A stretch of 64,000 nucleotides of DNA from Thermoanaerobaculia bacterium (GTDB lineage: Bacteria; Acidobacteriota; Thermoanaerobaculia; Multivoradales; J023), in NCBI GenBank assembly GCA_030431255.1, contig JAUIJL010000002.1, positions 682,001-746,000 of the forward strand. Reading direction: 5' to 3'. The position numbers and the translations under genes are program-made. A model generated the notes under the pieces. It had not been told where the DNA came from, searched no databases, and saw nothing but the letters and a program-made list of their open reading frames with translations. Within the stretch, counting starts at the first letter, position 1; each line of letters opens with the position of its first letter. Of the stretch, positions 1-64,000 are shown one piece after another.

Positions 1-2244
1 GACAGCATTCAGAACAGCTCCCACGAGGCCATTCAGCGCTTTTTCGACACCTGGTACCGCCCGGACCTGATGGCGGTCGTGGCCGTCGGCGACTTCGATC
101 CGGACGTCATCGAAGGCCTGATCGAAGAGCACTTCGGCAGCCTCGAGGGGCCGGAAAACCCTCCGCCCCGGCCGGAGATCGACGTTCCGCGCGTGGAGGC
201 CACCCGCTTCAGCATTGAAACCGATCCGGAGCTCACCAGCACCAGCGTCCAGCTGATGTTCAACCAAGAATCCGGTGAGCAGGGTCGAGTTGCAGACTAC
301 CGCCGTAGCATCATCGAGAACCTTCACACGTCGATGTTCAACGCCCGCTTCCAGGAGCTCGCCCAGGCCGTGGACTCGCCTTTTGTGGGCGCGGGCTCCA
401 GCACCGGCTCGATCGTCCGTCCCGTATCCGCTTATCAGCTGGGAGCCACGGTCCGTGAGGGTCAAACCGAGGCGGCCATCGAGAGCCTGCTGCGCGAGCT
501 GGAACGGCTTCGCCGCTTCGGCTTCACCGCCGGTGAGCTGGAACGGGCCAAGTTGCAAGTCCAGACTCTCTTCGAGCAGGTCTACAAAGAGCGCGACAAG
601 CAGCGTTCCGCTGGCTTTGCTTCGGAATTTGTCCGCAGCTTCCTTTCCGGTGAGTCCATCCCCGGTATCGAGACCGAGGTCGCTCTGGTCGAGCGGTTCC
701 TGCCGGGCATCACCTTGGACGAGGTCAACGCGCTCACCGACGAATGGGTGACCGACGACAATCGGGTGGTGGTGATCAGCGGCCCGGAAAAAGACGGCGT
801 CGAGCTGCCCGAAGCCGACGCGGTGCTGGCGTTGTTTGATCAAGCGGCCAAGGCGGAAGTCACGGCATGGGTCGACCGCACTCGGGATCAGCCCTTATTG
901 GCGCAAGCTCCGACCCCGGGCAAAGTGGTCGAGGAGAGCCGGCACGAGCCCACCGACATCACCGAGTGGCGTTTGAGCAATGGGGTCCGGGTGCTGCTCA
1001 AACCCACGGATTTCAAAAACGACGAGATCCTCATGAGCTCGTTCAGCCCGGGCGGCACCTCCCTGGTGGACGACGAGGATTACACCTCGGCCAGCTTCGC
1101 CACCTTCTTCCTCGGCCAGAGCGGCCTCGGCGACTTCGACTTGGTGGAGCTGAAGAAATCCTTGACCGGCAAAGTGGCCGACGCCAGCCCGTTCATCGCT
1201 GAGCTCAACGAAGGTGTCAGCGGATCGGCTTCTCCGAAAGATCTCGAAACCCTCTTCCAGCTCACCTACCTCTACTTCACCGCCCCCCGTGCCGATCAGG
1301 AGATCTACAAAAACCTGATGTCGCGCATGACCGCGGTGATCGAGAACCGCTCGAAGAGCCCCGAGACCGTATTCCGGGACGAATTCCAGAAGCGGATCTC
1401 CGGCGATCACTTCCGACGCCGCCCCCTGACCACCGAGGTGCTTGCCGAGCTCGATCCGGACGCGGCCCTCAGGACCTATCAGGATCGCTTTGCCGACGCC
1501 TCCGACTTCACCTTCATCTTCGTCGGCAACTTCGACACCGACACACTCCGGCCTTGGGTCGAGACCTATTTGGGAGGTCTGCCCTCCTCGAACCGCAACG
1601 AGTCGTGGCGGGACATCGGTCTCCAGCGCCCCGAAGGCGTGGTTCGATTCGAGGTCGAGAAGGGGCTGGAGCCGAAAAGCCTCGTGGACTTGCTCTTCCA
1701 CGGGCCGGCGGAGTGGAATCGGCAGAATCGTTTCGATTTGCTGACCCTCTCCAGGGTCTTGGAAATTCAAATGACCGAGCTGGTCCGGGAAGAAATGGGC
1801 GCCACCTACTCCGTCGGCGTTTACGGCAGCTTGAGTCGTTGGCCCGAGGAACAATTCAACCTCACGGTGCGCTACAGCTGCAATCCCGACGAGGTCGACC
1901 GGATTCTGGAGCCGATCTTCGCCAGCCTCAAGGACGTGCAGGCCAACGGGCCGGAATCGGAGATGGTGGAGAAAGTCCGGGAGAATTTGAAACGCAATCG
2001 CGAAGTTCAGCTGAAAGAAAATTCCTTCTGGCTGAACGCCATCGAAAGCACCGCCGAGAACGACTTACCGTTCGATAATATCCTCGACTTCGAAGCGCTG
2101 CTCTCGACCCTGAGCACGGAGTCGATCCAGGCGGCCGCCAATCGTTACCTGAGCTTCGATCAATACGTGCTGGGGATCCTAAAACCCGAGAACAACACCG
2201 AAGACGAAGACACCGACGGGAGCAGCGCCTCGACGAGCCCTTGA
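1..2244 (+). CDS. M16 family zinc metallopeptidase (PqqL/insulinase type), 3' part
   Basis: The reading frame is open from base 1 and ends at a TGA, so the 5' end lies outside the window. The visible 747 residues begin inside an M16 domain (DTWYRPDLMAVVAVGDFD, typical of the region after the HxxEH zinc site). A second M16 half follows from about residue 320 (EWRLSNGVRVLLKPTDFKNDEI), with the usual late GNFDTDTLRPWVETYLGGLP segment. The active-site HxxEH would lie upstream of the window; the visible second half has none, as expected for the inactive half of a two-domain M16 peptidase. The size fits PqqL-like periplasmic peptidases of about 930 residues. The C-terminus is acidic and low in complexity (NNTEDEDTDGSS). 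The likely role is peptide degradation in the envelope. Confidence 0.88.
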   Translation, partial: DSIQNSSHEAIQRFFDTWYRPDLMAVVAVGDFDPDVIEGLIEEHFGSLEGPENPPPRPEIDVPRVEATRFSIETDPELTSTSVQLMFNQESGEQGRVADYRRSIIENLHTSMFNARFQELAQAVDSPFVGAGSSTGSIVRPVSAYQLGATVREGQTEAAIESLLRELERLRRFGFTAGELERAKLQVQTLFEQVYKERDKQRSAGFASEFVRSFLSGESIPGIETEVALVERFLPGITLDEVNALTDEWVTDDNRVVVISGPEKDGVELPEADAVLALFDQAAKAEVTAWVDRTRDQPLLAQAPTPGKVVEESRHEPTDITEWRLSNGVRVLLKPTDFKNDEILMSSFSPGGTSLVDDEDYTSASFATFFLGQSGLGDFDLVELKKSLTGKVADASPFIAELNEGVSGSASPKDLETLFQLTYLYFTAPRADQEIYKNLMSRMTAVIENRSKSPETVFRDEFQKRISGDHFRRRPLTTEVLAELDPDAALRTYQDRFADASDFTFIFVGNFDTDTLRPWVETYLGGLPSSNRNESWRDIGLQRPEGVVRFEVEKGLEPKSLVDLLFHGPAEWNRQNRFDLLTLSRVLEIQMTELVREEMGATYSVGVYGSLSRWPEEQFNLTVRYSCNPDEVDRILEPIFASLKDVQANGPESEMVEKVRENLKRNREVQLKENSFWLNAIESTAENDLPFDNILDFEALLSTLSTESIQAAANRYLSFDQYVLGILKPENNTEDEDTDGSSASTSP

Positions 2245-2263
2245 AGGCGTCGTCGAGGGAGCC

Positions 2264-3316
2264 TCAGGGCGCCAACAAGGCCCGGCGCTGCGAGTAGGCC
2301 TCGGTGTCGTAAACCTCGGGATTGAGCACGTTCGGCGCCCGCTCCCCCTGGAGATGGGCCCAGGCGTTGCGGGCCGCCATCAAGGACATCTGGGAGCGGG
2401 TCTCCACTGTGGCGCTGGCGATGTGGGGCGCAAGCACCACATTCGGCAGAGCCTTCAGCTCCGGCTCGATTTCGGGCTCACGCTCAAAGACGTCGAGCCC
2501 GGCGCCGGCGATCCAACCCTCGTCCAGAGCTTTGACCAACGCCCTCTCGTCGACGATCGGGCCCCGGGCCAGATTGAGCAAATAGGCGCTGGATTTCATC
2601 GAGCGCAGCTCGGGCTCGGAGATGAGATGACGGGTCTCCGGGGTCAGGGGCGGGTGCAGGGTGAGGAAGTCGGATTGCTTCAGGACCTCCTCCAGCGACG
2701 CCCAGGTGACCTTGGGATCCGCCTCGACCCGTGAGCGATTCCGGGCATGGGCCAGGATCCTCATGCCGAATCCGACGGCCCGACGCGCCACCGCTTCTCC
2801 GATGCGGCCGTAACCCACAATGCCCAATACCTTTTGGCGACCGTCGGGACCGGGCCCGACATCCGCTCCCAAAAGCAGATTCGGCCCCCAAATCTTGAAA
2901 CGCCCCTCCGCCGTGTATCGATGGGCTTCGGGCACGCGGCGCGCCACGGCCATCAGCAAGGCCCAAGTAAAGTCTGCGCTGGCTTCGGTGAGAATTCCGG
3001 GGGTGTTGGTGACCGGGATGCCGAGCCGGGTGGCTTCCGACAGATCCACATTGTCGGTGCCCACCGCCATCTGGGCGATTCCCAATAGGCGGGGATTGAG
3101 CGCCAGCAGCTCGGCATCGACGCGCTCGCTCAAGAGAGGCATCAGCACGTCGCAGGCTGAAACGCCTTGCCTCAAGGCAGGACGATCCAAACCGCGCTCA
3201 TCGTCGCGCTGGCCGACGGTCACGTCGACGCCTTTTTGGGTGAGGAAATCGAGGCCGCTTTGGGGCAGCAATCGGCTCATGAAGACACGGCGAATCACCG
3301 GCGAAGTCTTACTCAT
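2264..3316 (-). CDS. D-2-hydroxyacid dehydrogenase (glyoxylate/2-ketogluconate reductase-like)
   Basis: A 350-residue NAD(P)-dependent oxidoreductase of the D-isomer-specific 2-hydroxyacid dehydrogenase family. The Rossmann motif GYGRIGEAVARRAVGFGM lies near the middle. The catalytic Arg is in NLARGPIVDE, a Glu follows in FEREPEIEPEL, and the catalytic His is in LAPHIASAT. These match the R/E/H triad of GhrB/glyoxylate reductase-type enzymes, which reduce 2-keto acids such as glyoxylate, hydroxypyruvate or 2-ketogluconate; the exact substrate cannot be read. I chose the ATG at 3316 because GAGGTG lies 5-7 bases upstream; an in-frame GTG sits two codons earlier at 3322. It stands alone, tail to tail with the M16 gene. 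Confidence 0.88.
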   Translation of the reverse strand: MSKTSPVIRRVFMSRLLPQSGLDFLTQKGVDVTVGQRDDERGLDRPALRQGVSACDVLMPLLSERVDAELLALNPRLLGIAQMAVGTDNVDLSEATRLGIPVTNTPGILTEASADFTWALLMAVARRVPEAHRYTAEGRFKIWGPNLLLGADVGPGPDGRQKVLGIVGYGRIGEAVARRAVGFGMRILAHARNRSRVEADPKVTWASLEEVLKQSDFLTLHPPLTPETRHLISEPELRSMKSSAYLLNLARGPIVDERALVKALDEGWIAGAGLDVFEREPEIEPELKALPNVVLAPHIASATVETRSQMSLMAARNAWAHLQGERAPNVLNPEVYDTEAYSQRRALLAP

Positions 3317-3480
3317 CGGCACACCTCGACCGGATTAGCTCCGGGTCTCGGGCTTCCAAGAGGTCAGACCTCCTGCCTCGGCCCACCGAGCTACCTCGTC
3401 CCGCCGAATCCTCGGCCCACAACTTTTTGTAATAAACTTGTAATGATTGTAAGGACGGTGTCTCTGGCCGTCAAGGAAAA

Positions 3481-4677
3481 TCATCCATCTTGACCCACAA
3501 ACTCAACATTCTGACCGGGTTGTAGACGTTCACCTCCCCGAACCACGACCTGATCTCCGACTTCCAATGCCCCTTGCACCTCGATCCAATCCCCCTCACC
3601 GGTGCCGGCGGTCACCTCCACGCGGCGCGCCTTTCGCTCGTCGATCACGTAAACGTAGGTGGTGCCGCGCCGCAGGATGAGGGCGTCTCGGGGCACTTGC
3701 AGGGCGCCTTCGGAGCTGCCGCCCTGCGGAAGCAAGACCTTCAACGCCGTGCCCACCGACCACGGCACGTCCGAAACCTCGAGACGGACCTCGAACATCC
3801 GAGAGCGCTCGTCACCCACGGGCACCGCGGTGCGTACTTTGCCGATGCCTTCCAGCCCACCCCCTTGGATCCGCGCCTCCATGCCCTCTCGAATCCACGG
3901 CGCCACGGTCAGCGGGGCCCGCGCTTGCACCTCGACCCGATCGACGTCCACCAACCGCGCCACCTGCTCGCCGACGGTGACGTAGTCCCCGGGCTGGGCC
4001 AAGCGCTCCACCACCCGTCCGGGGAACGGGGCTTGGATCGTCGTGAGGGAGAGCAGATACTGGGTGCGATCTCGCTCAATGCGCGCCGCTTCCAACTCTT
4101 GAACCGCCATGGCCCTTTGCGAATCCAAGTCGTCGAGCTGGTAGGCAGTCGCGATCTCCTGCTCGGCTAATGCTTTCACCCGCTCCACCTGCTTGGCCAA
4201 ATGCTCCAGCCGGACCTCTAGTCGGCGGATCTCGGCCTCATCGGACCGCAGCTGAATATCCAACGAGCCGTGGTCGATCCGGGCTAGGGCATCGCCTTTC
4301 GCCAAGCGATCTCCCACCTCGGCGACTGAAATCAACCGTCCGGCGATCTCCGCGGCAATACCGGCGTCGAAGCGGCTGAGCAAGGTACCGGTCACCCAAA
4401 GGCTCGATCCGGTGCTCGACGCGGTCACGGGGCGAACGTCCACCAAGGCCGGCGGCAGGCTCGGCTGGGTCGCCTTTGAGGAGCCTTCGTCCACGGCGGT
4501 CTCGGTGGCTTCGGCCTCGGTCGCTACGGAATCTGATGAAACAGTATCGGCCGGAGAGGCATCGGAGTCGGCAAAACAGCCGGCCGAAAAACCACCGATC
4601 CAAGCCAGGCTCAACAACACGCCGAGCATGACCCAACGGTGGGCGGTTCCAGCATCTTTTCGGTTCTTCTCTCTCAT
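3481..4677 (-). CDS. RND efflux periplasmic adaptor (HlyD/MFP family), probable lipoprotein
   Basis: A 398-residue membrane-fusion protein. The N-terminus has a positively charged stretch, a hydrophobic helix and a Cys after GFSAG, consistent with a lipoprotein signal, then a Ser/Thr/Glu-rich linker. The lipoyl half-motif (AEVGDRLAKGDALARID) leads into an alpha-helical hairpin (AEIRRLEVRLEHLAKQVERVKAL), the second lipoyl half (TIQAPFPGRVVERLAQPGDYV) and beta-barrel and membrane-proximal domains. The start at 4677 (MREKNRKD) is preferred; the frame stays open far upstream through the RND gene, but that is a shadow. It lies 20 bp after the RND pump stop and is surely co-transcribed. No outer-membrane TolC partner is encoded next to it, so the pump must borrow one. 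Confidence 0.9.
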   Translation of the reverse strand: MREKNRKDAGTAHRWVMLGVLLSLAWIGGFSAGCFADSDASPADTVSSDSVATEAEATETAVDEGSSKATQPSLPPALVDVRPVTASSTGSSLWVTGTLLSRFDAGIAAEIAGRLISVAEVGDRLAKGDALARIDHGSLDIQLRSDEAEIRRLEVRLEHLAKQVERVKALAEQEIATAYQLDDLDSQRAMAVQELEAARIERDRTQYLLSLTTIQAPFPGRVVERLAQPGDYVTVGEQVARLVDVDRVEVQARAPLTVAPWIREGMEARIQGGGLEGIGKVRTAVPVGDERSRMFEVRLEVSDVPWSVGTALKVLLPQGGSSEGALQVPRDALILRRGTTYVYVIDERKARRVEVTAGTGEGDWIEVQGALEVGDQVVVRGGERLQPGQNVEFVGQDG

Positions 4678-4697
4678 GATCCTCGGCACCGGCGGCC

Positions 4698-7600
4698 TCA
4701 AGCCGCACGGTCGATTGATTGAACGTTGGGCGGTAGGGCGGCGGTGGGCTCGTGATCTTCTCCCAATCTCAGGAAGCTGGGTAGAAGGAGCAGGGTGAAA
4801 ATGGTCGAGACGGACATGCCGCCGACGATCGCCACCGCCAATCCACGGTAGATGGCGCTGCCCGGCCCGGGGTTGAGCACCAACGGAAGCATGCCGAATA
4901 TGCTGGTCAAAGTCGACGTGAAAATCGGCCGCAGGCGCACGGTCAAGGCCTCGCGCACCGCCTCTTTTCGTCCTGCCCCCTCCCGCTCGGCCGCGCGGGT
5001 CTGATGCACCAGCAGAATCGCGTTGTTGACCACCAAGCCGAGCAGGATGATGAAACCGATCATGGTCAGCAGGTCCAGCGGTTGAAAGGTGATCAGATTG
5101 ATCAAGCGCAGGGCGACGACCCCACCGACCGTGGCCAAGGGCAACGCCAGGGTGACCAAGGCCGCGTCCCGAGGGGAACGGAAGAGCGCCGCCATGAGCA
5201 GGAAGAGCACCCCCAGGGCGATGAGGAAATTCTCCGCCAAATTGCCCACGGCCCGCTGCAGGGTATCGGCGCTTCCACCGTAGCGAATGGTGCCGTCGGC
5301 GGGCAGGGCGGCGGTCAACGCCGGCTCCACGGATCGGATCGCGGTCAGCGCCTGCTCCAGGCTTTGGCCGTTGGGCGGCTCCACGGAAAGGGTCACCGTA
5401 CGCCGACGATCGACCCGGCGCAGCTGGTTCGGACCCACCGTACGTTCCAAGGTCGCCAGCGACCCCAGCTGGACCACGCCCGCCGGGGTCGTCAACGGCG
5501 TCGCCAAAAGCTCTTCCGGGGTGGCCCAATTCCGGGCGCGCAAGATCACGTCCAATCGACGGTCGCCGTCAAAGTGCTCCCCGAGCCAAAGGCCGTCACC
5601 CAGGGCTCGCACCACCCGGCCGAGCTGCCTTCGATCCCAGCCGACCTCGGCCAAGCGCTCGTCGTCGGGTTTCAGCCGGAGCTCGGGCTCCGCCAGCTCC
5701 AAGGCTGGGGTGGGACGGATCGTGGCCCCGGGCACCGCTTGGGCGAGCAGCTCCATGCCCTGCCGCCCGACGGCCATCAAGGCTTCGATGTCGCGTGCCT
5801 GGAGGTGGACGTCGATCGATCGGTTGCTGCCGAAATTGCCGAAGAGATTGCCCCGCACCACGAAAGCCTGGGTATCGGGCAGGCCCTGGACGATCTCATC
5901 CCGCACCAAGGCGAGCAGATCGTCCACCTGCCGCTGATCCTTGGCCCGGACGCCCATGAAACCGCCCCAAGCGCCGCCCCAGAAAAAGTAGTTGCGCAGA
6001 GCGGGCTCTCGCTCACCGCGCATATTCGGCTCCAGACGCTCCACCAGCGTGGACGAAATCTCGTTTTGGATCGTGATCGGGCTGGAGCCCGGCGGAAATT
6101 GAAAGAAGACGTCGACGGCGTCCCGTTGTACCGGCGGCAGGTAGTCCAACGACGGCATCAAGAGAACCGTGGCCGCCACGGGAATCAAAAACAAACCCGC
6201 GATCCAACCCGCGCGGCGGCTCGGCGTATCGGTCAGCGCCATGAGACGGCCCGCCAACCGGGACCAGGTTTCTCGATGCCGATCCTCGAAGCTGCGTCCG
6301 CCGAGGAATCGATCCGCGGCGGTCGGCAAAATCGTCACCGCCATCAACAGGGAGAGCACCACCGCGATGGCGATGGTCAGGGCGAGGTCGGCGAAGAGCT
6401 GCCCTTCCACGTCCTCCAAGAACATCACGGGCAGAAAGATGGCCACGGTGGTGGCGGTGGACGCCACCAAAGCTCCCCAGACCTGAGTCGTTCCCCGCTC
6501 CGCCGCTTCTCCGGCGGGCAGACCGCGCTCGCGAAGGCGCACGATATTTTCGAGCACCACAATCGCGGCATCCAACACCATGCCGACGGCAAAGGCCAAG
6601 CCGGCAAGAGAAATCACATTCAAGCTGCGGTCCGCCAGCCGGAGGATCGCGAAGGTGCCGCACAGGGATAGGGGAATGGCCAGAGCCACCAGCAAGGTCG
6701 CCCGCTTGTGGCGCAGGAACCACCACAACACCCCGACGGCGAGCAGCACCCCGAGCACCAAATTCGAGGTCACGAGACGGACCGCCCGCAGAATAAAGAC
6801 GGATGGGTCGAACGAGGGCTGCATGTCCAAGCCCTTCTCCGCCAAGACCCCCTGCCGCAGCTCCGCGGCGATGGCCCTCACCTCTTCCAACGAAGCCAGG
6901 ATGTTGGCGTCGGTTTCTCGCCCTAAGCGCAAGGCCATGGCCGGATTGCCGTTCTGCAAGGCGGAGAAAGCATCGTCTCCCGGCAGGATCTCGACCTCCG
7001 CCACATCGCCCAAGCGCACGGGGCGACCGTCACGCCATTCGAGGATCAGACGGTCCAGCTCCGCCGGGGCATAACGACCGGCGAAGCGCAACGTGTACTG
7101 GCGACGGCCGACGTCCACGAAACCGGCGGAGACATCGTTCGCTTGACCTGCTCGAGCCGCCACAGCCGGCACATCGACCCCGAGCTCCGCCGCTTTGAAG
7201 GGATCGAAGGTGATGCGCACCTCGTCCGGAGCCCCAGCGAAGAGCTGCACGTCGGAAACCCCGTCCACCGCCTCGAATCGAGGTTTGATCACATCCTCCA
7301 CCAAGGTGCGGTAGGACGTCACCGTGTGGGGATTGTCCGGTAGGACTTGAATGAAGTACCAAATCAACGAGCCCGCGTCGCTTTGATCCCCTCCCAGCTG
7401 GACCCGGGGAGGCACGGCATCCCTGGGCAGCGGTGGCAGCTGATTGAGGCGCCCCAAGACCTCGATCAGACTCTCGGTCATGGGCGTGCCCAGGTCGAAG
7501 GTCAGGTTGATATTCGCCGAACCCGGGCTGACCGTGGCGTCCATCCGGTCCAAACCCGGCAAACCCTGGAGCACCTCTTCCTGGGGCTCCAAAATTTCGG

Positions 7601-7781
7601 CTTCCATCTCCGCCGGGGCCGCGGCCCGCCACGCCGTGGAGATGGTCATCTGCGGCCGCTCGATATCTGGGAAAAGCTGGATCGGCAGCTTGCTCAGGCT
7701 GAAGAAGCCGAACAACACAATGACCGACGCAGCGACGGCCACCCCAGCGGGATTCTTGAGTGAGGTGCGGGTGAGGTCCAA
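4698..7781 (-). CDS. RND superfamily efflux pump inner-membrane transporter
   Basis: A 1027-residue AcrB/CzcA-type transporter. TM1 is at the N-terminus (VAVAASVIVLFGFFSLSKLP), followed by the porter domain, a TM2-TM6 block, a second porter domain and TM7-TM12 (GFIILLGLVVNNAILLVHQ). The proton-relay helix reads GLAFAVGMVLDAAIVVLEN, so the Asp pair typical of drug pumps is Asp-Ala here. The length fits the family. The start is TTG at 7781: GAGGA lies about 8 bases upstream and no ATG is near. The pump precedes its adaptor in the operon, the reverse of the acrA-acrB order. The substrate is not predictable; multidrug or small-molecule export is likely. Confidence 0.92.
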   Translation of the reverse strand: MDLTRTSLKNPAGVAVAASVIVLFGFFSLSKLPIQLFPDIERPQMTISTAWRAAAPAEMEAEILEPQEEVLQGLPGLDRMDATVSPGSANINLTFDLGTPMTESLIEVLGRLNQLPPLPRDAVPPRVQLGGDQSDAGSLIWYFIQVLPDNPHTVTSYRTLVEDVIKPRFEAVDGVSDVQLFAGAPDEVRITFDPFKAAELGVDVPAVAARAGQANDVSAGFVDVGRRQYTLRFAGRYAPAELDRLILEWRDGRPVRLGDVAEVEILPGDDAFSALQNGNPAMALRLGRETDANILASLEEVRAIAAELRQGVLAEKGLDMQPSFDPSVFILRAVRLVTSNLVLGVLLAVGVLWWFLRHKRATLLVALAIPLSLCGTFAILRLADRSLNVISLAGLAFAVGMVLDAAIVVLENIVRLRERGLPAGEAAERGTTQVWGALVASTATTVAIFLPVMFLEDVEGQLFADLALTIAIAVVLSLLMAVTILPTAADRFLGGRSFEDRHRETWSRLAGRLMALTDTPSRRAGWIAGLFLIPVAATVLLMPSLDYLPPVQRDAVDVFFQFPPGSSPITIQNEISSTLVERLEPNMRGEREPALRNYFFWGGAWGGFMGVRAKDQRQVDDLLALVRDEIVQGLPDTQAFVVRGNLFGNFGSNRSIDVHLQARDIEALMAVGRQGMELLAQAVPGATIRPTPALELAEPELRLKPDDERLAEVGWDRRQLGRVVRALGDGLWLGEHFDGDRRLDVILRARNWATPEELLATPLTTPAGVVQLGSLATLERTVGPNQLRRVDRRRTVTLSVEPPNGQSLEQALTAIRSVEPALTAALPADGTIRYGGSADTLQRAVGNLAENFLIALGVLFLLMAALFRSPRDAALVTLALPLATVGGVVALRLINLITFQPLDLLTMIGFIILLGLVVNNAILLVHQTRAAEREGAGRKEAVREALTVRLRPIFTSTLTSIFGMLPLVLNPGPGSAIYRGLAVAIVGGMSVSTIFTLLLLPSFLRLGEDHEPTAALPPNVQSIDRAA

Positions 7782-7984
7782 CTCTTCGATCCTCGGAAGT
7801 CAAAGGGTCCAACCAGGTATACGGCACAAGCAGAAGCCGGTTGCAGATCACAGCCCTTCATTTGCCATTCACTTCGCCTTCATCGACCCATCACACGCCT
7901 GGGATCGAATGTTAAGGAGGGCGATTTTCCTAGCCCGTCCATGTCGTTCGTTGCTCGACGACGTGCCGCATTTAGGAGCCTTTC

Positions 7985-9190
7985 ATGGTTCAATCCACTT
8001 CCCGCTCGCTCCGGCTCGGAGCATTGGTTTGCTTAGCGCTCTTCGCCTGCCGAGCCGACGATCCCAATAAACCGGCTGAGCTCTCGCCCACGACCCCGAG
8101 CCACCCTCCAACCACTCAGAAAACCCACCAGGACCAGCCTCCATGGGCTGAAGCCGTGGAGCCGTCCACCGGTGGCCCGTCGAGCCCGACCACCACCGCG
8201 CCTACCGGCACTTCGGAGATCTTCGGGGATCCCACGCCGGCGGTAAACCCATCCGAGACCACCGCCTCATCTCAGCCGATCGTCATCGACGGCTCCAGCA
8301 CGGTCTTCCCGATCAGCGAGGCGGTCGTGGAGGAATTCGAGCGCCGGAACCCGAGCACGCCGGTGCGCCTCGGCGTCAGCGGCACCGGTGGTGGATTCCA
8401 AAAATTTTGCCGACGAGACATCGACATCGCCGACGCCTCCCGTCCGATCAAAGCGGCGGAAGCGGAGATTTGCCGTCAAAACGGGGTCGAGCTCATCGAG
8501 CTGCCGGTGGCCTTCGACGGCATTTCCGTCGTGGTCCACGCACAGAACGATTGGAGCCCTTGTGTCACCGTGGGCGAGCTGAAGCGTCTTTGGGCGCCGC
8601 CTTCCCAAGGACGTCTGCGGCAGTGGAACGAGCTGCGACCGGATTGGCCCGAGAAACCGATCACCCTCTTCGGGCCCGGCAAGGACTCCGGAACCTTCGA
8701 CTACTTCACCCGGGCCATCGTCGGCAAGGAGGGTGACGGTCGCGACGATTTCAATGCCAGTGAAGACGACTACCTGCTGGCCCAGGGAGTGGCTCGCGAC
8801 CCCTTCTCCCTGGGATTCTTCGGCTACGCCTACTACCAAGAATATCGAGACCGGCTGAGGTTGGTGGCGATCGACGCCGGAGCCGGCTGCGTCTCGCCTT
8901 CGGAGCAAACCATTGCCCGAGGCTCCTACCGTCCCCTCTCGAGGCCTGTTTTCATCTATGTGCGCTTGGCCTCGCTCGAGCGGGCCTCGGTGCGGGATTT
9001 CGTTCGCCTTTATTTGGAGCGGGTGCCGTTGACGGCCCCCAAGCTCGGATATGTGGCCTTGCCGGCGCGGGCCTACAACCTGGCCCAGCGGCGGGTTGAG
9101 CAACGCACCTTGGGATCGCTCTTCGATGGCGGCTCCCAAGTCGGCATGTCCATCGAGCAGCTTCTCGAGCTCGAGCTGGGAGACGGTTGA
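7985..9190 (+). CDS. PstS-like phosphate-binding lipoprotein
   Basis: A 401-residue periplasmic binding protein of the PstS type (PBP-like/SBP_bac_11). The lipoprotein signal ends at LALFAC (Cys near residue 22) and is followed by about 70 residues of Pro/Thr/Ser-rich linker. The binding domain begins [14 protein letters not shown] and has the phosphate-loop hallmarks [26 protein letters not shown] and [15 protein letters not shown]. An ATG with AGGAG 7 bases upstream fixes the start. It is followed after 3 bp by a histidine kinase and then a receiver, not by pstCAB or phoU. That context suggests a sensing role, or one with a remote transporter (inference). Confidence 0.87.
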
Positions 9191-9193
9191 TCC

Positions 9194-11038
9194 ATGGCTT
9201 GGTTGCTCAGGTTCTTGCCGGCGCGGTTTCGACACATGTCGATCCGTCGACAGCTGTTGGGAGCATTCGCCGCCGATCTCCTGTTGATGATGCTGTTGGG
9301 TGCCTTTGCCTTGACCCAGATGGAAATCGTGCGCGACAAGGCCGACGAGGTGACGGCTCGCTCCCTGCCCTCGATCCGCAATGTCGATCGGATCCAGACT
9401 CTGGTCGCCCGCTACCGGCGATTGCAGCTGGAGTTCGCCCTCTACTCGAATCGCGGCGACCGCGCTCGCACGGAGCGGGACCTGGTCCAGACCGAGGTCG
9501 ACATGGGCGAATGTCTGGAGGTGCAGATGCCCCTGCTCGCAAGCCCCGCCGAGCGCCTCGCCTTCGACCGATTCCGCACGGAATGGCGGGAATACTTGGC
9601 CGCCACCCACGGCAAATTCCTGCCCGCGATTCGGCGCGGCAATACCGGCACGGTGCAGCCCGCCCTGAGCCGATTGAACCCCAAACACCGACAGCTGACC
9701 AACGCCACCGAGAGGCTCAATGAGCTGGCGGAGATCAGCACCGAAGAGGCCATGACGGTGCTGCGCAACACCCAGGTCACCTCCCGCCGATTCATCGTCG
9801 CCGACACGGCGTTTTCCGTCGCTCTGTCGGCGTTCATCGGCCTGGCGCTGGCGGCGGATCTCTCGCGGCGTATCCGCCATCTGACATCCGCCACCCGACG
9901 GGTCGCAGCCGGCGACCTGACCCCCGGCACGGGGCCCCTCGAGCTGCCGACCATGCACGATGAGATCGGCTTCCTGGCGGAGAACTTCGAGCAGATGGTC
10001 GACAGCTTGCGACGGCAGCGGGAAACCTTGGAGCGCCGCAATCGGGAGCTCGGTGAGAGCCTCGACGAGCAACGCCGGCTGACCGCTGATTTGGTGCGAC
10101 GGGAGGCGGCCGAGCAGGCCGCTTATCGAGCACGAACAGAAGCGGAGGCTCGCGATTCCGCCAAGAGCATCTTCCTCGCCACCATGAGCCACGAGCTCCG
10201 AACTCCCTTGAACGCCATCTTGGGTTACGTACAGCTGATGAGCCTGGCGGCGGAGAGCCGACGAGACGAGAGCTCGCTGCAAGATCTCTCACGGATCAGC
10301 TCGGCCGGCAAGCACCTCGCCACCCTAATCAACAACTTGCTCGACTTCTCGAAAATCGAGCAGGGCAAAGTCGACACCGAGATCCTCACCTTCTCCATCG
10401 CGGATTTGGTGCACGAATCCCTGGCCATCGTCGAGCCCCTGATCCAACAGCAGGGGATTCGGCTGGAGCTGGAGCTTCAAGATCCTCTAGGCACCATGAC
10501 CAGCGATCCCGGCAAGCTCCGCCAAGTGCTTTTCAATTTGCTCAGCAACGCGGCCAAATTCACTGAAAACGGCACCGTCACCCTGACCGTCGAGCGCCGG
10601 GGCTCTCAAGCCCTGCCGGACGACCGGGCCACCGAGGCTGGGGACACTAGTGCGGAGGAGACCGGTGCCGAAGACATCATCGTGATTCGGGTCGCCGACA
10701 CTGGGATCGGCATCCATCCCGATCATTTGGAATCGATTTTCGAGCCTTTTCAACAGGCGGACAGCTCCATCAGCCGCCGATTCGGCGGCACGGGCCTGGG
10801 TTTGGTGATCAGCCGTCGGCTCAGCCGGCTGTTGGGCGGAAGCCTCACCGTGGAGAGCATGCTCGGCGAAGGCTCGGTGTTTACCGCTCACTGGCCGGCA
10901 ACGGCTCGGACCACCGGTTTCGGAACCGGCTCCGAAAGACACACCCATAAAGACACACAACCGTCCGACCTTCGGGTCGGGCGTTCCATAGCTACCGACG
11001 ACCCGGTCGGTACGCCTGAGGGAGAGCAGCATGGCTAA
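9194..11038 (+). CDS. Membrane-bound hybrid-free sensor histidine kinase (HAMP-HisKA-HATPase)
   Basis: A 614-residue sensor kinase. TM1 (residues about 20-40) is followed by a helical periplasmic sensor of about 150 residues resembling four-helix-bundle MCP-type sensors. TM2 (FSVALSAFIGLALAADL) and a HAMP linker come next, then a coiled coil. The HisKA box is FLATMSHELRTPLNAILGY with phospho-accepting His333. The HATPase part has an N box (RQVLFNLLSNAAKF), DTGIGI and GGTGLGLVIS. There is no attached receiver. It starts 3 bp after the pstS-like stop, and its last 8 bases overlap the receiver gene, so the three form a coupled operon. The signal is unknown; the neighbour suggests phosphate or the PstS-like ligand (inference). 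Confidence 0.92.
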   Translation: MAWLLRFLPARFRHMSIRRQLLGAFAADLLLMMLLGAFALTQMEIVRDKADEVTARSLPSIRNVDRIQTLVARYRRLQLEFALYSNRGDRARTERDLVQTEVDMGECLEVQMPLLASPAERLAFDRFRTEWREYLAATHGKFLPAIRRGNTGTVQPALSRLNPKHRQLTNATERLNELAEISTEEAMTVLRNTQVTSRRFIVADTAFSVALSAFIGLALAADLSRRIRHLTSATRRVAAGDLTPGTGPLELPTMHDEIGFLAENFEQMVDSLRRQRETLERRNRELGESLDEQRRLTADLVRREAAEQAAYRARTEAEARDSAKSIFLATMSHELRTPLNAILGYVQLMSLAAESRRDESSLQDLSRISSAGKHLATLINNLLDFSKIEQGKVDTEILTFSIADLVHESLAIVEPLIQQQGIRLELELQDPLGTMTSDPGKLRQVLFNLLSNAAKFTENGTVTLTVERRGSQALPDDRATEAGDTSAEETGAEDIIVIRVADTGIGIHPDHLESIFEPFQQADSSISRRFGGTGLGLVISRRLSRLLGGSLTVESMLGEGSVFTAHWPATARTTGFGTGSERHTHKDTQPSDLRVGRSIATDDPVGTPEGEQHG

Positions 11039-11432
11039 GATCCTGGTGGTCGACGACAACGCAGACAATCGCAACATTCTCGCTCGCCTGGTCGGTTACG
11101 GCGGACACCAGCCGGTGACCGCCACCAACGGCCGAGAGGCCATCGGTCTCGCCCGCGACACCCAACCCGACCTGATTTTGATGGATCTAGCCATGCCGGA
11201 AATGGACGGTTGGACCGCAACCCGTCGCTTGAAATCCGATGAGACGCTGACCACGATCCCGGTGATCATCGTCACCGGCCACGTCACCAGCAACGACATC
11301 TCCTTGGCTCAACAAGTGGGTTGCAACGACGTAGTGTCGAAACCCATCGACTACCATGTGCTCATGGGAAAAATCAGCCAACACCTGACCGGCGAGAGCC
11401 CCGAGCTACCCCAGGTCTCCCGCCCAGCTTGA
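11031..11432 (+). CDS. Stand-alone response regulator receiver protein
   Basis: A 133-residue single CheY-like receiver domain without output domain. The acidic pair is at KILVVDDN, the phospho-acceptor Asp52 lies in LILMDLAMPEMDGW, the switch Thr is in VIIVTGHVTS and the conserved Lys in VSKPID. It overlaps the kinase gene by 8 bases and is presumably phosphorylated by it. With no DNA-binding part, it should signal by protein contact or as a phosphorelay intermediate (family knowledge). Confidence 0.93.
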   Translation: MAKILVVDDNADNRNILARLVGYGGHQPVTATNGREAIGLARDTQPDLILMDLAMPEMDGWTATRRLKSDETLTTIPVIIVTGHVTSNDISLAQQVGCNDVVSKPIDYHVLMGKISQHLTGESPELPQVSRPA

Positions 11433-11448
11433 GGGAAAGGTCTTCGCA

Positions 11449-11614
11449 GGGTCGGGGCTTGCCCCCGACCGAGCTTCTTCCGTAGGGTCGGGGCTTGCCC
11501 CCGACCGAGCTTTTTCCATAGGGCCGGGACTTGCCCCCGACCGAGCTTTTTCCATAGGGCCGGGGCTTGCCCCCGACCGAGCTTCTTCCGTAGGGTCGGG
11601 GCTTGCCCCCGACC
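11449..11614. repeat. Five-copy 36-bp-period palindromic tandem array
   Basis: Five units start at 11449, 11485, 11521, 11557 and 11593. Each has a 22-bp near-perfect palindrome (GGGTCGGGGCTT then GCCCCCGACC) and a 14-bp spacer, GAGCTTCTTCCGTA or GAGCTTTTTCCATA. Units 1, 2 and 5 carry GGGTC, and units 3 and 4 carry GGGCC. The array fills the gap between the convergent receiver and LpxH-like genes, where it could act as a two-way terminator or REP/BIME-like element (inference). It is related in sequence to the hairpin at 36699-36719. Confidence 0.9.
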
Positions 11615-11627
11615 GCCCGATTCGACC

Positions 11628-12548
11628 CTAGGCGCTGCGGGGGATGCTGACCTCTTCTTCGACCACCCCTTCTTCGGCCACCTCGGCGAGCGGGCCGTCC
11701 AGCTCGGCCAGGGCCTTGAGACCGTCGACCAGCTCCATCCGACCGTCCTCGTGCTCGACGATGAGCGTGCAGCTTTCGATCCAATCCCCGCAGTTGTAGT
11801 AGGTGCCCTCGACTTCCTGGCGGATCTCCGCTTTGTGGATGTGGCCGCAGACCACGCCGTCGAGACCTTGCCGACGGGCTTCGCCGAGCACCGCTTCCTC
11901 GAAGCGGCTGATGTAGGTGCACGCGGATTTGACCCTCAGCTTGAGGTATTGCGCCAGGGACCAATAGGGTTTGCGCCGTAGACGGCGAAAGGCGTTGTAG
12001 ATTTGATTGAGGCGCACCAACCAGCCGTAGGCCAGCGCCCCCAGCATGCCGAGCCAACGGGAATGCTGGATGACCAAATCGAATTGGTCGCCGTGGGTGA
12101 CCAACAATCGTCGGCCGTCCGCCGTGGTGTGCACATCCAGCTCGCGGATGGGGATCCGCCCGACCTCCAAACCGGCGTATCGGCGGGCGCGATCGTCGTG
12201 ATTGCCGGGAATGAAGATGACCTCCACCCCTTCGCGGGCCATCGAGAGCAATCTCGAAACCACCTGCTCACAGGCCGGATTCCAATGCCAACCGCGATGC
12301 AGCTGCCAGAGGTCGATCACGTCTCCCACCAAATAAAGCTTTGAGCAGTCCAGACGCTCCAGGAGTCGATGAAGATCCCGTGCTCGGGCGCCGTGGAATC
12401 CCAAGTGCAAATCACTGAGGAAGACCGTGCGAGCCCTCAGCCTGCGCTCAGCAGCGGGTTTGTGGCCACCGAATCGACCCCAAGCAAGGGCCCCACCAGG
12501 ACTGTGCGAAGAATGCGAAGACTGCGAAGACGTAGGTAGCTCGCTCAT
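11628..12548 (-). CDS. UDP-2,3-diacylglucosamine diphosphatase-like metallophosphoesterase (LpxH family)
   Basis: A calcineurin-type phosphoesterase of 306 residues from the chosen start. Metal-site motifs appear in order: FLSDLHLGFHG, VGDVIDLWQL, IPGNHDDRARR, VTHGDQFD and CGHIHKAEIR. These match LpxH-type hydrolases, which remove UMP from UDP-diacylglucosamine in lipid A synthesis; related enzymes act on other substrates, so the exact reaction is inferred. The ATG at 12548 is preferred over an in-frame start at 12587 because GGAAAGG lies just upstream. The N-terminal 20 residues are Ser/His-rich and disordered. It is monocistronic and convergent with the receiver gene. Confidence 0.85.
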   Translation of the reverse strand: MSELPTSSQSSHSSHSPGGALAWGRFGGHKPAAERRLRARTVFLSDLHLGFHGARARDLHRLLERLDCSKLYLVGDVIDLWQLHRGWHWNPACEQVVSRLLSMAREGVEVIFIPGNHDDRARRYAGLEVGRIPIRELDVHTTADGRRLLVTHGDQFDLVIQHSRWLGMLGALAYGWLVRLNQIYNAFRRLRRKPYWSLAQYLKLRVKSACTYISRFEEAVLGEARRQGLDGVVCGHIHKAEIRQEVEGTYYNCGDWIESCTLIVEHEDGRMELVDGLKALAELDGPLAEVAEEGVVEEEVSIPRSA

Positions 12549-12699
12549 GGATCGCCTTTCCAGTTGTGGCTCTCGGGTCGAGCCCAAGATAGGAAGCGAC
12601 CGTTAAGCTGGAACGTAGGGTCCGTTAAGGCTTGGGCGAGCTGTGTAAATCCTCATGAAATATAGCCTTTCGGCGTCGAATCCGGCGGACGAACGTGGC

Positions 12700-14439
12700 T
12701 CAAAGGCCTTGCTCGGCGCGCACCTTCAAGGCACTGCGTTTGAGGGCGACCGCGTCTTGCTGACCCGCGGCCGCTTGATAGGCCGAAGAGTAGTAGGCCG
12801 CCAGCTCGCCGGTCATCAGCAATTTCGTGGCGATCACCAGCAGCGGAATAACCAAGGCGATACCGAATACCATCCAATACGATCGATTGAGCTGGGCTCG
12901 TTGATGTTGGAAGCGAGCCCACAGCTCGGGATCGCATGCGGAATCCAAATCCGGCGACGGGCCACCCGGAATCGCCTGAGACACACACGGGCGCACGTCC
13001 TGCAAGCCGTAGAGAGCCGCCAGCTCTTGGGATTCGGAGCTATCCAGCCCCGGCCAGCGCGGCGCATAACCCCGTCGAAGATCGTCCAAGACCCTGAGCT
13101 TCTCGAAGAAGTCATAAACAGGTGGTAGGTAAACAAAGCGGTCTTGAAGATCCACCGCCGTCGGCCCGCCGGGACCGGTGGAGCTCAGCGGCTCGAGAAT
13201 CGGCCGCCCTCCGGGAGGCGGGCTCGACCGCAGGTGGCGGATCCATTGGAAGAGGCGATCCTGAGACAGCCTGGCGGTTTGTCGTTCCTCGGCACCTTCG
13301 GCGGCAAAGCTTTCGCGTTCCTCGGCCGCCACTTGCCGTCGCGCGTCGATCTCCCCTCGGAGGTCGGCCACCCGCTGCTCTTGAACGTCCTGGTCCACCC
13401 GCGCCTGGTCCCGTCGAGCGATCCAAGCGCCGCGATTGCGCTGAGCCTCTTTCACCGATTCCACCAGCTCGGCCTCGCGGGACGCGGCGCTTTCCTGAGG
13501 TGGATTCGCCCGATGCCGATCCAGCTGCGCCTGGCGATTGCGCACCTCGCGGTCCCAATAATTCACGCTGCCTTGGGCGCTTTCCAAACGCCGGCGGATC
13601 TCGGGGCCGCGATCCCTCTCTTGGCGGAAGCGTTCCTCGTCTTGCTCCACCCGCCGATCCGAGCGCAGAAGGAGATCCCCGGTCTGCAGACGGCGCAGCT
13701 CCGCCTGCCGTTGAGTCTCTGTCTCCTGGGCCTGCAAGAGCTCCTGACGTCGGGTGACCACCTCCCGTCTGATGCCTTCCTCATGCTCACGGCTCTCGAT
13801 CTGAGCCCTGAAAATCAACAGCTCCACGGGTTGGGCGGTGATCAATGCCGAGGCGAGGATGATCCCCAAACGCATGGCCACGGGAATTGCCACCCTGAGC
13901 TTCCCACGACCCCCGGGGGCTCGCAGGTCGGTGGTCAAGAATTGGCGCTCATAGATCAACACCGCCATGGCGAAAAGGGATGCGGGCAGGAGAGCGATCA
14001 AGGTGGTGCCGTTGAAGGCCACGAGGTCCGACTGCAGGATGCAATTGAACAGCAAGGTCCAAGCGCCGAGCTCGAAAATCGCCACGATGCACAACAACAG
14101 CGAGGCGTATTTCATCTCCAACGCCGCTCGCCGGCTGAGCAGCGACGTGCCAAAGACGTCCAGCCCTAGGGTGCTCGCCAAGCTGCCCAATGGCCCGGAA
14201 AGCAACTTCGCCGATCCGCCGCCCGACACCGCCGCAGCCTGTAGCTCGCGAAACGGACAGCCCGCGTCCAGGGCGCGAGAGGTCTTCCCATCTTCCACGG
14301 GCTGGGGAGGCGGAGGGCTGGAATCGTCGATCGAAGCTCTTTCCGAGCTCGGTTGTGACGTCGGCGATGCGGCCGGCTGTGGCTGTTTTAGGCCGCCGCC
14401 CAAGCTGCTGTCCAAGGTGCCGTCCAAGCTGCTTTGCAA
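12700..14439 (-). CDS. DUF4407-like membrane protein with long coiled coil
   Basis: A 579-residue protein from a probable TTG start at 14439 (GGGAG about 6 bases upstream); the frame runs upstream to 14556 without a better start. A Pro/Ser-rich N-terminal region is followed by three predicted membrane helices (YASLLLCIVAIFELGAWTLLF, TLIALLPASLFAMAVLIY, VAMRLGIILASALITAQP). Next come about 200 residues of charged coiled coil (EEGIRREVVTRRQELLQAQ...). A final helix (YWMVFGIALVIPLLVIATKLL) precedes the cytoplasmic tail. This helix-coil-helix layout is that of DUF4407 proteins, whose function is unknown. It is divergent from the GntR regulator, which is a plausible controller. Confidence 0.72.
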   Translation of the reverse strand: MQSSLDGTLDSSLGGGLKQPQPAASPTSQPSSERASIDDSSPPPPQPVEDGKTSRALDAGCPFRELQAAAVSGGGSAKLLSGPLGSLASTLGLDVFGTSLLSRRAALEMKYASLLLCIVAIFELGAWTLLFNCILQSDLVAFNGTTLIALLPASLFAMAVLIYERQFLTTDLRAPGGRGKLRVAIPVAMRLGIILASALITAQPVELLIFRAQIESREHEEGIRREVVTRRQELLQAQETETQRQAELRRLQTGDLLLRSDRRVEQDEERFRQERDRGPEIRRRLESAQGSVNYWDREVRNRQAQLDRHRANPPQESAASREAELVESVKEAQRNRGAWIARRDQARVDQDVQEQRVADLRGEIDARRQVAAEERESFAAEGAEERQTARLSQDRLFQWIRHLRSSPPPGGRPILEPLSSTGPGGPTAVDLQDRFVYLPPVYDFFEKLRVLDDLRRGYAPRWPGLDSSESQELAALYGLQDVRPCVSQAIPGGPSPDLDSACDPELWARFQHQRAQLNRSYWMVFGIALVIPLLVIATKLLMTGELAAYYSSAYQAAAGQQDAVALKRSALKVRAEQGL

Positions 14440-14674
14440 GTGAGTCTCCCGAGGGTTTCCGAGTCCGCGCGCATGCCATCTCGAGTCGCCGATCGACGAC
14501 CTCCTATGGAGCCTTACGGAATGAGCTCGAAAAACGTTCCACCACCAAAGCATCAAACCTCAAGATCGCCGACGCCTACCTCGGCAACTTTCTTCCATTG
14601 AGATACGATGGGTTGGTTCAGCCCACCGCAACGCCTCGGGGCGTTCGGCCGATTGGATCGACGGGAAGCCTTTT

Positions 14675-15544
14675 ATGACCATTGCGGAATACATTGAGAA
14701 AGACGTCAAGGCCAAGGTCCTGGCCGGCGAGGATTTACCCTTTCGCCTCACGCTGACGGCGATTTCGGAGTTTTACGACGTCAGCCCCATGCCCGTGCGT
14801 ATCGCGGTCGGCGAGCTGGTCGATCAAGGAGTGCTGATCAAGCTGCAAAACGGACGATTGGCCGTCCAGGCCGATCCCGAGGTCATTCAAACCGTAGAAG
14901 AAGATTTGCAGGATCCCCTCAAAGCCCCGGAGGACCACGAGCAAGAGCTGGCGGACCTGGCGATCCAGCTGAGCCTGAAGGGCGAGCAGCAGTATTTACG
15001 GGAAGAGGAAACCGCTTCCCGCCTGGGGGTCGGCCGCTCGGTGGTGCGGCGAATTTTCAGTCGGCTTTCCGGCGCCGGCATCCTAGAGCACGTGCCCCGC
15101 TGTGGCTGGTTGGTTCAGCCCTATCGCGAGGAAGACATGCTGGCTTATATCGAGGTGCGCGAGGTCTTGGAGCAGAAGGCCATGGATCTCGCCCGGGATC
15201 GGCTCGATCCCGAGGACCTTCAAGAAATGTTGGAGGCCAACCGCCCCGGCCCCGACGGCGAGCCCAGAATCGACAATCGGCTCCACCATTATTGGATCGA
15301 CCGCAGCGGCAATCGCTACATCCAAGACTTCTTCCGACTCCACGGCCCCTACTACGAAGCGATGTTCGACTACGCCACCATCGCCGAATCCGCCGTGGCG
15401 ACCATGGCCGAGCAACACCGTGAGATCTTGCAGAGCCTCCTAGAAAGAAAATGGGCCCGGGCACGCAAGCACCTCCAGGCCCATGTGCGGGGTCAGCAGC
15501 CCAAAGTCCTCAAGCTGATCACCTCGTATCGTCAAGAGCAGTAG
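14675..15544 (+). CDS. GntR/FadR-type transcriptional regulator with two winged-helix domains
   Basis: 289 residues. A first GntR-like winged helix covers roughly residues 15-65 (LTAISEFYDVSPMPVRIAVG, then ELVDQGVLIKLQNGRLAV). A second covers about 105-155 (EEETASRLGVGRSVVRRIF, then SRLSGAGILEHVPRCGWLV). The C-terminal half is an FCD-type helical ligand domain with Asp/His residues in IDNRLHHYWIDRSGN, EQHREIL and LQAHV that could bind a metal. Standard FadR-family proteins have one winged helix. The start has GGAAG just upstream. The stop codon abuts that of the serine hydrolase on the other strand with no gap. The ligand is unknown. Confidence 0.85.
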   Translation: MTIAEYIEKDVKAKVLAGEDLPFRLTLTAISEFYDVSPMPVRIAVGELVDQGVLIKLQNGRLAVQADPEVIQTVEEDLQDPLKAPEDHEQELADLAIQLSLKGEQQYLREEETASRLGVGRSVVRRIFSRLSGAGILEHVPRCGWLVQPYREEDMLAYIEVREVLEQKAMDLARDRLDPEDLQEMLEANRPGPDGEPRIDNRLHHYWIDRSGNRYIQDFFRLHGPYYEAMFDYATIAESAVATMAEQHREILQSLLERKWARARKHLQAHVRGQQPKVLKLITSYRQEQ

Positions 15545-17305
15545 CTAGGGCGTCTCGGGCTTTATCCGCGCCGCTTTGAGCTCCTGGCCTCCTTGGAAGA
15601 GGGTCAATCCCGAGGCGGGGCCTTCCTCCGCCAAGTCGAAGACCACCCGAGCGCCGATAGCTTCGTTGAAAAGCTCCGTGGGCGAGGTGGCGAAGACTTC
15701 GATCTGGCCCTGTCCGGTGGCTTGGGTCAGGATCCGATTTCCATCTCGGGAAACGGTCAGAATGAATCCCGGCAGGAGCTCGTATTGGCCGACCAAACGA
15801 TCGATCTGCTCCGGGGACAGCTCCACTTTCTCAGCCCCCGAAGGCAGGGGTTTGTCGGTCAGCGCCGCCCGCTCCGGCTCCTGATCCCACGGTTTCATCC
15901 ACATGGCGACCGGATTGCCGCTTTCATCGAGCTCGAAGGAGATCCGGGTCAAGGAATCCTCATAGAAGAACTCGGTGGCCGACGAAGGAACGGTGGTCAT
16001 CTTCGGACCTCCGCTGCGCTGGGTGGTCAAAGCTCCGTTCTCCACCCGAACCACACGCTCCGTGTCCTCGTCGATTTGGTAGACGCCTTCCAAACGCTTG
16101 AAACCGTCCGACGCGATCTTTGCCCGACGGCGGACGAAGGGTTTGCCCGCCACCAAGGCGGCCGCCTGAACGGAAAGCATCTGCGGCGGCTGCAGATGAC
16201 CATTGGACAGCACCGCCACGAAAATATCCGGCTCCGGTAGCCAAAGAGCATGGGTGGCGAAGCCGTGGATGCCACCACCGTGGTGGATCACCCGTATACC
16301 CTCGAGCTCACCGAGCTGCCAACCGAAACCGTAATTCACCTCCGAATCGTCGTTCAGACGAGACTCGGTCCACATCCGCTCCAAGGAGGCTTTGCTCAAT
16401 AGACCGTTGCCCGAAGCGCTTTGCCCACCCTCGAACGCCAGCTTCAAAGCGTCTTTCCAACGGGCCAAATCATCGACGTTCGAAAGCAGAGAGCCCGCGG
16501 CGTAGGGAGCGGTCATGCTGATGAAGTCCGCCACCCGATACTCACCGTCGATGAATTGATATCCCTCGACCCGACCGGGTGTCACCCGTGTGGGCTCGCC
16601 GTAAGAAGTCTTCGTGAGGCCCAGGGGCCCGAAGAGCAGCTCGTCCATGACCTCGGCGTAGGTCTTGCCGCTCACTTCTTCGAGGATGGCGCCGAGCAAG
16701 AAATACCCCGAGTTGTTGTAGGCCCATTTCTCACCGGGCTCGAATTCGAGCTCTTTTTCGTCGAAGTAGTCGAGCATCTCCGCCACGGAATGATCCTTGC
16801 GCGCGTGCTGCCAAAACTCCTGCATGGCCGTATAGCTGGGAATACCGGAGGTGTGGGATAAGAGGTGCTCCAGGGTGACCTTGGAGTCGTAGAGGTCGGG
16901 ATAGTCCGGCAGCATGTCCGCCAAGGGTTGATCGAGTCGCAGCTTTCCCTGCTCCACCATCTTCATGATCGCCACGGCGGAAAATTGCTTGGTGATCGAG
17001 CCGAGCCGAAACACCATTCCCGGCTCGATCGCCACCCCGAGCTCCATATCCGCCAGACCGTATCCCTCGCGGAGCAGAATCTCGTCCCCCTTCTTCACCA
17101 GCACCGCCACACCCGGCGCGTCCGACGAATAGACATCGGCGAACATCTTGTCCAGCTTAGCGGTGAGAGTCGGAGTCTCCGCATAAGCTGGAGTCCAGCT
17201 CACCCACGAGATCAGGGCCAGCAACATCGGCACGAGGGCTAGGCCCCCGATGACCTGCCGGATTTCGGAAGCGTAGGCAATCGACGAAGGAAAATTTCTG
17301 CTCAA
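15545..17305 (-). CDS. Serine hydrolase of the class C beta-lactamase/esterase family
   Basis: 586 residues from a TTG start at 17305, chosen because AAGGAG sits 6-7 bases upstream; an ATG 10 codons earlier (17335) is possible but poorly placed. The N-terminal signal ends near PAYA-E. The nucleophile motif is S103-I-T-K106 (FRLGSITKQFSAV), YNNSGYFLLG supplies the Tyr-x-Asn motif, and VIHHGGGIHG supplies the third motif. The last 200 residues form an accessory beta-rich region (DUF3471-like, FEQ-PE-containing). Such proteins are periplasmic D-amino peptidases, esterases or beta-lactamases; which one is not readable. It is the last gene of the minus-strand hydrolase operon. Confidence 0.87.
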   Translation of the reverse strand: MSRNFPSSIAYASEIRQVIGGLALVPMLLALISWVSWTPAYAETPTLTAKLDKMFADVYSSDAPGVAVLVKKGDEILLREGYGLADMELGVAIEPGMVFRLGSITKQFSAVAIMKMVEQGKLRLDQPLADMLPDYPDLYDSKVTLEHLLSHTSGIPSYTAMQEFWQHARKDHSVAEMLDYFDEKELEFEPGEKWAYNNSGYFLLGAILEEVSGKTYAEVMDELLFGPLGLTKTSYGEPTRVTPGRVEGYQFIDGEYRVADFISMTAPYAAGSLLSNVDDLARWKDALKLAFEGGQSASGNGLLSKASLERMWTESRLNDDSEVNYGFGWQLGELEGIRVIHHGGGIHGFATHALWLPEPDIFVAVLSNGHLQPPQMLSVQAAALVAGKPFVRRRAKIASDGFKRLEGVYQIDEDTERVVRVENGALTTQRSGGPKMTTVPSSATEFFYEDSLTRISFELDESGNPVAMWMKPWDQEPERAALTDKPLPSGAEKVELSPEQIDRLVGQYELLPGFILTVSRDGNRILTQATGQGQIEVFATSPTELFNEAIGARVVFDLAEEGPASGLTLFQGGQELKAARIKPETP

Positions 17306-17396
17306 GCTGGGCTCCTTTTTGACGGATCGAATCATGGGCTCGGAGGTCGAAGCTCTCCTCCGCGCGACCGGGCCGGGATCTTCGACCTCTCTCGGA

Positions 17397-18470
17397 TCAT
17401 TCCGCTTCGGTGGCGTCGTCGAAGATGTCCTTGGATATTTTCATTGTGACCAACACGTGGGGCACGTCGACCACCTCGGCGATTTTCAGCCGGCCTGCCA
17501 ACGAAGCCAAGACATAAGCCTCGCTGCGCTCCAGATTCCGTTCAGCTGCCAGATAGTCGACCATATAACCCGTGGCCTTTTTCGCCGCGATGTCCAGGGT
17601 CTCGCCGAAGGCGGTGACCGCGTAAAAATCGTCGCGCTCGTATTGGGGCTCCGCGATCGGCCGATGATCCTTCAGCACCTCCAGCTCCAAAACGATGCGA
17701 GTCGGCGCTTCCAAAGCGGTGCCGCAGACCTCGCCGTCCCCTTGCACCGCGTGGGTATCTCCGATGGAAAAGAGCGCACCTTCCACAAAAATGGGCAAGT
17801 AGACGGTGGCTCCGGCGGTCAGCTCGCGGTCGTCCATATTGCCGCCGTTGGCCCGGGGCGGAATGGTCGAAAGCATCTCGTCCGTATCCGGAGCCACCCC
17901 GACCACTCCGGGGAACGGCTCTAGGGGCAGCCGGATTCCGTCGGCGAATTCCACGTGGGTGGCCCCGTCCTCAAAACGGAAAGTCTTGAGATAGGGTTCC
18001 GTAAATTCGTCCGCCAGATAACCGAATCCCGGGAAGACACCGGACCATCCCCAATCCCCCAGCTCAATGCTGTGGAGGGTGACTTTGAGCACGTCTCCCG
18101 GGGCCGCGCCTTCGACGAAGACCGGACCAGTCAATGGGTGGATGGGGTCGAATGCCACCGAGGGCACGTCGGCGGCCGTGGACTCGTAGCTGAGCTGACC
18201 ATCGCTCGCTTCCTCGGTCTCCATGGCCAGCACAGCGCCCGACGGGACGGTCAGCACCGGCGGAATGTTGCGGCTGAACCGGGCGTGGGTTTGATCTCGG
18301 GTGAGGGTGAATTGGGGCTCGGGGATCTCGTCCGCCGGCGGCCCGTCCTCGGTCGAAACCACCTCGCCGGCAGCGCTTCCCGGGTCGTCGGACGTCGTCT
18401 CAGGGTTTTCGGGCGCGCAGCCCATGATCAACAACAACACAGCACAGCCGGTCCACCATGATCTCGGCAT
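17397..18470 (-). CDS. Acetamidase/formamidase family (FmdA/AmdA) lipoprotein
   Basis: 357 residues. The N-terminal signal ends in LLIMGC, a lipobox, followed by an Asp/Glu/Pro-rich linker. The catalytic part carries FmdA/AmdA hallmarks: HPLTGPVFVEGAAPGDVLKV, ELGDWGWSGVFPGFGYL, GNMDDRELTAGATVYLPIFV, FSIGDTHAVQGDGEVCGTALE and the late region AYVLASLAGRLKIAEVVDVP. Known members hydrolyse formamide or short amides in the cytoplasm, so a lipoprotein version is odd. The ATG at 18470 has AGGAG 7 bases upstream; an adjacent GTG at 18473 is less well placed. It lies 56 bp after the rhodanese gene, in the same operon. Confidence 0.87.
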   Translation of the reverse strand: MPRSWWTGCAVLLLIMGCAPENPETTSDDPGSAAGEVVSTEDGPPADEIPEPQFTLTRDQTHARFSRNIPPVLTVPSGAVLAMETEEASDGQLSYESTAADVPSVAFDPIHPLTGPVFVEGAAPGDVLKVTLHSIELGDWGWSGVFPGFGYLADEFTEPYLKTFRFEDGATHVEFADGIRLPLEPFPGVVGVAPDTDEMLSTIPPRANGGNMDDRELTAGATVYLPIFVEGALFSIGDTHAVQGDGEVCGTALEAPTRIVLELEVLKDHRPIAEPQYERDDFYAVTAFGETLDIAAKKATGYMVDYLAAERNLERSEAYVLASLAGRLKIAEVVDVPHVLVTMKISKDIFDDATEAE

Positions 18471-18526
18471 CACGAGTCTCCTTCTTCATCGATCGGTCCG
18501 GCGGCATGGTACCAGCAGAGACCCGG

Positions 18527-19108
18527 CTATTCTTCTTGCCGCGCCTCTTGTGGGGTGTAGGCGCGCAGATTCTCGGACACCAGCCACGCCCAAGCACGGC
18601 TGTAGGGGTGGACTTTTCCCACGGCCCGTTGCTCGTCCCCTTGGACCAAGGGATATCCCTTCTCCGCCCATTCGAAAATCGAGCCTTCTAAATTGCTGAC
18701 GTCGGAAAAGCCGGCGGCGGCCAGCCGTTCGGCAAATGCCGAGGACCGATAACCGACGCTGCAATAGACCACGATCTGCCGATCCCGGGCCGACGACAGC
18801 TCGTGCACCTGAGCCAGGGCCTGCTCGGGGGTCGCGGAGGGATCCACCCGCACGGCTCCGGGAATTCGGCTGACCGCTGTTTCCTCGGCTTCACGAATGT
18901 CCAAGATCAGCGGGCGCTCGCCCCGGTCGAGACGGGCCTTGAGGGCTTCGGTCGACATCTGGCGCACGGACGGAAATTCCTCGCGAATGTGCTGTTTGAG
19001 GCGATCCAGATCGCCCGCGACCTGGAGCACGAGCGCGCCAAAAACAATCGCCACGACACCGATCGATGCCGTGGCGACTGCGAGGGGCTTGGCGAGACCG
19101 GCTTTCAC
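18527..19108 (-). CDS. Membrane-anchored rhodanese-domain protein
   Basis: 193 residues. One N-terminal membrane helix (PLAVATASIGVVAIVFGALVL) is followed by a single rhodanese domain: PLILDIREAEETAVSRIPGA, then the active-site loop with Cys116 in VVYCSVGYRSS. The C-terminus (RAWAWLVSENLRAYTPQEARQEE) extends past the domain. The loop is intact, so sulfurtransferase activity is possible, probably outside the cytoplasmic membrane. The GTG start lies only 3 bases beyond the TGA of the tricorn-like gene, indicating translational coupling. Confidence 0.88.
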   Translation of the reverse strand: MKAGLAKPLAVATASIGVVAIVFGALVLQVAGDLDRLKQHIREEFPSVRQMSTEALKARLDRGERPLILDIREAEETAVSRIPGAVRVDPSATPEQALAQVHELSSARDRQIVVYCSVGYRSSAFAERLAAAGFSDVSNLEGSIFEWAEKGYPLVQGDEQRAVGKVHPYSRAWAWLVSENLRAYTPQEARQEE

Positions 19109-19111
19109 GGA

Positions 19112-22100
19112 TCAGCTGTCCCCGCCACCCAGAACGGAGGTCGAAAAGGCCGAGCGAGAGAGATCCGGCGCCGACGGGACCGTCGGTCGGCTCACGGGCT
19201 TGCTCTCGAGCTGGTCCAACAACTCCTTGACGGCGGCCTCGATCGATGGATCTCCTCCGTCCAAGAAACCTTCGGGACGGTCGAAGACTTCGATGTCGGG
19301 CACGACACCTTCGTTTTCCACCACCCAATTGCCTTCGGAGTCGTATATCCGGAAGGTGCAGATCGAAACTGCTCCCCCGTCCGCCAGGGGCGGGTTGCCG
19401 TTCAGGCCGATCAATCCGCCCCAAGTCCGGGTGCCGATCAGCTTGCCGAGCCCGCGGCTGCGGAAGAAATACGGCAGCGCATCACCGCCCGACGACGAAT
19501 AACCGTTGACCAACATGACCTTCGGGCCGTCGTGTGCAAAGGCCGGAGTGCGCATGGAGTCGATCCCGCGCATGGCCCAATAGGCCAGGTTGTCGCGCTC
19601 CAAATAGCTGATCATGCGATCCGGAATGAACCCGCCGCCGTTGTAGCGGTCGTCGACGATCAGCGCTTCCTTTTCCGCCTGACCGTAGAACATCTTCTGC
19701 AGCATCCGATTGCCGTTGATCGCCGTGTCGGGCAGGTGCATGTACCCGATCCGACCGCCGGAAAGCTTGTCGACCAAGGCCATTCGGCTCTTGACCCAAT
19801 CGATGTAGCGCAAGCCCAGCTCGCTGGAAATGGCGCGAACGGTCACCTCGCGGGCGGCGTCGAAGGAGGGCTTATCGGACACGGTCAAAACCACCAATTG
19901 GTCCCCTTTGCCCTCCAACAATCGATAGGGATTGTCGTCCGTGCGCAGCTCGTGACCATCGATCGCCAGGATCAGCTCCCCTTCCGCCACCTCCGACCCG
20001 GGCTCGGTCAGCGGGCTGCGGTAGCCGTCGTGCCAATTCTCGCCTTGAAGGATCCGGCTCACCCGGTAGTAGCCCGAGGCGTCGGCCTCCAGCTCGGCAC
20101 CCAACATGCCGCCGTGGACCCGCGGCATGTCCGGGGTCTCGCCGGATTGCACGTAGGTATGGCCGGCCCCCAGCTCACCCACCAGCTCGCCGAGGATCCA
20201 ATCGAGCTCGGAACGGTGGGCAATCCGCGGCACCAATTTGCCGTAGCGCTCGCCCAAGGCTTGCCAATCCATGCCGTGCATGGCGGGATCGTAGAACCAA
20301 TCGCGGGTGATGCGCCAAGCGTCGTCGAACATCTGCTGCCATTCCACCCGCGGATCGATCTTCAGCCGAACGGAGGAGAAGTCCAGCCGTCCTTTGCCGT
20401 TGGCGCCGGGTTTGGCGTCCACCACGTGGAAGGCGCCGCCGGGAGCCAGATAGAGCAACTTCTTGCCCCCTGCCGCGAGCTCGAATCCCACAGCCGGAGA
20501 CGCCACCGTTTCCGCCTTGCGGCTTTCCAGGTCGTACATGCGCAGGCTCGGGGGCCCATCGCCGGTTTCGACGAAGAACACCGCCCCCTCGGTGGTCTGG
20601 AGGTTGCCGTAATTGGAAGCGCCGATTCCGGGCAACGCCACCGTGCGGGCCATGAAGCTCTCCGGATCCAGCTCCACGGCCTTCGGCTCGGGCTGATCTT
20701 TATCCCCGGCTTTCTTGCCGCTCGACTTCTCACCGGCAGCCTTGTCACCATCGCCGGCGTCCGCATCGGCGGCAGCGACTTCCTCTTCGTCACTGCGGAG
20801 GGGGAAGAGGGCCGGCGCCTCGGCGTCCAAGGCGGCCACATAAATCCGCGTCGCTCGGTTATAGAGAAAATCGAATTCGAAGGAGCTGAAGGCGAGGTTG
20901 AAATCCCGGTTGGAGAGGAAGAACAGATATTTGCCGTCGTGGCTCCAAGCGGGATCAAAATCCGAGCTCAGACCGTCACCCAATCGGTAGGTTTTTTTCT
21001 GCTCCACGGAGAAGAGTGAAATGCCGATCTGACGGGTAGCCTCGACCACCTGCTCATAGGCCAGCCAACGGCCGTCCGGGGAGAAGACGTGGGTCCGCAG
21101 ATCCCCTCGGAAGCCCTTATCCACCAAGGTTTGGCTCCCACTCTCGACCTCCAGCACATAGAGATTGCGATCCCGATCCGCGAACGCCAAACGCTTCGAA
21201 TCGGGGCTCCAGACGGGAGCGAATTTCCACGCCTTGCCACCTTCGGTGATCTGACGGGGCTCAGAGCTTCCGTCCTGGGCCAGCAGGTAGATCTCATACT
21301 CGCCGGTAGCGTCGGAAAGATAGGCGATCCAACGACCGTCCGGCGACCAAGCGGGATCCCGCTCGCGGACCCCGGGGGTGGAGGTCAGATTCCGGGTGGC
21401 ACCGTGCTCCACCGGCACGGAAAAGAGGTCACCGCGGGCATCGACCGCCACCCGTTTACCCGACGGGGAGACGGAGGCGGCCTGCACGTTGTCGGAAGCA
21501 TCCTCAAAACGCGGCACGGCTTCGTCGGCCACGCCGTGGAAGGTGATCTCGATCGGGCTCACGGTTTCCGTGGCCAGATCCATCTTGGCCAGATCGCCAC
21601 CCTGCATGAAGACGATATGACTCGGGCCGAGGCTCGGCCAGAGCACGTCCCAGGTGTCGAAGTGGGTGACCTGACGGGCCTCCCCCTCGCCGGCGGGATC
21701 CATGGCGAAAAGATTGAGGGTATAGCTGCGGTCGGAGGTGAAGTAGATCTTGTCTCCGGCCCACATGGGAAAATTGTCGGTGCCGCGGAAGTCGGTCAGA
21801 CGCTGGGATTTTTGAGCTTCGAGGTCGTAGGTCCAAATGTCCTGGGCGCGACCTCCTACGGAACGCTTCCAGGTACGAAACTCACGATCGATGGGCGTGT
21901 AGACCAGTCGGTTGCCGTCGACCGAAAACGAAGCAGTGCCGCCCCGCTGGATGCCGAGAGGCGTTTCCAAGCCGCCGTTGGGATCGACTAGGAAATACCG
22001 ACCCATGCGCTCGCCCCAGGGAGTGCGATTCATCAGGACCAAAATCTTGTCGTCTGGAGTCCAACCCAGGACCCAATAGTCGTAACCGCCCCGGGGCGGC

Positions 22101-22468
22101 ATCTCACCGACATCGGTGTAAAAGGTCAGCTGACGGGGCGCGCCGCCTTCGGACGGCATCACCCACACCTGACGGCTGCCGGAATATTCCGCGGAAAAGG
22201 CGATCTGGCTGCCGTCAGGCGAGATCTTGGGGAAGAGCTCGGCCCCCGCGTGGGAGGTCAGCCTGAACGCCGCGCCACCGTCGGCGGGAGCGCGCCAGAT
22301 GTCTTGTCCGTGCACGAAGACGACGAAGTCCTCGTGAATGTCCGGATAAAGCAGGAGCCGAGAGCCGTCGGCATCGGCCGGGGTCGCGTGAATCGGTGCG
22401 CCGGTCGTCGACAGCGTGAGGGCAAGGATCGCGAGCAGGGTCAAACCCCTGAGAGCGATGGAACGCAT
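19112..22468 (-). CDS. Tricorn-like protease (S41 family), exported
   Basis: A protein of about 1118 residues starting MRSIALRGLTLLAILALTL, a clear signal peptide; GAGGA lies 7 bases upstream of the ATG at 22468, so the longer frame to 22585 is not used. Two stretches of WD40/TolB-type beta-propeller repeats follow (ISPDGSQIAFSAEYSGSRQV, DPAWSPDGRWIAYLSDATGE). An acidic, Lys-rich low-complexity insert lies near residue 600. Next come a PDZ-type region and an S41 protease domain with nucleophile Ser in VNGYSSSGGDALPYFF. This is the tricorn architecture, which degrades oligopeptides; exported homologues are common in Bacteria. It is first in the hydrolase operon. Confidence 0.92.
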   Translation of the reverse strand: MRSIALRGLTLLAILALTLSTTGAPIHATPADADGSRLLLYPDIHEDFVVFVHGQDIWRAPADGGAAFRLTSHAGAELFPKISPDGSQIAFSAEYSGSRQVWVMPSEGGAPRQLTFYTDVGEMPPRGGYDYWVLGWTPDDKILVLMNRTPWGERMGRYFLVDPNGGLETPLGIQRGGTASFSVDGNRLVYTPIDREFRTWKRSVGGRAQDIWTYDLEAQKSQRLTDFRGTDNFPMWAGDKIYFTSDRSYTLNLFAMDPAGEGEARQVTHFDTWDVLWPSLGPSHIVFMQGGDLAKMDLATETVSPIEITFHGVADEAVPRFEDASDNVQAASVSPSGKRVAVDARGDLFSVPVEHGATRNLTSTPGVRERDPAWSPDGRWIAYLSDATGEYEIYLLAQDGSSEPRQITEGGKAWKFAPVWSPDSKRLAFADRDRNLYVLEVESGSQTLVDKGFRGDLRTHVFSPDGRWLAYEQVVEATRQIGISLFSVEQKKTYRLGDGLSSDFDPAWSHDGKYLFFLSNRDFNLAFSSFEFDFLYNRATRIYVAALDAEAPALFPLRSDEEEVAAADADAGDGDKAAGEKSSGKKAGDKDQPEPKAVELDPESFMARTVALPGIGASNYGNLQTTEGAVFFVETGDGPPSLRMYDLESRKAETVASPAVGFELAAGGKKLLYLAPGGAFHVVDAKPGANGKGRLDFSSVRLKIDPRVEWQQMFDDAWRITRDWFYDPAMHGMDWQALGERYGKLVPRIAHRSELDWILGELVGELGAGHTYVQSGETPDMPRVHGGMLGAELEADASGYYRVSRILQGENWHDGYRSPLTEPGSEVAEGELILAIDGHELRTDDNPYRLLEGKGDQLVVLTVSDKPSFDAAREVTVRAISSELGLRYIDWVKSRMALVDKLSGGRIGYMHLPDTAINGNRMLQKMFYGQAEKEALIVDDRYNGGGFIPDRMISYLERDNLAYWAMRGIDSMRTPAFAHDGPKVMLVNGYSSSGGDALPYFFRSRGLGKLIGTRTWGGLIGLNGNPPLADGGAVSICTFRIYDSEGNWVVENEGVVPDIEVFDRPEGFLDGGDPSIEAAVKELLDQLESKPVSRPTVPSAPDLSRSAFSTSVLGGGDS

Positions 22469-22978
22469 GGTGTCATCCTCGAAGATTTCTCGAGCCACGG
22501 GCCTTGGGCAGATCCGCGAAAGGTCGGTCTCGAATCGGGTCGTAAGGTGAGGACGATCGGCTCTGTCCGGGCGGGAACGAGACATGGATCGTCGACTAAC
22601 CCCGGAAGGGTCTCATACCCAAGGCGGCCCCTCAAGGTCTAAACCGCCAAGAAATAGAGGTTAGGGACGGGCAGCACCATCACAGGGCCGACCACCCCGC
22701 AACCTAGGAAGCTCCCCGCCTCGGCGGCCATTCGGCCCCGTATCGACGTTTCCAACAGGTAAAACTCTCCCCTATTCTCGGGCATCTGGCAGCCGGGACT
22801 TTGCCCCAACCTTGGAGCCTGGTATGGTGGCGCCCACTTGCAACGTCCCCGCAAGCTCCTCCCGATTTCGAGCCCGCGCGCGGCGAGACCCTGCACCCAC
22901 ATCAAAGACCAAGGCCGTCGCGCCGAGATGCCGACAACAACGGCTGAACAGACAACGGCTGAACCAAGGAATGTCGAC
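22469..22978. other. Divergent intergenic region between tricorn-like and FKBP genes
   Basis: About 510 bp without a convincing gene. Short frames on both strands (for example 22639-23079 minus) lack domain features and a good start. It must hold the promoters of two divergent genes; one candidate for the plus strand is listed separately. There is a C/G-rich stretch near 22860-22900 that could form structure. Confidence 0.6.
22801..22828 (+). promoter_or_regulatory. Candidate sigma70-type promoter for the FKBP gene
   Basis: TTGCCC at 22801-22806 and TATGGT at 22823-22828, separated by 16 bases, about 150 bp before the FKBP start. This is a pattern match only; the consensus may differ in this phylum. 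Confidence 0.3.
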
Positions 22979-23686
22979 ATGCGTTTGTCAAAATCCAGCT
23001 TCAAAATTGTGATCGCCACTGCCCTTCTCAGCTTGTTGACCGTCGGCTCGTCCGTCGCCGAAATGCCGGCCGACGCCACCGAGGATCAACAAGCGCTTTA
23101 CGCCTTGGGCGTCGCCATCTCCAAGCAAGTCGCCGGCTTCAGCTTGAGCGCCGATGAGCTCAAGTTGGTGATCAGCGGCCTCAAAGACGGCCACGCCGGC
23201 AACGAGGGTGACATCAACCTGCAAGAGCTCATGGGCAAGCTCAACCAGCTCGCCAAGACCCGCGCCGAGGCCGCTTCCAAGGTCGAGCGTGAGGCCGCCA
23301 CCGCGTTCCTCACCAAGAAAGGCGACGAAGCGAAAGCCAAGGGCGGCGAGGTCACCGAATCCGGTTTGATCTTCACCGAGCTCAAGGCCGGTGACGGTGC
23401 GAGCCCCAAGGCCACGGACAAGGTCAAGGTCCATTACCACGGCACCCTGCGCACCGGTGAGGTCTTCGACAGCTCCGTGGACCGCGGCCAACCCGCCTCC
23501 TTCGGCCTCAACCAGGTGATTCCTTGCTGGACCGAAGGCGTTCAGAAAATGAAAGTCGGCGGCAAGGCCGAGCTGGTTTGCCCCCCGGACATCGCCTATG
23601 GCGACCGCGCGGCCGGCAAAATTCCGCCGGGCTCCGCTCTGGTTTTCGAGGTCGAGCTGCTCGAGATCACGAACCCTCAGGGTTGA
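22979..23686 (+). CDS. FKBP-type peptidyl-prolyl cis-trans isomerase (FkpA/Mip-like), periplasmic
   Basis: 235 residues. The start at 22979 (MRLSKSSFKIVIATALLSLLTVGSSVAE) gives a clean signal peptide and has AAGGA 8 bases upstream; the frame runs back to 22838 but those residues are not needed. An alpha-helical N-terminal dimerisation region (DQQALYALGVAISKQVAGF...) contains the Mip-like KKGDEAKAKGGEVTESGL. The FKBP domain follows: VKVHYHGTLRTGEVFDSSVDRG, then VIPCWTEGVQKMKVGGKAEL and a Pro-Gly turn before the final strand ALVFEVELLEI. It assists folding of periplasmic and outer-membrane proteins. Its expression is probably strong and independent, with its own terminator. Confidence 0.93.
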   Translation: MRLSKSSFKIVIATALLSLLTVGSSVAEMPADATEDQQALYALGVAISKQVAGFSLSADELKLVISGLKDGHAGNEGDINLQELMGKLNQLAKTRAEAASKVEREAATAFLTKKGDEAKAKGGEVTESGLIFTELKAGDGASPKATDKVKVHYHGTLRTGEVFDSSVDRGQPASFGLNQVIPCWTEGVQKMKVGGKAELVCPPDIAYGDRAAGKIPPGSALVFEVELLEITNPQG

Positions 23687-23744
23687 TCGACCGGCCCGGC
23701 TCGTACGGATCCTTTCAGATCCGCGGAGGCCGGCCAGGCCTCTT

Positions 23745-23774
23745 AAAAGGCGCTCCTTCGGGAGCGCTTTTCTT
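23745..23774 (+). terminator. Rho-independent terminator after the FKBP gene
   Basis: The stem GCGCTCC/GGAGCGC has a TTCG tetraloop (23757-23760). Flanking AAAA and TTTTCTT extend the stem and supply the U tract. It lies about 60 bp after the stop codon. Confidence 0.88.
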
Positions 23775-23977
23775 ATGCTTTTCTTTTTTCCGGGGCGACG
23801 AGCTTCGTCCGCCCGTGGACCTTCCCACCGGCAAGACGGGAATCCCAGATCAGGTACCTTCTCTTTCGGGCCCTTGAATCCGATACAATTCATCTGAGCC
23901 GACTTCTTATCTGAGCCGACTTGGAATGAGGCCGAGGATCTTCCTCGGCCGGCTATCTGCTTCGCTGGTGTTCATCC

Positions 23978-26659
23978 ATGAGCCGACCCCACGCCGACAC
24001 AACTCCGGACGAGCCGTCCATAGGTCGCGATCTGGCCCGCTTCGGCTCGATCCTGGACCGTGTGATTCGCGACACGGAGGCAGAAGCCGTCGCCGAGGCC
24101 GTCGACGCCGGTCGGCGGGCCTCGGCCGAGCACCAAGAGCATGCTCGTCAAATCGCCGCCGGAACTCGGGTGCCGAGCGACGATTCCAGCCGACTTTCAA
24201 CCGTGGTGTCCGGCCGCGGTGCCATGGAAGCGGAAGCCCTCTGCCGAGCCTTCCTCTGCCACCTTCATCTGATCGAGCTGGCCGAAGAGGCTCAAAGCCT
24301 GCGGGAGGGTCGCGCCAAATCGCCGACCGACTCCTGGTCCGAGATTCGCGAACCGGATTCGAACGACCGCCGGCTCGCGAAGCTGCTCGACGCTTGGGGT
24401 GTCGAGGTGGTGCTCGCGGTCCACCCCTGTCGGGTCAGCTCGGTGACCCTCCTGCGCTTGGATCAAGACATTCTGAAGCTCGCCCTCGAGCCCGCGGGTG
24501 CTGAACAAGACGCCCGTGCCCTGGAGCTGATCACCGATCTTTGGCGGTCCACGCCCTACGTGGTCACCCGCCCGACCACCCGGGAGCAGCGGGAGCATCT
24601 GCTCTTCATGCTGACCGAGTCCGTCTACGGGGCCTGTCCGGAGGTCGTCGACCGCGTGAGCCGAATCCACGATCATCTCCGGGCTTGCGGGGAGACCTCG
24701 GAGGAACCCGGACGGATCGCAACCTCACTACCGCCCTCGCTGCCGCCCGATATCAGCTGGGCGACATGGGTCGGTGGCGACATGGACGCCAACCCCTATG
24801 TGACCGCCGACACTCTCAAGTCGAGCCTCGCCTTCCATCGAGAAGCCGTGCTGAGCCTCTACAGCCGGGACCTGGTTCGGCTCGAGGATCAGATCGCTGC
24901 CGAGCATTCGGAGCTACCCGATCCCGGCGAGGTGCTCACCCGAGTCCGAGCCATGTCCGAGCGGCTCGACGGCACCCGCTCCGCTCCGCAACGGGGCCGA
25001 AGCTCCTATCCACAGGCCGCCGCAGCCTCACTTGAGCCTCATGTGGGTCCCTATGGACATCCCGACGAGCTGGCCCGAGATCTCGCCGCGGTCCGCCGAA
25101 TCCTCGAGCAAGCCATTCCCGACACCTCTCCGGCCCGGGCAGCGCGCCGGCTCGAGCAGCGGGTCGGCATGTTCGGATTCCATCTTGTCCGTTTGAATCA
25201 ACGCCAGGACTCCGCCCTGCACCGTGACGTGATCGGCCAGCTGATGATCGACGATCGGTGGGCGGAACGGCCTTCGAGCAGCCGTATTCGTCGCCTCCGC
25301 CAGATGATTCCCAAGGCCAAGCGCCGAAGCACGCCCCCGGGCTCGCCGGCCTTTGTGCACCAGAGCCTGGCCGTGTTCAGGGCTCTGGAGGACGCGCGCC
25401 AACGAGGCATTCAAGATGGTGCCTCGGGCCCCTTCGTCATCAGCCTGGCCGAAGGACCCGACGATCTCCTGTCCGTGTTGCTGCTCGCCCGTTGGGGGGG
25501 CTTGATCGTCGATGGTCAGGTACCGCTCGACGTCGCCCCGCTTTTCGAAACGGTCGAGGACTTGCAGAACGCACCGCAAATTCTCGACCAGCTCCTCGGC
25601 TTGGAGGTCTATCGTCGCCATTTGGCCGCCCGCCAAAACCGACAAATCGTGATGTTGTCCATGGCGGACCTCAACAGAGACAGCGGTTTTTTCACCGCCG
25701 GACACCAATTAGTGGCCGCCCAGCAGGCGATGGCCCGAGCGGTCGCGAAGCACGAGGGCCTAGAGCTGACGTTTCTCTTCGACAGCTCCGACCCTTTGTG
25801 GCGCCATGGGGGGACCGCCGCGTTGTCTCCCCGCCTTGCGGTCACCGAGCCGGGAGCGACCTTATCCGATCGGTTTCTGGTGCCCGAGCTCGTCCACCAA
25901 ACCGTGGAATCGAATCTGGCTATCGGTCTGGGCCGGGCCCTGCGTGGGGCCGCTCCCCAAGCAGCTACTACCGAGGACCGGGAGGCCTCTTGGAGCGAGG
26001 TCGTGGCGACCGCTTCCCAAGCGGCGATGGAAAGCTACCGAGACCTCATCTTCGGTGAACGGAAGCTATATCGCTATTACCGCTTGGCCACACCGGTGGA
26101 CGTCATCGAACGGCTGATGATCGGCTCGCGCTCCTCGAGCCGAAGAACCCATGCGGGGGTCGCCAATGTGCGTCCCACGCCTTGGAAATTGGCCTGGGCA
26201 CTGAGCCGCCACGGGCTTCCCGGATGGTTTGGGCTCGGATCCGGTCTGCAACGGGCCATCGACGTCCTCGGAGCTGCTAAGGTCGGCGAAGCGGCAAGCT
26301 CATGTCCCGTGCTTTCCCAGCTGCTTCGACGGGCCGAGCTGACCCTGGCGTGGACGGATCTCGAGATCGCCGAGCAATTCTCTGATCTGGCCGGCGATTT
26401 GAGCTCGCAAATCTTCCCAAGGATCGCCCAGGAGCATGTGTTGACCCTTGAAATCCTGCGCGAGCTGCTGGGCGAGAATCTCTTCGCCACGGACATGCAG
26501 GGAGTCGAGCGGAGGAGGCCCTACGTGGATTCGATCAGTCGGCTGCAGCTCGATCTCCTGCGGCGGTGGCGCGAAGGCAGCCGTGAAGACGACCAACTGC
26601 TGAAGGCGTTGCTCGCCTCGGTGGGCGGCGCCTTTCAAGGACTCAAACCCATTCTCTAG
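23978..26659 (+). CDS. Phosphoenolpyruvate carboxylase homologue with altered catalytic motifs
   Basis: 893 residues, the usual PEPC length, alignable along the whole protein by eye. Recognisable regions: VLAVHPCR at about 145-152 (TAHPTE in active enzymes), GGDMDANPYVT near 266, SMADLNRDSGF near 560 (usually GYSDSGKDAG), FDSSDPLWRHGG near 602-612 (usually FHGRGG..GRGG), IGSRSSSRR near 715 and LPGWFGLGSGL. The His of the first motif is kept. The Glu after it, the Gly/Arg-rich loop and the invariant C-terminal (Q/R)NTG are not; the protein ends GAFQGLKPIL. Fold is near certain; oxaloacetate-forming activity is doubtful. RecQ follows after 18 bp. Confidence 0.85.
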   Translation: MSRPHADTTPDEPSIGRDLARFGSILDRVIRDTEAEAVAEAVDAGRRASAEHQEHARQIAAGTRVPSDDSSRLSTVVSGRGAMEAEALCRAFLCHLHLIELAEEAQSLREGRAKSPTDSWSEIREPDSNDRRLAKLLDAWGVEVVLAVHPCRVSSVTLLRLDQDILKLALEPAGAEQDARALELITDLWRSTPYVVTRPTTREQREHLLFMLTESVYGACPEVVDRVSRIHDHLRACGETSEEPGRIATSLPPSLPPDISWATWVGGDMDANPYVTADTLKSSLAFHREAVLSLYSRDLVRLEDQIAAEHSELPDPGEVLTRVRAMSERLDGTRSAPQRGRSSYPQAAAASLEPHVGPYGHPDELARDLAAVRRILEQAIPDTSPARAARRLEQRVGMFGFHLVRLNQRQDSALHRDVIGQLMIDDRWAERPSSSRIRRLRQMIPKAKRRSTPPGSPAFVHQSLAVFRALEDARQRGIQDGASGPFVISLAEGPDDLLSVLLLARWGGLIVDGQVPLDVAPLFETVEDLQNAPQILDQLLGLEVYRRHLAARQNRQIVMLSMADLNRDSGFFTAGHQLVAAQQAMARAVAKHEGLELTFLFDSSDPLWRHGGTAALSPRLAVTEPGATLSDRFLVPELVHQTVESNLAIGLGRALRGAAPQAATTEDREASWSEVVATASQAAMESYRDLIFGERKLYRYYRLATPVDVIERLMIGSRSSSRRTHAGVANVRPTPWKLAWALSRHGLPGWFGLGSGLQRAIDVLGAAKVGEAASSCPVLSQLLRRAELTLAWTDLEIAEQFSDLAGDLSSQIFPRIAQEHVLTLEILRELLGENLFATDMQGVERRRPYVDSISRLQLDLLRRWREGSREDDQLLKALLASVGGAFQGLKPIL

Positions 26660-26677
26660 TCGCTCTCCAACCGTGCT

Positions 26678-28636
26678 ATGACATCTGCATCTCAGTCGCC
26701 CCCGGAGCCCGCGCTTGCGGACCCCCACGAAACCCTTGCCCGGGTCTTCGGTTTCGAGGCGTTTCGACCCGGTCAGGAACCGGTGATCCGCTCGCTGCTG
26801 GAAGGCCACTCGGCGGCGGCGGTCTTCCCGACCGGCGGCGGTAAATCCCTCTGCTATCAATTGCCGGCCCTACACTTCCCCGGGCTGACCCTGGTCGTCT
26901 CCCCCCTCATCGCCTTGATGAAGGATCAGATCGATCAATTGACCCAACGGGGAGTCTCGGCGGCTCGGCTCGATTCGTCCCTCACGTTTCAGGAAAACAA
27001 AGAGGTGATGGCGGGCATCCGCTCCGGTGCCCTGAAGCTGCTCTACGTCGCACCTGAGCGATTTTCCAACGAGCGCTTCCGGGAGACCTTGAGCCAACAG
27101 CGCATCTCTCTCATGGCGGTGGATGAGGCCCATTGCATTTCGGAGTGGGGTCACAATTTTCGTCCCGACTATTTGAAGCTCTCCGGATACGCCCGGATGT
27201 GCCGCGCCGAGCGGGTCCTGGCATTGACCGCCACGGCGCCGGCGAAGGTCTTGGAAGACATCCAAGAAGGCTTCGAAATCGCGCCGGAGCACTCCGTGCG
27301 GACCGGTTTTTTTCGCCCCAACCTGGCACTCTTAGCCACCCCCGTGGAGCCGGCGAGACGGGATGAGGCCCTGGTGGAACGGCTCCGAGCCCGCGACCCC
27401 GGACCGACGATCGTCTATGTCACCCTGCAGCGCACGGCGGAGCAGATCGCCGATCTTCTGACCACCCAAGGCATCGCCGCCCAGCCTTATCACGCAGGGC
27501 TGAAACCCGAGGAACGGGCTCGAATTCAAGAGCGGTTCATGGCCTCCGAGCGCGGAGTCGTGGTGGCGACCATCGCCTTCGGAATGGGCATCGACAAATC
27601 GGATATTCGCTACGTCTATCACTACAACCTGCCGAAAAGCCTGGAAAACCTAGCCCAAGAAATCGGCCGCGCGGGACGAGACGGAGAGGATGCCGTCTGC
27701 GAGCAGCTGATTTGCAGCGAGGATTTGAACGTCATTCGGAATTTCGCCTGCGGCGACACGCCGACCCTGGGCGCCGTGGGCTCCTTTCTACGTCGGCTCT
27801 TCGGCTCCGACCAGGGCTCCGTGGATCTGAACCTGCACACCACCGGCTACGAGCACGATATTCGCCAGCTGGTGCTGCGGACCCTTTTGACCTATCTGGA
27901 GCTCGACGGGCTGATCGCTGGAGGCACTCCCTACTACGCCTCCTATAAATTCAAACCTCTGCAATCGTCGAGCGAGATTTTGGGCCACTTCAACGGCCCG
28001 CGGCGGCAGTTCCTACAAGGTCTCTTTCGCCAGGCGACGAAAGCCAAAACCTGGTTCACCATCGATCTCGATCGCAGCTCCGAGGTCTTGGGCGAGCCGC
28101 GCAAGCGGTTGGTCAGCGCCCTGGATTATTTGGCGGAGAAGGGTTGGCTGACGCTCAAACCGTCCGATGTCCGATTTCCCTACAAAATCCTTCAGCCCGA
28201 CGTCGACGTGTCCGATCTGACGAGCCGCCTGCACCAGCGCCTCTTAGACCTTGAGGCTCGAGAGCTGGCCCGCCTTCAGCAGGTGGTCGATTTGTCCACC
28301 ATTGAAGGCTGCCGCTGGGCCACCCTCTGCGCTCACTTCGGGGAGAATCTCGAGCAAGAATGCGACCATTGCAGCTGGTGCCTCGAAGGGGAAGCGGCCG
28401 CCCTCAAACCAGCCGAGATCCCGGAAGTCGAGCCCACGACGTGGGAAAACCTGCGGGCACTGGCCGGGGAGCATCCGCTGTTGGCCGATCCCAGAGCCGC
28501 GACCCGCTTTCTGGTGGGTTTGTCCTCACCCAAAGCCGGCCGGCTCCGACTGGGCAAGCATCCCCTCTTCGGATCCCTATCGACGATGCCTTTCCATCAG
28601 CTGTTGGAGCTCTGCGAGCAGAATTTGAAGCGCTGA
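26678..28636 (+). CDS. recQ: RecQ-family ATP-dependent DNA helicase
   Basis: 652 residues. Helicase motifs in order: RPGQEPVIRSLLEGHSAAAV (motif 0), FPTGGGKSLCYQLPA (Walker A), VSPLIALMKDQIDQL, DEAHCISEWGHNFRPDY (Walker B plus RecQ aromatic-rich loop), LTATAPAKV and the C-terminal motifs IAFGMGIDKSDIRYVYHYN and QEIGRAGRDG. A zinc-binding RecQ-Ct region ends with ECDHCSWC, preceded by Cys in EGCRWATLCAHF. The last 90 residues do not show an obvious HRDC domain. It unwinds DNA 3' to 5' in recombination and repair (family knowledge). The ATG is 18 bp after the PEPC-like gene and has no strong ribosome site. Confidence 0.9.
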   Translation: MTSASQSPPEPALADPHETLARVFGFEAFRPGQEPVIRSLLEGHSAAAVFPTGGGKSLCYQLPALHFPGLTLVVSPLIALMKDQIDQLTQRGVSAARLDSSLTFQENKEVMAGIRSGALKLLYVAPERFSNERFRETLSQQRISLMAVDEAHCISEWGHNFRPDYLKLSGYARMCRAERVLALTATAPAKVLEDIQEGFEIAPEHSVRTGFFRPNLALLATPVEPARRDEALVERLRARDPGPTIVYVTLQRTAEQIADLLTTQGIAAQPYHAGLKPEERARIQERFMASERGVVVATIAFGMGIDKSDIRYVYHYNLPKSLENLAQEIGRAGRDGEDAVCEQLICSEDLNVIRNFACGDTPTLGAVGSFLRRLFGSDQGSVDLNLHTTGYEHDIRQLVLRTLLTYLELDGLIAGGTPYYASYKFKPLQSSSEILGHFNGPRRQFLQGLFRQATKAKTWFTIDLDRSSEVLGEPRKRLVSALDYLAEKGWLTLKPSDVRFPYKILQPDVDVSDLTSRLHQRLLDLEARELARLQQVVDLSTIEGCRWATLCAHFGENLEQECDHCSWCLEGEAAALKPAEIPEVEPTTWENLRALAGEHPLLADPRAATRFLVGLSSPKAGRLRLGKHPLFGSLSTMPFHQLLELCEQNLKR

Positions 28637-28682
28637 GATCGCCGGGTCCGACTCGAGCCCGACGACGGCCTCACACGGTTCT

Positions 28683-30107
28683 TCAGAAAGTCATCTCGGC
28701 GAAGAACGGCCGATTGTGAAAGCGCTTCGGCCGATTCTTCACCCGCCAAGAGTGCACCACGATCTCAGAGCCGTACATCAGGGGCAGCAGCGGACGCTCT
28801 TGGTTGAGCACCTCGCCGATGCATCGAAGATTTCGAGAATCGGCATCCTGTCGGAAAGCCGCCAGGGCCTCGTCCATGGGCGGGTGAATCCAGCGGGATA
28901 AGTTCGCTCGGCTGAAGGCACCTTCGCGATGGTCCGGAATGGCGGCCGAGGAGAAGATCGCTTCGAAAAGGGTCACCAAGTCGGGTGTGTCCGGAATCCA
29001 TCCGGACAATGCCATATCGTAGTCGCCGTCGGCGGTCCGTTGGTAATAGTCGGCGATGTCCTTGGCCTGCTCGATCCTCACCTCCAGTCCCACCTGGGCG
29101 AGCTGAGCCGCCAGCACCTCGGCGGTCGGCACCGGATGGGGCATATACGGTCTGGCGGTAGGGATCACCAACATGCGCAAGGGAGTGCGCTTACGGTCCC
29201 CACCGGCCTCCGCCAGCATGCGTTGGGCTTCCTCCACGTCTTGACGCATGCCGTCGGGCAGCGTTCCCAAAGAGGCCGGGAGAAATCCCGTGGCCGCGAA
29301 CGCCAAAGGGCTGGTATACGAGCCGGCGGCCAGCTCGCGGCGATCGATGGCTTTGGAAACCGCTTGTCGGATCTCGGCGCTACGGAAGAAGGGCCTTTGG
29401 GTGTTGAAGTAGAGCATCGCGATCGAATCTCCCTGCCCCATCCATTTGTGCACACCGCGAACCGATCGCAAATCGTCTCTGGAAAGCCCGAGGGTGAAGT
29501 CCACCTCACCTCGGTTGATCGCTTCGATGAGACGGCTGGGTCGCCCCGCTGAATCCAGGGGATAGACCCGTAGATCGACCTGAGGAATCCGCGGCGGCCG
29601 CGGATGGTGTGGATTACGGACCAAGCGGTATTGGCTCTCGGAACGGGGGACGAGCACATAGGGACCGGTGCCTAGGAATTGGCCCCGTTTTTCCAGCACC
29701 ACCGCGCTCGTTTGATGGCTGAGCACCCAATCGAATCGGCTGCTCGGCCGTTTGAGATAGAAAAAGAGCCGATCCCCCTGAACGGCCACGTCCGCCTCCG
29801 CGGAAAAAAGGTGGGACCGTTCCAGCGAGCGTGCGACGTGGCGCGCGGTCAACACCGTGCCGTCGGAAAATCGAATACCCGGCCTCAACACCGCGGACCA
29901 GACTTTTTCGCTGCCGGTGCTGGTTTCCGCAGCCAGCGGGCCTTTGAACAGCAGGGGAAGGGTCTTGGTGCCTTCGGAGGAAGCGCCGAAAGGCGCTTGG
30001 AAGACTTGCCAATTGACCATGCTGTTGACGAAATCCGTCGCCGAGCGCGGATCGCTGTGCTTTATGTGGAGCGGCGTCAATATGCCGACGCGCAAGACGT
30101 CCGTCAC
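28683..30107 (-). CDS. Family 5 (oligopeptide-type) solute-binding protein without signal peptide
   Basis: 474 residues of the SBP_bac_5/OppA fold: VWSAVLRPGIRFSDGTVLTARHVARSLER near residue 70, VDFTLGLSRDDLRSV, AMLYFNTQRPFFRSAEIRQAVSKAIDR and AAQLAQVGLEVRIEQAKDIADYYQRTADGDYDMALSGWIPD. These are family signatures. The GTG start at 30107 has GAGGA 6-7 bases upstream, and the protein begins MTDVLRVGIL with no hydrophobic leader or lipobox. Export would need an unseen N-terminus, so it may act in the cytoplasm. No permease or ATPase gene is adjacent. Its ligand is unknown. Confidence 0.82.
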   Translation of the reverse strand: MTDVLRVGILTPLHIKHSDPRSATDFVNSMVNWQVFQAPFGASSEGTKTLPLLFKGPLAAETSTGSEKVWSAVLRPGIRFSDGTVLTARHVARSLERSHLFSAEADVAVQGDRLFFYLKRPSSRFDWVLSHQTSAVVLEKRGQFLGTGPYVLVPRSESQYRLVRNPHHPRPPRIPQVDLRVYPLDSAGRPSRLIEAINRGEVDFTLGLSRDDLRSVRGVHKWMGQGDSIAMLYFNTQRPFFRSAEIRQAVSKAIDRRELAAGSYTSPLAFAATGFLPASLGTLPDGMRQDVEEAQRMLAEAGGDRKRTPLRMLVIPTARPYMPHPVPTAEVLAAQLAQVGLEVRIEQAKDIADYYQRTADGDYDMALSGWIPDTPDLVTLFEAIFSSAAIPDHREGAFSRANLSRWIHPPMDEALAAFRQDADSRNLRCIGEVLNQERPLLPLMYGSEIVVHSWRVKNRPKRFHNRPFFAEMTF

Positions 30108-30278
30108 GGGGTTTCCTCGCCCTCATAAGGCCGTACATTGAAGTGACGCAAAGGAATTCGGCTGGAAAAAGGCTAGCAGACCCCCAATCTGCCATCAATG
30201 CCGGTAGACGCGACACCGAGCACAAAACTCGAAGGGCGAACGCGAACGTCTTCGTTTTTCGCCAAAGGGTTATTTGAT

Positions 30279-30358
30279 GCAGTCAAATTCATACAGTCAA
30301 ATTCATACAGTCAAATTCATACAGTCAAATTCATACAGTCAAGTTCATACAGTCAAAT
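30279..30358. repeat. 14-bp tandem repeat (about 5.7 copies)
   Basis: Units of ACAGTCAAATTCAT start at 30279, 30293, 30307, 30321, 30335 and 30349; the fifth has a G for A and the last is partial. The array is A/T-rich within a GC-rich genome and ends about 45 bp before the giant AsmA/YdbH-like gene, so copy number could affect its expression (inference). Confidence 0.95.
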
Positions 30359-30401
30359 AGCGTGCCCCGGTTCGTCGATGTTTCCGAGCTAAACTCACAG
30401 G

Positions 30402-33400
30402 GTGACTAGTCCCGTCTCCTCTCCGAGCCCTGCCGCAGAATTCCCGGGCAATCCCCCAGGGAAGGGCGTTGGGCGGTCGCGAATTCGGATGCTCATCGGC
30501 ATTTTCTCGGCATTTCTGGTGATGGTCGCCATAGCCGTGTATTTGATCCGTGATCTTCCTCGACGTCTCTTGGAGACCGAGCTCGGCCGTCAGCTGAACG
30601 CCACGGTCAGCCTCGACGGTTGGAAAATGGCCGGCCAGGACAGTTGGGAGCTCCACGGGCTCAAGGTCAAACCCCATCATTTGCCGGTGGGCATGGTGCT
30701 CGAAGCACCGGTGGTGAGAATCCAGGGTCGAGCCGAGGACATCGCCGACGGCAAGCTGCGCAGCCTCTTGTTCGAGAGCTCGATCTTGCGTCTCGAGCTA
30801 CCCCGAGCCGACGGGGCGAGCAGCCCTGAGACGGAGCAGACTTCCCAATCGCCCCTGATCGACGATTTGCGGATTCCAGGCATGAGCATTGTCCTCTGTG
30901 CGGAGCTGGTCGGTTTTGCCTGCAAGGAGCCCGTCAACGACTCACCCCTGGAGCTCGACGCCCATTTCCGCGAGATCGGACGTCAAGCCCAGGGGCGACT
31001 AGATTTGGTCGCGCAAGACCTCGACTTGGTCACAACGGGGGCCGAGCCTGAATCGCCCCAGATTCACAGCGAGCTCAAGGGCCTGCGCTTGAGCGCCGAG
31101 CTCGACCGAGGCGTTTGGACCCTCGGAGCTGACGCTGAAGAGCTGCGGGTTTCCACCTCGACGACGGATCTCCACCTCGCCGCCATCAGCTGGACAGGAA
31201 TCGCCGACGTCGCACACGGCCTTACTCCGATCACCCGGAACGCGTCCTTGGGCTCGGGACGGCTGAGCTCCGGCGAGCAGAGCGTGCAGCTCCCGGAGGT
31301 GCGTTGGCGAGCCATGGACGCCGCGGACCCACCGGGCTCAACCGCCGGCGGATCGTCCCTGCCTTTGAGACTCGCCATGGAGTCGGAGCTTTGGGAATCG
31401 GGCCTCATCACCTTGGACAGCCAGGGGCAAGAGAGCTCCCTAGCTCTCGACGTCACCGGCATGGAGCTAGGATCGCTGCTCCGCCGGATCACTGTTTCGC
31501 CAACGCAGACTGCTTCACCTCTCCAGAGCACCCCGCAGATTGAAGGTCGGGCGGATCTGAGTCTTCAGCTCGCCCAAAGCCCAGAGCAGCCCTTGGCGTG
31601 GGTGCTGGACCTCGAGGTGAGCCCGAGGGTCCTCAACCTCGAAACCCCTGAGCCCCTCAACCTACAATTTGCGACCGGTACATCGATCCGGCTCGGCGGG
31701 CGAGGCCAGGGGCTACCCGGCGACTCGCTTTCCGCGGTGATCGAGGGCACCGTCCAGCTGCCGGGCGTCATGTCGGCTCAGTCTGGTGTTGCCCCCCTGG
31801 ATTCCATCCCCAACGACGCTTGGCCCATAGGTTTGGACTGGCGCGCCGAGCTCGGAACCGAGCAGCTGCGGCTCGAGCATTGGAATCTGCGGAGCCGCTT
31901 GGCCACATGCTCGGGAAGCGGTGAGCTGGCATTGGGCTCCCCAGATCCAAAGGGCACCGGCAAATGGCAGTGCTCGGGAAAGCTGGTCCCCGCCCTCGCA
32001 GCCTTCGCCCCAACCCTGCCCAGACCGTCGGGCTCGGATGCTTGGAAAGCCCGGGGCCAGGCTCGGTGGCAGGGCCCGGATTGGGCGACCGACGGTCGAT
32101 TGGAGCTCTCCGCCGACTCCCTTTCCCCCGCCGACGGCGTGAGCGTCGCGGATCTCAGCTTGAAGTCGCGCTTTCGGATGAATCCCAAACGTCTGCATCT
32201 TTCCGAGACCGACCTGACCCTGGCCGTGGCAGGCCCCGGACCGTCCCCGCTGCGTGGCCACGCAAAGGGTGAGGTCACGGTATCCCTGGACGCGCCCATG
32301 GAGCGGCTGCGATGGGATGTTCAATCCGTCGAGCTGGCCCCGGGGTCGGATGGCGTCGAGCAGCCGCCCCTTGGGGTCCTGCGAACCAAGGGTGAGTCTC
32401 GGCCCGGCCGGCTCGACGCCACGGTGCACTTGGAAAGCCCGTCACCGGCACCGTGGTTGGAGTGGCTCGGCCCATGGCTACCCCAGGAAATCCGCACCTT
32501 GGACACCAAGGGCGAGCTTTCCTTTGAGGGACAGCTCAGCCAAGACCAAAACAGCTATTCCCTGACCGGACCGTGGCTCGGTCGCGGCCTGGGTTTTGCC
32601 ACCGAAGACGGCAGTCGAGTGATCGAAGGCTTGGACGTCGACAGTCAACTGTCCGCCCGCTGGTCCACGACGGAGGCGGTGGGACAAAAGCTCGACATCG
32701 AGCTCGAAGGGCAGGCCGGGGGCTTTTTGATGCTCTGGAAAACCCTCTTCTCCGACTTTTCGGACCTGAGCACCGGATTCACCCTCGGGGCCGACATGCA
32801 GGTCGCAGAAATTTCCGAGATCACCTCCGCGCCGATCACCATCGCCGCCGTGCTCCAGCCGTCCCAAGGCCCCCGGCTCGACCTGAGCGGGAGCATCCGG
32901 CCGGAGGACCGCTCCGGAAATTTCGACCTTCACCTCGATGCCCGAGACCTCAAATCCCTTCACAGCCATTTTCTGGTGCGATTGCAGGACGATCCGCCCA
33001 CCCTATCCGCACTCGATGGTGCCGCCGCCCTCGAGCTTCAAGGTTCCTTCCAAAATACAGCGGGCGGCTTGGAGGGGGATGTGCGCGGGTTGCTCCAATT
33101 GGAGCGTGCACGGGTCACCACCGAGTCCATGGATCTCCAGGGCATGGATCTGAACCTGCCGATCGATCTCAGAATGAGCCGATCCGGGGGCGACATCGTC
33201 TGGAGCGGCGGGCAGCGGCAGGGCTCGTTTCGCCTGGGTCGGTCGACCGTGGGCGAGCTCCAATTGCCGGTGATCGAGTCCGAGCTCGACGTCCGTGCCG
33301 ACAGTGTCATCCTCTCCCGTCCCCTGGAAATCAACTTATTGGGCGGCACCGTGGAGATGACCAAGCTGACCCTGCGCGATTTGGCCCAACCCGGCCGATT

Positions 33401-34115
33401 CGCCGAAACCGCCTTGAGCATGCGCGGGCTCAGCCTGGCCAAGATCACCGCGAATAGCGGCTTGCCGGTGCTCGAAGGGCAGCTCAACGGGGAGCTGCCC
33501 AAGGTCTCGATCGCGGGTCAGGTCTTGAAGGTCTCCGGTGGCGGCACCCTTCAGCTGCTCGGCGGTGAGGTGGCCATCCGCGACATTTCCGGCAGTGAGA
33601 TCTTCACCCCCTTCCCGGAGCTGCGCCTTTCGGCCGATATCCGCCGACTCAGCCTGGAACGGCTCACCGAAACTTTCGATTTCGGCCGGGTGACGGGTTT
33701 GATCTCGGGCCAAATCGACGATTGCGAGCTCTTCCGAGGTGTGCCCACCGCTTTTCGCGCTTCGTTTCACACCGTGCCGGAGCAAGGCGTGAAACAAACG
33801 GTGGACGTCAAAGCGGTCAAGAATCTGACCATCCTCGGCACCGGCCAGGGAACCAACATCTTCGACCAAGGCATCCAGCGCTTCTTGAGCAGCTATCGCT
33901 ACTCCGCCCTCGGCGTCGACGTCACCCTCAGGAACGACGTCCTATTGCTCAAGGGACTGGAGCGGCGGGGCGAGAAGGAGCTCTTCCTCAAGGGCGGATT
34001 CCCGTTCGGCATCGACATCGTCAACGCCCGGCCGGGTCAAACCGTCTCCTTCCAAACCATGGTCGGCCGGCTGAAATCCCTCGACTTCGACCGGGCGACA
34101 TTCGGTGGCAAATAG
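30402..34115 (+). CDS. AsmA/YdbH-like giant intermembrane envelope protein
   Basis: 1237 residues. One N-terminal membrane helix (MLIGIFSAFLVMVAIAVYLI, residues about 30-50) is followed by over 1100 residues of repetitive beta-strand-rich sequence facing the periplasm. The C-terminal portion is the most conserved: VKNLTILGTGQGTNIFDQGI, FLSSYRYSALGVDVTLRNDV and LFLKGGFPFGIDIVNARPGQ. It resembles YdbH/AsmA-family proteins, which form grooved bridges carrying phospholipid between the inner and outer membranes. The GTG at 30402 gives the longest frame but has no clear ribosome site; ATG at 30489 is an alternative. It is convergent with rlmKL, 7 bp apart. Confidence 0.78.
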   Translation: MTSPVSSPSPAAEFPGNPPGKGVGRSRIRMLIGIFSAFLVMVAIAVYLIRDLPRRLLETELGRQLNATVSLDGWKMAGQDSWELHGLKVKPHHLPVGMVLEAPVVRIQGRAEDIADGKLRSLLFESSILRLELPRADGASSPETEQTSQSPLIDDLRIPGMSIVLCAELVGFACKEPVNDSPLELDAHFREIGRQAQGRLDLVAQDLDLVTTGAEPESPQIHSELKGLRLSAELDRGVWTLGADAEELRVSTSTTDLHLAAISWTGIADVAHGLTPITRNASLGSGRLSSGEQSVQLPEVRWRAMDAADPPGSTAGGSSLPLRLAMESELWESGLITLDSQGQESSLALDVTGMELGSLLRRITVSPTQTASPLQSTPQIEGRADLSLQLAQSPEQPLAWVLDLEVSPRVLNLETPEPLNLQFATGTSIRLGGRGQGLPGDSLSAVIEGTVQLPGVMSAQSGVAPLDSIPNDAWPIGLDWRAELGTEQLRLEHWNLRSRLATCSGSGELALGSPDPKGTGKWQCSGKLVPALAAFAPTLPRPSGSDAWKARGQARWQGPDWATDGRLELSADSLSPADGVSVADLSLKSRFRMNPKRLHLSETDLTLAVAGPGPSPLRGHAKGEVTVSLDAPMERLRWDVQSVELAPGSDGVEQPPLGVLRTKGESRPGRLDATVHLESPSPAPWLEWLGPWLPQEIRTLDTKGELSFEGQLSQDQNSYSLTGPWLGRGLGFATEDGSRVIEGLDVDSQLSARWSTTEAVGQKLDIELEGQAGGFLMLWKTLFSDFSDLSTGFTLGADMQVAEISEITSAPITIAAVLQPSQGPRLDLSGSIRPEDRSGNFDLHLDARDLKSLHSHFLVRLQDDPPTLSALDGAAALELQGSFQNTAGGLEGDVRGLLQLERARVTTESMDLQGMDLNLPIDLRMSRSGGDIVWSGGQRQGSFRLGRSTVGELQLPVIESELDVRADSVILSRPLEINLLGGTVEMTKLTLRDLAQPGRFAETALSMRGLSLAKITANSGLPVLEGQLNGELPKVSIAGQVLKVSGGGTLQLLGGEVAIRDISGSEIFTPFPELRLSADIRRLSLERLTETFDFGRVTGLISGQIDDCELFRGVPTAFRASFHTVPEQGVKQTVDVKAVKNLTILGTGQGTNIFDQGIQRFLSSYRYSALGVDVTLRNDVLLLKGLERRGEKELFLKGGFPFGIDIVNARPGQTVSFQTMVGRLKSLDFDRATFGGK

Positions 34116-34122
34116 ATGGAAC

Positions 34123-36396
34123 CTATCTAGGAGAGAGTGACCAGGCCTTGAGCCGGGGGCGATTGGCGAAGTCGAGGGGCGTGACGGCTTCGGTGATGTT
34201 TTCCACGCGCCACGGCCCGAGGGCGGATCGATCGAGCTCGAAGTCCCTCAAGTTGGTGGTGAAGAGAATCTCTCCCCCGGGAGCGGTCAGGTCTCGAATC
34301 CGCTTCAGCATCCACACGTGATCCCGTTGGATGTCGAATTCCTTGCGCATGCCTTTGGAACGAGAATAGGACGGCGGCGCCACGAAAATCAGCGGATAGC
34401 GCTTGCGGTCGCCACCCCGCTCCAGCCATTGGAGCACATCCGCCCGGTGGAAGTCGTAGCGTTCCGGGTCGAAACCGTTGAGCTTGAAATTTCGTCGCCC
34501 CCAGGCCAAATAGGTGTTGGAGAGATCCACGCTGGTGATGGCGCGGGCACCCCCGGCTGCCGCCGCCACCGAGGCGGCGCAGGAGTAGGCGAATAGATTG
34601 AGGAAGGCCTGCCCCGAGCTACGCTCGCGAATCCGTCGACGCAAGAGACGATCGTCGAGAAAAAGGCCGGTGTCCAAATAGTCCTCGAGATTGACCCAGA
34701 ATTTCAGATCTCCCTCGGTGACCACCCGCTCCTCACGCCGATCGTCCCGTCGCTCGTGTTGCTGCCCAGGGGCTTGTTTCTTGCGCACCCGCAACACCAC
34801 GTCTTCCGGGGAGACCCCCAAGGCCTCGGGAATCACCTGCACGGCGTCGCGCAAACGCTGCTCGGCGTCCACCGCCGACACCTTTTTGGGCCGGTAATAC
34901 TCCTCCACCCGCACCCCGCCGTCGTACCAATCCACGGACAGATTGAATTGGCGCATGTCGCAGTCGTAGAGTCGATAGCAAGTGAGCCCCTCCCGTTTGA
35001 TCCACTTCCCGAGCTTGCGACGATTCTTTTGCAGCTTGCGGGCGAAGGCTTCGGCGTCGGTGCTCGGTTTACGCCAACCGGGTTTGCTGCCCAGTGTCGC
35101 CGGTCGATCTGAAATGGGAATCTCCAACAGGCGGCACTCGATGGGCCCGTTGAACAGAGGGATGCGCGACGCCGGGCGCAAGCCGATCCGCTTCGCCAGG
35201 GAGGGCTCGCCGCAAAGCACCCAGGCAGTCCACGACGGAAACCGTTGTTTCAAGACATCGCCCAGGAGCTCGTACAGGGGCAAGAGCTCGGCGGGATCCC
35301 CCAATCGAGCACCGTAGGGTGGGTTGGTCACCATCAAGCCGGCGTCGGCCCAGGGTGGATCCACATCCCGAAGCTCCAGCCTTTCCAAACGCACGAACGC
35401 ATCGACCCGGGCCCGTTGCAAGTTGCGTCGGGCGGCTTGCAGAGAGCCGGCGGAGGCATCGGAGCCGGCGATGCGAAGCCCGGATCCCAGGTCCCGGCGG
35501 CCCGCCCCCGCCCGATCCTCCGCTTCCAACAGCAGGGAGCGCCACAAACGGGGATCGTGCTGCAACCAGCCTTCGGCGCCCATCCCCTCCCGCAGCAGAC
35601 CGGGAGCCACGTCCAAGGCCATCCACGCCGCTTCCACCAGCAAGGTGGCGGAGCCGCAGAAAGGGTCGTAGAGGGGCAGCTCCGTGGCTTTCTCATGCCA
35701 ACCGCTCAAGCGCAACACGGCCGCCGCCAGATTCTCCTTCAGAGGAGCCTGCGCGCCCGCCCGCTGAATGCCGCGACGGTGCAGCCCTCGGCCGGCCAGA
35801 TCGAGGCTGATCGTGACCTGAGGACCGGCCAAGTGCACATGGATTCGAACGTCGGGCCGCTCGGTATCCACATTCGGCCGCTCACCCCGGCGCTCACGGA
35901 TTTGATCGACCACCGCATCTTTGGTTTTTAGAATCACGAAGTGGGGCGGTCCGGCCGGGGCGTTGCGCCCCGCGGCCTCGACCGCCAAGGTTCGATCTGG
36001 GCCGAGATGCTCGGTCCAACGGACCTTGCGAACCCCTTCGTAGAGCTGCTCGGCGGACGTGGCCTCGAATCGCACCAAGGGTTTCAGCACCCGAGTCGCG
36101 GTCCGCGACCACAGGCACACCCGATACGCGGCCTCCACATCGCCCCTGAAACCCACCACCCCGCGTCCAGCCTCGACCCCGGCCATGCCGAGCTCCCGCA
36201 GCTCGTCGGCGAGAACCTGCTCCACGCCCTTGGGCACGGTGGCAAAGAAGTCCGAGCTCAGCGGCTCCAACCCGCGCCCGGCCAGGCTCGGCTGCCCGTG
36301 GGAGCCGCGAGCGCGAGGCGCTGGGGCCTCGGAGACTGGGGTATGGGAAGCCTTGCGGCTCGGGCGGCGTCGGTCGGAGCGGGGTGTTTTCTTCAT
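34123..36396 (-). CDS. rlmKL: Bifunctional 23S rRNA (guanine) methyltransferase RlmKL
   Basis: 757 residues. A basic N-terminal tail leads into a THUMP domain (ADELRELGMAGVEAGRGVVGF...). The RlmL methyltransferase follows (YDPFCGSATLLVEAAWMALD; catalytic motif MVTNPPYGARLGD). The RlmK half has LNLFAYSCAASVAAAAGGAR as its SAM motif and FVAPPSYSRSKGM. In E. coli the fused enzyme makes m2G2445 and m7G2069 in 23S rRNA. The length exceeds the E. coli protein by about 50 residues at the N-terminus. I start at ATG 36396, with AGGA about 10 bases upstream; a GTG at 36405 would sit too close to it. Palindromic repeats lie directly upstream. Confidence 0.92.
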   Translation of the reverse strand: MKKTPRSDRRRPSRKASHTPVSEAPAPRARGSHGQPSLAGRGLEPLSSDFFATVPKGVEQVLADELRELGMAGVEAGRGVVGFRGDVEAAYRVCLWSRTATRVLKPLVRFEATSAEQLYEGVRKVRWTEHLGPDRTLAVEAAGRNAPAGPPHFVILKTKDAVVDQIRERRGERPNVDTERPDVRIHVHLAGPQVTISLDLAGRGLHRRGIQRAGAQAPLKENLAAAVLRLSGWHEKATELPLYDPFCGSATLLVEAAWMALDVAPGLLREGMGAEGWLQHDPRLWRSLLLEAEDRAGAGRRDLGSGLRIAGSDASAGSLQAARRNLQRARVDAFVRLERLELRDVDPPWADAGLMVTNPPYGARLGDPAELLPLYELLGDVLKQRFPSWTAWVLCGEPSLAKRIGLRPASRIPLFNGPIECRLLEIPISDRPATLGSKPGWRKPSTDAEAFARKLQKNRRKLGKWIKREGLTCYRLYDCDMRQFNLSVDWYDGGVRVEEYYRPKKVSAVDAEQRLRDAVQVIPEALGVSPEDVVLRVRKKQAPGQQHERRDDRREERVVTEGDLKFWVNLEDYLDTGLFLDDRLLRRRIRERSSGQAFLNLFAYSCAASVAAAAGGARAITSVDLSNTYLAWGRRNFKLNGFDPERYDFHRADVLQWLERGGDRKRYPLIFVAPPSYSRSKGMRKEFDIQRDHVWMLKRIRDLTAPGGEILFTTNLRDFELDRSALGPWRVENITEAVTPLDFANRPRLKAWSLSPR

Positions 36397-36429
36397 GGCC
36401 GCCACATCCTAGCGGTTTTCCCGCAGCCC

Positions 36430-36722
36430 GTGATCGCCCTTGCTTGATTGGGCGAATACAAGATTCGCCACTACTCCCAATGTACGGCCTCCGAACGTGG
36501 GGGCGATCCCTGTGATCGCCCTTGCTTTGATTGGGCGAATACAAGATTCGCCACTACTCCGAATGTATGGCCTCCGATCGTAGGGGCGATCCTTGTGATC
36601 GCCCTTGCTTTGATTGGGCGAATACAAGATTCGCCACTACTCCGAATGTACGGCCTCCGAACGTAGGGGCGATCCTTGTGATCGCCCTTGCTTTGATTGG
36701 TTGGGGGCAAGCCCCAACCCTA
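36430..36722. repeat. 82/83-bp-period palindromic repeat array (three and a partial fourth copy)
   Basis: Units begin at 36430, 36512, 36595 and 36678. Each holds two hairpins: GGGCGATC/GATCGCCC, and GGCGAAT/ATTCGCC around ACAAG, joined by CACTACTCC...TGTACGGCCTCCGA. The fourth copy breaks off after CTTTGATTGG and runs into another hairpin, GGTTGGGG/CCCCAACC (36699-36706 and 36712-36719), followed by CCTACGTC. This last element resembles the 36-bp array at 11449. The region separates argH from rlmKL and contains no gene. Confidence 0.93.
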
Positions 36723-36766
36723 CGTCCAGAAGGGCAAGTCTCGTCGGTTTGCCCCGACTCACTCAC

Positions 36767-38170
36767 CTAGAGACCGTCGCGGATCAGCTCCACTTGGCGA
36801 CGGATTTCTTTCCAGGCGGTGCCGCCCCGAGAGGTGCGACGCTCGGCCGCCGCCCGCGGGGACAGCCACGGGCTGAGATCGCCGTGCAGCTTGGGATGAA
36901 ATCTGACCGCGTGCTCTGGGGTCAGGGCGCTGAGGTCGGTCCCCTCCTCCTCACACCACCGGATGATGCCTCCCACCACCTCATGGGCTTCTCGGAAGGG
37001 AACCCCGCGGGACGCCAGAAGGTCCGCCAGCTCGGTCGCCAGGCTGAAATCCCCGTCCATCTCCGACTCGAACCTCTGCTCATCGAAGGTCAAGGTGCGC
37101 CACATGCCGGCGGTGATGGCCAGGGAGTCCAAAGTGGTGCGCACCGCGTCGAAGAGGGGCTCCCGGTCTTCCTGCAAGTCTCGGTTGTAGGCCAACGGCA
37201 GCCCTTTGGTGAGGGTCAGCAAAGCGGTGAGCGCACCGAATACTCGAGCGGGTTTGCCACGAATAATCTCGGCGGCGTCGGGATTGCGCTTCTGGGGCAT
37301 GATGCTCGAGCCGGTGGCATAGGCTTCACCCATGCGCACGAATCGGAACTCGGCGCTCGACCAAGTCACCAGCTCCTCGGCCATGCGCGAGAGATGAGAC
37401 ATGCAGATGGCGCACGCCGCCACCACCTCCTGCTCGTGGTCCCGGGCGGCCACCGCGTCCATGGCATTTTCCACCAGGGCTGAGAAACCGAGCAGCTCGG
37501 CGGACGACTCCCGCCGAATCGGATGTGGAGTGCCCGCCATGGCGCAGGCTCCCAAGGGCGAGCGATCCACCCGCCCGCGGGCTTGGGCAAACCGCTCCCG
37601 ATCTCGCACCAAGGGCCAAATGTGGGCCAAGAGATGATGGCCCAACAAGATCGGTTGGCCCCGCTGCAGATGGGTGTAACCGGGCATCAAGATCTGGCCG
37701 TCTCGCTCTACCCTTTCCAACAAAGCCTCGATCGCCTGCACCAACACCGCATCCATGGCGTCGAGCCGGCGTCGGAGCCACAGGCGGACGTCGGTCGCCA
37801 CCTGATCGTTTCGGCTGCGGGCGGTATGGAGCTTCTTTCCCACCTCGCCGACGACTTCCGTCAGACGGCTCTCCACCGCCATGTGAACATCTTCGTGAGC
37901 ATCGGTGGGCTGCCAGCTTCCGCTCCGAATCTCCTGACGCACTTGCTCCAAGCCTTCCCGCAAGCGCTCCGCTTCTTCCAACGAAAGGATGCCGACCTCG
38001 CCGAGCATGGTGGCGTGGGCCACGGATCCGTCGACGTCTTCGTCGAGCATCCGGAGGTCGATGCTCAAAGACGAGGAGAATTTCTGAAAATCCTCCCCTG
38101 GGGCGCTATTGAATCGACCGGCGATCAGTCCGGAACGCTCACTTTTAGAAGGCAGATCTTTTTCCGACAT
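36767..38170 (-). CDS. argH: Argininosuccinate lyase
   Basis: 467 residues; last step of arginine synthesis, splitting argininosuccinate into arginine and fumarate. The fumarase/aspartase superfamily signature GSSIMPQKRNPD is intact, with the upstream conserved segments DVHMAVESRLTEVVGEVG and KLHTARSRNDQVATD. The start MSEKDLPSKS at 38170 follows an AGAGAG ribosome site; the open frame extends to 38227 but adds unrelated residues. It is third in the argR-argG-argH operon, separated from argG by 78 bp that hold a strong hairpin. Confidence 0.96.
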   Translation of the reverse strand: MSEKDLPSKSERSGLIAGRFNSAPGEDFQKFSSSLSIDLRMLDEDVDGSVAHATMLGEVGILSLEEAERLREGLEQVRQEIRSGSWQPTDAHEDVHMAVESRLTEVVGEVGKKLHTARSRNDQVATDVRLWLRRRLDAMDAVLVQAIEALLERVERDGQILMPGYTHLQRGQPILLGHHLLAHIWPLVRDRERFAQARGRVDRSPLGACAMAGTPHPIRRESSAELLGFSALVENAMDAVAARDHEQEVVAACAICMSHLSRMAEELVTWSSAEFRFVRMGEAYATGSSIMPQKRNPDAAEIIRGKPARVFGALTALLTLTKGLPLAYNRDLQEDREPLFDAVRTTLDSLAITAGMWRTLTFDEQRFESEMDGDFSLATELADLLASRGVPFREAHEVVGGIIRWCEEEGTDLSALTPEHAVRFHPKLHGDLSPWLSPRAAAERRTSRGGTAWKEIRRQVELIRDGL

Positions 38171-38194
38171 GAATCTCTCTTTTGGTCTAAACGA

Positions 38195-38219
38195 CGACGC
38201 CCGGATCACCCGGGCGTCG
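38195..38219 (-). terminator. Strong hairpin between argG and argH (attenuator or partial terminator)
   Basis: Perfect 10-bp stem CGACGCCCGG (38195-38204) with CCGGGCGTCG (38210-38219) and a 5-base loop, about 25 bp before the argH start. Downstream on the transcript there is only TCGTTTAG, not a full U tract, so read-through, mRNA processing or attenuation is as likely as termination. Confidence 0.55.
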
Positions 38220-38248
38220 CGTTGCAAATCAGGGATCAGGGATGACGA

Positions 38249-39454
38249 TTATTCACCTTCGGAGACCCGACGGGAGCCAAAAGTCTTGAGGCGCAGGGCT
38301 TGGAGGCGGATGAAACCCGTGGCATCGGATTGATCATAGACGTCGTCCGCCTCGAAGGTGGCGATTTTCTCGTCGTAGAGGGTGTCCCTCTCCGAACGCC
38401 GACCGACCACCGTGGCGTTACCTTTGAAGAGACGGAGCCGAGCGTCACCGTTGACCCGGCGCTGGATGGAATCCATGAATTGTTGCATGGCCTCCCGCTC
38501 CGGGCTGAACCAAAGGCCGTTGTAGACGATCTGGGCGAATTTCGGCACCATCTCGTCGCGCAGATGCTGGACCTCGCGATCCAAGGTGAGGGACTCGACG
38601 GCCCGGTGGGCATGCATCAAAACGGTAACCGCCGGCGTTTCATAGCAGCCCCGACTTTTCATACCCAGATAACGATTCTCGACGATGTCGACCCGGCCGA
38701 CCCCGTGGCGACCGGCGATGACGTTCATCTTCTCGATCAGGGCCGCGGGCTCCAAGCGCTCGCCGTCAATCGCCACCGGGGTTCCTTTTTCAAAGGTCAC
38801 CGTGACTTCTTCCGGGCTGTCCGGCGCGTCTTCCGGATTGGTGGTCATGCGCCACATATCCGGCGGCGGTGCGGCCCACGGATCCTCCAAAACGCCGCCT
38901 TCATAGCTGATGTGCATGAGGTTGGCGTCCATGGAGTATTCCGGCTTCGGCGCCGCCGGCATATCGATGCCGTGACGCTTGGCGTAGGCGATCAGGTCGG
39001 AGCGACCCTTATATTCCCATTCGCGCCAAGGGGCGATGACCTTGATCTTCGGATCCAAGGCATAGGCCGCCATTTCGAAGCGGATTTGGTCGTTGCCCTT
39101 GCCCGTGGCACCGTGGGCGATGGCCTCCGCGCCGAATTGGGCCGCGCAATCCATCAGGCCTTTGGCGATCACCGGCCTCGCCAAGGCGGTGCCCATGAGG
39201 TAGTACCACTCATAGACGGCGTTGGCTCGCAAGGCGGGAAAAATCGTTTTTTCTGCAAACGACTCTCGAAGATCGTCGATCACCAGCTCCGAGGCGCCGG
39301 TCTTCATGGCCGCCGATCGCACCGCATCGAGCTCCAAATCTCCTTGACCGACATCCGCCGTATAGGCGATCACCTCCGCGTCGTAGGTGTGTTTGATCCA
39401 ATGCAGAATCACCGATGTATCCAGCCCACCCGAGTAAGCAAGCACCACTTTCAT
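38249..39454 (-). CDS. argG: Argininosuccinate synthase
   Basis: 401 residues. It condenses citrulline and aspartate with ATP. The N-terminal PP-loop is VLAYSGGLDTSV, followed by ADVGQGDLE; GATGKGNDQIRFE and PEYSMDANLMHISYEGG are also family hallmarks. The length is standard. Its ATG overlaps the argR stop by 4 bases (ATGA at 39451-39454), so translation is coupled and expression follows ArgR control. Confidence 0.97.
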   Translation of the reverse strand: MKVVLAYSGGLDTSVILHWIKHTYDAEVIAYTADVGQGDLELDAVRSAAMKTGASELVIDDLRESFAEKTIFPALRANAVYEWYYLMGTALARPVIAKGLMDCAAQFGAEAIAHGATGKGNDQIRFEMAAYALDPKIKVIAPWREWEYKGRSDLIAYAKRHGIDMPAAPKPEYSMDANLMHISYEGGVLEDPWAAPPPDMWRMTTNPEDAPDSPEEVTVTFEKGTPVAIDGERLEPAALIEKMNVIAGRHGVGRVDIVENRYLGMKSRGCYETPAVTVLMHAHRAVESLTLDREVQHLRDEMVPKFAQIVYNGLWFSPEREAMQQFMDSIQRRVNGDARLRLFKGNATVVGRRSERDTLYDEKIATFEADDVYDQSDATGFIRLQALRLKTFGSRRVSEGE

Positions 39455-39918
39455 GACGAGGTCTCCAAAATGTCCCTGAGCTTTCGGACCAGCCCATCCC
39501 CGCCGTTCGAATCGCGGGTCACAATGAGCACCGTATCGTCGCCGGTGACGGTGCCCAAAACCTCGTCGAGGTCGGCGGCATCCAAAGCGGCGGCCACGGT
39601 TCCACCCGCTCCGGGTGGGGTCTTCAAAATCACGTTGTTGGCCGAATGGCCCATTTCAACCACAAATTCCCGCATACGGCGAGCGAGCGCGGAGAGTTTC
39701 TGAGGAGCTCGTGCGTCCGGTAAGACGTAGAACTCTCCTTGTTCTCCAGGCAGCTTCTCCGCCCCGAGCGCGGAAAGATCTCGGGACACCGTGGCTTGGG
39801 TCACTCGATGGCCCTCCGAGGCCAAAAGAGACACCAGCTCCTCTTGGCTCTCGACCTGCCGCTCTTTGAGCAGCCGGCGCAGGATCATCGCTCGGACGGT
39901 CGCTCGACTTTTAGCCAT
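39451..39918 (-). CDS. argR: Arginine repressor ArgR
   Basis: 155 residues. The N-terminal winged helix includes the SR recognition motif in HRVTQATVSRDLSALGAEKL. The C-terminal hexamerisation and arginine-binding domain has ALDAADLDEVLGTVTGDDTVLI, whose GTxxGDDT is the ligand loop. It is the first gene of its own target operon, so it is probably autoregulated; two palindromes flank the -35 and -10 elements just upstream. GGAG lies 10 bases before the ATG. Confidence 0.95.
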   Translation of the reverse strand: MAKSRATVRAMILRRLLKERQVESQEELVSLLASEGHRVTQATVSRDLSALGAEKLPGEQGEFYVLPDARAPQKLSALARRMREFVVEMGHSANNVILKTPPGAGGTVAAALDAADLDEVLGTVTGDDTVLIVTRDSNGGDGLVRKLRDILETSS

Positions 39919-39944
39919 GATGGCTTCTCTCCACCAGCATCATG

Positions 39945-39994
39945 CGTATATACGTATCATGTGGATCTGCATGAGTCAACGAATATGCGCATAT
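39945..39994 (-). promoter_or_regulatory. argRGH promoter with two ARG-box-like palindromes
   Basis: On the minus strand TTGACT (39979-39974) and TACGTA (39956-39951) are separated by 17 bases, a good sigma70-type promoter. ATATGCGCATAT (39983-39994), a perfect palindrome, lies just upstream of -35. CGTATATACG (39945-39954) overlaps -10. A weaker CATG...CATG dyad (39958-39973) lies between. The A/T-rich dyads fit ArgR operator style, and the layout fits repression (inference). Confidence 0.65.
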
Positions 39995-40002
39995 AAGATC
40001 AG

Positions 40003-40037
40003 AAAAACGTGAGGCCGGTCCGTAGAGGACCGGCCTC
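40003..40037 (-). terminator. Rho-independent terminator after the M19 dipeptidase gene
   Basis: An 11-bp perfect stem, GAGGCCGGTCC with GGACCGGCCTC (40011-40021 and 40027-40037), has a 5-base loop. On the minus strand it is followed by ACGTTTTTCT. It separates the dipeptidase transcript from the arg promoter. Confidence 0.9.
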
Positions 40038-40065
40038 AGACAGCAGCAGTCGGAAGGAGAGCTGG

Positions 40066-41370
40066 TTAGGACTGAGCTTGTAGCTCGGCGGCTTTCGCTT
40101 CAACCGCCTTCCAAACCCGAACGATGTTGCCGCTCAGGATCTTCTCGATGTCCTCGTCCGAATATCCTTTGATCAACAGGGCTTCGATCAGGTTCGGAAA
40201 GTCGGACACGTCCTTGAGCCCCTCGGGCAAGGAATCGCCGACGCCGTCGTAGTCGGAGCCGATACCCACATGGTCGATCCCCACCAGCTTCACCACGTGA
40301 TCGATGTGGGCGACCACGTCATCCAGCGAGGCGTAGGGGAACGGGCTCTGCTCTCGGTAGGTCTCGATATACGCGTTCAGCTCGTCGCTACCCCGCTCGA
40401 GACCGTTGGCCACGGCGTGCTCCTGAATATGCGCCCAGAACGAGGTGGAATACTCCCTGGCTTTCGGAGTCAGGAAACCGGAGCCGAAATTGATCTGAAT
40501 CACCCCGCCGTTTTCCGCCAGCTTACGGATCATCTCGTCGTCCATGTTGCGCTCGAAGTCGGGCGTGAAATGACGGCAGGAGGAGTGCGATGCGATGACC
40601 GGCGCCTGGCTCAGCTCCATCACCTGATAGAAGGTGTCGTCGGACACGTGGGAGATGTCGACCATGATGCCGAGGCGATTCATCTCGGCGACCACCTCTT
40701 TGCCGAAGGGAGACAGACCGTTCCACGTCCGGTTATCCGCCTCCTCGTATGAGGAATCACAGATCTGGTTGTTCTTGGAATGGGTCAGGGTGATGTAGCG
40801 CACGCCCCGAGTGAAGAAATGCTCGAGATTGGCCAACTCGTCCTCGATCGCCGCGCCGTTCTCGATGCCCAGGGGCAGGGCGACCTTGCCGGCTGCCTTG
40901 GCCGCCCGCACCTCGTCGACGGAGCTCACCACCTCGAATTTTTCCGGGTGGTCGGTCTCGAATTTCTCCACCATGTCGATCAACGAATCGGCGAAATCCT
41001 TGGCCCCACCGGTTTCTTGGTAGTCGGCGGGAATGTAAATCGACATGAACGGCGCGTCCAAGCCGCCCTCACGAGCTCGAACGAAGTCGAAATCCCCCTT
41101 TTCGGTGCGTTGGGAGATGTCCTCCATCGCTTCTTGTAAGCGATAAGGCACATCCACATGGGTGTCGACGATCAACATCTCTTGGGCCAAACGCTGAGCC
41201 TTGTCGGCCGGGGATTCGACGACCGACGCCTCTTTGGTCGCTTCGACCGGGGCTTCAGCCCCTCGATCACAACCGGTTGCCAAAAGCGAGAAGAGCACGG
41301 CCCACGAAACGATGATCCACGGAACAATGACGGACTGAGATTTCCTGTTTAGGAATCGATTTAGCTGCAT
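40066..41370 (-). CDS. Membrane dipeptidase (M19 family) lipoprotein
   Basis: 434 residues. The signal peptide ends at SLLATGC (lipobox). The M19 zinc-site signatures are all present: IVDTHVDVPYRL, PLGIENGAAIED, YITLTHSKNNQICDSS, MVDISHVSDDTFYQV, VIASHSSCRHF and HVGIGSDYDGVG. These renal-dipeptidase-type enzymes cleave dipeptides, including some with a D-residue at the second position. The ATG is preceded by a near-perfect GGAGGT ribosome site. An intrinsic terminator follows the gene. It fits the peptide-scavenging profile of the window. Confidence 0.95.
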   Translation of the reverse strand: MQLNRFLNRKSQSVIVPWIIVSWAVLFSLLATGCDRGAEAPVEATKEASVVESPADKAQRLAQEMLIVDTHVDVPYRLQEAMEDISQRTEKGDFDFVRAREGGLDAPFMSIYIPADYQETGGAKDFADSLIDMVEKFETDHPEKFEVVSSVDEVRAAKAAGKVALPLGIENGAAIEDELANLEHFFTRGVRYITLTHSKNNQICDSSYEEADNRTWNGLSPFGKEVVAEMNRLGIMVDISHVSDDTFYQVMELSQAPVIASHSSCRHFTPDFERNMDDEMIRKLAENGGVIQINFGSGFLTPKAREYSTSFWAHIQEHAVANGLERGSDELNAYIETYREQSPFPYASLDDVVAHIDHVVKLVGIDHVGIGSDYDGVGDSLPEGLKDVSDFPNLIEALLIKGYSDEDIEKILSGNIVRVWKAVEAKAAELQAQS

Positions 41371-41444
41371 GGTTACCTCCGGCGGCAGATGTTATCGGAG
41401 CAGAAGCTCCCGGAGCGAATTTCAAGGATGGGTCGACGGCGACC

Positions 41445-44084
41445 TCAGCGGGACGTCTCGGCTAAGGTCAGCTCTTCGAATCGCGGGTGATCGAGAATAC
41501 TTCGGAAGAAGGGGTCCAAGGCCAGCCAGCCCGTCGAATACTCGCATGGGGCCGAAAGAACCTGCTTGAAGCGATCGATCGCGCGATCGGTTTGGCCGAG
41601 CCGAGCGTGGACTCTGGCCGCTTCGATCAAACGTGAGGGGGCATTCAAAGCGTCCTTCTCGATCGGCAATAGGAGGACCCCCTGCTCCGCCGAAGCCACC
41701 GCTTCCCGCCCTCGTCCCAAAGCCGCCAAAGCCAGGCCCCGAGCCCCGTGCAATCGGGCGTCTCGGGAATTGACCGCCAGCTGCTCATCGATCCACCGCA
41801 GGGCGTCTTCCGCGTGTTTCCTTTCCAGCTCCGGCTCGCCCAATAAATAGGCCAGCTCCGCCTGGAAGAGGGCTTTCGGATGCAACCGCGTGGTCCAGCT
41901 GAAGTGATCGACATCCGCCGCTTCGAGGCGCTTATAAGCTTCGGAGATCCGACCTTCATAGACCATTTGATTGATCAGCAGCGAGAGGATCGATGTATTC
42001 AAAGGCTGATCGCCGGCGGCGGCGGCGAGACCGTCCAGGACCGCCCGCGCCGCCCCGAGATCACCGCGCATCCAAGCCAGTTGCACCTGCAACGTCTGGT
42101 TGAAGGGCTCGCTCGGCGCCAGCTCCACAGCCCGCGCGATGTGTTCCTCAGCCTCTTCATAACGTCGCAGGTGGTAGAGGGTCACCCCCATGCTGCGATC
42201 GTATTGATCCCCCAGGGGATCCAGCTCACCGGCCTGGCCGTGTTTGACGAGAGACTCTTCGAATCGCCCGAGACGGCGCAGAATATAAGCTTGGGCCGAA
42301 AGCAGCCGAGCGTCATTCGGCAGCCCGGGCGCCGCCAGGGCCAGCTCGCCGAGGGCTTCGGGGTATTTACGCTCCGCCCAATAGAAGACATAGCCGTGGG
42401 CGAGATGCACCTCCGCCGAATCCGGATCCAGGGCCAGCGCTTGGTCGATGGCTTCCCGCGCCAAAGCTCGCCGAGAGGCGCTGCGATCATGGCCGTAGTG
42501 ATGCAATTTGGCATGGGCGTGGGCCAGCTCCGCCCAGGCCAAGGCGAATTCCGGATCCCGACGCACCGCCTCCTCCAAGAGACGGATGGGGCGATCTAAG
42601 TCGTCGCCGAGGGGGCGATGCCGATAATCGATCGCCTGGAGATAATTTTGGTACGCGGCGAGGTCGGAGGTCGGTCGATATCGAAGCGCCTCCCGTTCTT
42701 CCGGAAAGAGGGCCACGCCGAGCTGTTGGATCACCGACTCGGCAATTTCCGTCTGCACCGCGAAAATGTCTTCGAGCACCTTGTCGTAGCGATTCGACCA
42801 GACGACGGTTTCATCTTCGACTCGGACCAGCTGGGTGCTGACCCTCACCCGGTCGTCATGGGCATCTGCCGAGTTACTGGGATCCACACCGGTCTGCCAC
42901 TGGACGGTCCCCTCGAGCACATAGTCCACCTCGAGCCGGCGACCGACCTCACGGATCGGCAGGTCCGACTCCTGAAAACGTGAGGTGCTGGTGCGGGAGA
43001 GAATGCGCAGGCCGGTTACCGCGGCCAGCCGCCCGGTGATCTCCTCGGTCACCCCCGCGGCAAAGTAGGCATGCTCCTCAGGACCCACGCTTTCGAACGG
43101 CAACACCGCAATGCGTTGGCGCTCGAGCACGGCTGATCGGCTGATCTCCCCCTGCTGCCCTCGCTCCCCTAAGCCGGTGCCTACCCACCAACCCAGGCCC
43201 GCCATGAGGGTCAACACCAAAGCCGCGACCAAAGCGGTCGCGCCGCGCCCCCGTCCTCGATCAGATCTGATGCGCAAGGCGTTGAGCGCGTCCGCTAATC
43301 GGCGAGCCGACTCCGGACGATCCTCCGGAATCTTCGCCAAGGCCTTTTCGATCAACCGGGCCAGGGGTTTGGGAAATCCGGGCACTAAGCTTTGCACCGC
43401 CGGAATCGGCTCATGGACGATCGTCGCCAAAAGCTCCACCGAGGTATCGGCATAAAAGGGGCGACGTCCCGTGGCCATTTCGTAGAGCACCACACCGACG
43501 GCAAAAATATCCGTGGAAACCGTCGCCCGGCGCCCGAGGATCAGCTCCGGAGCCAGGTACGCGACGGTCCCGGTGATCGCCGCGATTCGGCTGATGGTCT
43601 CTTCCTCGTCTTCGGCCGTGTCATCACCCAGCTCCGCCAACCCGAAGTCGAGGATCTTGAGCCGGCCGTCGGGGGTCACGACGAGATTCGCCGGCTTGAG
43701 GTCTCGGTGCAGAACCCCCGCCTCGTGGGCGGCCGCCACCGCTTCCGCCAGTTGGCAGCCCCAATGGAGAATTACGTCCGGATCCAGGCCGTCCGGGCCG
43801 ATCATGCGACTGAGCGGTGTGCCTTCCACCAGCTCCATGACCAGCAGCTGCTCGTCGCCGACCGTCTCCACCGCGTGCACGGTGACGATATTCGGGTGGC
43901 TCAGCGCCGCCAGGGCCTTGGCCTCGCGGTGAATCCGATCCGAATCCAAACGCCGGTCGGCCACCAAGCGTTTGATCGCCACGTCGCGATCCAAACGACG
44001 ATCATGGGCGAGATACACCTCACCGCTGCCGCCTCCACCTAGGCGGCCACGTATTTCATAGTGCAGAATCTCGCGTCCGATCAT
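41445..44084 (-). CDS. PknB-type Ser/Thr protein kinase with TolB-like and TPR extracytoplasmic region
   Basis: 879 residues from ATG 44084 (MIGREILHYEIRGRLGGGGS); an upstream in-frame start at 44189 would overlap the M49 gene. The kinase domain is complete: GRLGGGGSGEVYLAHD, VAIKRL, HRDLKPANLVV, DFGLAEL, APELILG. One membrane helix follows (ALVAALVLTLMAGLGWWVG), then a TolB/FlgO-type domain (RIAVLPFESVGPEEHAYFAAG and LEVDYVLEGTVQW). The C-terminal half is tetratricopeptide repeats (about eight). This kinase-TM-TolB-TPR layout is frequent in Acidobacteriota. The substrate is unknown. Confidence 0.93.
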   Translation of the reverse strand: MIGREILHYEIRGRLGGGGSGEVYLAHDRRLDRDVAIKRLVADRRLDSDRIHREAKALAALSHPNIVTVHAVETVGDEQLLVMELVEGTPLSRMIGPDGLDPDVILHWGCQLAEAVAAAHEAGVLHRDLKPANLVVTPDGRLKILDFGLAELGDDTAEDEEETISRIAAITGTVAYLAPELILGRRATVSTDIFAVGVVLYEMATGRRPFYADTSVELLATIVHEPIPAVQSLVPGFPKPLARLIEKALAKIPEDRPESARRLADALNALRIRSDRGRGRGATALVAALVLTLMAGLGWWVGTGLGERGQQGEISRSAVLERQRIAVLPFESVGPEEHAYFAAGVTEEITGRLAAVTGLRILSRTSTSRFQESDLPIREVGRRLEVDYVLEGTVQWQTGVDPSNSADAHDDRVRVSTQLVRVEDETVVWSNRYDKVLEDIFAVQTEIAESVIQQLGVALFPEEREALRYRPTSDLAAYQNYLQAIDYRHRPLGDDLDRPIRLLEEAVRRDPEFALAWAELAHAHAKLHHYGHDRSASRRALAREAIDQALALDPDSAEVHLAHGYVFYWAERKYPEALGELALAAPGLPNDARLLSAQAYILRRLGRFEESLVKHGQAGELDPLGDQYDRSMGVTLYHLRRYEEAEEHIARAVELAPSEPFNQTLQVQLAWMRGDLGAARAVLDGLAAAAGDQPLNTSILSLLINQMVYEGRISEAYKRLEAADVDHFSWTTRLHPKALFQAELAYLLGEPELERKHAEDALRWIDEQLAVNSRDARLHGARGLALAALGRGREAVASAEQGVLLLPIEKDALNAPSRLIEAARVHARLGQTDRAIDRFKQVLSAPCEYSTGWLALDPFFRSILDHPRFEELTLAETSR

Positions 44085-44148
44085 GTCGGCCAGAACCCTC
44101 CCGAGTGACGATCGGCGACGGCGCGTGCTGTCGAGCGCCTGCTCGGCT

Positions 44149-45846
44149 TCAGAGCCCGAGCACGTCGACACCTTGCTCGAAGACCACATCCACCGGGATT
44201 CCGGCGGCTGACAGACGGTCTAAATCGGCCTGCAACGCGGAGTCCACCTTGCCGTAGGACGCCACAAACTCGGCCACCCCCGCCTTGTCTCCATCCCCTT
44301 GAAGGGTCAGGATCTTTCTGGACAGCTCAGCCATCGCCGTTCGCATTTTGTCATGGTCGACCCGATACGTGCCGCTCGATTCGTCCCGGGTGAAGGCCCC
44401 CTGCTCACGGAAGAAGTTGAATCGAATCATGTTGGCGACTCCGTGGGCCGAGGCGGCGCCGAAGCGCACGGAACGGAAAATGCCCGCCAGGAAGGTGACG
44501 TAATTCTCTTCCAACGCGTTTTCGATCTCACCTTGGGCGTGCAGCTCCGTGACCATGTAAAGGCCCAAGATGTCGGCCTTGCCCTCCTCCAACGCCGAGG
44601 CATGCTCTTCCAGGGCTTGGCGCACGGTGCCTTTGCCGTCGAGGGTATTCTTAATGCCCAATCCGTGGGCCACCTCGTGGAACATGGTGTTGCCGAAGAA
44701 GGCGTCGAAAGTGACCTGGCTCCGTTGGTCCTCGGCGATCAGCTCACCGCTGATGGGGACCATGATTTTCTCGAATTTCGCCTGCATGGCATTTTTCAGC
44801 TGGAGCCGGCGGGTGCCTTTTTCCAGCTGCACCCGCTCGTCGTTGGGCAGGTTGATGGCGATGGTCTTGGAGCCCGCGTTGCAATCTCCGGCGTAGTAGA
44901 CGACGTCGTAAGCCCCGAGATCCGAGTCGCTGCCCGGCTCTTCTTGTTTGTAGGCTTCGTCCACGGGCAAACCGTCTTGCAGGGCCGGCAACATCGTGGC
45001 GTACTTCGCCAGCCGGTCGCTCCACGCCCGATCCTTGACCAACACGTAGGCCTCGCTGGCGGCCTTGGCGCCGAAGATCTTGTCCTCGTAGGTCTCGATC
45101 GGACCGATCACCACATCGAGGGTGTTGTCCTTCATGTCCATCCAAGCCAAGTCACTGGCCAAGTAGTCGTTGCTCAGCAAAGCTTCGGAACGTAGCTCCA
45201 AATACTTCTTCAAGCCCGGATCTTCCGCCAAAGCGGCGGCTTCCTCGAGCTTGGCGGAAGCCCGCGCATAGGCTTCGGCATAGGCTTCGCTGTAGGGAAC
45301 CGACGACAGGCCGCCGTCCTCGCCCCGTTTCACCACCGTATAGAGACCCAAAATCGATGGATCACTCTCGGCAGCGGCTTCGAGCTCCCCGCGGTCGGCA
45401 TCTTCGGGGTAGAAACCCGCACCCGGCGGTTTGGGTCCCACACCCTCTACGAACGGCTCATTGTCGGCCAGTCGATCCCACGGGCCATAGTTGATTTCCG
45501 CAAAACGACGGGTATCTGCGTCGAGCCCGGACAGCAGGGCTTCTTTGTCGCCATAGGCTTGCAGCCAAAAGACCTCATCCATGGCCTGGGCCGCCTCGAT
45601 GAGAATTGGGATCATCTTCTTATGCGGGTCGGACAACGCCCCCAAGTCGGTGGTCAGACGGAACGAGGTGTATTGCTCGAGCTTCTTTTGCATCGGGGAA
45701 AGGGTCTCACTTTCTGCCGTCTCGCCGCCGGCCGTCGCGGGGTTTTCCGACTCGGAGCCGGAGCCGCCGCAGGCCACGAGCCAGCAGCTCGAGAGCATGA
45801 GAAGAATGAGAACGGACAAGGGGAAAAATTTCGCGGTAGCTTTCAA
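44149..45846 (-). CDS. Dipeptidyl-peptidase III-like zinc peptidase (M49) lipoprotein
   Basis: 565 residues from a TTG at 45846 with a strong AGGAGG ribosome site; a TTG 11 codons earlier (45879) is less well placed. The lipoprotein signal ends at CWLVAC. The M49 zinc motif is H390-E-V-A-H394, a pentapeptide in place of the usual HExxxH hexapeptide, and EEGKAD near residue 418 supplies the second Glu motif. Other family regions include YYAGDCNAGSKTIAINLPND. DPP III removes dipeptides from peptide N-termini and is usually cytosolic; here it is predicted to be a surface or periplasmic lipoprotein. The kinase gene follows on the same strand. Confidence 0.88.
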   Translation of the reverse strand: MKATAKFFPLSVLILLMLSSCWLVACGGSGSESENPATAGGETAESETLSPMQKKLEQYTSFRLTTDLGALSDPHKKMIPILIEAAQAMDEVFWLQAYGDKEALLSGLDADTRRFAEINYGPWDRLADNEPFVEGVGPKPPGAGFYPEDADRGELEAAAESDPSILGLYTVVKRGEDGGLSSVPYSEAYAEAYARASAKLEEAAALAEDPGLKKYLELRSEALLSNDYLASDLAWMDMKDNTLDVVIGPIETYEDKIFGAKAASEAYVLVKDRAWSDRLAKYATMLPALQDGLPVDEAYKQEEPGSDSDLGAYDVVYYAGDCNAGSKTIAINLPNDERVQLEKGTRRLQLKNAMQAKFEKIMVPISGELIAEDQRSQVTFDAFFGNTMFHEVAHGLGIKNTLDGKGTVRQALEEHASALEEGKADILGLYMVTELHAQGEIENALEENYVTFLAGIFRSVRFGAASAHGVANMIRFNFFREQGAFTRDESSGTYRVDHDKMRTAMAELSRKILTLQGDGDKAGVAEFVASYGKVDSALQADLDRLSAAGIPVDVVFEQGVDVLGL

Positions 45847-45932
45847 GCTGAGCCTCCTCGCGGACGGTTCGATGTTCAAATGGGTCAGGTCTTCAACGGA
45901 TCCTAACGGGTGGGCTGGTCTTTGGCTCGGGC

Positions 45933-45983
45933 GGGTCTTCGAATCAGAAGGGTCTTCAGATCAGACGGCTCTTCGAATCAGAC
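45933..45983. repeat. 17-bp tandem repeat, three imperfect copies
   Basis: Units GGGTCTTCGAATCAGAA (45933), GGGTCTTCAGATCAGAC (45950) and GGCTCTTCGAATCAGAC (45967). They lie 90-140 bp upstream of the M49 peptidase start, in its likely promoter or leader region. Confidence 0.9.
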
Positions 45984-46082
45984 GGTGTTGGACTGATTCA
46001 GCAAGCCCCGGAGAGACCGGTGCTGTCGGCGCGGACGGACGAGTTTCCGCCCGACAATGGGAGCGTTCCGATCGAGAGTCGG

Positions 46083-47180
46083 CTAGTGACCTCCTGCCCC
46101 GGACGGCACGGTCCCCCCTTGCTTGCGGATAATCTGCTCGAAACGCTGCTTCTCCTGGGCCTTGCTCCAGGCCTCCTCCGCGGAGACCTTACCGTCGTTG
46201 ACCCGATCTTCCAAAGAATCGTCCATCATGCACATGCCCATTCCCCGCCCGCCTTGGATGATCGAGCGCAACATGGGGGTGTTGCCTTCGCGGATCACAT
46301 TCGGTAGACCCGGGGTTCTGAGCAAGATCTCATGGACCGCGCACCGGCCGTGACCATCGGCGGTGGGCAACAGCAGCTGGGACACAATGGCGGCGATCGA
46401 TTCCGCCAGCGTGGTGCGCACCTGAGATTGTTGATTGGCGGGAAAAGCGTCGATCAATCGGTCGATGGTTTTCGCCGCGCTATTGGTGTGCAGCGTGCCG
46501 AACACCAGGGCCCCCATTTCCGCCGCGGTGATCGCCAAAGAAATCGTCTCGAGATCGCGCATCTCACCCACCAGCACGACGTCCGCGTCTTGGCGCACGG
46601 CCACCTTCAGAGCATCGGCGAAGCTGTGGGAATCATGATGGACCTCACGCTGTGAGAACACACACCCTCGGTTCGGGTGCACAAACTCCACCGGATCCTC
46701 AATGGTCAGAATATGCTTCCGATATTTCGTGTTGATGCGATCGATCACAGCCGCCAAGGTGGTGGATTTACCCGAGCCCGTGGGCCCGGTGATCAGCACC
46801 ATGCCCTTCTGCAAGTCGGCCAAGTCGGTAATGGCCTTGGGCATGTTCAGCTGCTCACAGGTCAGGATCTTCTCCGGGATGATGCGAAACACCGCCCCGG
46901 CGCCGTTCTCCTGACGCAGAAAGTTCGCGCGAAAGCGGGCCACACCGGTCAAGCCGTAGGCGAAATCCAGGTCACCACAGTCGGAATAGGACGCCCACTG
47001 CTCCTCGTCGGTGATCTCGTTGAGCATGGCCTCGAGCTCTTCATGGCCGAGCTTCGACCACCCCTCGACATCCATCAATCCGCCGTGGACCCGAATCCGC
47101 GGCGTCAAGCCGGCCGCCAAATGCAAATCCGACCCCTTGTTGTCCTTCAGATAGCGAAAAAGCTCATCGATCCTGGCCAT
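46083..47180 (-). CDS. pilT: Type IV pilus retraction ATPase PilT
   Basis: 365 residues. An N-terminal PAS-like domain (KGSDLHLAAGLTPRIRVHG) is followed by the RecA-like ATPase: Walker A ITGPTGSGKSTT, Asp box TIEDPVEFVH, Walker B VVLVGEMRDLETI, His box GTLHTNSAAKTIDRLIDAFP and NVIREGN (AIRNLIRE-like). It depolymerises pili to drive twitching. The ATG at 47180 has GGAG 6 bases upstream; the frame reaches 47222 without support. It lies 38 bp after a second PilT-type gene in the same operon. No pilin genes are nearby. Confidence 0.94.
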   Translation of the reverse strand: MARIDELFRYLKDNKGSDLHLAAGLTPRIRVHGGLMDVEGWSKLGHEELEAMLNEITDEEQWASYSDCGDLDFAYGLTGVARFRANFLRQENGAGAVFRIIPEKILTCEQLNMPKAITDLADLQKGMVLITGPTGSGKSTTLAAVIDRINTKYRKHILTIEDPVEFVHPNRGCVFSQREVHHDSHSFADALKVAVRQDADVVLVGEMRDLETISLAITAAEMGALVFGTLHTNSAAKTIDRLIDAFPANQQSQVRTTLAESIAAIVSQLLLPTADGHGRCAVHEILLRTPGLPNVIREGNTPMLRSIIQGGRGMGMCMMDDSLEDRVNDGKVSAEEAWSKAQEKQRFEQIIRKQGGTVPSGAGGH

Positions 47181-47218
47181 GGGCTCTCCGTGGAAGCTCC
47201 AGTGGAAATAGCGGGTCC

Positions 47219-48928
47219 TCAAGCGAAGCGCTTGGGGTCCTCGGCGTTGCGAAACGCCTCTTCGAGGGTGATCGTGCCGGCCTCGATCAGATCCCCCAGC
47301 GAGTTGTCGAGCAAGACCATGCCCTGGCTCGCGCCGGTTTGCATCTGGCTCTGGATTTGGAAGGTCTTCTTCTCTCGAATCAGATTGCCGATGGCCTTCG
47401 AGTTCATCAGCACCTCGAGGGCCGCCACTCGGCCACTGCCGTCGGCCTTGGGAATCAGCCGCTGGGAGACCACCGCGCGCAAAGACTCGGAGACCATGGT
47501 TCGAATCTGATTCTGTTGCTCCGGTGGAAACACACCCAGCAGACGATTGATGGTTCGAATCGCGCTGGAGGTGTGGAGGGTTCCGAGCACCAAATGCCCG
47601 GTTTCCGCCGCGGTCAGCGCCAGCTCGATGGTCTCCAAATCCCGCAGCTCACCGATGACGATGATGTCCGGATCCTCGCGCAAGGCCGCTCGAAGGGCGC
47701 GCGCAAAGGACTCCGTGTGGGGGCCGACCTCCCGCTGATTCACCACACATTTCAGGGACGGGTGCACGTATTCGATCGGATCCTCGACGGTCAAAATGTG
47801 GTCGGGGCGGTCGGAGTTGATCAATCGCACCATGGCGGCCATGGTGGAGGATTTTCCGCAGCCCGCGGGTCCGGTGAACAACACCATGCCTTGGTGGAAG
47901 GAAATCACCCGCGATAGGTCCGCCGGCAACCCGAGATCCATCAGCGTCGGCGGCCGAGCCGGAATGACCCGAAAGACCGCGTCCAATCCTTTTTGTTGGC
48001 GATAGGTATTGGCTCGGAATCGGCCGACGCCGGGGATCTCATAGGAGAAATCCAGCTGCCAACGGTCTTCGAGCACCGACTTCTGCTCGTCCGTCAGCAG
48101 CCCCATGATCAATTGCTCGCTACGCTCGGGATCGATGATCGGCGAGGCGTCTTCCATCGTGCCGTGCAATCGGAGCCTCAAAGGTGCTTGGCAATGGAGA
48201 TGGAGATCGCTGGCACCCAGCTGAGCAGCCTGCTGCAGCAGATTTGCCAAGTCCACCTGGGGTGAGTAATTCAGCTTGAATTCCCCGGTTCCGACCGCCA
48301 CGGGCTGAGGTGCGGCCGGCTGAGGTGCGGCCGGCTGAGGTGCGGTAGGCACAGGCGCGGCAGGCTGAGGTGCGGCCGGCTGAGGTGCGGCCGGCTGAGG
48401 TGCGGCCGGCTGAGGTGCGGTAGGCTGAGGTGCGGTAGGCGCAGGCGCGGCTATCGGCGGCCCAGGATCAAGCTCCGCATCCAATTGTAAGACCGGGCTG
48501 GTGTCATTGGGATCGAGCTGAAGCACCCCGTCGTCCGGTGGAGGTGCGGCAGGCTGAGGCGCGGCAGGCTGAGGTGCGGCAGGCTGAGGTGCGGTAGGCT
48601 GAGGTGCGGTAGGTACAGGCGCGGCCGGCACAGGCGCGGCCGGCTCAGGCGCGGCCGGCTCAGACGCGGCCGGCTCAGGCGCCCCCATCTGACGCGCATC
48701 GGCCGGGGGCTGCAAACCATTTTTTTGTAGGTATTGCCGGCGGGCGTTTTCGAGTTTTTTGTAAGTCTCCGGAGCCAAATAGCTCTCGGACACCAAAAAC
48801 GACGCGAAATCCAGACTTTCATCCACGAGTCGGCGGCGTTGCAATGCCTCCGACACCTGTTCTTTGGACAAAAGCTTGAAGTGAACGGCCAATCGGCCAA
48901 GCAGAAGATCGTATTCGTTACGTTCCAT
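47219..48928 (-). CDS. PilT-family ATPase with N-terminal helical domain and Pro/Ala repeat linker
   Basis: 569 residues. About 75 N-terminal residues form a charged helical domain (LLLGRLAVHFKLLSKEQVSEAL). A roughly 145-residue linker made of AAPQP/TAPQP units follows, split by the segment VLQLDPNDTSPVLQLDAELDP. Next is a PilT core: ASDLHLHCQAPLRLRLHG, FTGPAGCGKSSTMAAM (Walker A), VEDPIEYVHPS, IIVIGELRDLETIEL, GTLHTSSAIRTINRLLGVFP and AIGNLIREKK. The ATG at 48928 is chosen; a TTG abuts it. It may be the main retraction motor or a PilU-like partner of the next gene. The linker suggests a tether to another pilus component (inference). Confidence 0.9.
   Translation of the reverse strand: MERNEYDLLLGRLAVHFKLLSKEQVSEALQRRRLVDESLDFASFLVSESYLAPETYKKLENARRQYLQKNGLQPPADARQMGAPEPAASEPAAPEPAAPVPAAPVPTAPQPTAPQPAAPQPAAPQPAAPPPDDGVLQLDPNDTSPVLQLDAELDPGPPIAAPAPTAPQPTAPQPAAPQPAAPQPAAPQPAAPVPTAPQPAAPQPAAPQPVAVGTGEFKLNYSPQVDLANLLQQAAQLGASDLHLHCQAPLRLRLHGTMEDASPIIDPERSEQLIMGLLTDEQKSVLEDRWQLDFSYEIPGVGRFRANTYRQQKGLDAVFRVIPARPPTLMDLGLPADLSRVISFHQGMVLFTGPAGCGKSSTMAAMVRLINSDRPDHILTVEDPIEYVHPSLKCVVNQREVGPHTESFARALRAALREDPDIIVIGELRDLETIELALTAAETGHLVLGTLHTSSAIRTINRLLGVFPPEQQNQIRTMVSESLRAVVSQRLIPKADGSGRVAALEVLMNSKAIGNLIREKKTFQIQSQMQTGASQGMVLLDNSLGDLIEAGTITLEEAFRNAEDPKRFA
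48302..48682. repeat. 15-bp in-frame repeats encoding the Pro/Ala linker
   Basis: Two blocks (about 48302-48453 and 48541-48682) of units such as GGCTGAGGTGCGGCC and GGCTGAGGTGCGGTA, encoding five-residue AAPQP-type periods. High identity between units points to recent expansion and likely length variation between strains. Confidence 0.9.
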
Positions 48929-49061
48929 CAAGGTCCGTCAATCCCAGGCTCAATCGCCATGTCTCATCCACCTCATCGGGAAGCTCAGGAACAAGGTCCA
49001 GGGTAATTCATCCTTCTGGGACCGTCAACAAGCCGGATACCCGCGACGCGCCTCTGCGACG

Positions 49062-50039
49062 TCAGCCCCCGAGCCGGGCCGCCTGGGCATCGCCCAGGCC
49101 CAAGGGGGCGCCGAAAAAGGTGGATTGATCCTGCTGGGCAAGCGTCTGCCCGTGTCGGTCCAGGTGCCTCGCCCGCCAACGGAAGACATAGTCCTCACCC
49201 ACCAGACGCGCTTCGAATTTCACCTCCAACCGTTGACCCTCACGGGCTTCGAGCGGCTCGCTCCAAGGGAAGAAGGCCTGGCCATAAAGCGGCGAGCTCG
49301 TGGACGGCCGATTGCTGATCGTGGTCTCGGCATCGAGCTCGGCGTCGAACCACACCGCCAACCCGTGCACGGTTCCACCGGTCAGCCGCCACTCGGCATC
49401 GGCCTCAAAATGGGGCGTGCTCAACCGGAGGTAATCCAACCGCCCCAAAGGCTCCGGGGGCGAGCGGCAGGCCTCGGGTTCGAGGTCCGCCCGACACCAA
49501 TGGTTCGAGGCGGCTCGGTGCAGGATCGAGAGCTCCAAGCCGAGCTCTTGCCCCAAGGCACCGGGCTGAAACGCTCCGACTTGTCGTCGATACCAAAAAG
49601 GCGCCGTCACCGGGCACGCCCAAAGGGTGTCCGCCCGCGCAATCAGCGTGCCTGTCGGCTTGAGCCATCGATCTCTGGCGTCGATCAACGAGAGCAGCCC
49701 TTGGCCGAAGAACGGCAGCACTCCCCTCAAGTCGGAGACGAGCACGTCCACGGGTTGGTCCAGGTGCACCTCACGGGAGTCGGCCCGGATGACCTCGATC
49801 CGTTGCCCGCAACCGTTTTCTTCGGCCAGGGAGCGCAGCCATTCCACGCTCGGGTCGGATTCCACGGCGAAGACTTTTCGAGCCCCGGCCTTGGCGGCCA
49901 AAAGGGAGAAGACCCCGGGCCCCGCGCCCAGATCGGCCACCAGACAATCCTCGGAAATCGCCCGCTCCAACGCAGATCGATAGGCGTCGAATCGGGCTCG
50001 ATCCGCGACCATCTGCCCGTAGGCCGGCAGGCTATACAC
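49062..50039 (-). CDS. PRMT-fold SAM-dependent methyltransferase of the RiPP cluster
   Basis: 325 residues from GTG 50039, which lies 2 bases after the kinase TGA; the frame upstream overlaps the kinase gene and is a shadow. An N-terminal PRMT-like helix (MYSLPAYGQMVADRARFDAYRSAL) precedes SAM motif I, VADLGAGPGVFSLLAAKAG (36-50), and acidic Glu60 (FAVESD). Then VLVSDLRGVLPFFGQGLLSL occupies the place of the PRMT double-E loop, but both Glu are absent. A beta-barrel-like C-terminal domain (residues about 180-325) follows, as in PRMTs. Arginine methylation is therefore unlikely, and the predicted core has no Arg. Its likely target is the cluster peptide (inference). It is the last gene of the cluster. 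Confidence 0.78.
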   Translation of the reverse strand: MYSLPAYGQMVADRARFDAYRSALERAISEDCLVADLGAGPGVFSLLAAKAGARKVFAVESDPSVEWLRSLAEENGCGQRIEVIRADSREVHLDQPVDVLVSDLRGVLPFFGQGLLSLIDARDRWLKPTGTLIARADTLWACPVTAPFWYRRQVGAFQPGALGQELGLELSILHRAASNHWCRADLEPEACRSPPEPLGRLDYLRLSTPHFEADAEWRLTGGTVHGLAVWFDAELDAETTISNRPSTSSPLYGQAFFPWSEPLEAREGQRLEVKFEARLVGEDYVFRWRARHLDRHGQTLAQQDQSTFFGAPLGLGDAQAARLGG

Positions 50040-50041
50040 GC

Positions 50042-51043
50042 TCAGACACCCGCCGCCGATTCGGCCATCTCTGCTTGCACGGTGCGGATCAGTCGGCTCG
50101 GGATGTGATTCCCCCGGGGACGAATCCAACGGCGCAGCGACACCGAAGCCACCAGCTGGGAGAGAAGATCCAGCTCCCGCGCGCGCATGGATCGGTCCGG
50201 GAATCCGGGCACGGCCAGATTGGCCGCCAGCCTCACCACGGATTCCGCGGCGCCGGCGGAGAACACCCCCTCCGACTCCCCCTCGTCCGGCTCGCCCTGT
50301 AAGAAATAGATCGCGGCCAACGGCAGAGGTCCCGCTGGAATCGAGCTTTCGTCCAGATCGAAGTGGCGCTTGGACCAATCCGGGGTAAGCCTGGGCAAGG
50401 CTTCCTCACTGCCGAAAAGCATCTCCGCCGACTCGGGCCAAAGACGCAAGCGGAATCCGTCGGCGAACACGCCGAAGGTTCCGTCGGCCCGGCGACGAAT
50501 CACCGAGGTGTCATCGGCCAGGACCCGAAAACCCGAAAGGGCGAAGGCCGCGGCGGTGGTGGACTTTCCCGCTTGCGGCGGGCCGACAAAGAGCACCGCC
50601 CGATCGTCGACCACCACCGAGCTGGCGTGCAACGGCAGCAGGCCTCGGAGGCGAAGGATCAGGCCCAGCACCGGGCCACCGAGGTAGATCGCCGTATTCT
50701 GGAGGTTGGAGGTGGTGGGCCATCGAGCCCACACCTGGGTGCCGTCGGCCGACAGCCAGAATACCGTGTGGTCGGTGTAGGAGAATCGGAAGAGGCGACC
50801 GAGCTCGGAGGTTTCCGCCCCATCGATGACGAGCAGCGGCCTACTGCTGCTGTCGAGCACGGAGCCGTCCAAGACGCGCCTCCAATGGGATCCCGCTGGG
50901 ATCGGCGGCCCTTCACCAAAGACAATGTTCAGGGGGGTGGGGTCAACGGGTCGGTGAGAGCGATCCGGCAGAAGCCCGGGCAACGGATGGCTGCTGACCA
51001 GGCTCAAGCCACAGCTTGTGTAGCGATGGAGCTCAGAACCCAC
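50042..51043 (-). CDS. HPr kinase-like serine kinase of the RiPP cluster
   Basis: 333 residues. An N-terminal 130-residue region is followed by an HprK-like domain: LPLHASSVVVDDRAVLFVGP, Walker A GPPQAGKST (154-162), then FRVLADDTSVI (Asp177-Asp178) and FGVFADGFRLRLWP. Kinases of this kind occur in lasso peptide clusters, where characterised ones phosphorylate a C-terminal Ser of the precursor. The GTG start (51043) overlaps the precursor stop by 11 bases, so the two are translationally coupled. The predicted core here ends in Phe and has no C-terminal Ser, so the target site must differ. Confidence 0.83.
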   Translation of the reverse strand: MGSELHRYTSCGLSLVSSHPLPGLLPDRSHRPVDPTPLNIVFGEGPPIPAGSHWRRVLDGSVLDSSSRPLLVIDGAETSELGRLFRFSYTDHTVFWLSADGTQVWARWPTTSNLQNTAIYLGGPVLGLILRLRGLLPLHASSVVVDDRAVLFVGPPQAGKSTTAAAFALSGFRVLADDTSVIRRRADGTFGVFADGFRLRLWPESAEMLFGSEEALPRLTPDWSKRHFDLDESSIPAGPLPLAAIYFLQGEPDEGESEGVFSAGAAESVVRLAANLAVPGFPDRSMRARELDLLSQLVASVSLRRWIRPRGNHIPSRLIRTVQAEMAESAAGV

Positions 51044-51254
51044 CGGTCTTGAGGATCATCGGCCCGATCACCATGCCGTCCGCGTTGCCCATCAAAGAAT
51101 TCAGGGTCTGGGTGATCTGACGGATGTCGCCGTAGGCCAAAAGCTCCGGGGAAACGTAGGGTTTTCGAGTCGAGCCGGCGACCGCCGCCCTCGTGTCCTC
51201 ACTTGGAGGTGGTTCCGCTAACCGTTTTTCAGATATTCCCATCTGACTTCGCAT
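51033..51254 (-). CDS. Lasso-type RiPP precursor peptide
   Basis: 73 residues. The leader holds the lasso recognition motif YxxPxLxxxGxxxxxT: Tyr33, Pro36, Leu38, Gly42 and Thr48 in KPYVSPELLAYGDIRQITQ. The core would be residues 50/51-73, with the segments LNSLMGNADGM and VIGPMILKTGGF. The only acidic residue able to close a macrolactam is Asp59. It is position 9 if the core starts at Leu51, or 10 if it starts at Thr50 as the Thr(-2) rule suggests. The first 29 residues are charged and Pro-rich. ATG 51254 or 51242 could start; neither has a good ribosome site. It is followed by the overlapping kinase gene. Confidence 0.8.
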   Translation of the reverse strand: MRSQMGISEKRLAEPPPSEDTRAAVAGSTRKPYVSPELLAYGDIRQITQTLNSLMGNADGMVIGPMILKTGGF

Positions 51255-51292
51255 CCGGAAGGAGACTTAACCCACAAATAAGGTGATGTCCG

Positions 51293-51313
51293 ATCAAGTC
51301 TGCAGCACTTGAT
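51293..51313 (-). promoter_or_regulatory. Hairpin in the leader of the precursor mRNA
   Basis: ATCAAGT (51293-51299) and ACTTGAT (51307-51313) form a 7-bp stem with a 7-base loop, about 40 bases before the precursor start. It could shield or tune translation or stabilise the mRNA (inference). Confidence 0.4.
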
Positions 51314-51445
51314 TCGATCATTCGATCGCGGGCGATTTTAAATTCCTCTCCTCGGACTTCCAATTCTTAGGCCGGCTCCGACCCGAGATCGGATCCAACT
51401 ACGCACACATACCGCGAAGAGGACATCAGCGCTTAACCCTAAAGT

Positions 51446-51474
51446 AGCATAAATGAAGGAAAATCACACCTCAA
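51446..51474 (-). promoter_or_regulatory. Candidate promoter of the RiPP precursor
   Basis: On the minus strand TTGAGG (51474-51469) and TATGCT (51451-51446) are separated by 17 bases in an A/T-rich stretch between the cyclase and precursor genes. It would give an untranslated leader of about 185 bases and let the peptide be made in excess over its enzymes. Confidence 0.45.
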
Positions 51475-51512
51475 CGGAAATCCGCCCAACTCTTGCTCAC
51501 GCTCTCCGCGCC

Positions 51513-53462
51513 TCACGATAGCTCATCGCCGGCGCGAGCGGCCCAAGCGGCGAAATTCAGCGGCCGACGCCAAGCCGCACTCACCGACCACCGATTTCGA
51601 CGTCCACCACTTTGATGTCTACCACCTTGATGTCCACCGCCGGCCGGAGCTTGCCGCTCGAGCTCCTCGAGCAGCACATCGGTCCGGATGTAGCACCGGA
51701 TCTCCGGCTCCATGTGTAGCCAAGTCTCCAGCAGCTCTCGGAGGGGACGACCCTCGGGATGTTTGGGATCCCCGACTTGGGGGCTTTTCGGCCGTTTCAG
51801 CACCACAACCGGCAATCGCCCGGCCATGGCCTTGCGCAGCAGGTGTTTATCGATACACCAAGGCGAGGTCGGAGCCGACAGCGCTCGATCAACCACCCTG
51901 TGATCGAAGAAGGGGTGTCGGCGCTCCAAGGGCAAACCGCGATTGCCGGCGTCCACCCGTTCAAAGACGTGGCTCCATTGAAGATCAAAGGTATAACGCA
52001 AAGCCTCGGGACGTCTGAGACGTCGGTCTGGGCCGCCCTTACCGGCTTTGCGCGCCTCGACGGCGAGCTCGGCTCCGTCTCGGAATGCGGGGGATTGCCG
52101 CCGCCACCGATCCTCGGCGTCGAGCCCGCGGGCGAAGTCCGGATCCAGCCACCGGGGAAAACCTTGTCGCCAATGCCGTCGCGCTCGATGCATCTCCCAA
52201 GACGACCACAATCCCATCGGCGGCAGCTTGCCCACCGCCAGAAGGCTTCTCCAGATGTCGAGCACGGCGGCGCCCCAATGACCGCCGGCCAGCCGCCGAC
52301 ACCAGAGACCCCTCTCCGGCAAAAGGAGAGGGTCTCCTCCCCAGCCGGTCAGCACGACCTTCGAGCTCTCGAGCACGTCGAGGTCGAAGTCGTGGTAAAT
52401 CGCGTCCACCATGGGATCGCCCGGCATGGGCGACCAGGGCAGCTCCTGCCATCGATCAAAAAGAGCGTAGGCATCCATGGACCTGCGACGGTGGGGTATG
52501 CCCAGGAATTCCGCGGTCTGCGCCGCCAGCTCCCCCTCTCGATCCTCGATCGCCCGCTCATAGAACAAGGTGTAAGCCCGCGGGCGTAGCTCCAGGTCAC
52601 ACGCCATGGCAGCCAAGGAGGTGGAGTCCAGGCCGCCGCTCATGGAAATGGCGATCGACTCGCCTTCCCGTGCCCGGGCTCGTACCGCGTCGCGCAAGGC
52701 GGCTCGAAAATCTTCGATCCGCTCCTCCGGGTCCATGGGCTCGGAGCTCAGGCTCTTCCAAGGCTCGTGGAACCGTACCGACCGGCGCGTGCCGCCTTTC
52801 CTCAACCCATCGCCTTGCCAGATCACCACGTGGCCTGGCGGCACCCGACGGATTCCACGCCAAATCGTGCCGTCTGGCTCGAAATTGCTGTCGAATAGGA
52901 GGTAATCCAAAACACCGACCGGATCCTTCTCAACCCCGACCTCGGGGTGGGCGAGGATCGGCGCCAAGCTATTGCTGACCACGACGCCGGACGACAGCTC
53001 GGCGAAATAGAGCGGGCGCACGCCAAAATGATCCCGCGCCGCCGCCAGCATGCGAGAGCTCGGATCCCAGACCACGAAGGAGAAGTCTCCGTGCAAATAG
53101 GCTGGACACTCACTGCCTAGGGCGCTCCAAGCGGCGGCTACCCATTGCCCATCGCAGGCCCCACGGGGCAGCGAAACACCCGCCCGCTCCAATCGGATCG
53201 ACAGCTCTCGGCGGCAGTCCAGGCGCACATCGGCGACGGTCATCAGCCCACGCCACTGAATTACCCCTTGATCGGCCGGCTCAGCTGGATGGCCGGTGTC
53301 CAGCCGGGTTTCGATCATATGCACGGGCCCCGACGACAGATGATCGACGCCATCCGGCGCCCGGGCCTTCAGAAGATCCGTAGCCCGCTCCAGGAAACGT
53401 CGATCACCGGAGCCGTGATCAGCGCTCTGTCGATGAGCGTAGAGGGCCAAAATTCCCGACAC
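51513..53462 (-). CDS. Asparagine synthetase-type lasso cyclase (macrolactam synthetase)
   Basis: 649 residues. An N-terminal class II glutamine-amidotransferase-like domain begins MSGILALYAH: the catalytic Cys2 of true asparagine synthetases is Ser. Conserved GDFSFVVWDPSSRMLAAARDHFGVRPLYFA is retained. The synthetase domain has the ATP-pyrophosphatase loop SMSGGLDSTS (274-282) and VVLTGWGGDPLLL. Lasso cyclases use this fold to adenylate the Asp/Glu side chain and form the ring, without needing glutaminase. The C-terminus ends in a Gly/His/Arg-rich stretch (APAGGGHQGGRHQSGGRR) coded by short DNA repeats. The GTG start is 9 bp after the PqqD-type gene. Confidence 0.85.
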   Translation of the reverse strand: MSGILALYAHRQSADHGSGDRRFLERATDLLKARAPDGVDHLSSGPVHMIETRLDTGHPAEPADQGVIQWRGLMTVADVRLDCRRELSIRLERAGVSLPRGACDGQWVAAAWSALGSECPAYLHGDFSFVVWDPSSRMLAAARDHFGVRPLYFAELSSGVVVSNSLAPILAHPEVGVEKDPVGVLDYLLFDSNFEPDGTIWRGIRRVPPGHVVIWQGDGLRKGGTRRSVRFHEPWKSLSSEPMDPEERIEDFRAALRDAVRARAREGESIAISMSGGLDSTSLAAMACDLELRPRAYTLFYERAIEDREGELAAQTAEFLGIPHRRRSMDAYALFDRWQELPWSPMPGDPMVDAIYHDFDLDVLESSKVVLTGWGGDPLLLPERGLWCRRLAGGHWGAAVLDIWRSLLAVGKLPPMGLWSSWEMHRARRHWRQGFPRWLDPDFARGLDAEDRWRRQSPAFRDGAELAVEARKAGKGGPDRRLRRPEALRYTFDLQWSHVFERVDAGNRGLPLERRHPFFDHRVVDRALSAPTSPWCIDKHLLRKAMAGRLPVVVLKRPKSPQVGDPKHPEGRPLRELLETWLHMEPEIRCYIRTDVLLEELERQAPAGGGHQGGRHQSGGRRNRWSVSAAWRRPLNFAAWAARAGDELS

Positions 53463-53471
53463 GCCGTGGAC

Positions 53472-53951
53472 TCACTCCGCTGGAGCGTCGAGGACCGAAG
53501 TCGGAGGAACCGCCGGGCGGATCAGGCCTTGACTCGCCAGCTGGTCGATCAGCTCGTCGACGTCGGACCGCAACCGTTGCTCGTCCACCTCGAATTCCGG
53601 CAACAAGGTCTCGACGATCGGCCCCGGCTCACCGTAGGTCTCCAGCAATTGCCAAATTCGCACCCCCATTGGATTGAGGCCGAAATAACGCTGAGACGAC
53701 ATATCCAGGATCACCGCCTCGTCTTCGAGGAGGCGAAAGAGAGCATCGGGAGACACCGCCCAACGGCCATTGGAGGGGTTCGTTGGGGGGCTCAGCGGCC
53801 GAGATCCGCTCGGAGCTTGAGGATCCCCGAGGGGCTTGCCTTGTGTTGTCGTTTTTTTCTCTGACATTCCATCGGCTTTCAGAAAAGTGGCGACGGGTCG
53901 CGGAGCCTGAGTGGCTTTGAGCATCGCGACTTGCGAATGGGCCAGACGCAT
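53472..53951 (-). CDS. PqqD-family leader-binding protein (lasso B1/RRE type)
   Basis: 159 residues at most. Residues about 63-155 form a PqqD-like RiPP recognition element: WAVSPDALFRLLEDEAVILD, SQRYFGLNPMGVRIWQLLE, then PEFEVDEQRLRSDVDELIDQL and LIRPAVPP. The RRE delivers the precursor leader to the processing enzymes. The N-terminal 60 residues are Pro/Ser-rich and poorly constrained; starts at 53951, 53924 or 53867 (MSEKKTTTQG) are all possible. No transglutaminase-like B2 protease domain is fused or adjacent. It heads the cluster, 9 bp before the cyclase. Confidence 0.83.
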   Translation of the reverse strand: MRLAHSQVAMLKATQAPRPVATFLKADGMSEKKTTTQGKPLGDPQAPSGSRPLSPPTNPSNGRWAVSPDALFRLLEDEAVILDMSSQRYFGLNPMGVRIWQLLETYGEPGPIVETLLPEFEVDEQRLRSDVDELIDQLASQGLIRPAVPPTSVLDAPAE

Positions 53952-54123
53952 ACTAAACTGGCATAGCTAGTGGAATTGTTCAACCTATGTCCCCCGAAAT
54001 CAGGCTTCTCAGGATGCTCACCATTCTGTCGAGGCACCACGCGCGGGGACTAGCTCGACCCGAAGAGCCCGGGGCCTTCCAGGGATGAGACGGGCAGAAG
54101 AACGGGTAGAACAAGTCGACACG

Positions 54124-54170
54124 GAAACGCTCCGACTGAAACGCTCTGACTGAAACGCTCCGACTGAAAC
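54124..54170. repeat. 14-bp tandem repeat (3.4 copies)
   Basis: Units GAAACGCTCCGACT start at 54124, 54138 (one T for C) and 54152, with a partial fourth at 54166. They end about 20 bp before the IPTL-CTERM-like gene, in its leader. Confidence 0.93.
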
Positions 54171-54188
54171 CTTGAGATGGAAGCACCG

Positions 54189-55022
54189 ATGCGCTCAAAC
54201 AAGCTGCCCTTGGCCTTAGCTCTCGTGATCACGATCCTCTCGTTGGCGACCCAACCCGTGCTCGCCGGTGTGGTCGGCATGAGATTGTCGGTCACCCAGA
54301 TTGACCAGGGCACGGGTCAAGTCGATTTTGACGCCACCGCTTTCATGCCGAGCTCTCCGCCCGAGATTCAAATCGGCGACGAGATCGACCGCACGATCGC
54401 CTTCACTTACACCACGGTGCTCGGCAACTACTACGGCCTCGGCAGCGTCAACTACCTGATCCAGGTGGGCTCTCGGTCGGACTTCAACACCAATCCCCAT
54501 CCGGCGATCGTCTACGGCGACGGCGACACCGTGCCCCTGGCTACCCTCGCGTGGATCGGTGGCGTCGAGGTTGATGGAACCACCTACCAGGGCTACCGCG
54601 GCTCCTTCAGTCATACCTACATGACCGAAGGCACCTACGACCTCAGGGTATTTGCCGGCCCCGACGGTGAGAGCGGCAACCCGGGGCTCGGCCCGGCCAC
54701 CGAAGCTCCCGTGGTCGGCAACCCCATTGTCGGCGGCTTGACCAACGTTTTTTCAGTGTCCCGCTTCGTCGCACCCACCAGCGACACGGGCAATCCGGTG
54801 GTCAACTTGCAGTCGTCTTCGGTGTTCAACTATCCGAATACGGTGCGTTACATCACCGCCCGAACCTTCCTCAACCTGGGCGACACCACCACCATGACCA
54901 CGACGACCCCACCGGGTGGTGATGACGGCATCATCGAGGTGCCGACCCTCGACAGCTATTGGATGCTCGCCCTGGCAGCGATCCTCGGATTGAGCGGCGC
55001 CTTCCTGATTCGTCGACGTTAG
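54189..55022 (+). CDS. Exported protein with IPTL-CTERM-like sorting signal
   Basis: 277 residues from ATG 54189 (MRSNKLPLALALVITILSLATQPVLAG, signal peptide), preceded by GGAAG; ATG 54177 is an in-frame alternative. The mature part is an acidic, Gly/Thr-rich beta protein of about 210 residues with no family I recognise. A TTTMTTTTPPGGDD linker leads to [27 protein letters not shown]: a PTL motif, a helix and an Arg cluster, the IPTL-CTERM layout used for surface sorting. The stop codon overlaps that of meaB on the other strand. Confidence 0.75.
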   Translation: MRSNKLPLALALVITILSLATQPVLAGVVGMRLSVTQIDQGTGQVDFDATAFMPSSPPEIQIGDEIDRTIAFTYTTVLGNYYGLGSVNYLIQVGSRSDFNTNPHPAIVYGDGDTVPLATLAWIGGVEVDGTTYQGYRGSFSHTYMTEGTYDLRVFAGPDGESGNPGLGPATEAPVVGNPIVGGLTNVFSVSRFVAPTSDTGNPVVNLQSSSVFNYPNTVRYITARTFLNLGDTTTMTTTTPPGGDDGIIEVPTLDSYWMLALAAILGLSGAFLIRRR

Positions 55023-56020
55023 GTCGTCTGACCGCCCTGGTCCCCAGCGAAGCGAGCGAGCAGCTCCGTGGCGGCCCACGTGGGTGTTTTCTGTCCACCG
55101 GCCACCCGGCTCTCCATGTCTGGTAGATCACGGACTACCGACGGGCTGCTCTTAAAAGAGGCCATCAGCCGCTCCTGCACCAGCGACCACATCCAGTTCA
55201 ACTGTTGGCGGCTTCGCTTCCGGCTCAGGGCGTCGGACTTCTCGAGTATGGATCGATGGGCCTCCACCGCCGACCAAACCTCTTGCAAGCCGTCACCGGT
55301 CAGCCCGCTGCAAGTGAGCACCGGGGGCATCCACTCGGATCGGCCGTGGCGGATCAGCTTCAGGCCCGACTCGTATTCGACCCGAGCCCGCCGCGCGGCG
55401 ATTTGGTGCTCGCCTTCGGCCTTATTGACCGCGACCACGTCGATCAGCTCCAAAATGCCGCGCTTGATGCCCTGAAGCTCGTCGCCCGCACCGGGTAAGA
55501 GCAAGAGCAGGACCGAATCGACCATTTCCGCCACCACGATCTCGCTCTGCCCCACGCCCACGGTTTCCACCAGGATCACGTCGTATCCGGCAGCTTCGCA
55601 CAACAGCATGGATTCACGGGTCTTGCGCGCCACCCCACCCAACGAGCCGGCGGCCGGAGACGGTCGCACGAAGGCTTGGGGATGCACCGACAGCCGATTC
55701 ATGCGCGTTTTGTCGCCCAGGATCGAGCCACCGGAGACACTGCTCGACGGATCTACCGCCAGCACGGCCGGCCGAAATCCGCCGTCCGCCAGGAATACAC
55801 CCAAGCTCTCGATGAAGGTGGATTTGCCCACACCGGGCACGCCGGTAATGCCCAGACGGATGGCCGAGCCGGTTTGGGGAAGCAGCCGTTGCAGCAGCTC
55901 TTGGGCCTGCTCTTGGTGCTGGGTCCGATTGGATTCCACCAGCGTGATGGCTCGTCCGAGCAGCGCCCGATCTCCGTTCAGCACCCCGTCGACCAATTGC
56001 TCGACGGTAGGACGGCTCAC
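55019..56020 (-). CDS. meaB: Methylmalonyl-CoA mutase-associated G3E GTPase MeaB
   Basis: 333 residues. G1 loop [52 protein letters not shown] and NKAEGE are all MeaB/ArgK hallmarks. It gates delivery and integrity of the adenosylcobalamin cofactor of methylmalonyl-CoA mutase. The GTG start overlaps the mutB stop by 4 bases (GTGA at 56017-56020). It is the last gene of the mutAB-meaB operon. Confidence 0.95.
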
Positions 56021-58248
56021 ACCGGGCCTCCGAGCTCCAGCTCGAGGGCCTCGCCCAGCTCCAGCAGCAGCTTTTCCGCCGCCGTCGGGATGACCGTTCC
56101 CGGCCCGAAAATGGCCGCCGCGCCGGCCTCGCGCAGGGCGGGATAGTCCCCTGGGGGAATCACCCCACCGACCACCACCATGATGTCTTCTCGGCCTAGC
56201 TCCGCCAGATGTCGGCGCAGGGCCGGAACCAACGTGAGGTGACCGGCCGCCAGGGAGCTGACCCCGACCACATGGACGTCGTTCTCCACCGCTTGGCGGG
56301 CGGTCTCCTCGGGAGTCTGGAAAAGGGGGCCGATGTCGACGTCGAAACCGAGATCCACGAAGGCGGTGGCGATCACTTTTTGGCCACGGTCGTGACCGTC
56401 TTGACCCATCTTCGCCACCAACAATCGGGGTCTGCGCCCTTCTTGCTCCGCGAATCGATCCGACAGCCCGCGCACCCGCAAGATGGTTTGATCCTCGTTT
56501 CCCATGGCGTCGCTATATACCCCGGCGATCGATTGGATATTGGCTTGGTGGCGGCCCCAGACCGTGGCCAGAGCCTCGCTGATCTCCCCCACCGTGGCCC
56601 CGGAACGCGCCGCTTCGACGGCGAGCTGCAGCAGGTTGGCATCGCCACTATCGTCCGCGGCACAGGCGCCGAGCGCCGCCAGCTCGCGTTTCACCCGATC
56701 GCCGTCGCGCTCCCGTTTGAGCTTCTCCAGGCGGGCGATCTGAGCCTCACGCACCGCGGAGTTGTCCACTTGCAGGACCTCGAGGGCCTCTTCCTCCGTC
56801 GGCCTGAATTTGTTGACCCCGACCACCGTTTGCCGACCGGAATCGATCAGGGCTTGGGTTCGCGCCGCCGCCTCTTCGATTCGCAGCTTCGGCAACCCCG
56901 AATCCACGGCCTTGGCCATGCCGCCCATGGCCTCCACCTCTTCGATGTGGGACCACGCCCGCCGCGCCAGCTCGTGGGTCAGCCTCTCGACGTAGTAGCT
57001 GCCGCCCCAAGGATCGATCAGCTTGCAGCTGTCGGTCTCGTGTTGCAAGAAGAGCTGAGTGTTGCGGGCGATGCGAGCCGAGAAGTCCGTGGGCAAGGCC
57101 AAGGCTTCGTCGAGGGAGTTGGTGTGCAGGGATTGGGTGTGCCCGTGCACCGCGGCCATGGCTTCGACGCAGGTTCGGGTCACATTGTTGTACACGTCCT
57201 GGGCGGTCAGCGACCAGCCGGAGGTCTGGCAGTGGGTGCGCAACGCCATGGACTTCGGATTCTTGGGATCGAATCCCTTCACCAGCTTGGCCCACAGCAG
57301 CCGAGCCGCCCGCAGCTTCGCCACTTCCATGAAGTAGTTCATGCCGATGGCGAAGAAGAACGATAAGCGGGGCGCAAAGGCGTCGATACCGAGACCCGAC
57401 TCCAGCCCCGTGCGGATGTATTGCAGACCGTCGGCCAGGGTGTAGCCGAGCTCCAGGTCCGCCGTAGCCCCGGCCTCTTGCATGTGGTAGCCGGAGATGG
57501 AGATGGAGTTGAACTTCGGCATGTGGGCCGAGGTGAATTTGAAAATGTCGGCGATGATCCGCATCGACGCGGCGGGCGGATAAATATAGGTATTGCGGAC
57601 CAAGAATTCCTTGAGGATGTCGTTCTGAATCGTGCCCGTCAGCTGCTCGGGACGGACCCCCTGCTCCTCCGCTGCCACGATGTAGAGGGCCAAAATCGGC
57701 AGAACCGCTCCGTTCATGGTCATCGACACGGACATCCGATCCAAAGGAATGCGATCGAAAAGGATGCGCATATCCTCGATGGAGTCGATCGCCACGCCGG
57801 CCATGCCCACATCGCCGGTCACCCGGGGATGGTCCGAGTCGTAGCCGCGGTGGGTCGCCAAATCGAAGGCGATCGACAGCCCGCGCTGGCCCGCCGCCAA
57901 GTTACGACGGTAGAACGCGTTGGACTGCTCGGCCGTGGAGAAGCCGGCATATTGGCGCACCGTCCAAGGACGACGCACGTACATGGTGGAATAGGGTCCA
58001 CGCAGGAAGGGAGGCAGCCCCGGGAAGGTCTCCAAGTGATCCACGGGCTGCAGATCGGATGCGCTGTAGGCCGGCGCCACATCCACCTGCTCTGCCGTCC
58101 GCCAGCGGGCTCCCTGGGCGGTGAGGTGCCCGTCGTGATCTGGGGCGACCCGCCGGCGCCAGCTCGCTTCCTCCCCCGCTCCGAGGGCGCCATCGACATT
58201 CGGAGCACTGAAATACGGCATCTCCTCAAAATTCCACACCGGACACAT
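56017..58248 (-). CDS. mutB: Methylmalonyl-CoA mutase large (catalytic) subunit
   Basis: 743 residues. The TIM-barrel half shows [60 protein letters not shown] and [12 protein letters not shown]. The C-terminal cobalamin domain has the base-off motif DGHDRG in [17 protein letters not shown] and [11 protein letters not shown]. It interconverts methylmalonyl-CoA and succinyl-CoA, used in propionate and branched-chain amino acid catabolism. The ATG overlaps the mutA stop by one base and has GGGAGGA 7 bases upstream. Confidence 0.96.
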
Positions 58249-60287
58249 CAGCTGTTCCTCCCTTGGAGCACGACGAGATCCACCAGCGCTTCCAAGATCT
58301 CCACCGCGTCACATTTCAAGAAGATGAAATCGTCGATCCCGGCTCGGCGCCACTCCGGCTCCGCGTCTCCAGGCTTGCCCGCCAGGTAGACGCGCCTGGC
58401 CCCGATCTCCTTCAAGGCCCGAGCTACCGGAGCCGCGAGCTCTTGGTAGACCTCGTCGGAAGCGCAGAGGACCGCCACCTCTGCCCCCGTGGCGCGGAAG
58501 GCCGCCGCCAGCTCCTCGGCGTCCCGGGTCGGCTCCGTGGGCTCGGAGTCAAATCCGGCGACGGCAAAGAAATCCGCGGCAAATTGGGTGCGAGCCCGGG
58601 CTTCCGAGGCGGATCCGAGCTGTGCCAAACACACGTTGGGCCGCCGACCGGCCGCGGCCGCCGCGTCCACTGCCAATCGCAGAGCCTCGAAGCGCTCCGA
58701 TTCCCGGAAGTCCGCCAAGGCATCACAGCTGGTCGGCTCGGCATCGGCCCCTGAGCTATCGAGTGAGATGGCGCTATCGAGTGAAATCGGCGTGCCGTCT
58801 GCCCAGGCGGCGCGCGCTTCATCGACGGTCGAGACTCCTACGCCGGAAACCTTCGCCTCCGCCACGGCGTCGGCCGTCGCTGCCTCGGTACCGGGGCTAT
58901 CGGCCTCTCCCGGGCGTTGCTCCGTCAAATTCGCATACATGCTGACACCAACCTTGACGTGCCGACGCTCGGCCAGGTCTCGCCGGCGCTCGGCTACCGT
59001 GTCGCCGATCTGCCGCTGGATCTCTCCCGAAAGCAGGGCTGCTTGCACCCCCCCCGCCTTCTCCAATTGCTGGAATTGCGTCCAGCTCTGCTCCGCCAAA
59101 CGCTCGGTCAATGCCTCGATGGCCCAGCTTCCCCCCGCGGGATCCGCCACCCGTGCGAGGTAGCTCTCTTCCGCCAACACGTGATGACTGTTGATCGCGG
59201 CGCGGCGGCCGAAGTCGGATCCGCCACCGGAGAGCTCGTCCCACCGGGCGGCGACGATGGAGTCGACACCGGCGATGGCGCCGATGAAGACCTGGGCCGA
59301 GGAGCGCAGCAGATTGACCCACGGATCGACCCGCGACGGCACCCTGGCGGACGGCCTGAGGTGGATTTGCTGATCTCGAATCGCGTCCTCGGCACCGGTG
59401 GCGGCCAGCACTTTCGCCCACACTTTGCGCCAGGCCCGCAATTTCGCGACTTCCAGGAAGAGATCGCCGGACACCGACCAATGGCTCTCCAATCGGCGAG
59501 CCAGCTCCGGCGTCTCGAAACCCGCGTCGACCCCTCGGCGCAAGACCTCGACACCCGCCGCCAGCCCCCACGCCAGCTCCTGGACCGGAGACCCTCCGGC
59601 TCGATGGCAGACCGTGGTGTCGATCCGCAAGCTGCGCAAGCCCGGGGCTTCCGCGCCGCACCACCTCGTCAGCTCGAAGGTGTCCTTCCAGGCCCGCTCC
59701 GCCCCTTCCATCAAGAGCCCTTCGCTCGCCAAGCGGCTCAGCGGGTCCGCGCTCACCGCACCGCGAATGGCCCCCAGGTCCACGGTGCCCGACGCCGCAA
59801 AATGGGCCAGAAGACCGGCAGCGGACAAGGGAGCCGTCGATTCCAGCACGAGCTCGATGAACGTCGGCTCGACCCCATCCATCAAGCGTGTGAAATCCGA
59901 CCCGGCACCGAGCTCGACGCCTCCCCGACCAAGTTTTAGATAGACCCTCTGGGCGCCGAGGGAAAGATCGTGCAAGCAGCGCCGATTCGCCTCGACGGGA
60001 TCGGCGTCTTCGATGACCACCGCCGGTGACCAGGGCTCACGGGCCCCGGCTCCGACCACCGGAATTCGAAAGCCGCGGGTGAATGGGGCGGTCCCGGGGA
60101 AACCAGAGGCGTCTCCGGCTGCACCTTCGGCGTGGTAGAGCGGATCGGCGGTCAAGCTTCCCGGCGAGCGGTAGGTCAAGGCACGGTCGAAGTCAGCGCC
60201 CTTGAGATCCTTCTCAACCTTGGCGCGCCAAGTCTCGGGCGTGACGGGGGGAAAGTCGTCTGAGGGACGAAAGGGTTCTCGAGTCAC
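58248..60287 (-). CDS. mutA: Methylmalonyl-CoA mutase small subunit
   Basis: 679 residues from GTG 60287 ([20 protein letters not shown]), with GGAAG 8 bases upstream; the frame is open to 60479 but those residues are not protein-like. A diverged mutase barrel includes [25 protein letters not shown]-terminal cobalamin-like fold ([19 protein letters not shown]) lacks the DxHxxG histidine, as in non-catalytic small subunits. It pairs with MutB as a heterodimer. It is first in the operon and divergent from the Cys/His-repeat gene. Confidence 0.92.
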
Positions 60288-60455
60288 GAAAAATCTTCCC
60301 TGGGATGGATTCGGTCGGTGGCACGCGACGAACGAACGGGACATCGCGGACCCAATGTGGTCCTTCAAGCTTATCGAAGCCGGATCCTTTCGGACAGCTG
60401 GTGCAGAGAGATACCCGACAGAACGGCGAGAGAGGACACCGTGTCCGTGATATCC

Positions 60456-60474
60456 TTTCATGAGAATCATTTTC
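60456..60474. promoter_or_regulatory. Fur-box-like sequence
   Basis: TTTCATGAGAATCATTTTC matches 14 of 19 positions of the Fur consensus GATAATGATAATCATTATC. It lies about 70 bp before the Cys/His-repeat gene and about 170 bp before mutA on the other strand. Fur-family operators (Fur, Zur, PerR) look alike, so the regulator is not decided. Confidence 0.4.
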
Positions 60475-60542
60475 GTCATCCGCTGTGATCTTCAACATGC
60501 AAGAGCTCTCACATTTAGAGGTCAACACCGAGGTCAAGGAAC

Positions 60543-62141
60543 GTGTCCAACAACGTGTCAAACAACGTGTCGAGCTCAGCTCCCGACCAAGCGGGCAACG
60601 TCCTTTGCTCCGCCCATCGACAGCCCTACAATCCCGCCACCCATCGGGGATGTCCGCAGTGTTATCGAGAGGCCGCGGCTCGAGCGGCGGCCGCCCAGGC
60701 CACCTCAACGCCGACGCCCTCGGCGGACCAAGCCGGTCCTCAGCCGAGCGCCCAATGCGCCCGACACGGATTACCTTACAACCCCACCACCCACCGGGGA
60801 TGCGCTCGTTGTTATCAGGAAGCCGCAGCTCGTCGACAGGCACAGCAAGCTCAGGCCCAAGCTCAAGCTCAGGCGGCTCAAGGCCCACCGCCTCAGGCCG
60901 GCGCCGCACCCTCGCCGGCGACTCCCAACCCCGCGGCGCAAGCGACCTGCCCCCGACACGGCCTACCCTACAATCCCACCACCCACCGGGGCTGCGCCCG
61001 CTGCTACCAAGAAGCCGCGGCGCGTCGGCAAGCGCAACAAGCCCAAGCCCAACAAGCCCAAGCCCAACAAGCCCAAGCCCAACAAGCCCAAGCACAGCAG
61101 ACCCACGCTCAGCCAGCTCAATCGGCGTCACCCCAACAGCCTCAAGCCTCGACGCCCGCGAGCCCGCAGGCCCAGGCGACCTGCCCTCGACACGGCCTAC
61201 CTTTCAATCCCGCTACCCACCGAGGTTGTGCCCGTTGTTATCAGGAGGCCGCGGCTCGACGCCAAGCGGCTCAAGCATCTGGAGCTCAGCCCTCGGCGCC
61301 TCCGGCGACGACACCCGGTGGACCTCCGGCATCGACGGCGGCACCCACGCCCCAGGTCGCGACTGGCGTGCCGGCTGCCAACCCGGCACCTCAGGCGACA
61401 TGTCCCCGTCACGGCCTCGCTTACAATCCGACGACCCATCGGGGCTGTGCGCGTTGCTATCAGGAGGCCGCGGCACGGCGAGCCGCACAAACCACAAGCA
61501 CCACCGCTCCGGCAGTCGGGGCGACACCCTCGGTTCCAACGACCTCGGTTCCGGCAGCCGCGATTCCGACAGCCGCGGCTTCTAGCCATACGCAACCCAG
61601 CCCCCCACTGCCCCCCGTGCCCGCCGCCACGGGAAGCCGACCTTCCCCACCGGCACCTGCCGTTTCGGCTATCCCGTCCCCTGCGACGGGCACCGACCCG
61701 TTGTCGGGCACAGAGACCTACACTTTCGCAGACACTCCGGCCGCTACCCGGACCGAGGATGTCTATTCAGGAGCAGATCCGTCTGAGCCGGCGCCAACCA
61801 CCAAGCCGGCCCCGACCTCTTCACAAACGCCGCAAGGGGCCGCCCCACCAACTGCAGGACCTCATCCGTCGGCGGCGAGCTCGGCATTGCCGCCCATGGG
61901 GCCGCCCTCCACGGAGGCGGCCGGGCCCGCGCTCTTCTTGGCGCTCGGGCTCATCTTCTTCACCGGCTCGGCGATCTACCTGGCCCACAAAGCGGCCTAC
62001 GACGCCACCCAAGAAGCCTTTGAGGCTTTCCGAGATGGGGATCCCGAGGCTTTCGAGGCCTTCGAAGAAGCCTTCGGAGAGCTCGACGAAGATGAAGACG
62101 AAGAGGACTACGACGACTACGAGGACTATGACGGGGAGTAG
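60543..62141 (+). CDS. Five-module Cys/His zinc-type repeat membrane protein, novel architecture
   Basis: 532 residues. Five near-identical modules follow C-x2-H-x8-H-x2-C-x2-C (example CPRHGLPYNPTTHRGCARC), each followed by YQEAAARR; they span C22-C40, C72-C90, C136-C154, C214-C232 and C287-C305. Linkers are Ala/Gln/Pro-rich, with a QAQ repeat at about 165-188. A Pro/Thr-rich stretch precedes one membrane helix (GPALFLALGLIFFTGSAIYLA). The tail is helical, then strongly acidic (LDEDEDEEDYDDYEDYDGE). Two other frames are open but lack the repeating motif. The start is one of several GTG codons (60543, 60555, 60567). Zinc binding is inferred from spacing; function is unknown. Confidence 0.72.
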   Translation: MSNNVSNNVSSSAPDQAGNVLCSAHRQPYNPATHRGCPQCYREAAARAAAAQATSTPTPSADQAGPQPSAQCARHGLPYNPTTHRGCARCYQEAAARRQAQQAQAQAQAQAAQGPPPQAGAAPSPATPNPAAQATCPRHGLPYNPTTHRGCARCYQEAAARRQAQQAQAQQAQAQQAQAQQAQAQQTHAQPAQSASPQQPQASTPASPQAQATCPRHGLPFNPATHRGCARCYQEAAARRQAAQASGAQPSAPPATTPGGPPASTAAPTPQVATGVPAANPAPQATCPRHGLAYNPTTHRGCARCYQEAAARRAAQTTSTTAPAVGATPSVPTTSVPAAAIPTAAASSHTQPSPPLPPVPAATGSRPSPPAPAVSAIPSPATGTDPLSGTETYTFADTPAATRTEDVYSGADPSEPAPTTKPAPTSSQTPQGAAPPTAGPHPSAASSALPPMGPPSTEAAGPALFLALGLIFFTGSAIYLAHKAAYDATQEAFEAFRDGDPEAFEAFEEAFGELDEDEDEEDYDDYEDYDGE

Positions 62142-62216
62142 AGACCCCAACCCTAAGGGCGTCCGCCCTGAGCCGGCTGCTCGAGAGCGCCGGCCCGCGG
62201 AGAACCGCTCAAACAC

Positions 62217-63107
62217 TCAGCTCAGGTATAGCTGGTCGAAATAGGCCTCATGCTTGCGGAATAGAAGACCGGATAGATGGGCCACCATAAAGATGAAGTA
62301 GAGCTCGAGCAGCAGCGAGCACATGAATCCCAAAATCGGGATATACGCCAAAACGGCCTGGGATAGGAAGATGGCTCCGCGCAGGAAAAAAATCAGGTTG
62401 GAAAATCGAATGGCATCACCGAAGGTCTGACGGAATCCTCTCAGGTGTAGATGCAGCATGAACAAATGCCAGGACGAATAGCTCGCCACCACACCGTAGC
62501 CGATGATCTGGAAGCCGGTACCCACCCAAAGCACCGTGGCGAAGAGCAAAGCGGCCGGCAAGCTCGGCTCAAATCCCACAAAACCGGATAAGAGCCCAAC
62601 CCCCAAGAACATCCCAATCATCACCTGGAAGCTGCCTTCGAGCACCAGCCAAGCGAGCAAATCCTTCATCAGCTCCGACCAATCGGTGAAGTCCGGCCAG
62701 TTGTCCAGCTCGTTCTCTCCTCGAATCGTGGCCCGGACGATGTGAAATTGCAGAGCCGCGATCAGAGCTGAAACCAGAATCGTCACCTTCAATCTAAGGA
62801 TGAAGAAGGGCACGAAGTTGGCCCCGAATTTGATCACGAACGCGGCGACCAAGATGTAGAGGCCGGTACCTCGAAACGGAAAGACCAGGGCATCCTTTAA
62901 GGTGTAAGGGGCGGTTTGAACGCGCGTTTTTTCCCGCGCTTGGCGGGTCGCCGGCTGGTGGTCCTCTAGGGGCAAGGCCCGCTCACCACAATGGCGACAC
63001 AGGAGCAGGCGATAGCTCTCCTCGATGCAATCTTCGCACAAGAGACGTTCGCAGCCGTCACAGCGAAATCCGGCAGCAACTTGGGCATGTTCAGCGCAGG
63101 GCCTCAT
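62217..63107 (-). CDS. B-box-type zinc-finger multipass membrane protein
   Basis: 296 residues from ATG 63107, with GGAG 8 bases upstream; the frame reaches 63143. An N-terminal Cys/His cluster, CAEHAQVAAGFRCDGC followed by CEDC and CRHC, resembles a B-box zinc finger. After a charged linker come about five membrane helices (VAAFVIKFGANFVPFFIL, VTILVSALIAALQFHIV, FQVMIGMFLGVGLLSGFVGF, LLFATVLWVGTGFQIIGYGV, YIPILGFMCSLLLELYFIF), in a Yip1/DUF4013-like layout. The function is unknown. It is convergent with the five-module protein, which also starts its modules with C-x2-H, 75 bp away. Confidence 0.8.
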   Translation of the reverse strand: MRPCAEHAQVAAGFRCDGCERLLCEDCIEESYRLLLCRHCGERALPLEDHQPATRQAREKTRVQTAPYTLKDALVFPFRGTGLYILVAAFVIKFGANFVPFFILRLKVTILVSALIAALQFHIVRATIRGENELDNWPDFTDWSELMKDLLAWLVLEGSFQVMIGMFLGVGLLSGFVGFEPSLPAALLFATVLWVGTGFQIIGYGVVASYSSWHLFMLHLHLRGFRQTFGDAIRFSNLIFFLRGAIFLSQAVLAYIPILGFMCSLLLELYFIFMVAHLSGLLFRKHEAYFDQLYLS

Positions 63108-63642
63108 GGGGCGCTCTCCGGTCGATCCGGGAATTCCGTGCAAGCACGAGGTCGGTTGGTTCTTCGAACAAACGCGCAGAGCATAATGTCATGCATTTAC
63201 CCGACAAACAACCATCATTCATCTGCAAAACTGCATCGTTTAGCCCTTTCTGAAAGAAAAACTACGACTTCCCATCATGATCACTTCTCCGTCGCCTTCG
63301 ATCTCCGCTCCGACAAAGCCGCCGCCAACGAAGCCGGAGCCTGCTGCAGCGTCTCGTGAGCTACCGCGCCGACACCGGATAACCCCCACATGCTGGGGTC
63401 TGAACCAGCGGGTATGCCACATCCTGTACCCGACACCCATCGGAGCTTTGACTCGATAGACACCCTCTGTTACCTTCTTGGCAACGTCGTACTTCTGTGA
63501 GAGGACTCGCGCACCGATTGCTCACTCGCGGGACTTTCAGCGATTCTCCCGATCCGATCGTTCAGCCCTTTGTCGTCGCTAAGCCTTCGTTTTGGTCCGG
63601 CGTCGATGTCTCGTGCCTCACCCCCAGATCTCCCTTGAGCTT
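63108..63642. other. Gene-poor intergenic region
   Basis: About 535 bp. Short frames on both strands (for example 63277-63459 plus, Pro-rich, and 63240-63440 minus) have no domain, no good start and no conserved-looking composition. The A/T-rich stretch around 63180-63290 probably holds promoters for the divergent flanking genes. No RNA gene is recognisable. Confidence 0.55.
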
Positions 63643-64000
63643 ATGCATCAACCTCTGAAAGAACAGCCCTGGCTCGAAGTCCTCGAGCGCAAGGTGGACC
63701 TTGCTCGCTTGGAGATCCTCGAGCTCCACGTGCCCCAAGTCGAGCCGTTTCGCTCTGCAATTGCCGTCCGCAACGAGCGGCAGGCGCTCTTTGTGCGATG
63801 GTGGAATCAGCACGGAGAATGGGGCATAGGAGAATGCTCCTGCCGTCCTGACCCGTTCTTTTCCGGCGAGTTCGTCAGCGGCGCGCGGTCGATCTTGAAG
63901 GACTACGTCTTACCGCTCCTGCCCAAGAAGGGCACGGTCGGACAGGTGGTCGAGGCCCTGGGCAGGATTCGCGGTTGGCCCTTCACCACCTCCGCGGTGC
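63643..64000 (+). CDS. Enolase-superfamily protein, MenC/o-succinylbenzoate synthase-like (5' part)
   Basis: 119 residues are visible before the window ends. The N-terminal capping domain of the muconate-lactonising/MenC type is readable: LEILELHVPQVEPFRSAIAV, RNERQALFVRWWNQHGEWGIGECS, then FSGEFVSGARSILKDYVLPLL. Members include o-succinylbenzoate synthase (menaquinone synthesis) and N-acylamino acid racemases. The catalytic Lys and metal ligands lie outside the window, so the reaction is open. The ATG at 63643 has only a weak ribosome site; a slightly different start is possible. Confidence 0.78.
   Translation, partial: MHQPLKEQPWLEVLERKVDLARLEILELHVPQVEPFRSAIAVRNERQALFVRWWNQHGEWGIGECSCRPDPFFSGEFVSGARSILKDYVLPLLPKKGTVGQVVEALGRIRGWPFTTSAV

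Follow-up and report, generated by a model that had tools for sequence, protein, structure and literature searches.

The window (the whole 64,000-nucleotide stretch of DNA analysed) carries what is probably a lasso peptide cluster of a widespread type—RRE, B2, cyclase, precursor, kinase, methyltransferase—that lacks a B2 leader peptidase and an ABC exporter of its own, and in which the leader would be removed in trans by a genetically unlinked B2 before ordinary lactam closure. The gene set is present with its motifs intact, there is no local B2, and one strong B2 is encoded elsewhere in the genome. Judged by its genes, the pathway looks like a lasso pathway in its cyclase, its RRE, and its precursor, and departs from one in having no B2 within the cluster. 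The five genes form a block on the minus strand, read from 53951 to 49062, with the following features:

53472..53951, minus strand: RRE protein (PqqD-like, B1); PF05402, E 3.4e-18
51513..53462, minus strand: asparagine-synthetase-like lasso cyclase (C); Asn_synthase, E 3.3e-30; GTG start; SGGLDS motif
51033..51254, minus strand: precursor peptide, 73 aa; lasso_cyano NF033528, E 6e-5, below cut-off
51141..51158, minus strand: putative RRE-binding motif YVSPEL, leader residues 33-38; from the sequence and the motif [Y/W]xxPx[L/V/I/A/F/Y] (PMC13381572)
51036..51107, minus strand: putative core TLNSLMGNADGMVIGPMILKTGGF; assumes that the leader ends one residue past Thr48, placing Thr at -2; start uncertain
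50042..51043, minus strand: HprK-like kinase; TIGR04352 (HprK-related), E 2e-10, below cut-off
49062..50039, minus strand: PRMT-fold methyltransferase; GTG at 50039 taken as start by homology

The sequence-only reading had placed five genes on one strand, and all are present at these coordinates with open reading frames. The RRE domain occupies the C-terminal half of its protein (profile match 53511-53765). The cyclase is of the asparagine-synthetase-like lasso kind, and the named lasso cyclase model (NF033535) matches it at E 3.4e-51, yet far below the model's cut-off; the Pfam Hpr_kinase_C match to the kinase (E 0.003) is also below cut-off. A longer methyltransferase frame, extending to 50378, would overlap the kinase gene, and homology favours the GTG at 50039. 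Between the RRE and cyclase genes lie 9 bases, at the spot occupied by B2 in relatives such as G005; the cyclase-precursor gap is 258 bases, and the 3' end of the precursor gene overlaps the start of the kinase gene.

That the 64 kb hold neither a B2 nor a lasso-type ABC exporter, as had been claimed from the sequence, was borne out by every search made. PF13471, run against the whole genome, had no match inside the window at E <= 1; among window frames of at least 60 aa, a B2 profile built in this analysis had none at E <= 10, and phmmer with two lasso-cluster ABC proteins had none at E <= 1. A contig edge does not explain the absence: ~27 kb of the 763-kb contig lie between the cluster and its end, and the search took in the complete assembly (G000; 10.19 Mb, 54 contigs, 98.83% complete).

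The same PF13471 search, which had been suggested as a check, returned one strong B2 in the genome (G000:C25:182851-183180, E 3.3e-24). This B2 sits in a second, complete lasso cluster on contig C25, composed of an RRE, the B2, a cyclase, two precursors, and an ABC gene, followed by a membrane-fusion-protein-like gene; it has its own RRE, and the C25 leaders are of another type (YETPEIVDLGDARELTLG, against YVSPELLAYGDIRQIT in the window). A third locus, on C39, encodes a cyclase, a precursor, and a kinase, with neither RRE nor B2 in the 18 kb fetched and no PqqD match anywhere on the contig; its core begins GVSAGVGD, with Asp at position 8 by the Thr(-2) rule. As the window and C39 loci are both without B2, the genome has three cyclase loci and one lasso-type B2. 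Further PF13471 matches were rejected as the missing B2, namely that on C42 (E 3.5e-8), whose G004 homologue lies, by eye, in a radical-SAM/PqqD/HprK-type locus, that on C49 (E 4e-5, in a 581-aa frame), and weaker ones; the PqqD proteins at C23 and C35:606557 were likewise rejected as members of the window cluster.

In the working that we propose, the RRE would bind YVSPEL in the leader, the kinase would place a phosphate on a hydroxyl group while the precursor is still linear (Thr70, in the C-terminal Lys-Thr pair, is the likeliest), and the PRMT-fold enzyme would methylate a target other than arginine; the C25-encoded B2, recruited by the window RRE, would then cut off the leader, and the cyclase would join the new N-terminus to Asp59. 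We infer the use of the C25 B2, the order of the steps, the modification sites, and the lasso topology. In the published test case, lasso RREs from outside Bacillota did accept leaders other than their own (PMC13381572).

To place the cluster among its relatives, we started from a cyclase alignment; one short pattern retrieved 513 relatives, of which the best 80 were kept, and these make, with G138, G291, and the window, a set of 83 loci. Profiles for RRE, B2, cyclase, kinase, and methyltransferase, together with one ABC query, revealed a recurring gene order of RRE-B2-cyclase-precursor-kinase-methyltransferase, followed by ABC in, for example, Argonema (L081), Phormidium (L083), and G005 (L078), and without a visible ABC in L084, L085, L093, and L123, among others. 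Apart from B2 and ABC, the window has the same gene set and order as the Cyanobacteria/Acidobacteriota clusters L078, L081, L083, and L123; unlike the window, all four place a B2 between RRE and cyclase, and the first three have an ABC downstream. B2 lies within the stretch in 57 of the 80 named loci. Kinase and methyltransferase co-occur in 26 of them, and the pairing, put forward earlier as a distinguishing feature, is therefore common and was dropped as a novelty.

The cyclase closest to that of the window, among the best 80 of 513, is that of G005 (34-36% identity), from a locus with B2 between RRE and cyclase. In the cyclase tree, which retains 80 of the 83 rows (L111, with 14 stops in its merged stretch, and two short rows were dropped), the window groups with G002 and G005 (SH-aLRT 98); the G002 locus shows no B2, but its contig ends within the methyltransferase gene. 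The B2 label changes 14 times across this tree, at least 10 of them forced, with absences that include 10 loci cut near the cyclase. When only the 53 loci whose cyclase is flanked by 4 kb or more in each direction are kept (39 with B2; 14 without, the window included), it changes 8 times, at least 4 of these on well-supported branches, in a run that warns of long branches meeting. The sequence-only reading had anticipated that a conserved five-gene block without B2 might mark a new subclass, and had named beforehand, as evidence against this, a B2 just outside the locus in relatives; such a B2 occurs in or beside the cluster in G005, G138, G280, and G291, and the order that recurs in relatives includes B2. 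Because relatives carry B2 and the label changes 8 times on the tree of uncut loci, the window cluster is not a member of a subclass that is B2-free by descent. In four of the 14 uncut loci without B2 (L127, L148, L150, L157), no RRE was detected either, and a B protein of a different type may serve them.

Distant B2 genes recur in other genomes whose cyclase locus is without one. We tested 16 of the 23 B2-less named loci (leaving out L114, L120, L127, L148, L150, L154, and L157) and found a B2 elsewhere at E <= 2.4e-10 in 13 of the 16 genomes, with no cyclase beside it in the fetched surroundings in any of the 13. At E <= 1e-10, 12 of the 16 had a B2, compared with 59 of 297 genomes in a phylum sample (Fisher 7e-6), a background drawn from one phylum while the 16 genomes span several. 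When uncut loci alone were counted, the window's genome included, 7 of 10 had a distant B2 (p 0.001). Split arrangements akin to that of the window are found in other bacteria too. Of the two options left by the sequence-only reading, a trans-acting protease is the better supported; the other, a product other than a lasso peptide, was not supported. Genome-mining rules that insist on a B2 adjacent to the cyclase would overlook clusters of this kind, and our literature search, covering mostly open papers, recognised no lasso cluster with an unlinked B2. Unclustered lanthipeptide proteases offer a parallel, being RiPP leader proteases encoded away from the cluster, as proposed here, though they serve another RiPP class and belong to other protease families (PMC8960859).

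The surroundings of the distant B2 genes are varied. Five of the 13 are RRE-B2 pairs (L199-L203), and one of these, L203, is accompanied by a kinase, which the cyclase locus of the same genome does not have. The second B2 of G497 lies in an RRE-B2-kinase arrangement with no cyclase within 14.7 kb, whereas L204 and L205 sit, by eye, among seemingly unrelated genes; L200 and L088 lie on contigs of equal length (656,236), and if these are one contig, the L200 B2 would be ~370 kb from the L088 cyclase. The separated parts are complementary: an RRE accompanies the distant B2 in four of the five genomes whose cyclase locus has no RRE (L080, L088, L095, L102, L122) and, among the eight whose cyclase locus has one (L089, L107, L109, L115, L121, L128, L129, L145), in L145 alone (Fisher 0.03, for a test devised after inspection). 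Among the 16 B2-less loci, several are truncated where their contig ends, and L107 and L210 may derive from a single cluster that was split in two. In G504, a stop interrupts the matched part of the distant B2.

The three genomes of the 16 in which a lasso-type B2 was not found—G002 (81% complete), G003 (86%), and G004 (96%), with at most matches of another kind—all belong to the same family as the window's genome, and each has a B2-less locus. With neither a local nor a recognisable distant lasso B2, they are what would be expected if an unrelated protease, general or of signal-peptidase type, or no dedicated peptidase at all, freed the core for the cyclase to act on as usual. Pseudomycoidin reportedly forms in vivo with neither a leader nor a leader peptidase (cited in PMC8498205 and elsewhere), and a related Bacilli RiPP family pairs its discrete RRE with a leader protease resembling signal peptidases (PMC13381572). 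Linear polyphosphorylated peptides (LPP) share with the window cluster an RRE, an HprK-like kinase, a YxxP leader, and the lack of a B2; unlike it, they have no cyclase, and they employ a signal-peptidase-like leader protease and an NTP transferase (PMC13381572). The window cluster does have a cyclase, and none of the five genes of the block encodes such a leader protease or any other protease. Moreover, the window's genome does carry a lasso-type B2, and a distant B2 turns up much more often where the cyclase locus itself has none than it does across the phylum sample. We consider release by an unrelated protease, or without a dedicated peptidase, unlikely, and favour cleavage by the unlinked B2.

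The loss of B2 and ABC could also mean that the cluster is decaying and its pathway silent. Signs in this direction are the long end branch of the window cyclase (1.02), a 15-base repeat in 2.5 copies at the 3' end of the cyclase gene, and a methyltransferase that departs from 7 of 33 conserved columns, more than any other among the 26 rows, with four of the seven falling at its missing C-terminus. Against these stand the five open frames and the state of the other conserved columns (those with conservation of 90% or more across the remaining rows), where the RRE deviates at 0 of 9, the kinase at 1 of 20, and the cyclase at 9 of 53, no worse than L119 (9), L077 (11), or L121 (12). Such largely intact columns speak against plain decay, which we regard as distinctly improbable compared with a functioning cluster served by a distant B2.

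The block fits a lasso cluster in having an RRE (B1) and a precursor with a YxxPxL leader motif and a Thr ahead of the core, and similar precursors adjoin the cyclases of relatives. The sole acid of the putative core is Asp59 (51078-51080); the Thr(-2) rule would make it core residue 10, a core start at Asn52 residue 8. Natural lasso rings have 7-9 residues (PMC10368454, PMC8498205), and the ring of 10 that the Thr(-2) rule would give falls outside that range. Among one precursor per locus, available for 73 of the 83 loci and counted with kinship ignored, Asp at T+11 recurs in 9 of 73, and because five of these nine (L078, L081, L082, L087, L090) carry B2, the spacing is not tied to B2 loss. 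Gly stands at T+4 in 21 of the 36 precursors with T+10 spacing, a pattern that hints at cores beginning further on and at rings of 7-8; in the window, a later start would allow a ring of 8 from Asn52 to Asp59. The position of the acid and the recurrence of T+11 could be taken to mean a non-classical product, with a 10-residue ring, a later core start, or some other use of the cyclase. Against this stand the presence of B2 in five of the nine T+11 loci, the Gly at T+4, and the mention of a lasso engineered to have a ring of ten residues (PMC8498205); we hold a non-classical product to be very improbable.

The kinase has the H-K-D-D residues, read by eye as His in LHAS, Lys in the P-loop AGKST, and Asp-Asp in ADD, that characterise paeninodin-like lasso kinases as described in PMC9266682; a phmmer comparison with PDB sequences gave no match. 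Paeninodin-like clusters (PadeK, ThcoK, SyanK) likewise combine a lasso cyclase, a discrete RRE, and an H-K-D-D HprK-like kinase, but they contain B2 and a transporter, which the window does not, and their kinases act on a C-terminal Ser (PMC9266682), where the window precursor ends KTGGF; the window in turn adds the PRMT-fold methyltransferase. The Bsf cluster of the Gram-negative Bradymonas sediminis also pairs kinase and RRE with a lasso cyclase, and its B1 helps both kinase and B2; unlike the window, it has its own B2, ABC, and nucleotidyltransferase, Ile at -2, and phosphorylation at Ser3 (PMC10368454). With known lasso phosphorylation sites at a C-terminal Ser (PMC9266682) and at Ser3 (PMC10368454), Thr70 is a site that we infer. 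It is our best guess because Lys/Arg followed by Thr is enriched close to the C-terminus in this family: the last eight residues contain [KR]T in 27 of the 73 loci, where shuffled tails give 6.1 +- 2.2 (at most 14 in 2000 shuffles). Of the 29 loci that have both kinase and methyltransferase, 21 show [KR][ST]. The Lys-Thr70 pair lies at 51045-51050.

The methyltransferase has the fold of a protein arginine methyltransferase without the usual signs of arginine chemistry. A profile of nine members of the METHYLTRANSFERASE family matches the PDB sequences of PRMT2, 6, and 1 structures at E ~1e-53, spanning both PRMT domains, Rossmann and barrel. Two glutamates of PRMTs bind arginine; where PRMT2 has them (SEWMG...FEYML), the window enzyme has Asp and Gly, and most of 26 relatives read SD[LI]RG, without the first Glu. 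The window core contains no arginine, as is true of 20 of the 35 methyltransferase-linked cores, the window's included. With both glutamates lost and no arginine in the core, arginine methylation of the window peptide is unlikely, and arginine is thus an improbable site for the +14 Da change that the sequence-only reading had put forward. As the family includes a PRMT-fold enzyme without the arginine-binding residues, a new peptide methylation may await there. Gly or Asn follows the ring acid in 24 of 31 loci with methyltransferase versus 9 of 42 without (Fisher 3e-6, in a test devised after inspecting the list and with kinship ignored). SAM-dependent tailoring of lasso peptides is otherwise represented by StspM/LasF and the PIMT-type LihM/TceM (PMC9266682), which are of other methyltransferase families than the apparently PRMT-fold window enzyme; a literature search of mostly open papers, its results dominated by PRMT papers, recognised no PRMT-fold lasso methyltransferase. 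Taken further, one B2 might act as a shared, genetically unlinked maturation hub for several lasso clusters per cell, evolved repeatedly across phyla, with the window cluster as one client, its PRMT-fold enzyme as a non-arginine peptide methyltransferase tracking ring Asp plus Gly/Asn, and possibly a natural 10-residue ring; this extension we offer tentatively, as conceivable but doubtful. If an unlinked B2 does serve several precursors, RRE-B2 specificity becomes testable within one cell. The window enzyme is without the C-terminal extension of most relatives, and a second copy-type protein at L078 (5961-7109) retains both glutamates.

Beyond the window, lasso-type and related loci were found in its genome (G000) and in same-family genomes (G001, G003, G004 and G005); L-numbered coordinates count within the fetched stretch of that number.

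L023 (G000:C39) 6727-9733, minus strand: cyclase, precursor and HprK-like kinase, making up a third lasso-type locus in G000
L041 (G004) 10920-11822, also in L040 (G003): phosphoribosyltransferase-like protein (by reading) with a fused PqqD domain
L215 (G001:C427) 2037-2453: B2 standing alone

The predicted core of the third locus's precursor is GVSAGVGDSLDPFTRKSGFAPKPPGT, and neither an RRE (PqqD-like leader-binding protein) nor a B2 (lasso leader peptidase) was detected in the L023 stretch. In L041 and L040, both B2-less clusters, the fusion protein lies between the lasso precursor and the kinase. G001, home of the lone B2, had no close relative of the window cyclase among the matches listed.

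Two other loci combine PqqD and radical-SAM-like proteins.

L020 (G000:C35:596000-615000) 10252-13031, same contig as the window: RiPP-type locus, read by eye
L212 (G004:C176) 8333-11007: single row of PqqD, HprK-like, radical-SAM-like and small B2-like (PF13471) proteins

By eye, L020 holds a small frame, a PqqD protein, a radical-SAM-like protein and an HprK-like kinase. The small B2-like protein of L212 has a solitary homologue at G000:C42 (L018 9705-10154).

Two further features relate to the methyltransferase fold and to the cyclase gene.

L038 (G005) 6869-8386, minus strand: additional methyltransferase with the fold of the cluster enzyme
Window 51602-51638: 15-base unit in 2.5 tandem copies, close to the cyclase gene's 3' end

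This second G005 methyltransferase keeps both PRMT glutamates and is divergent from the cluster.
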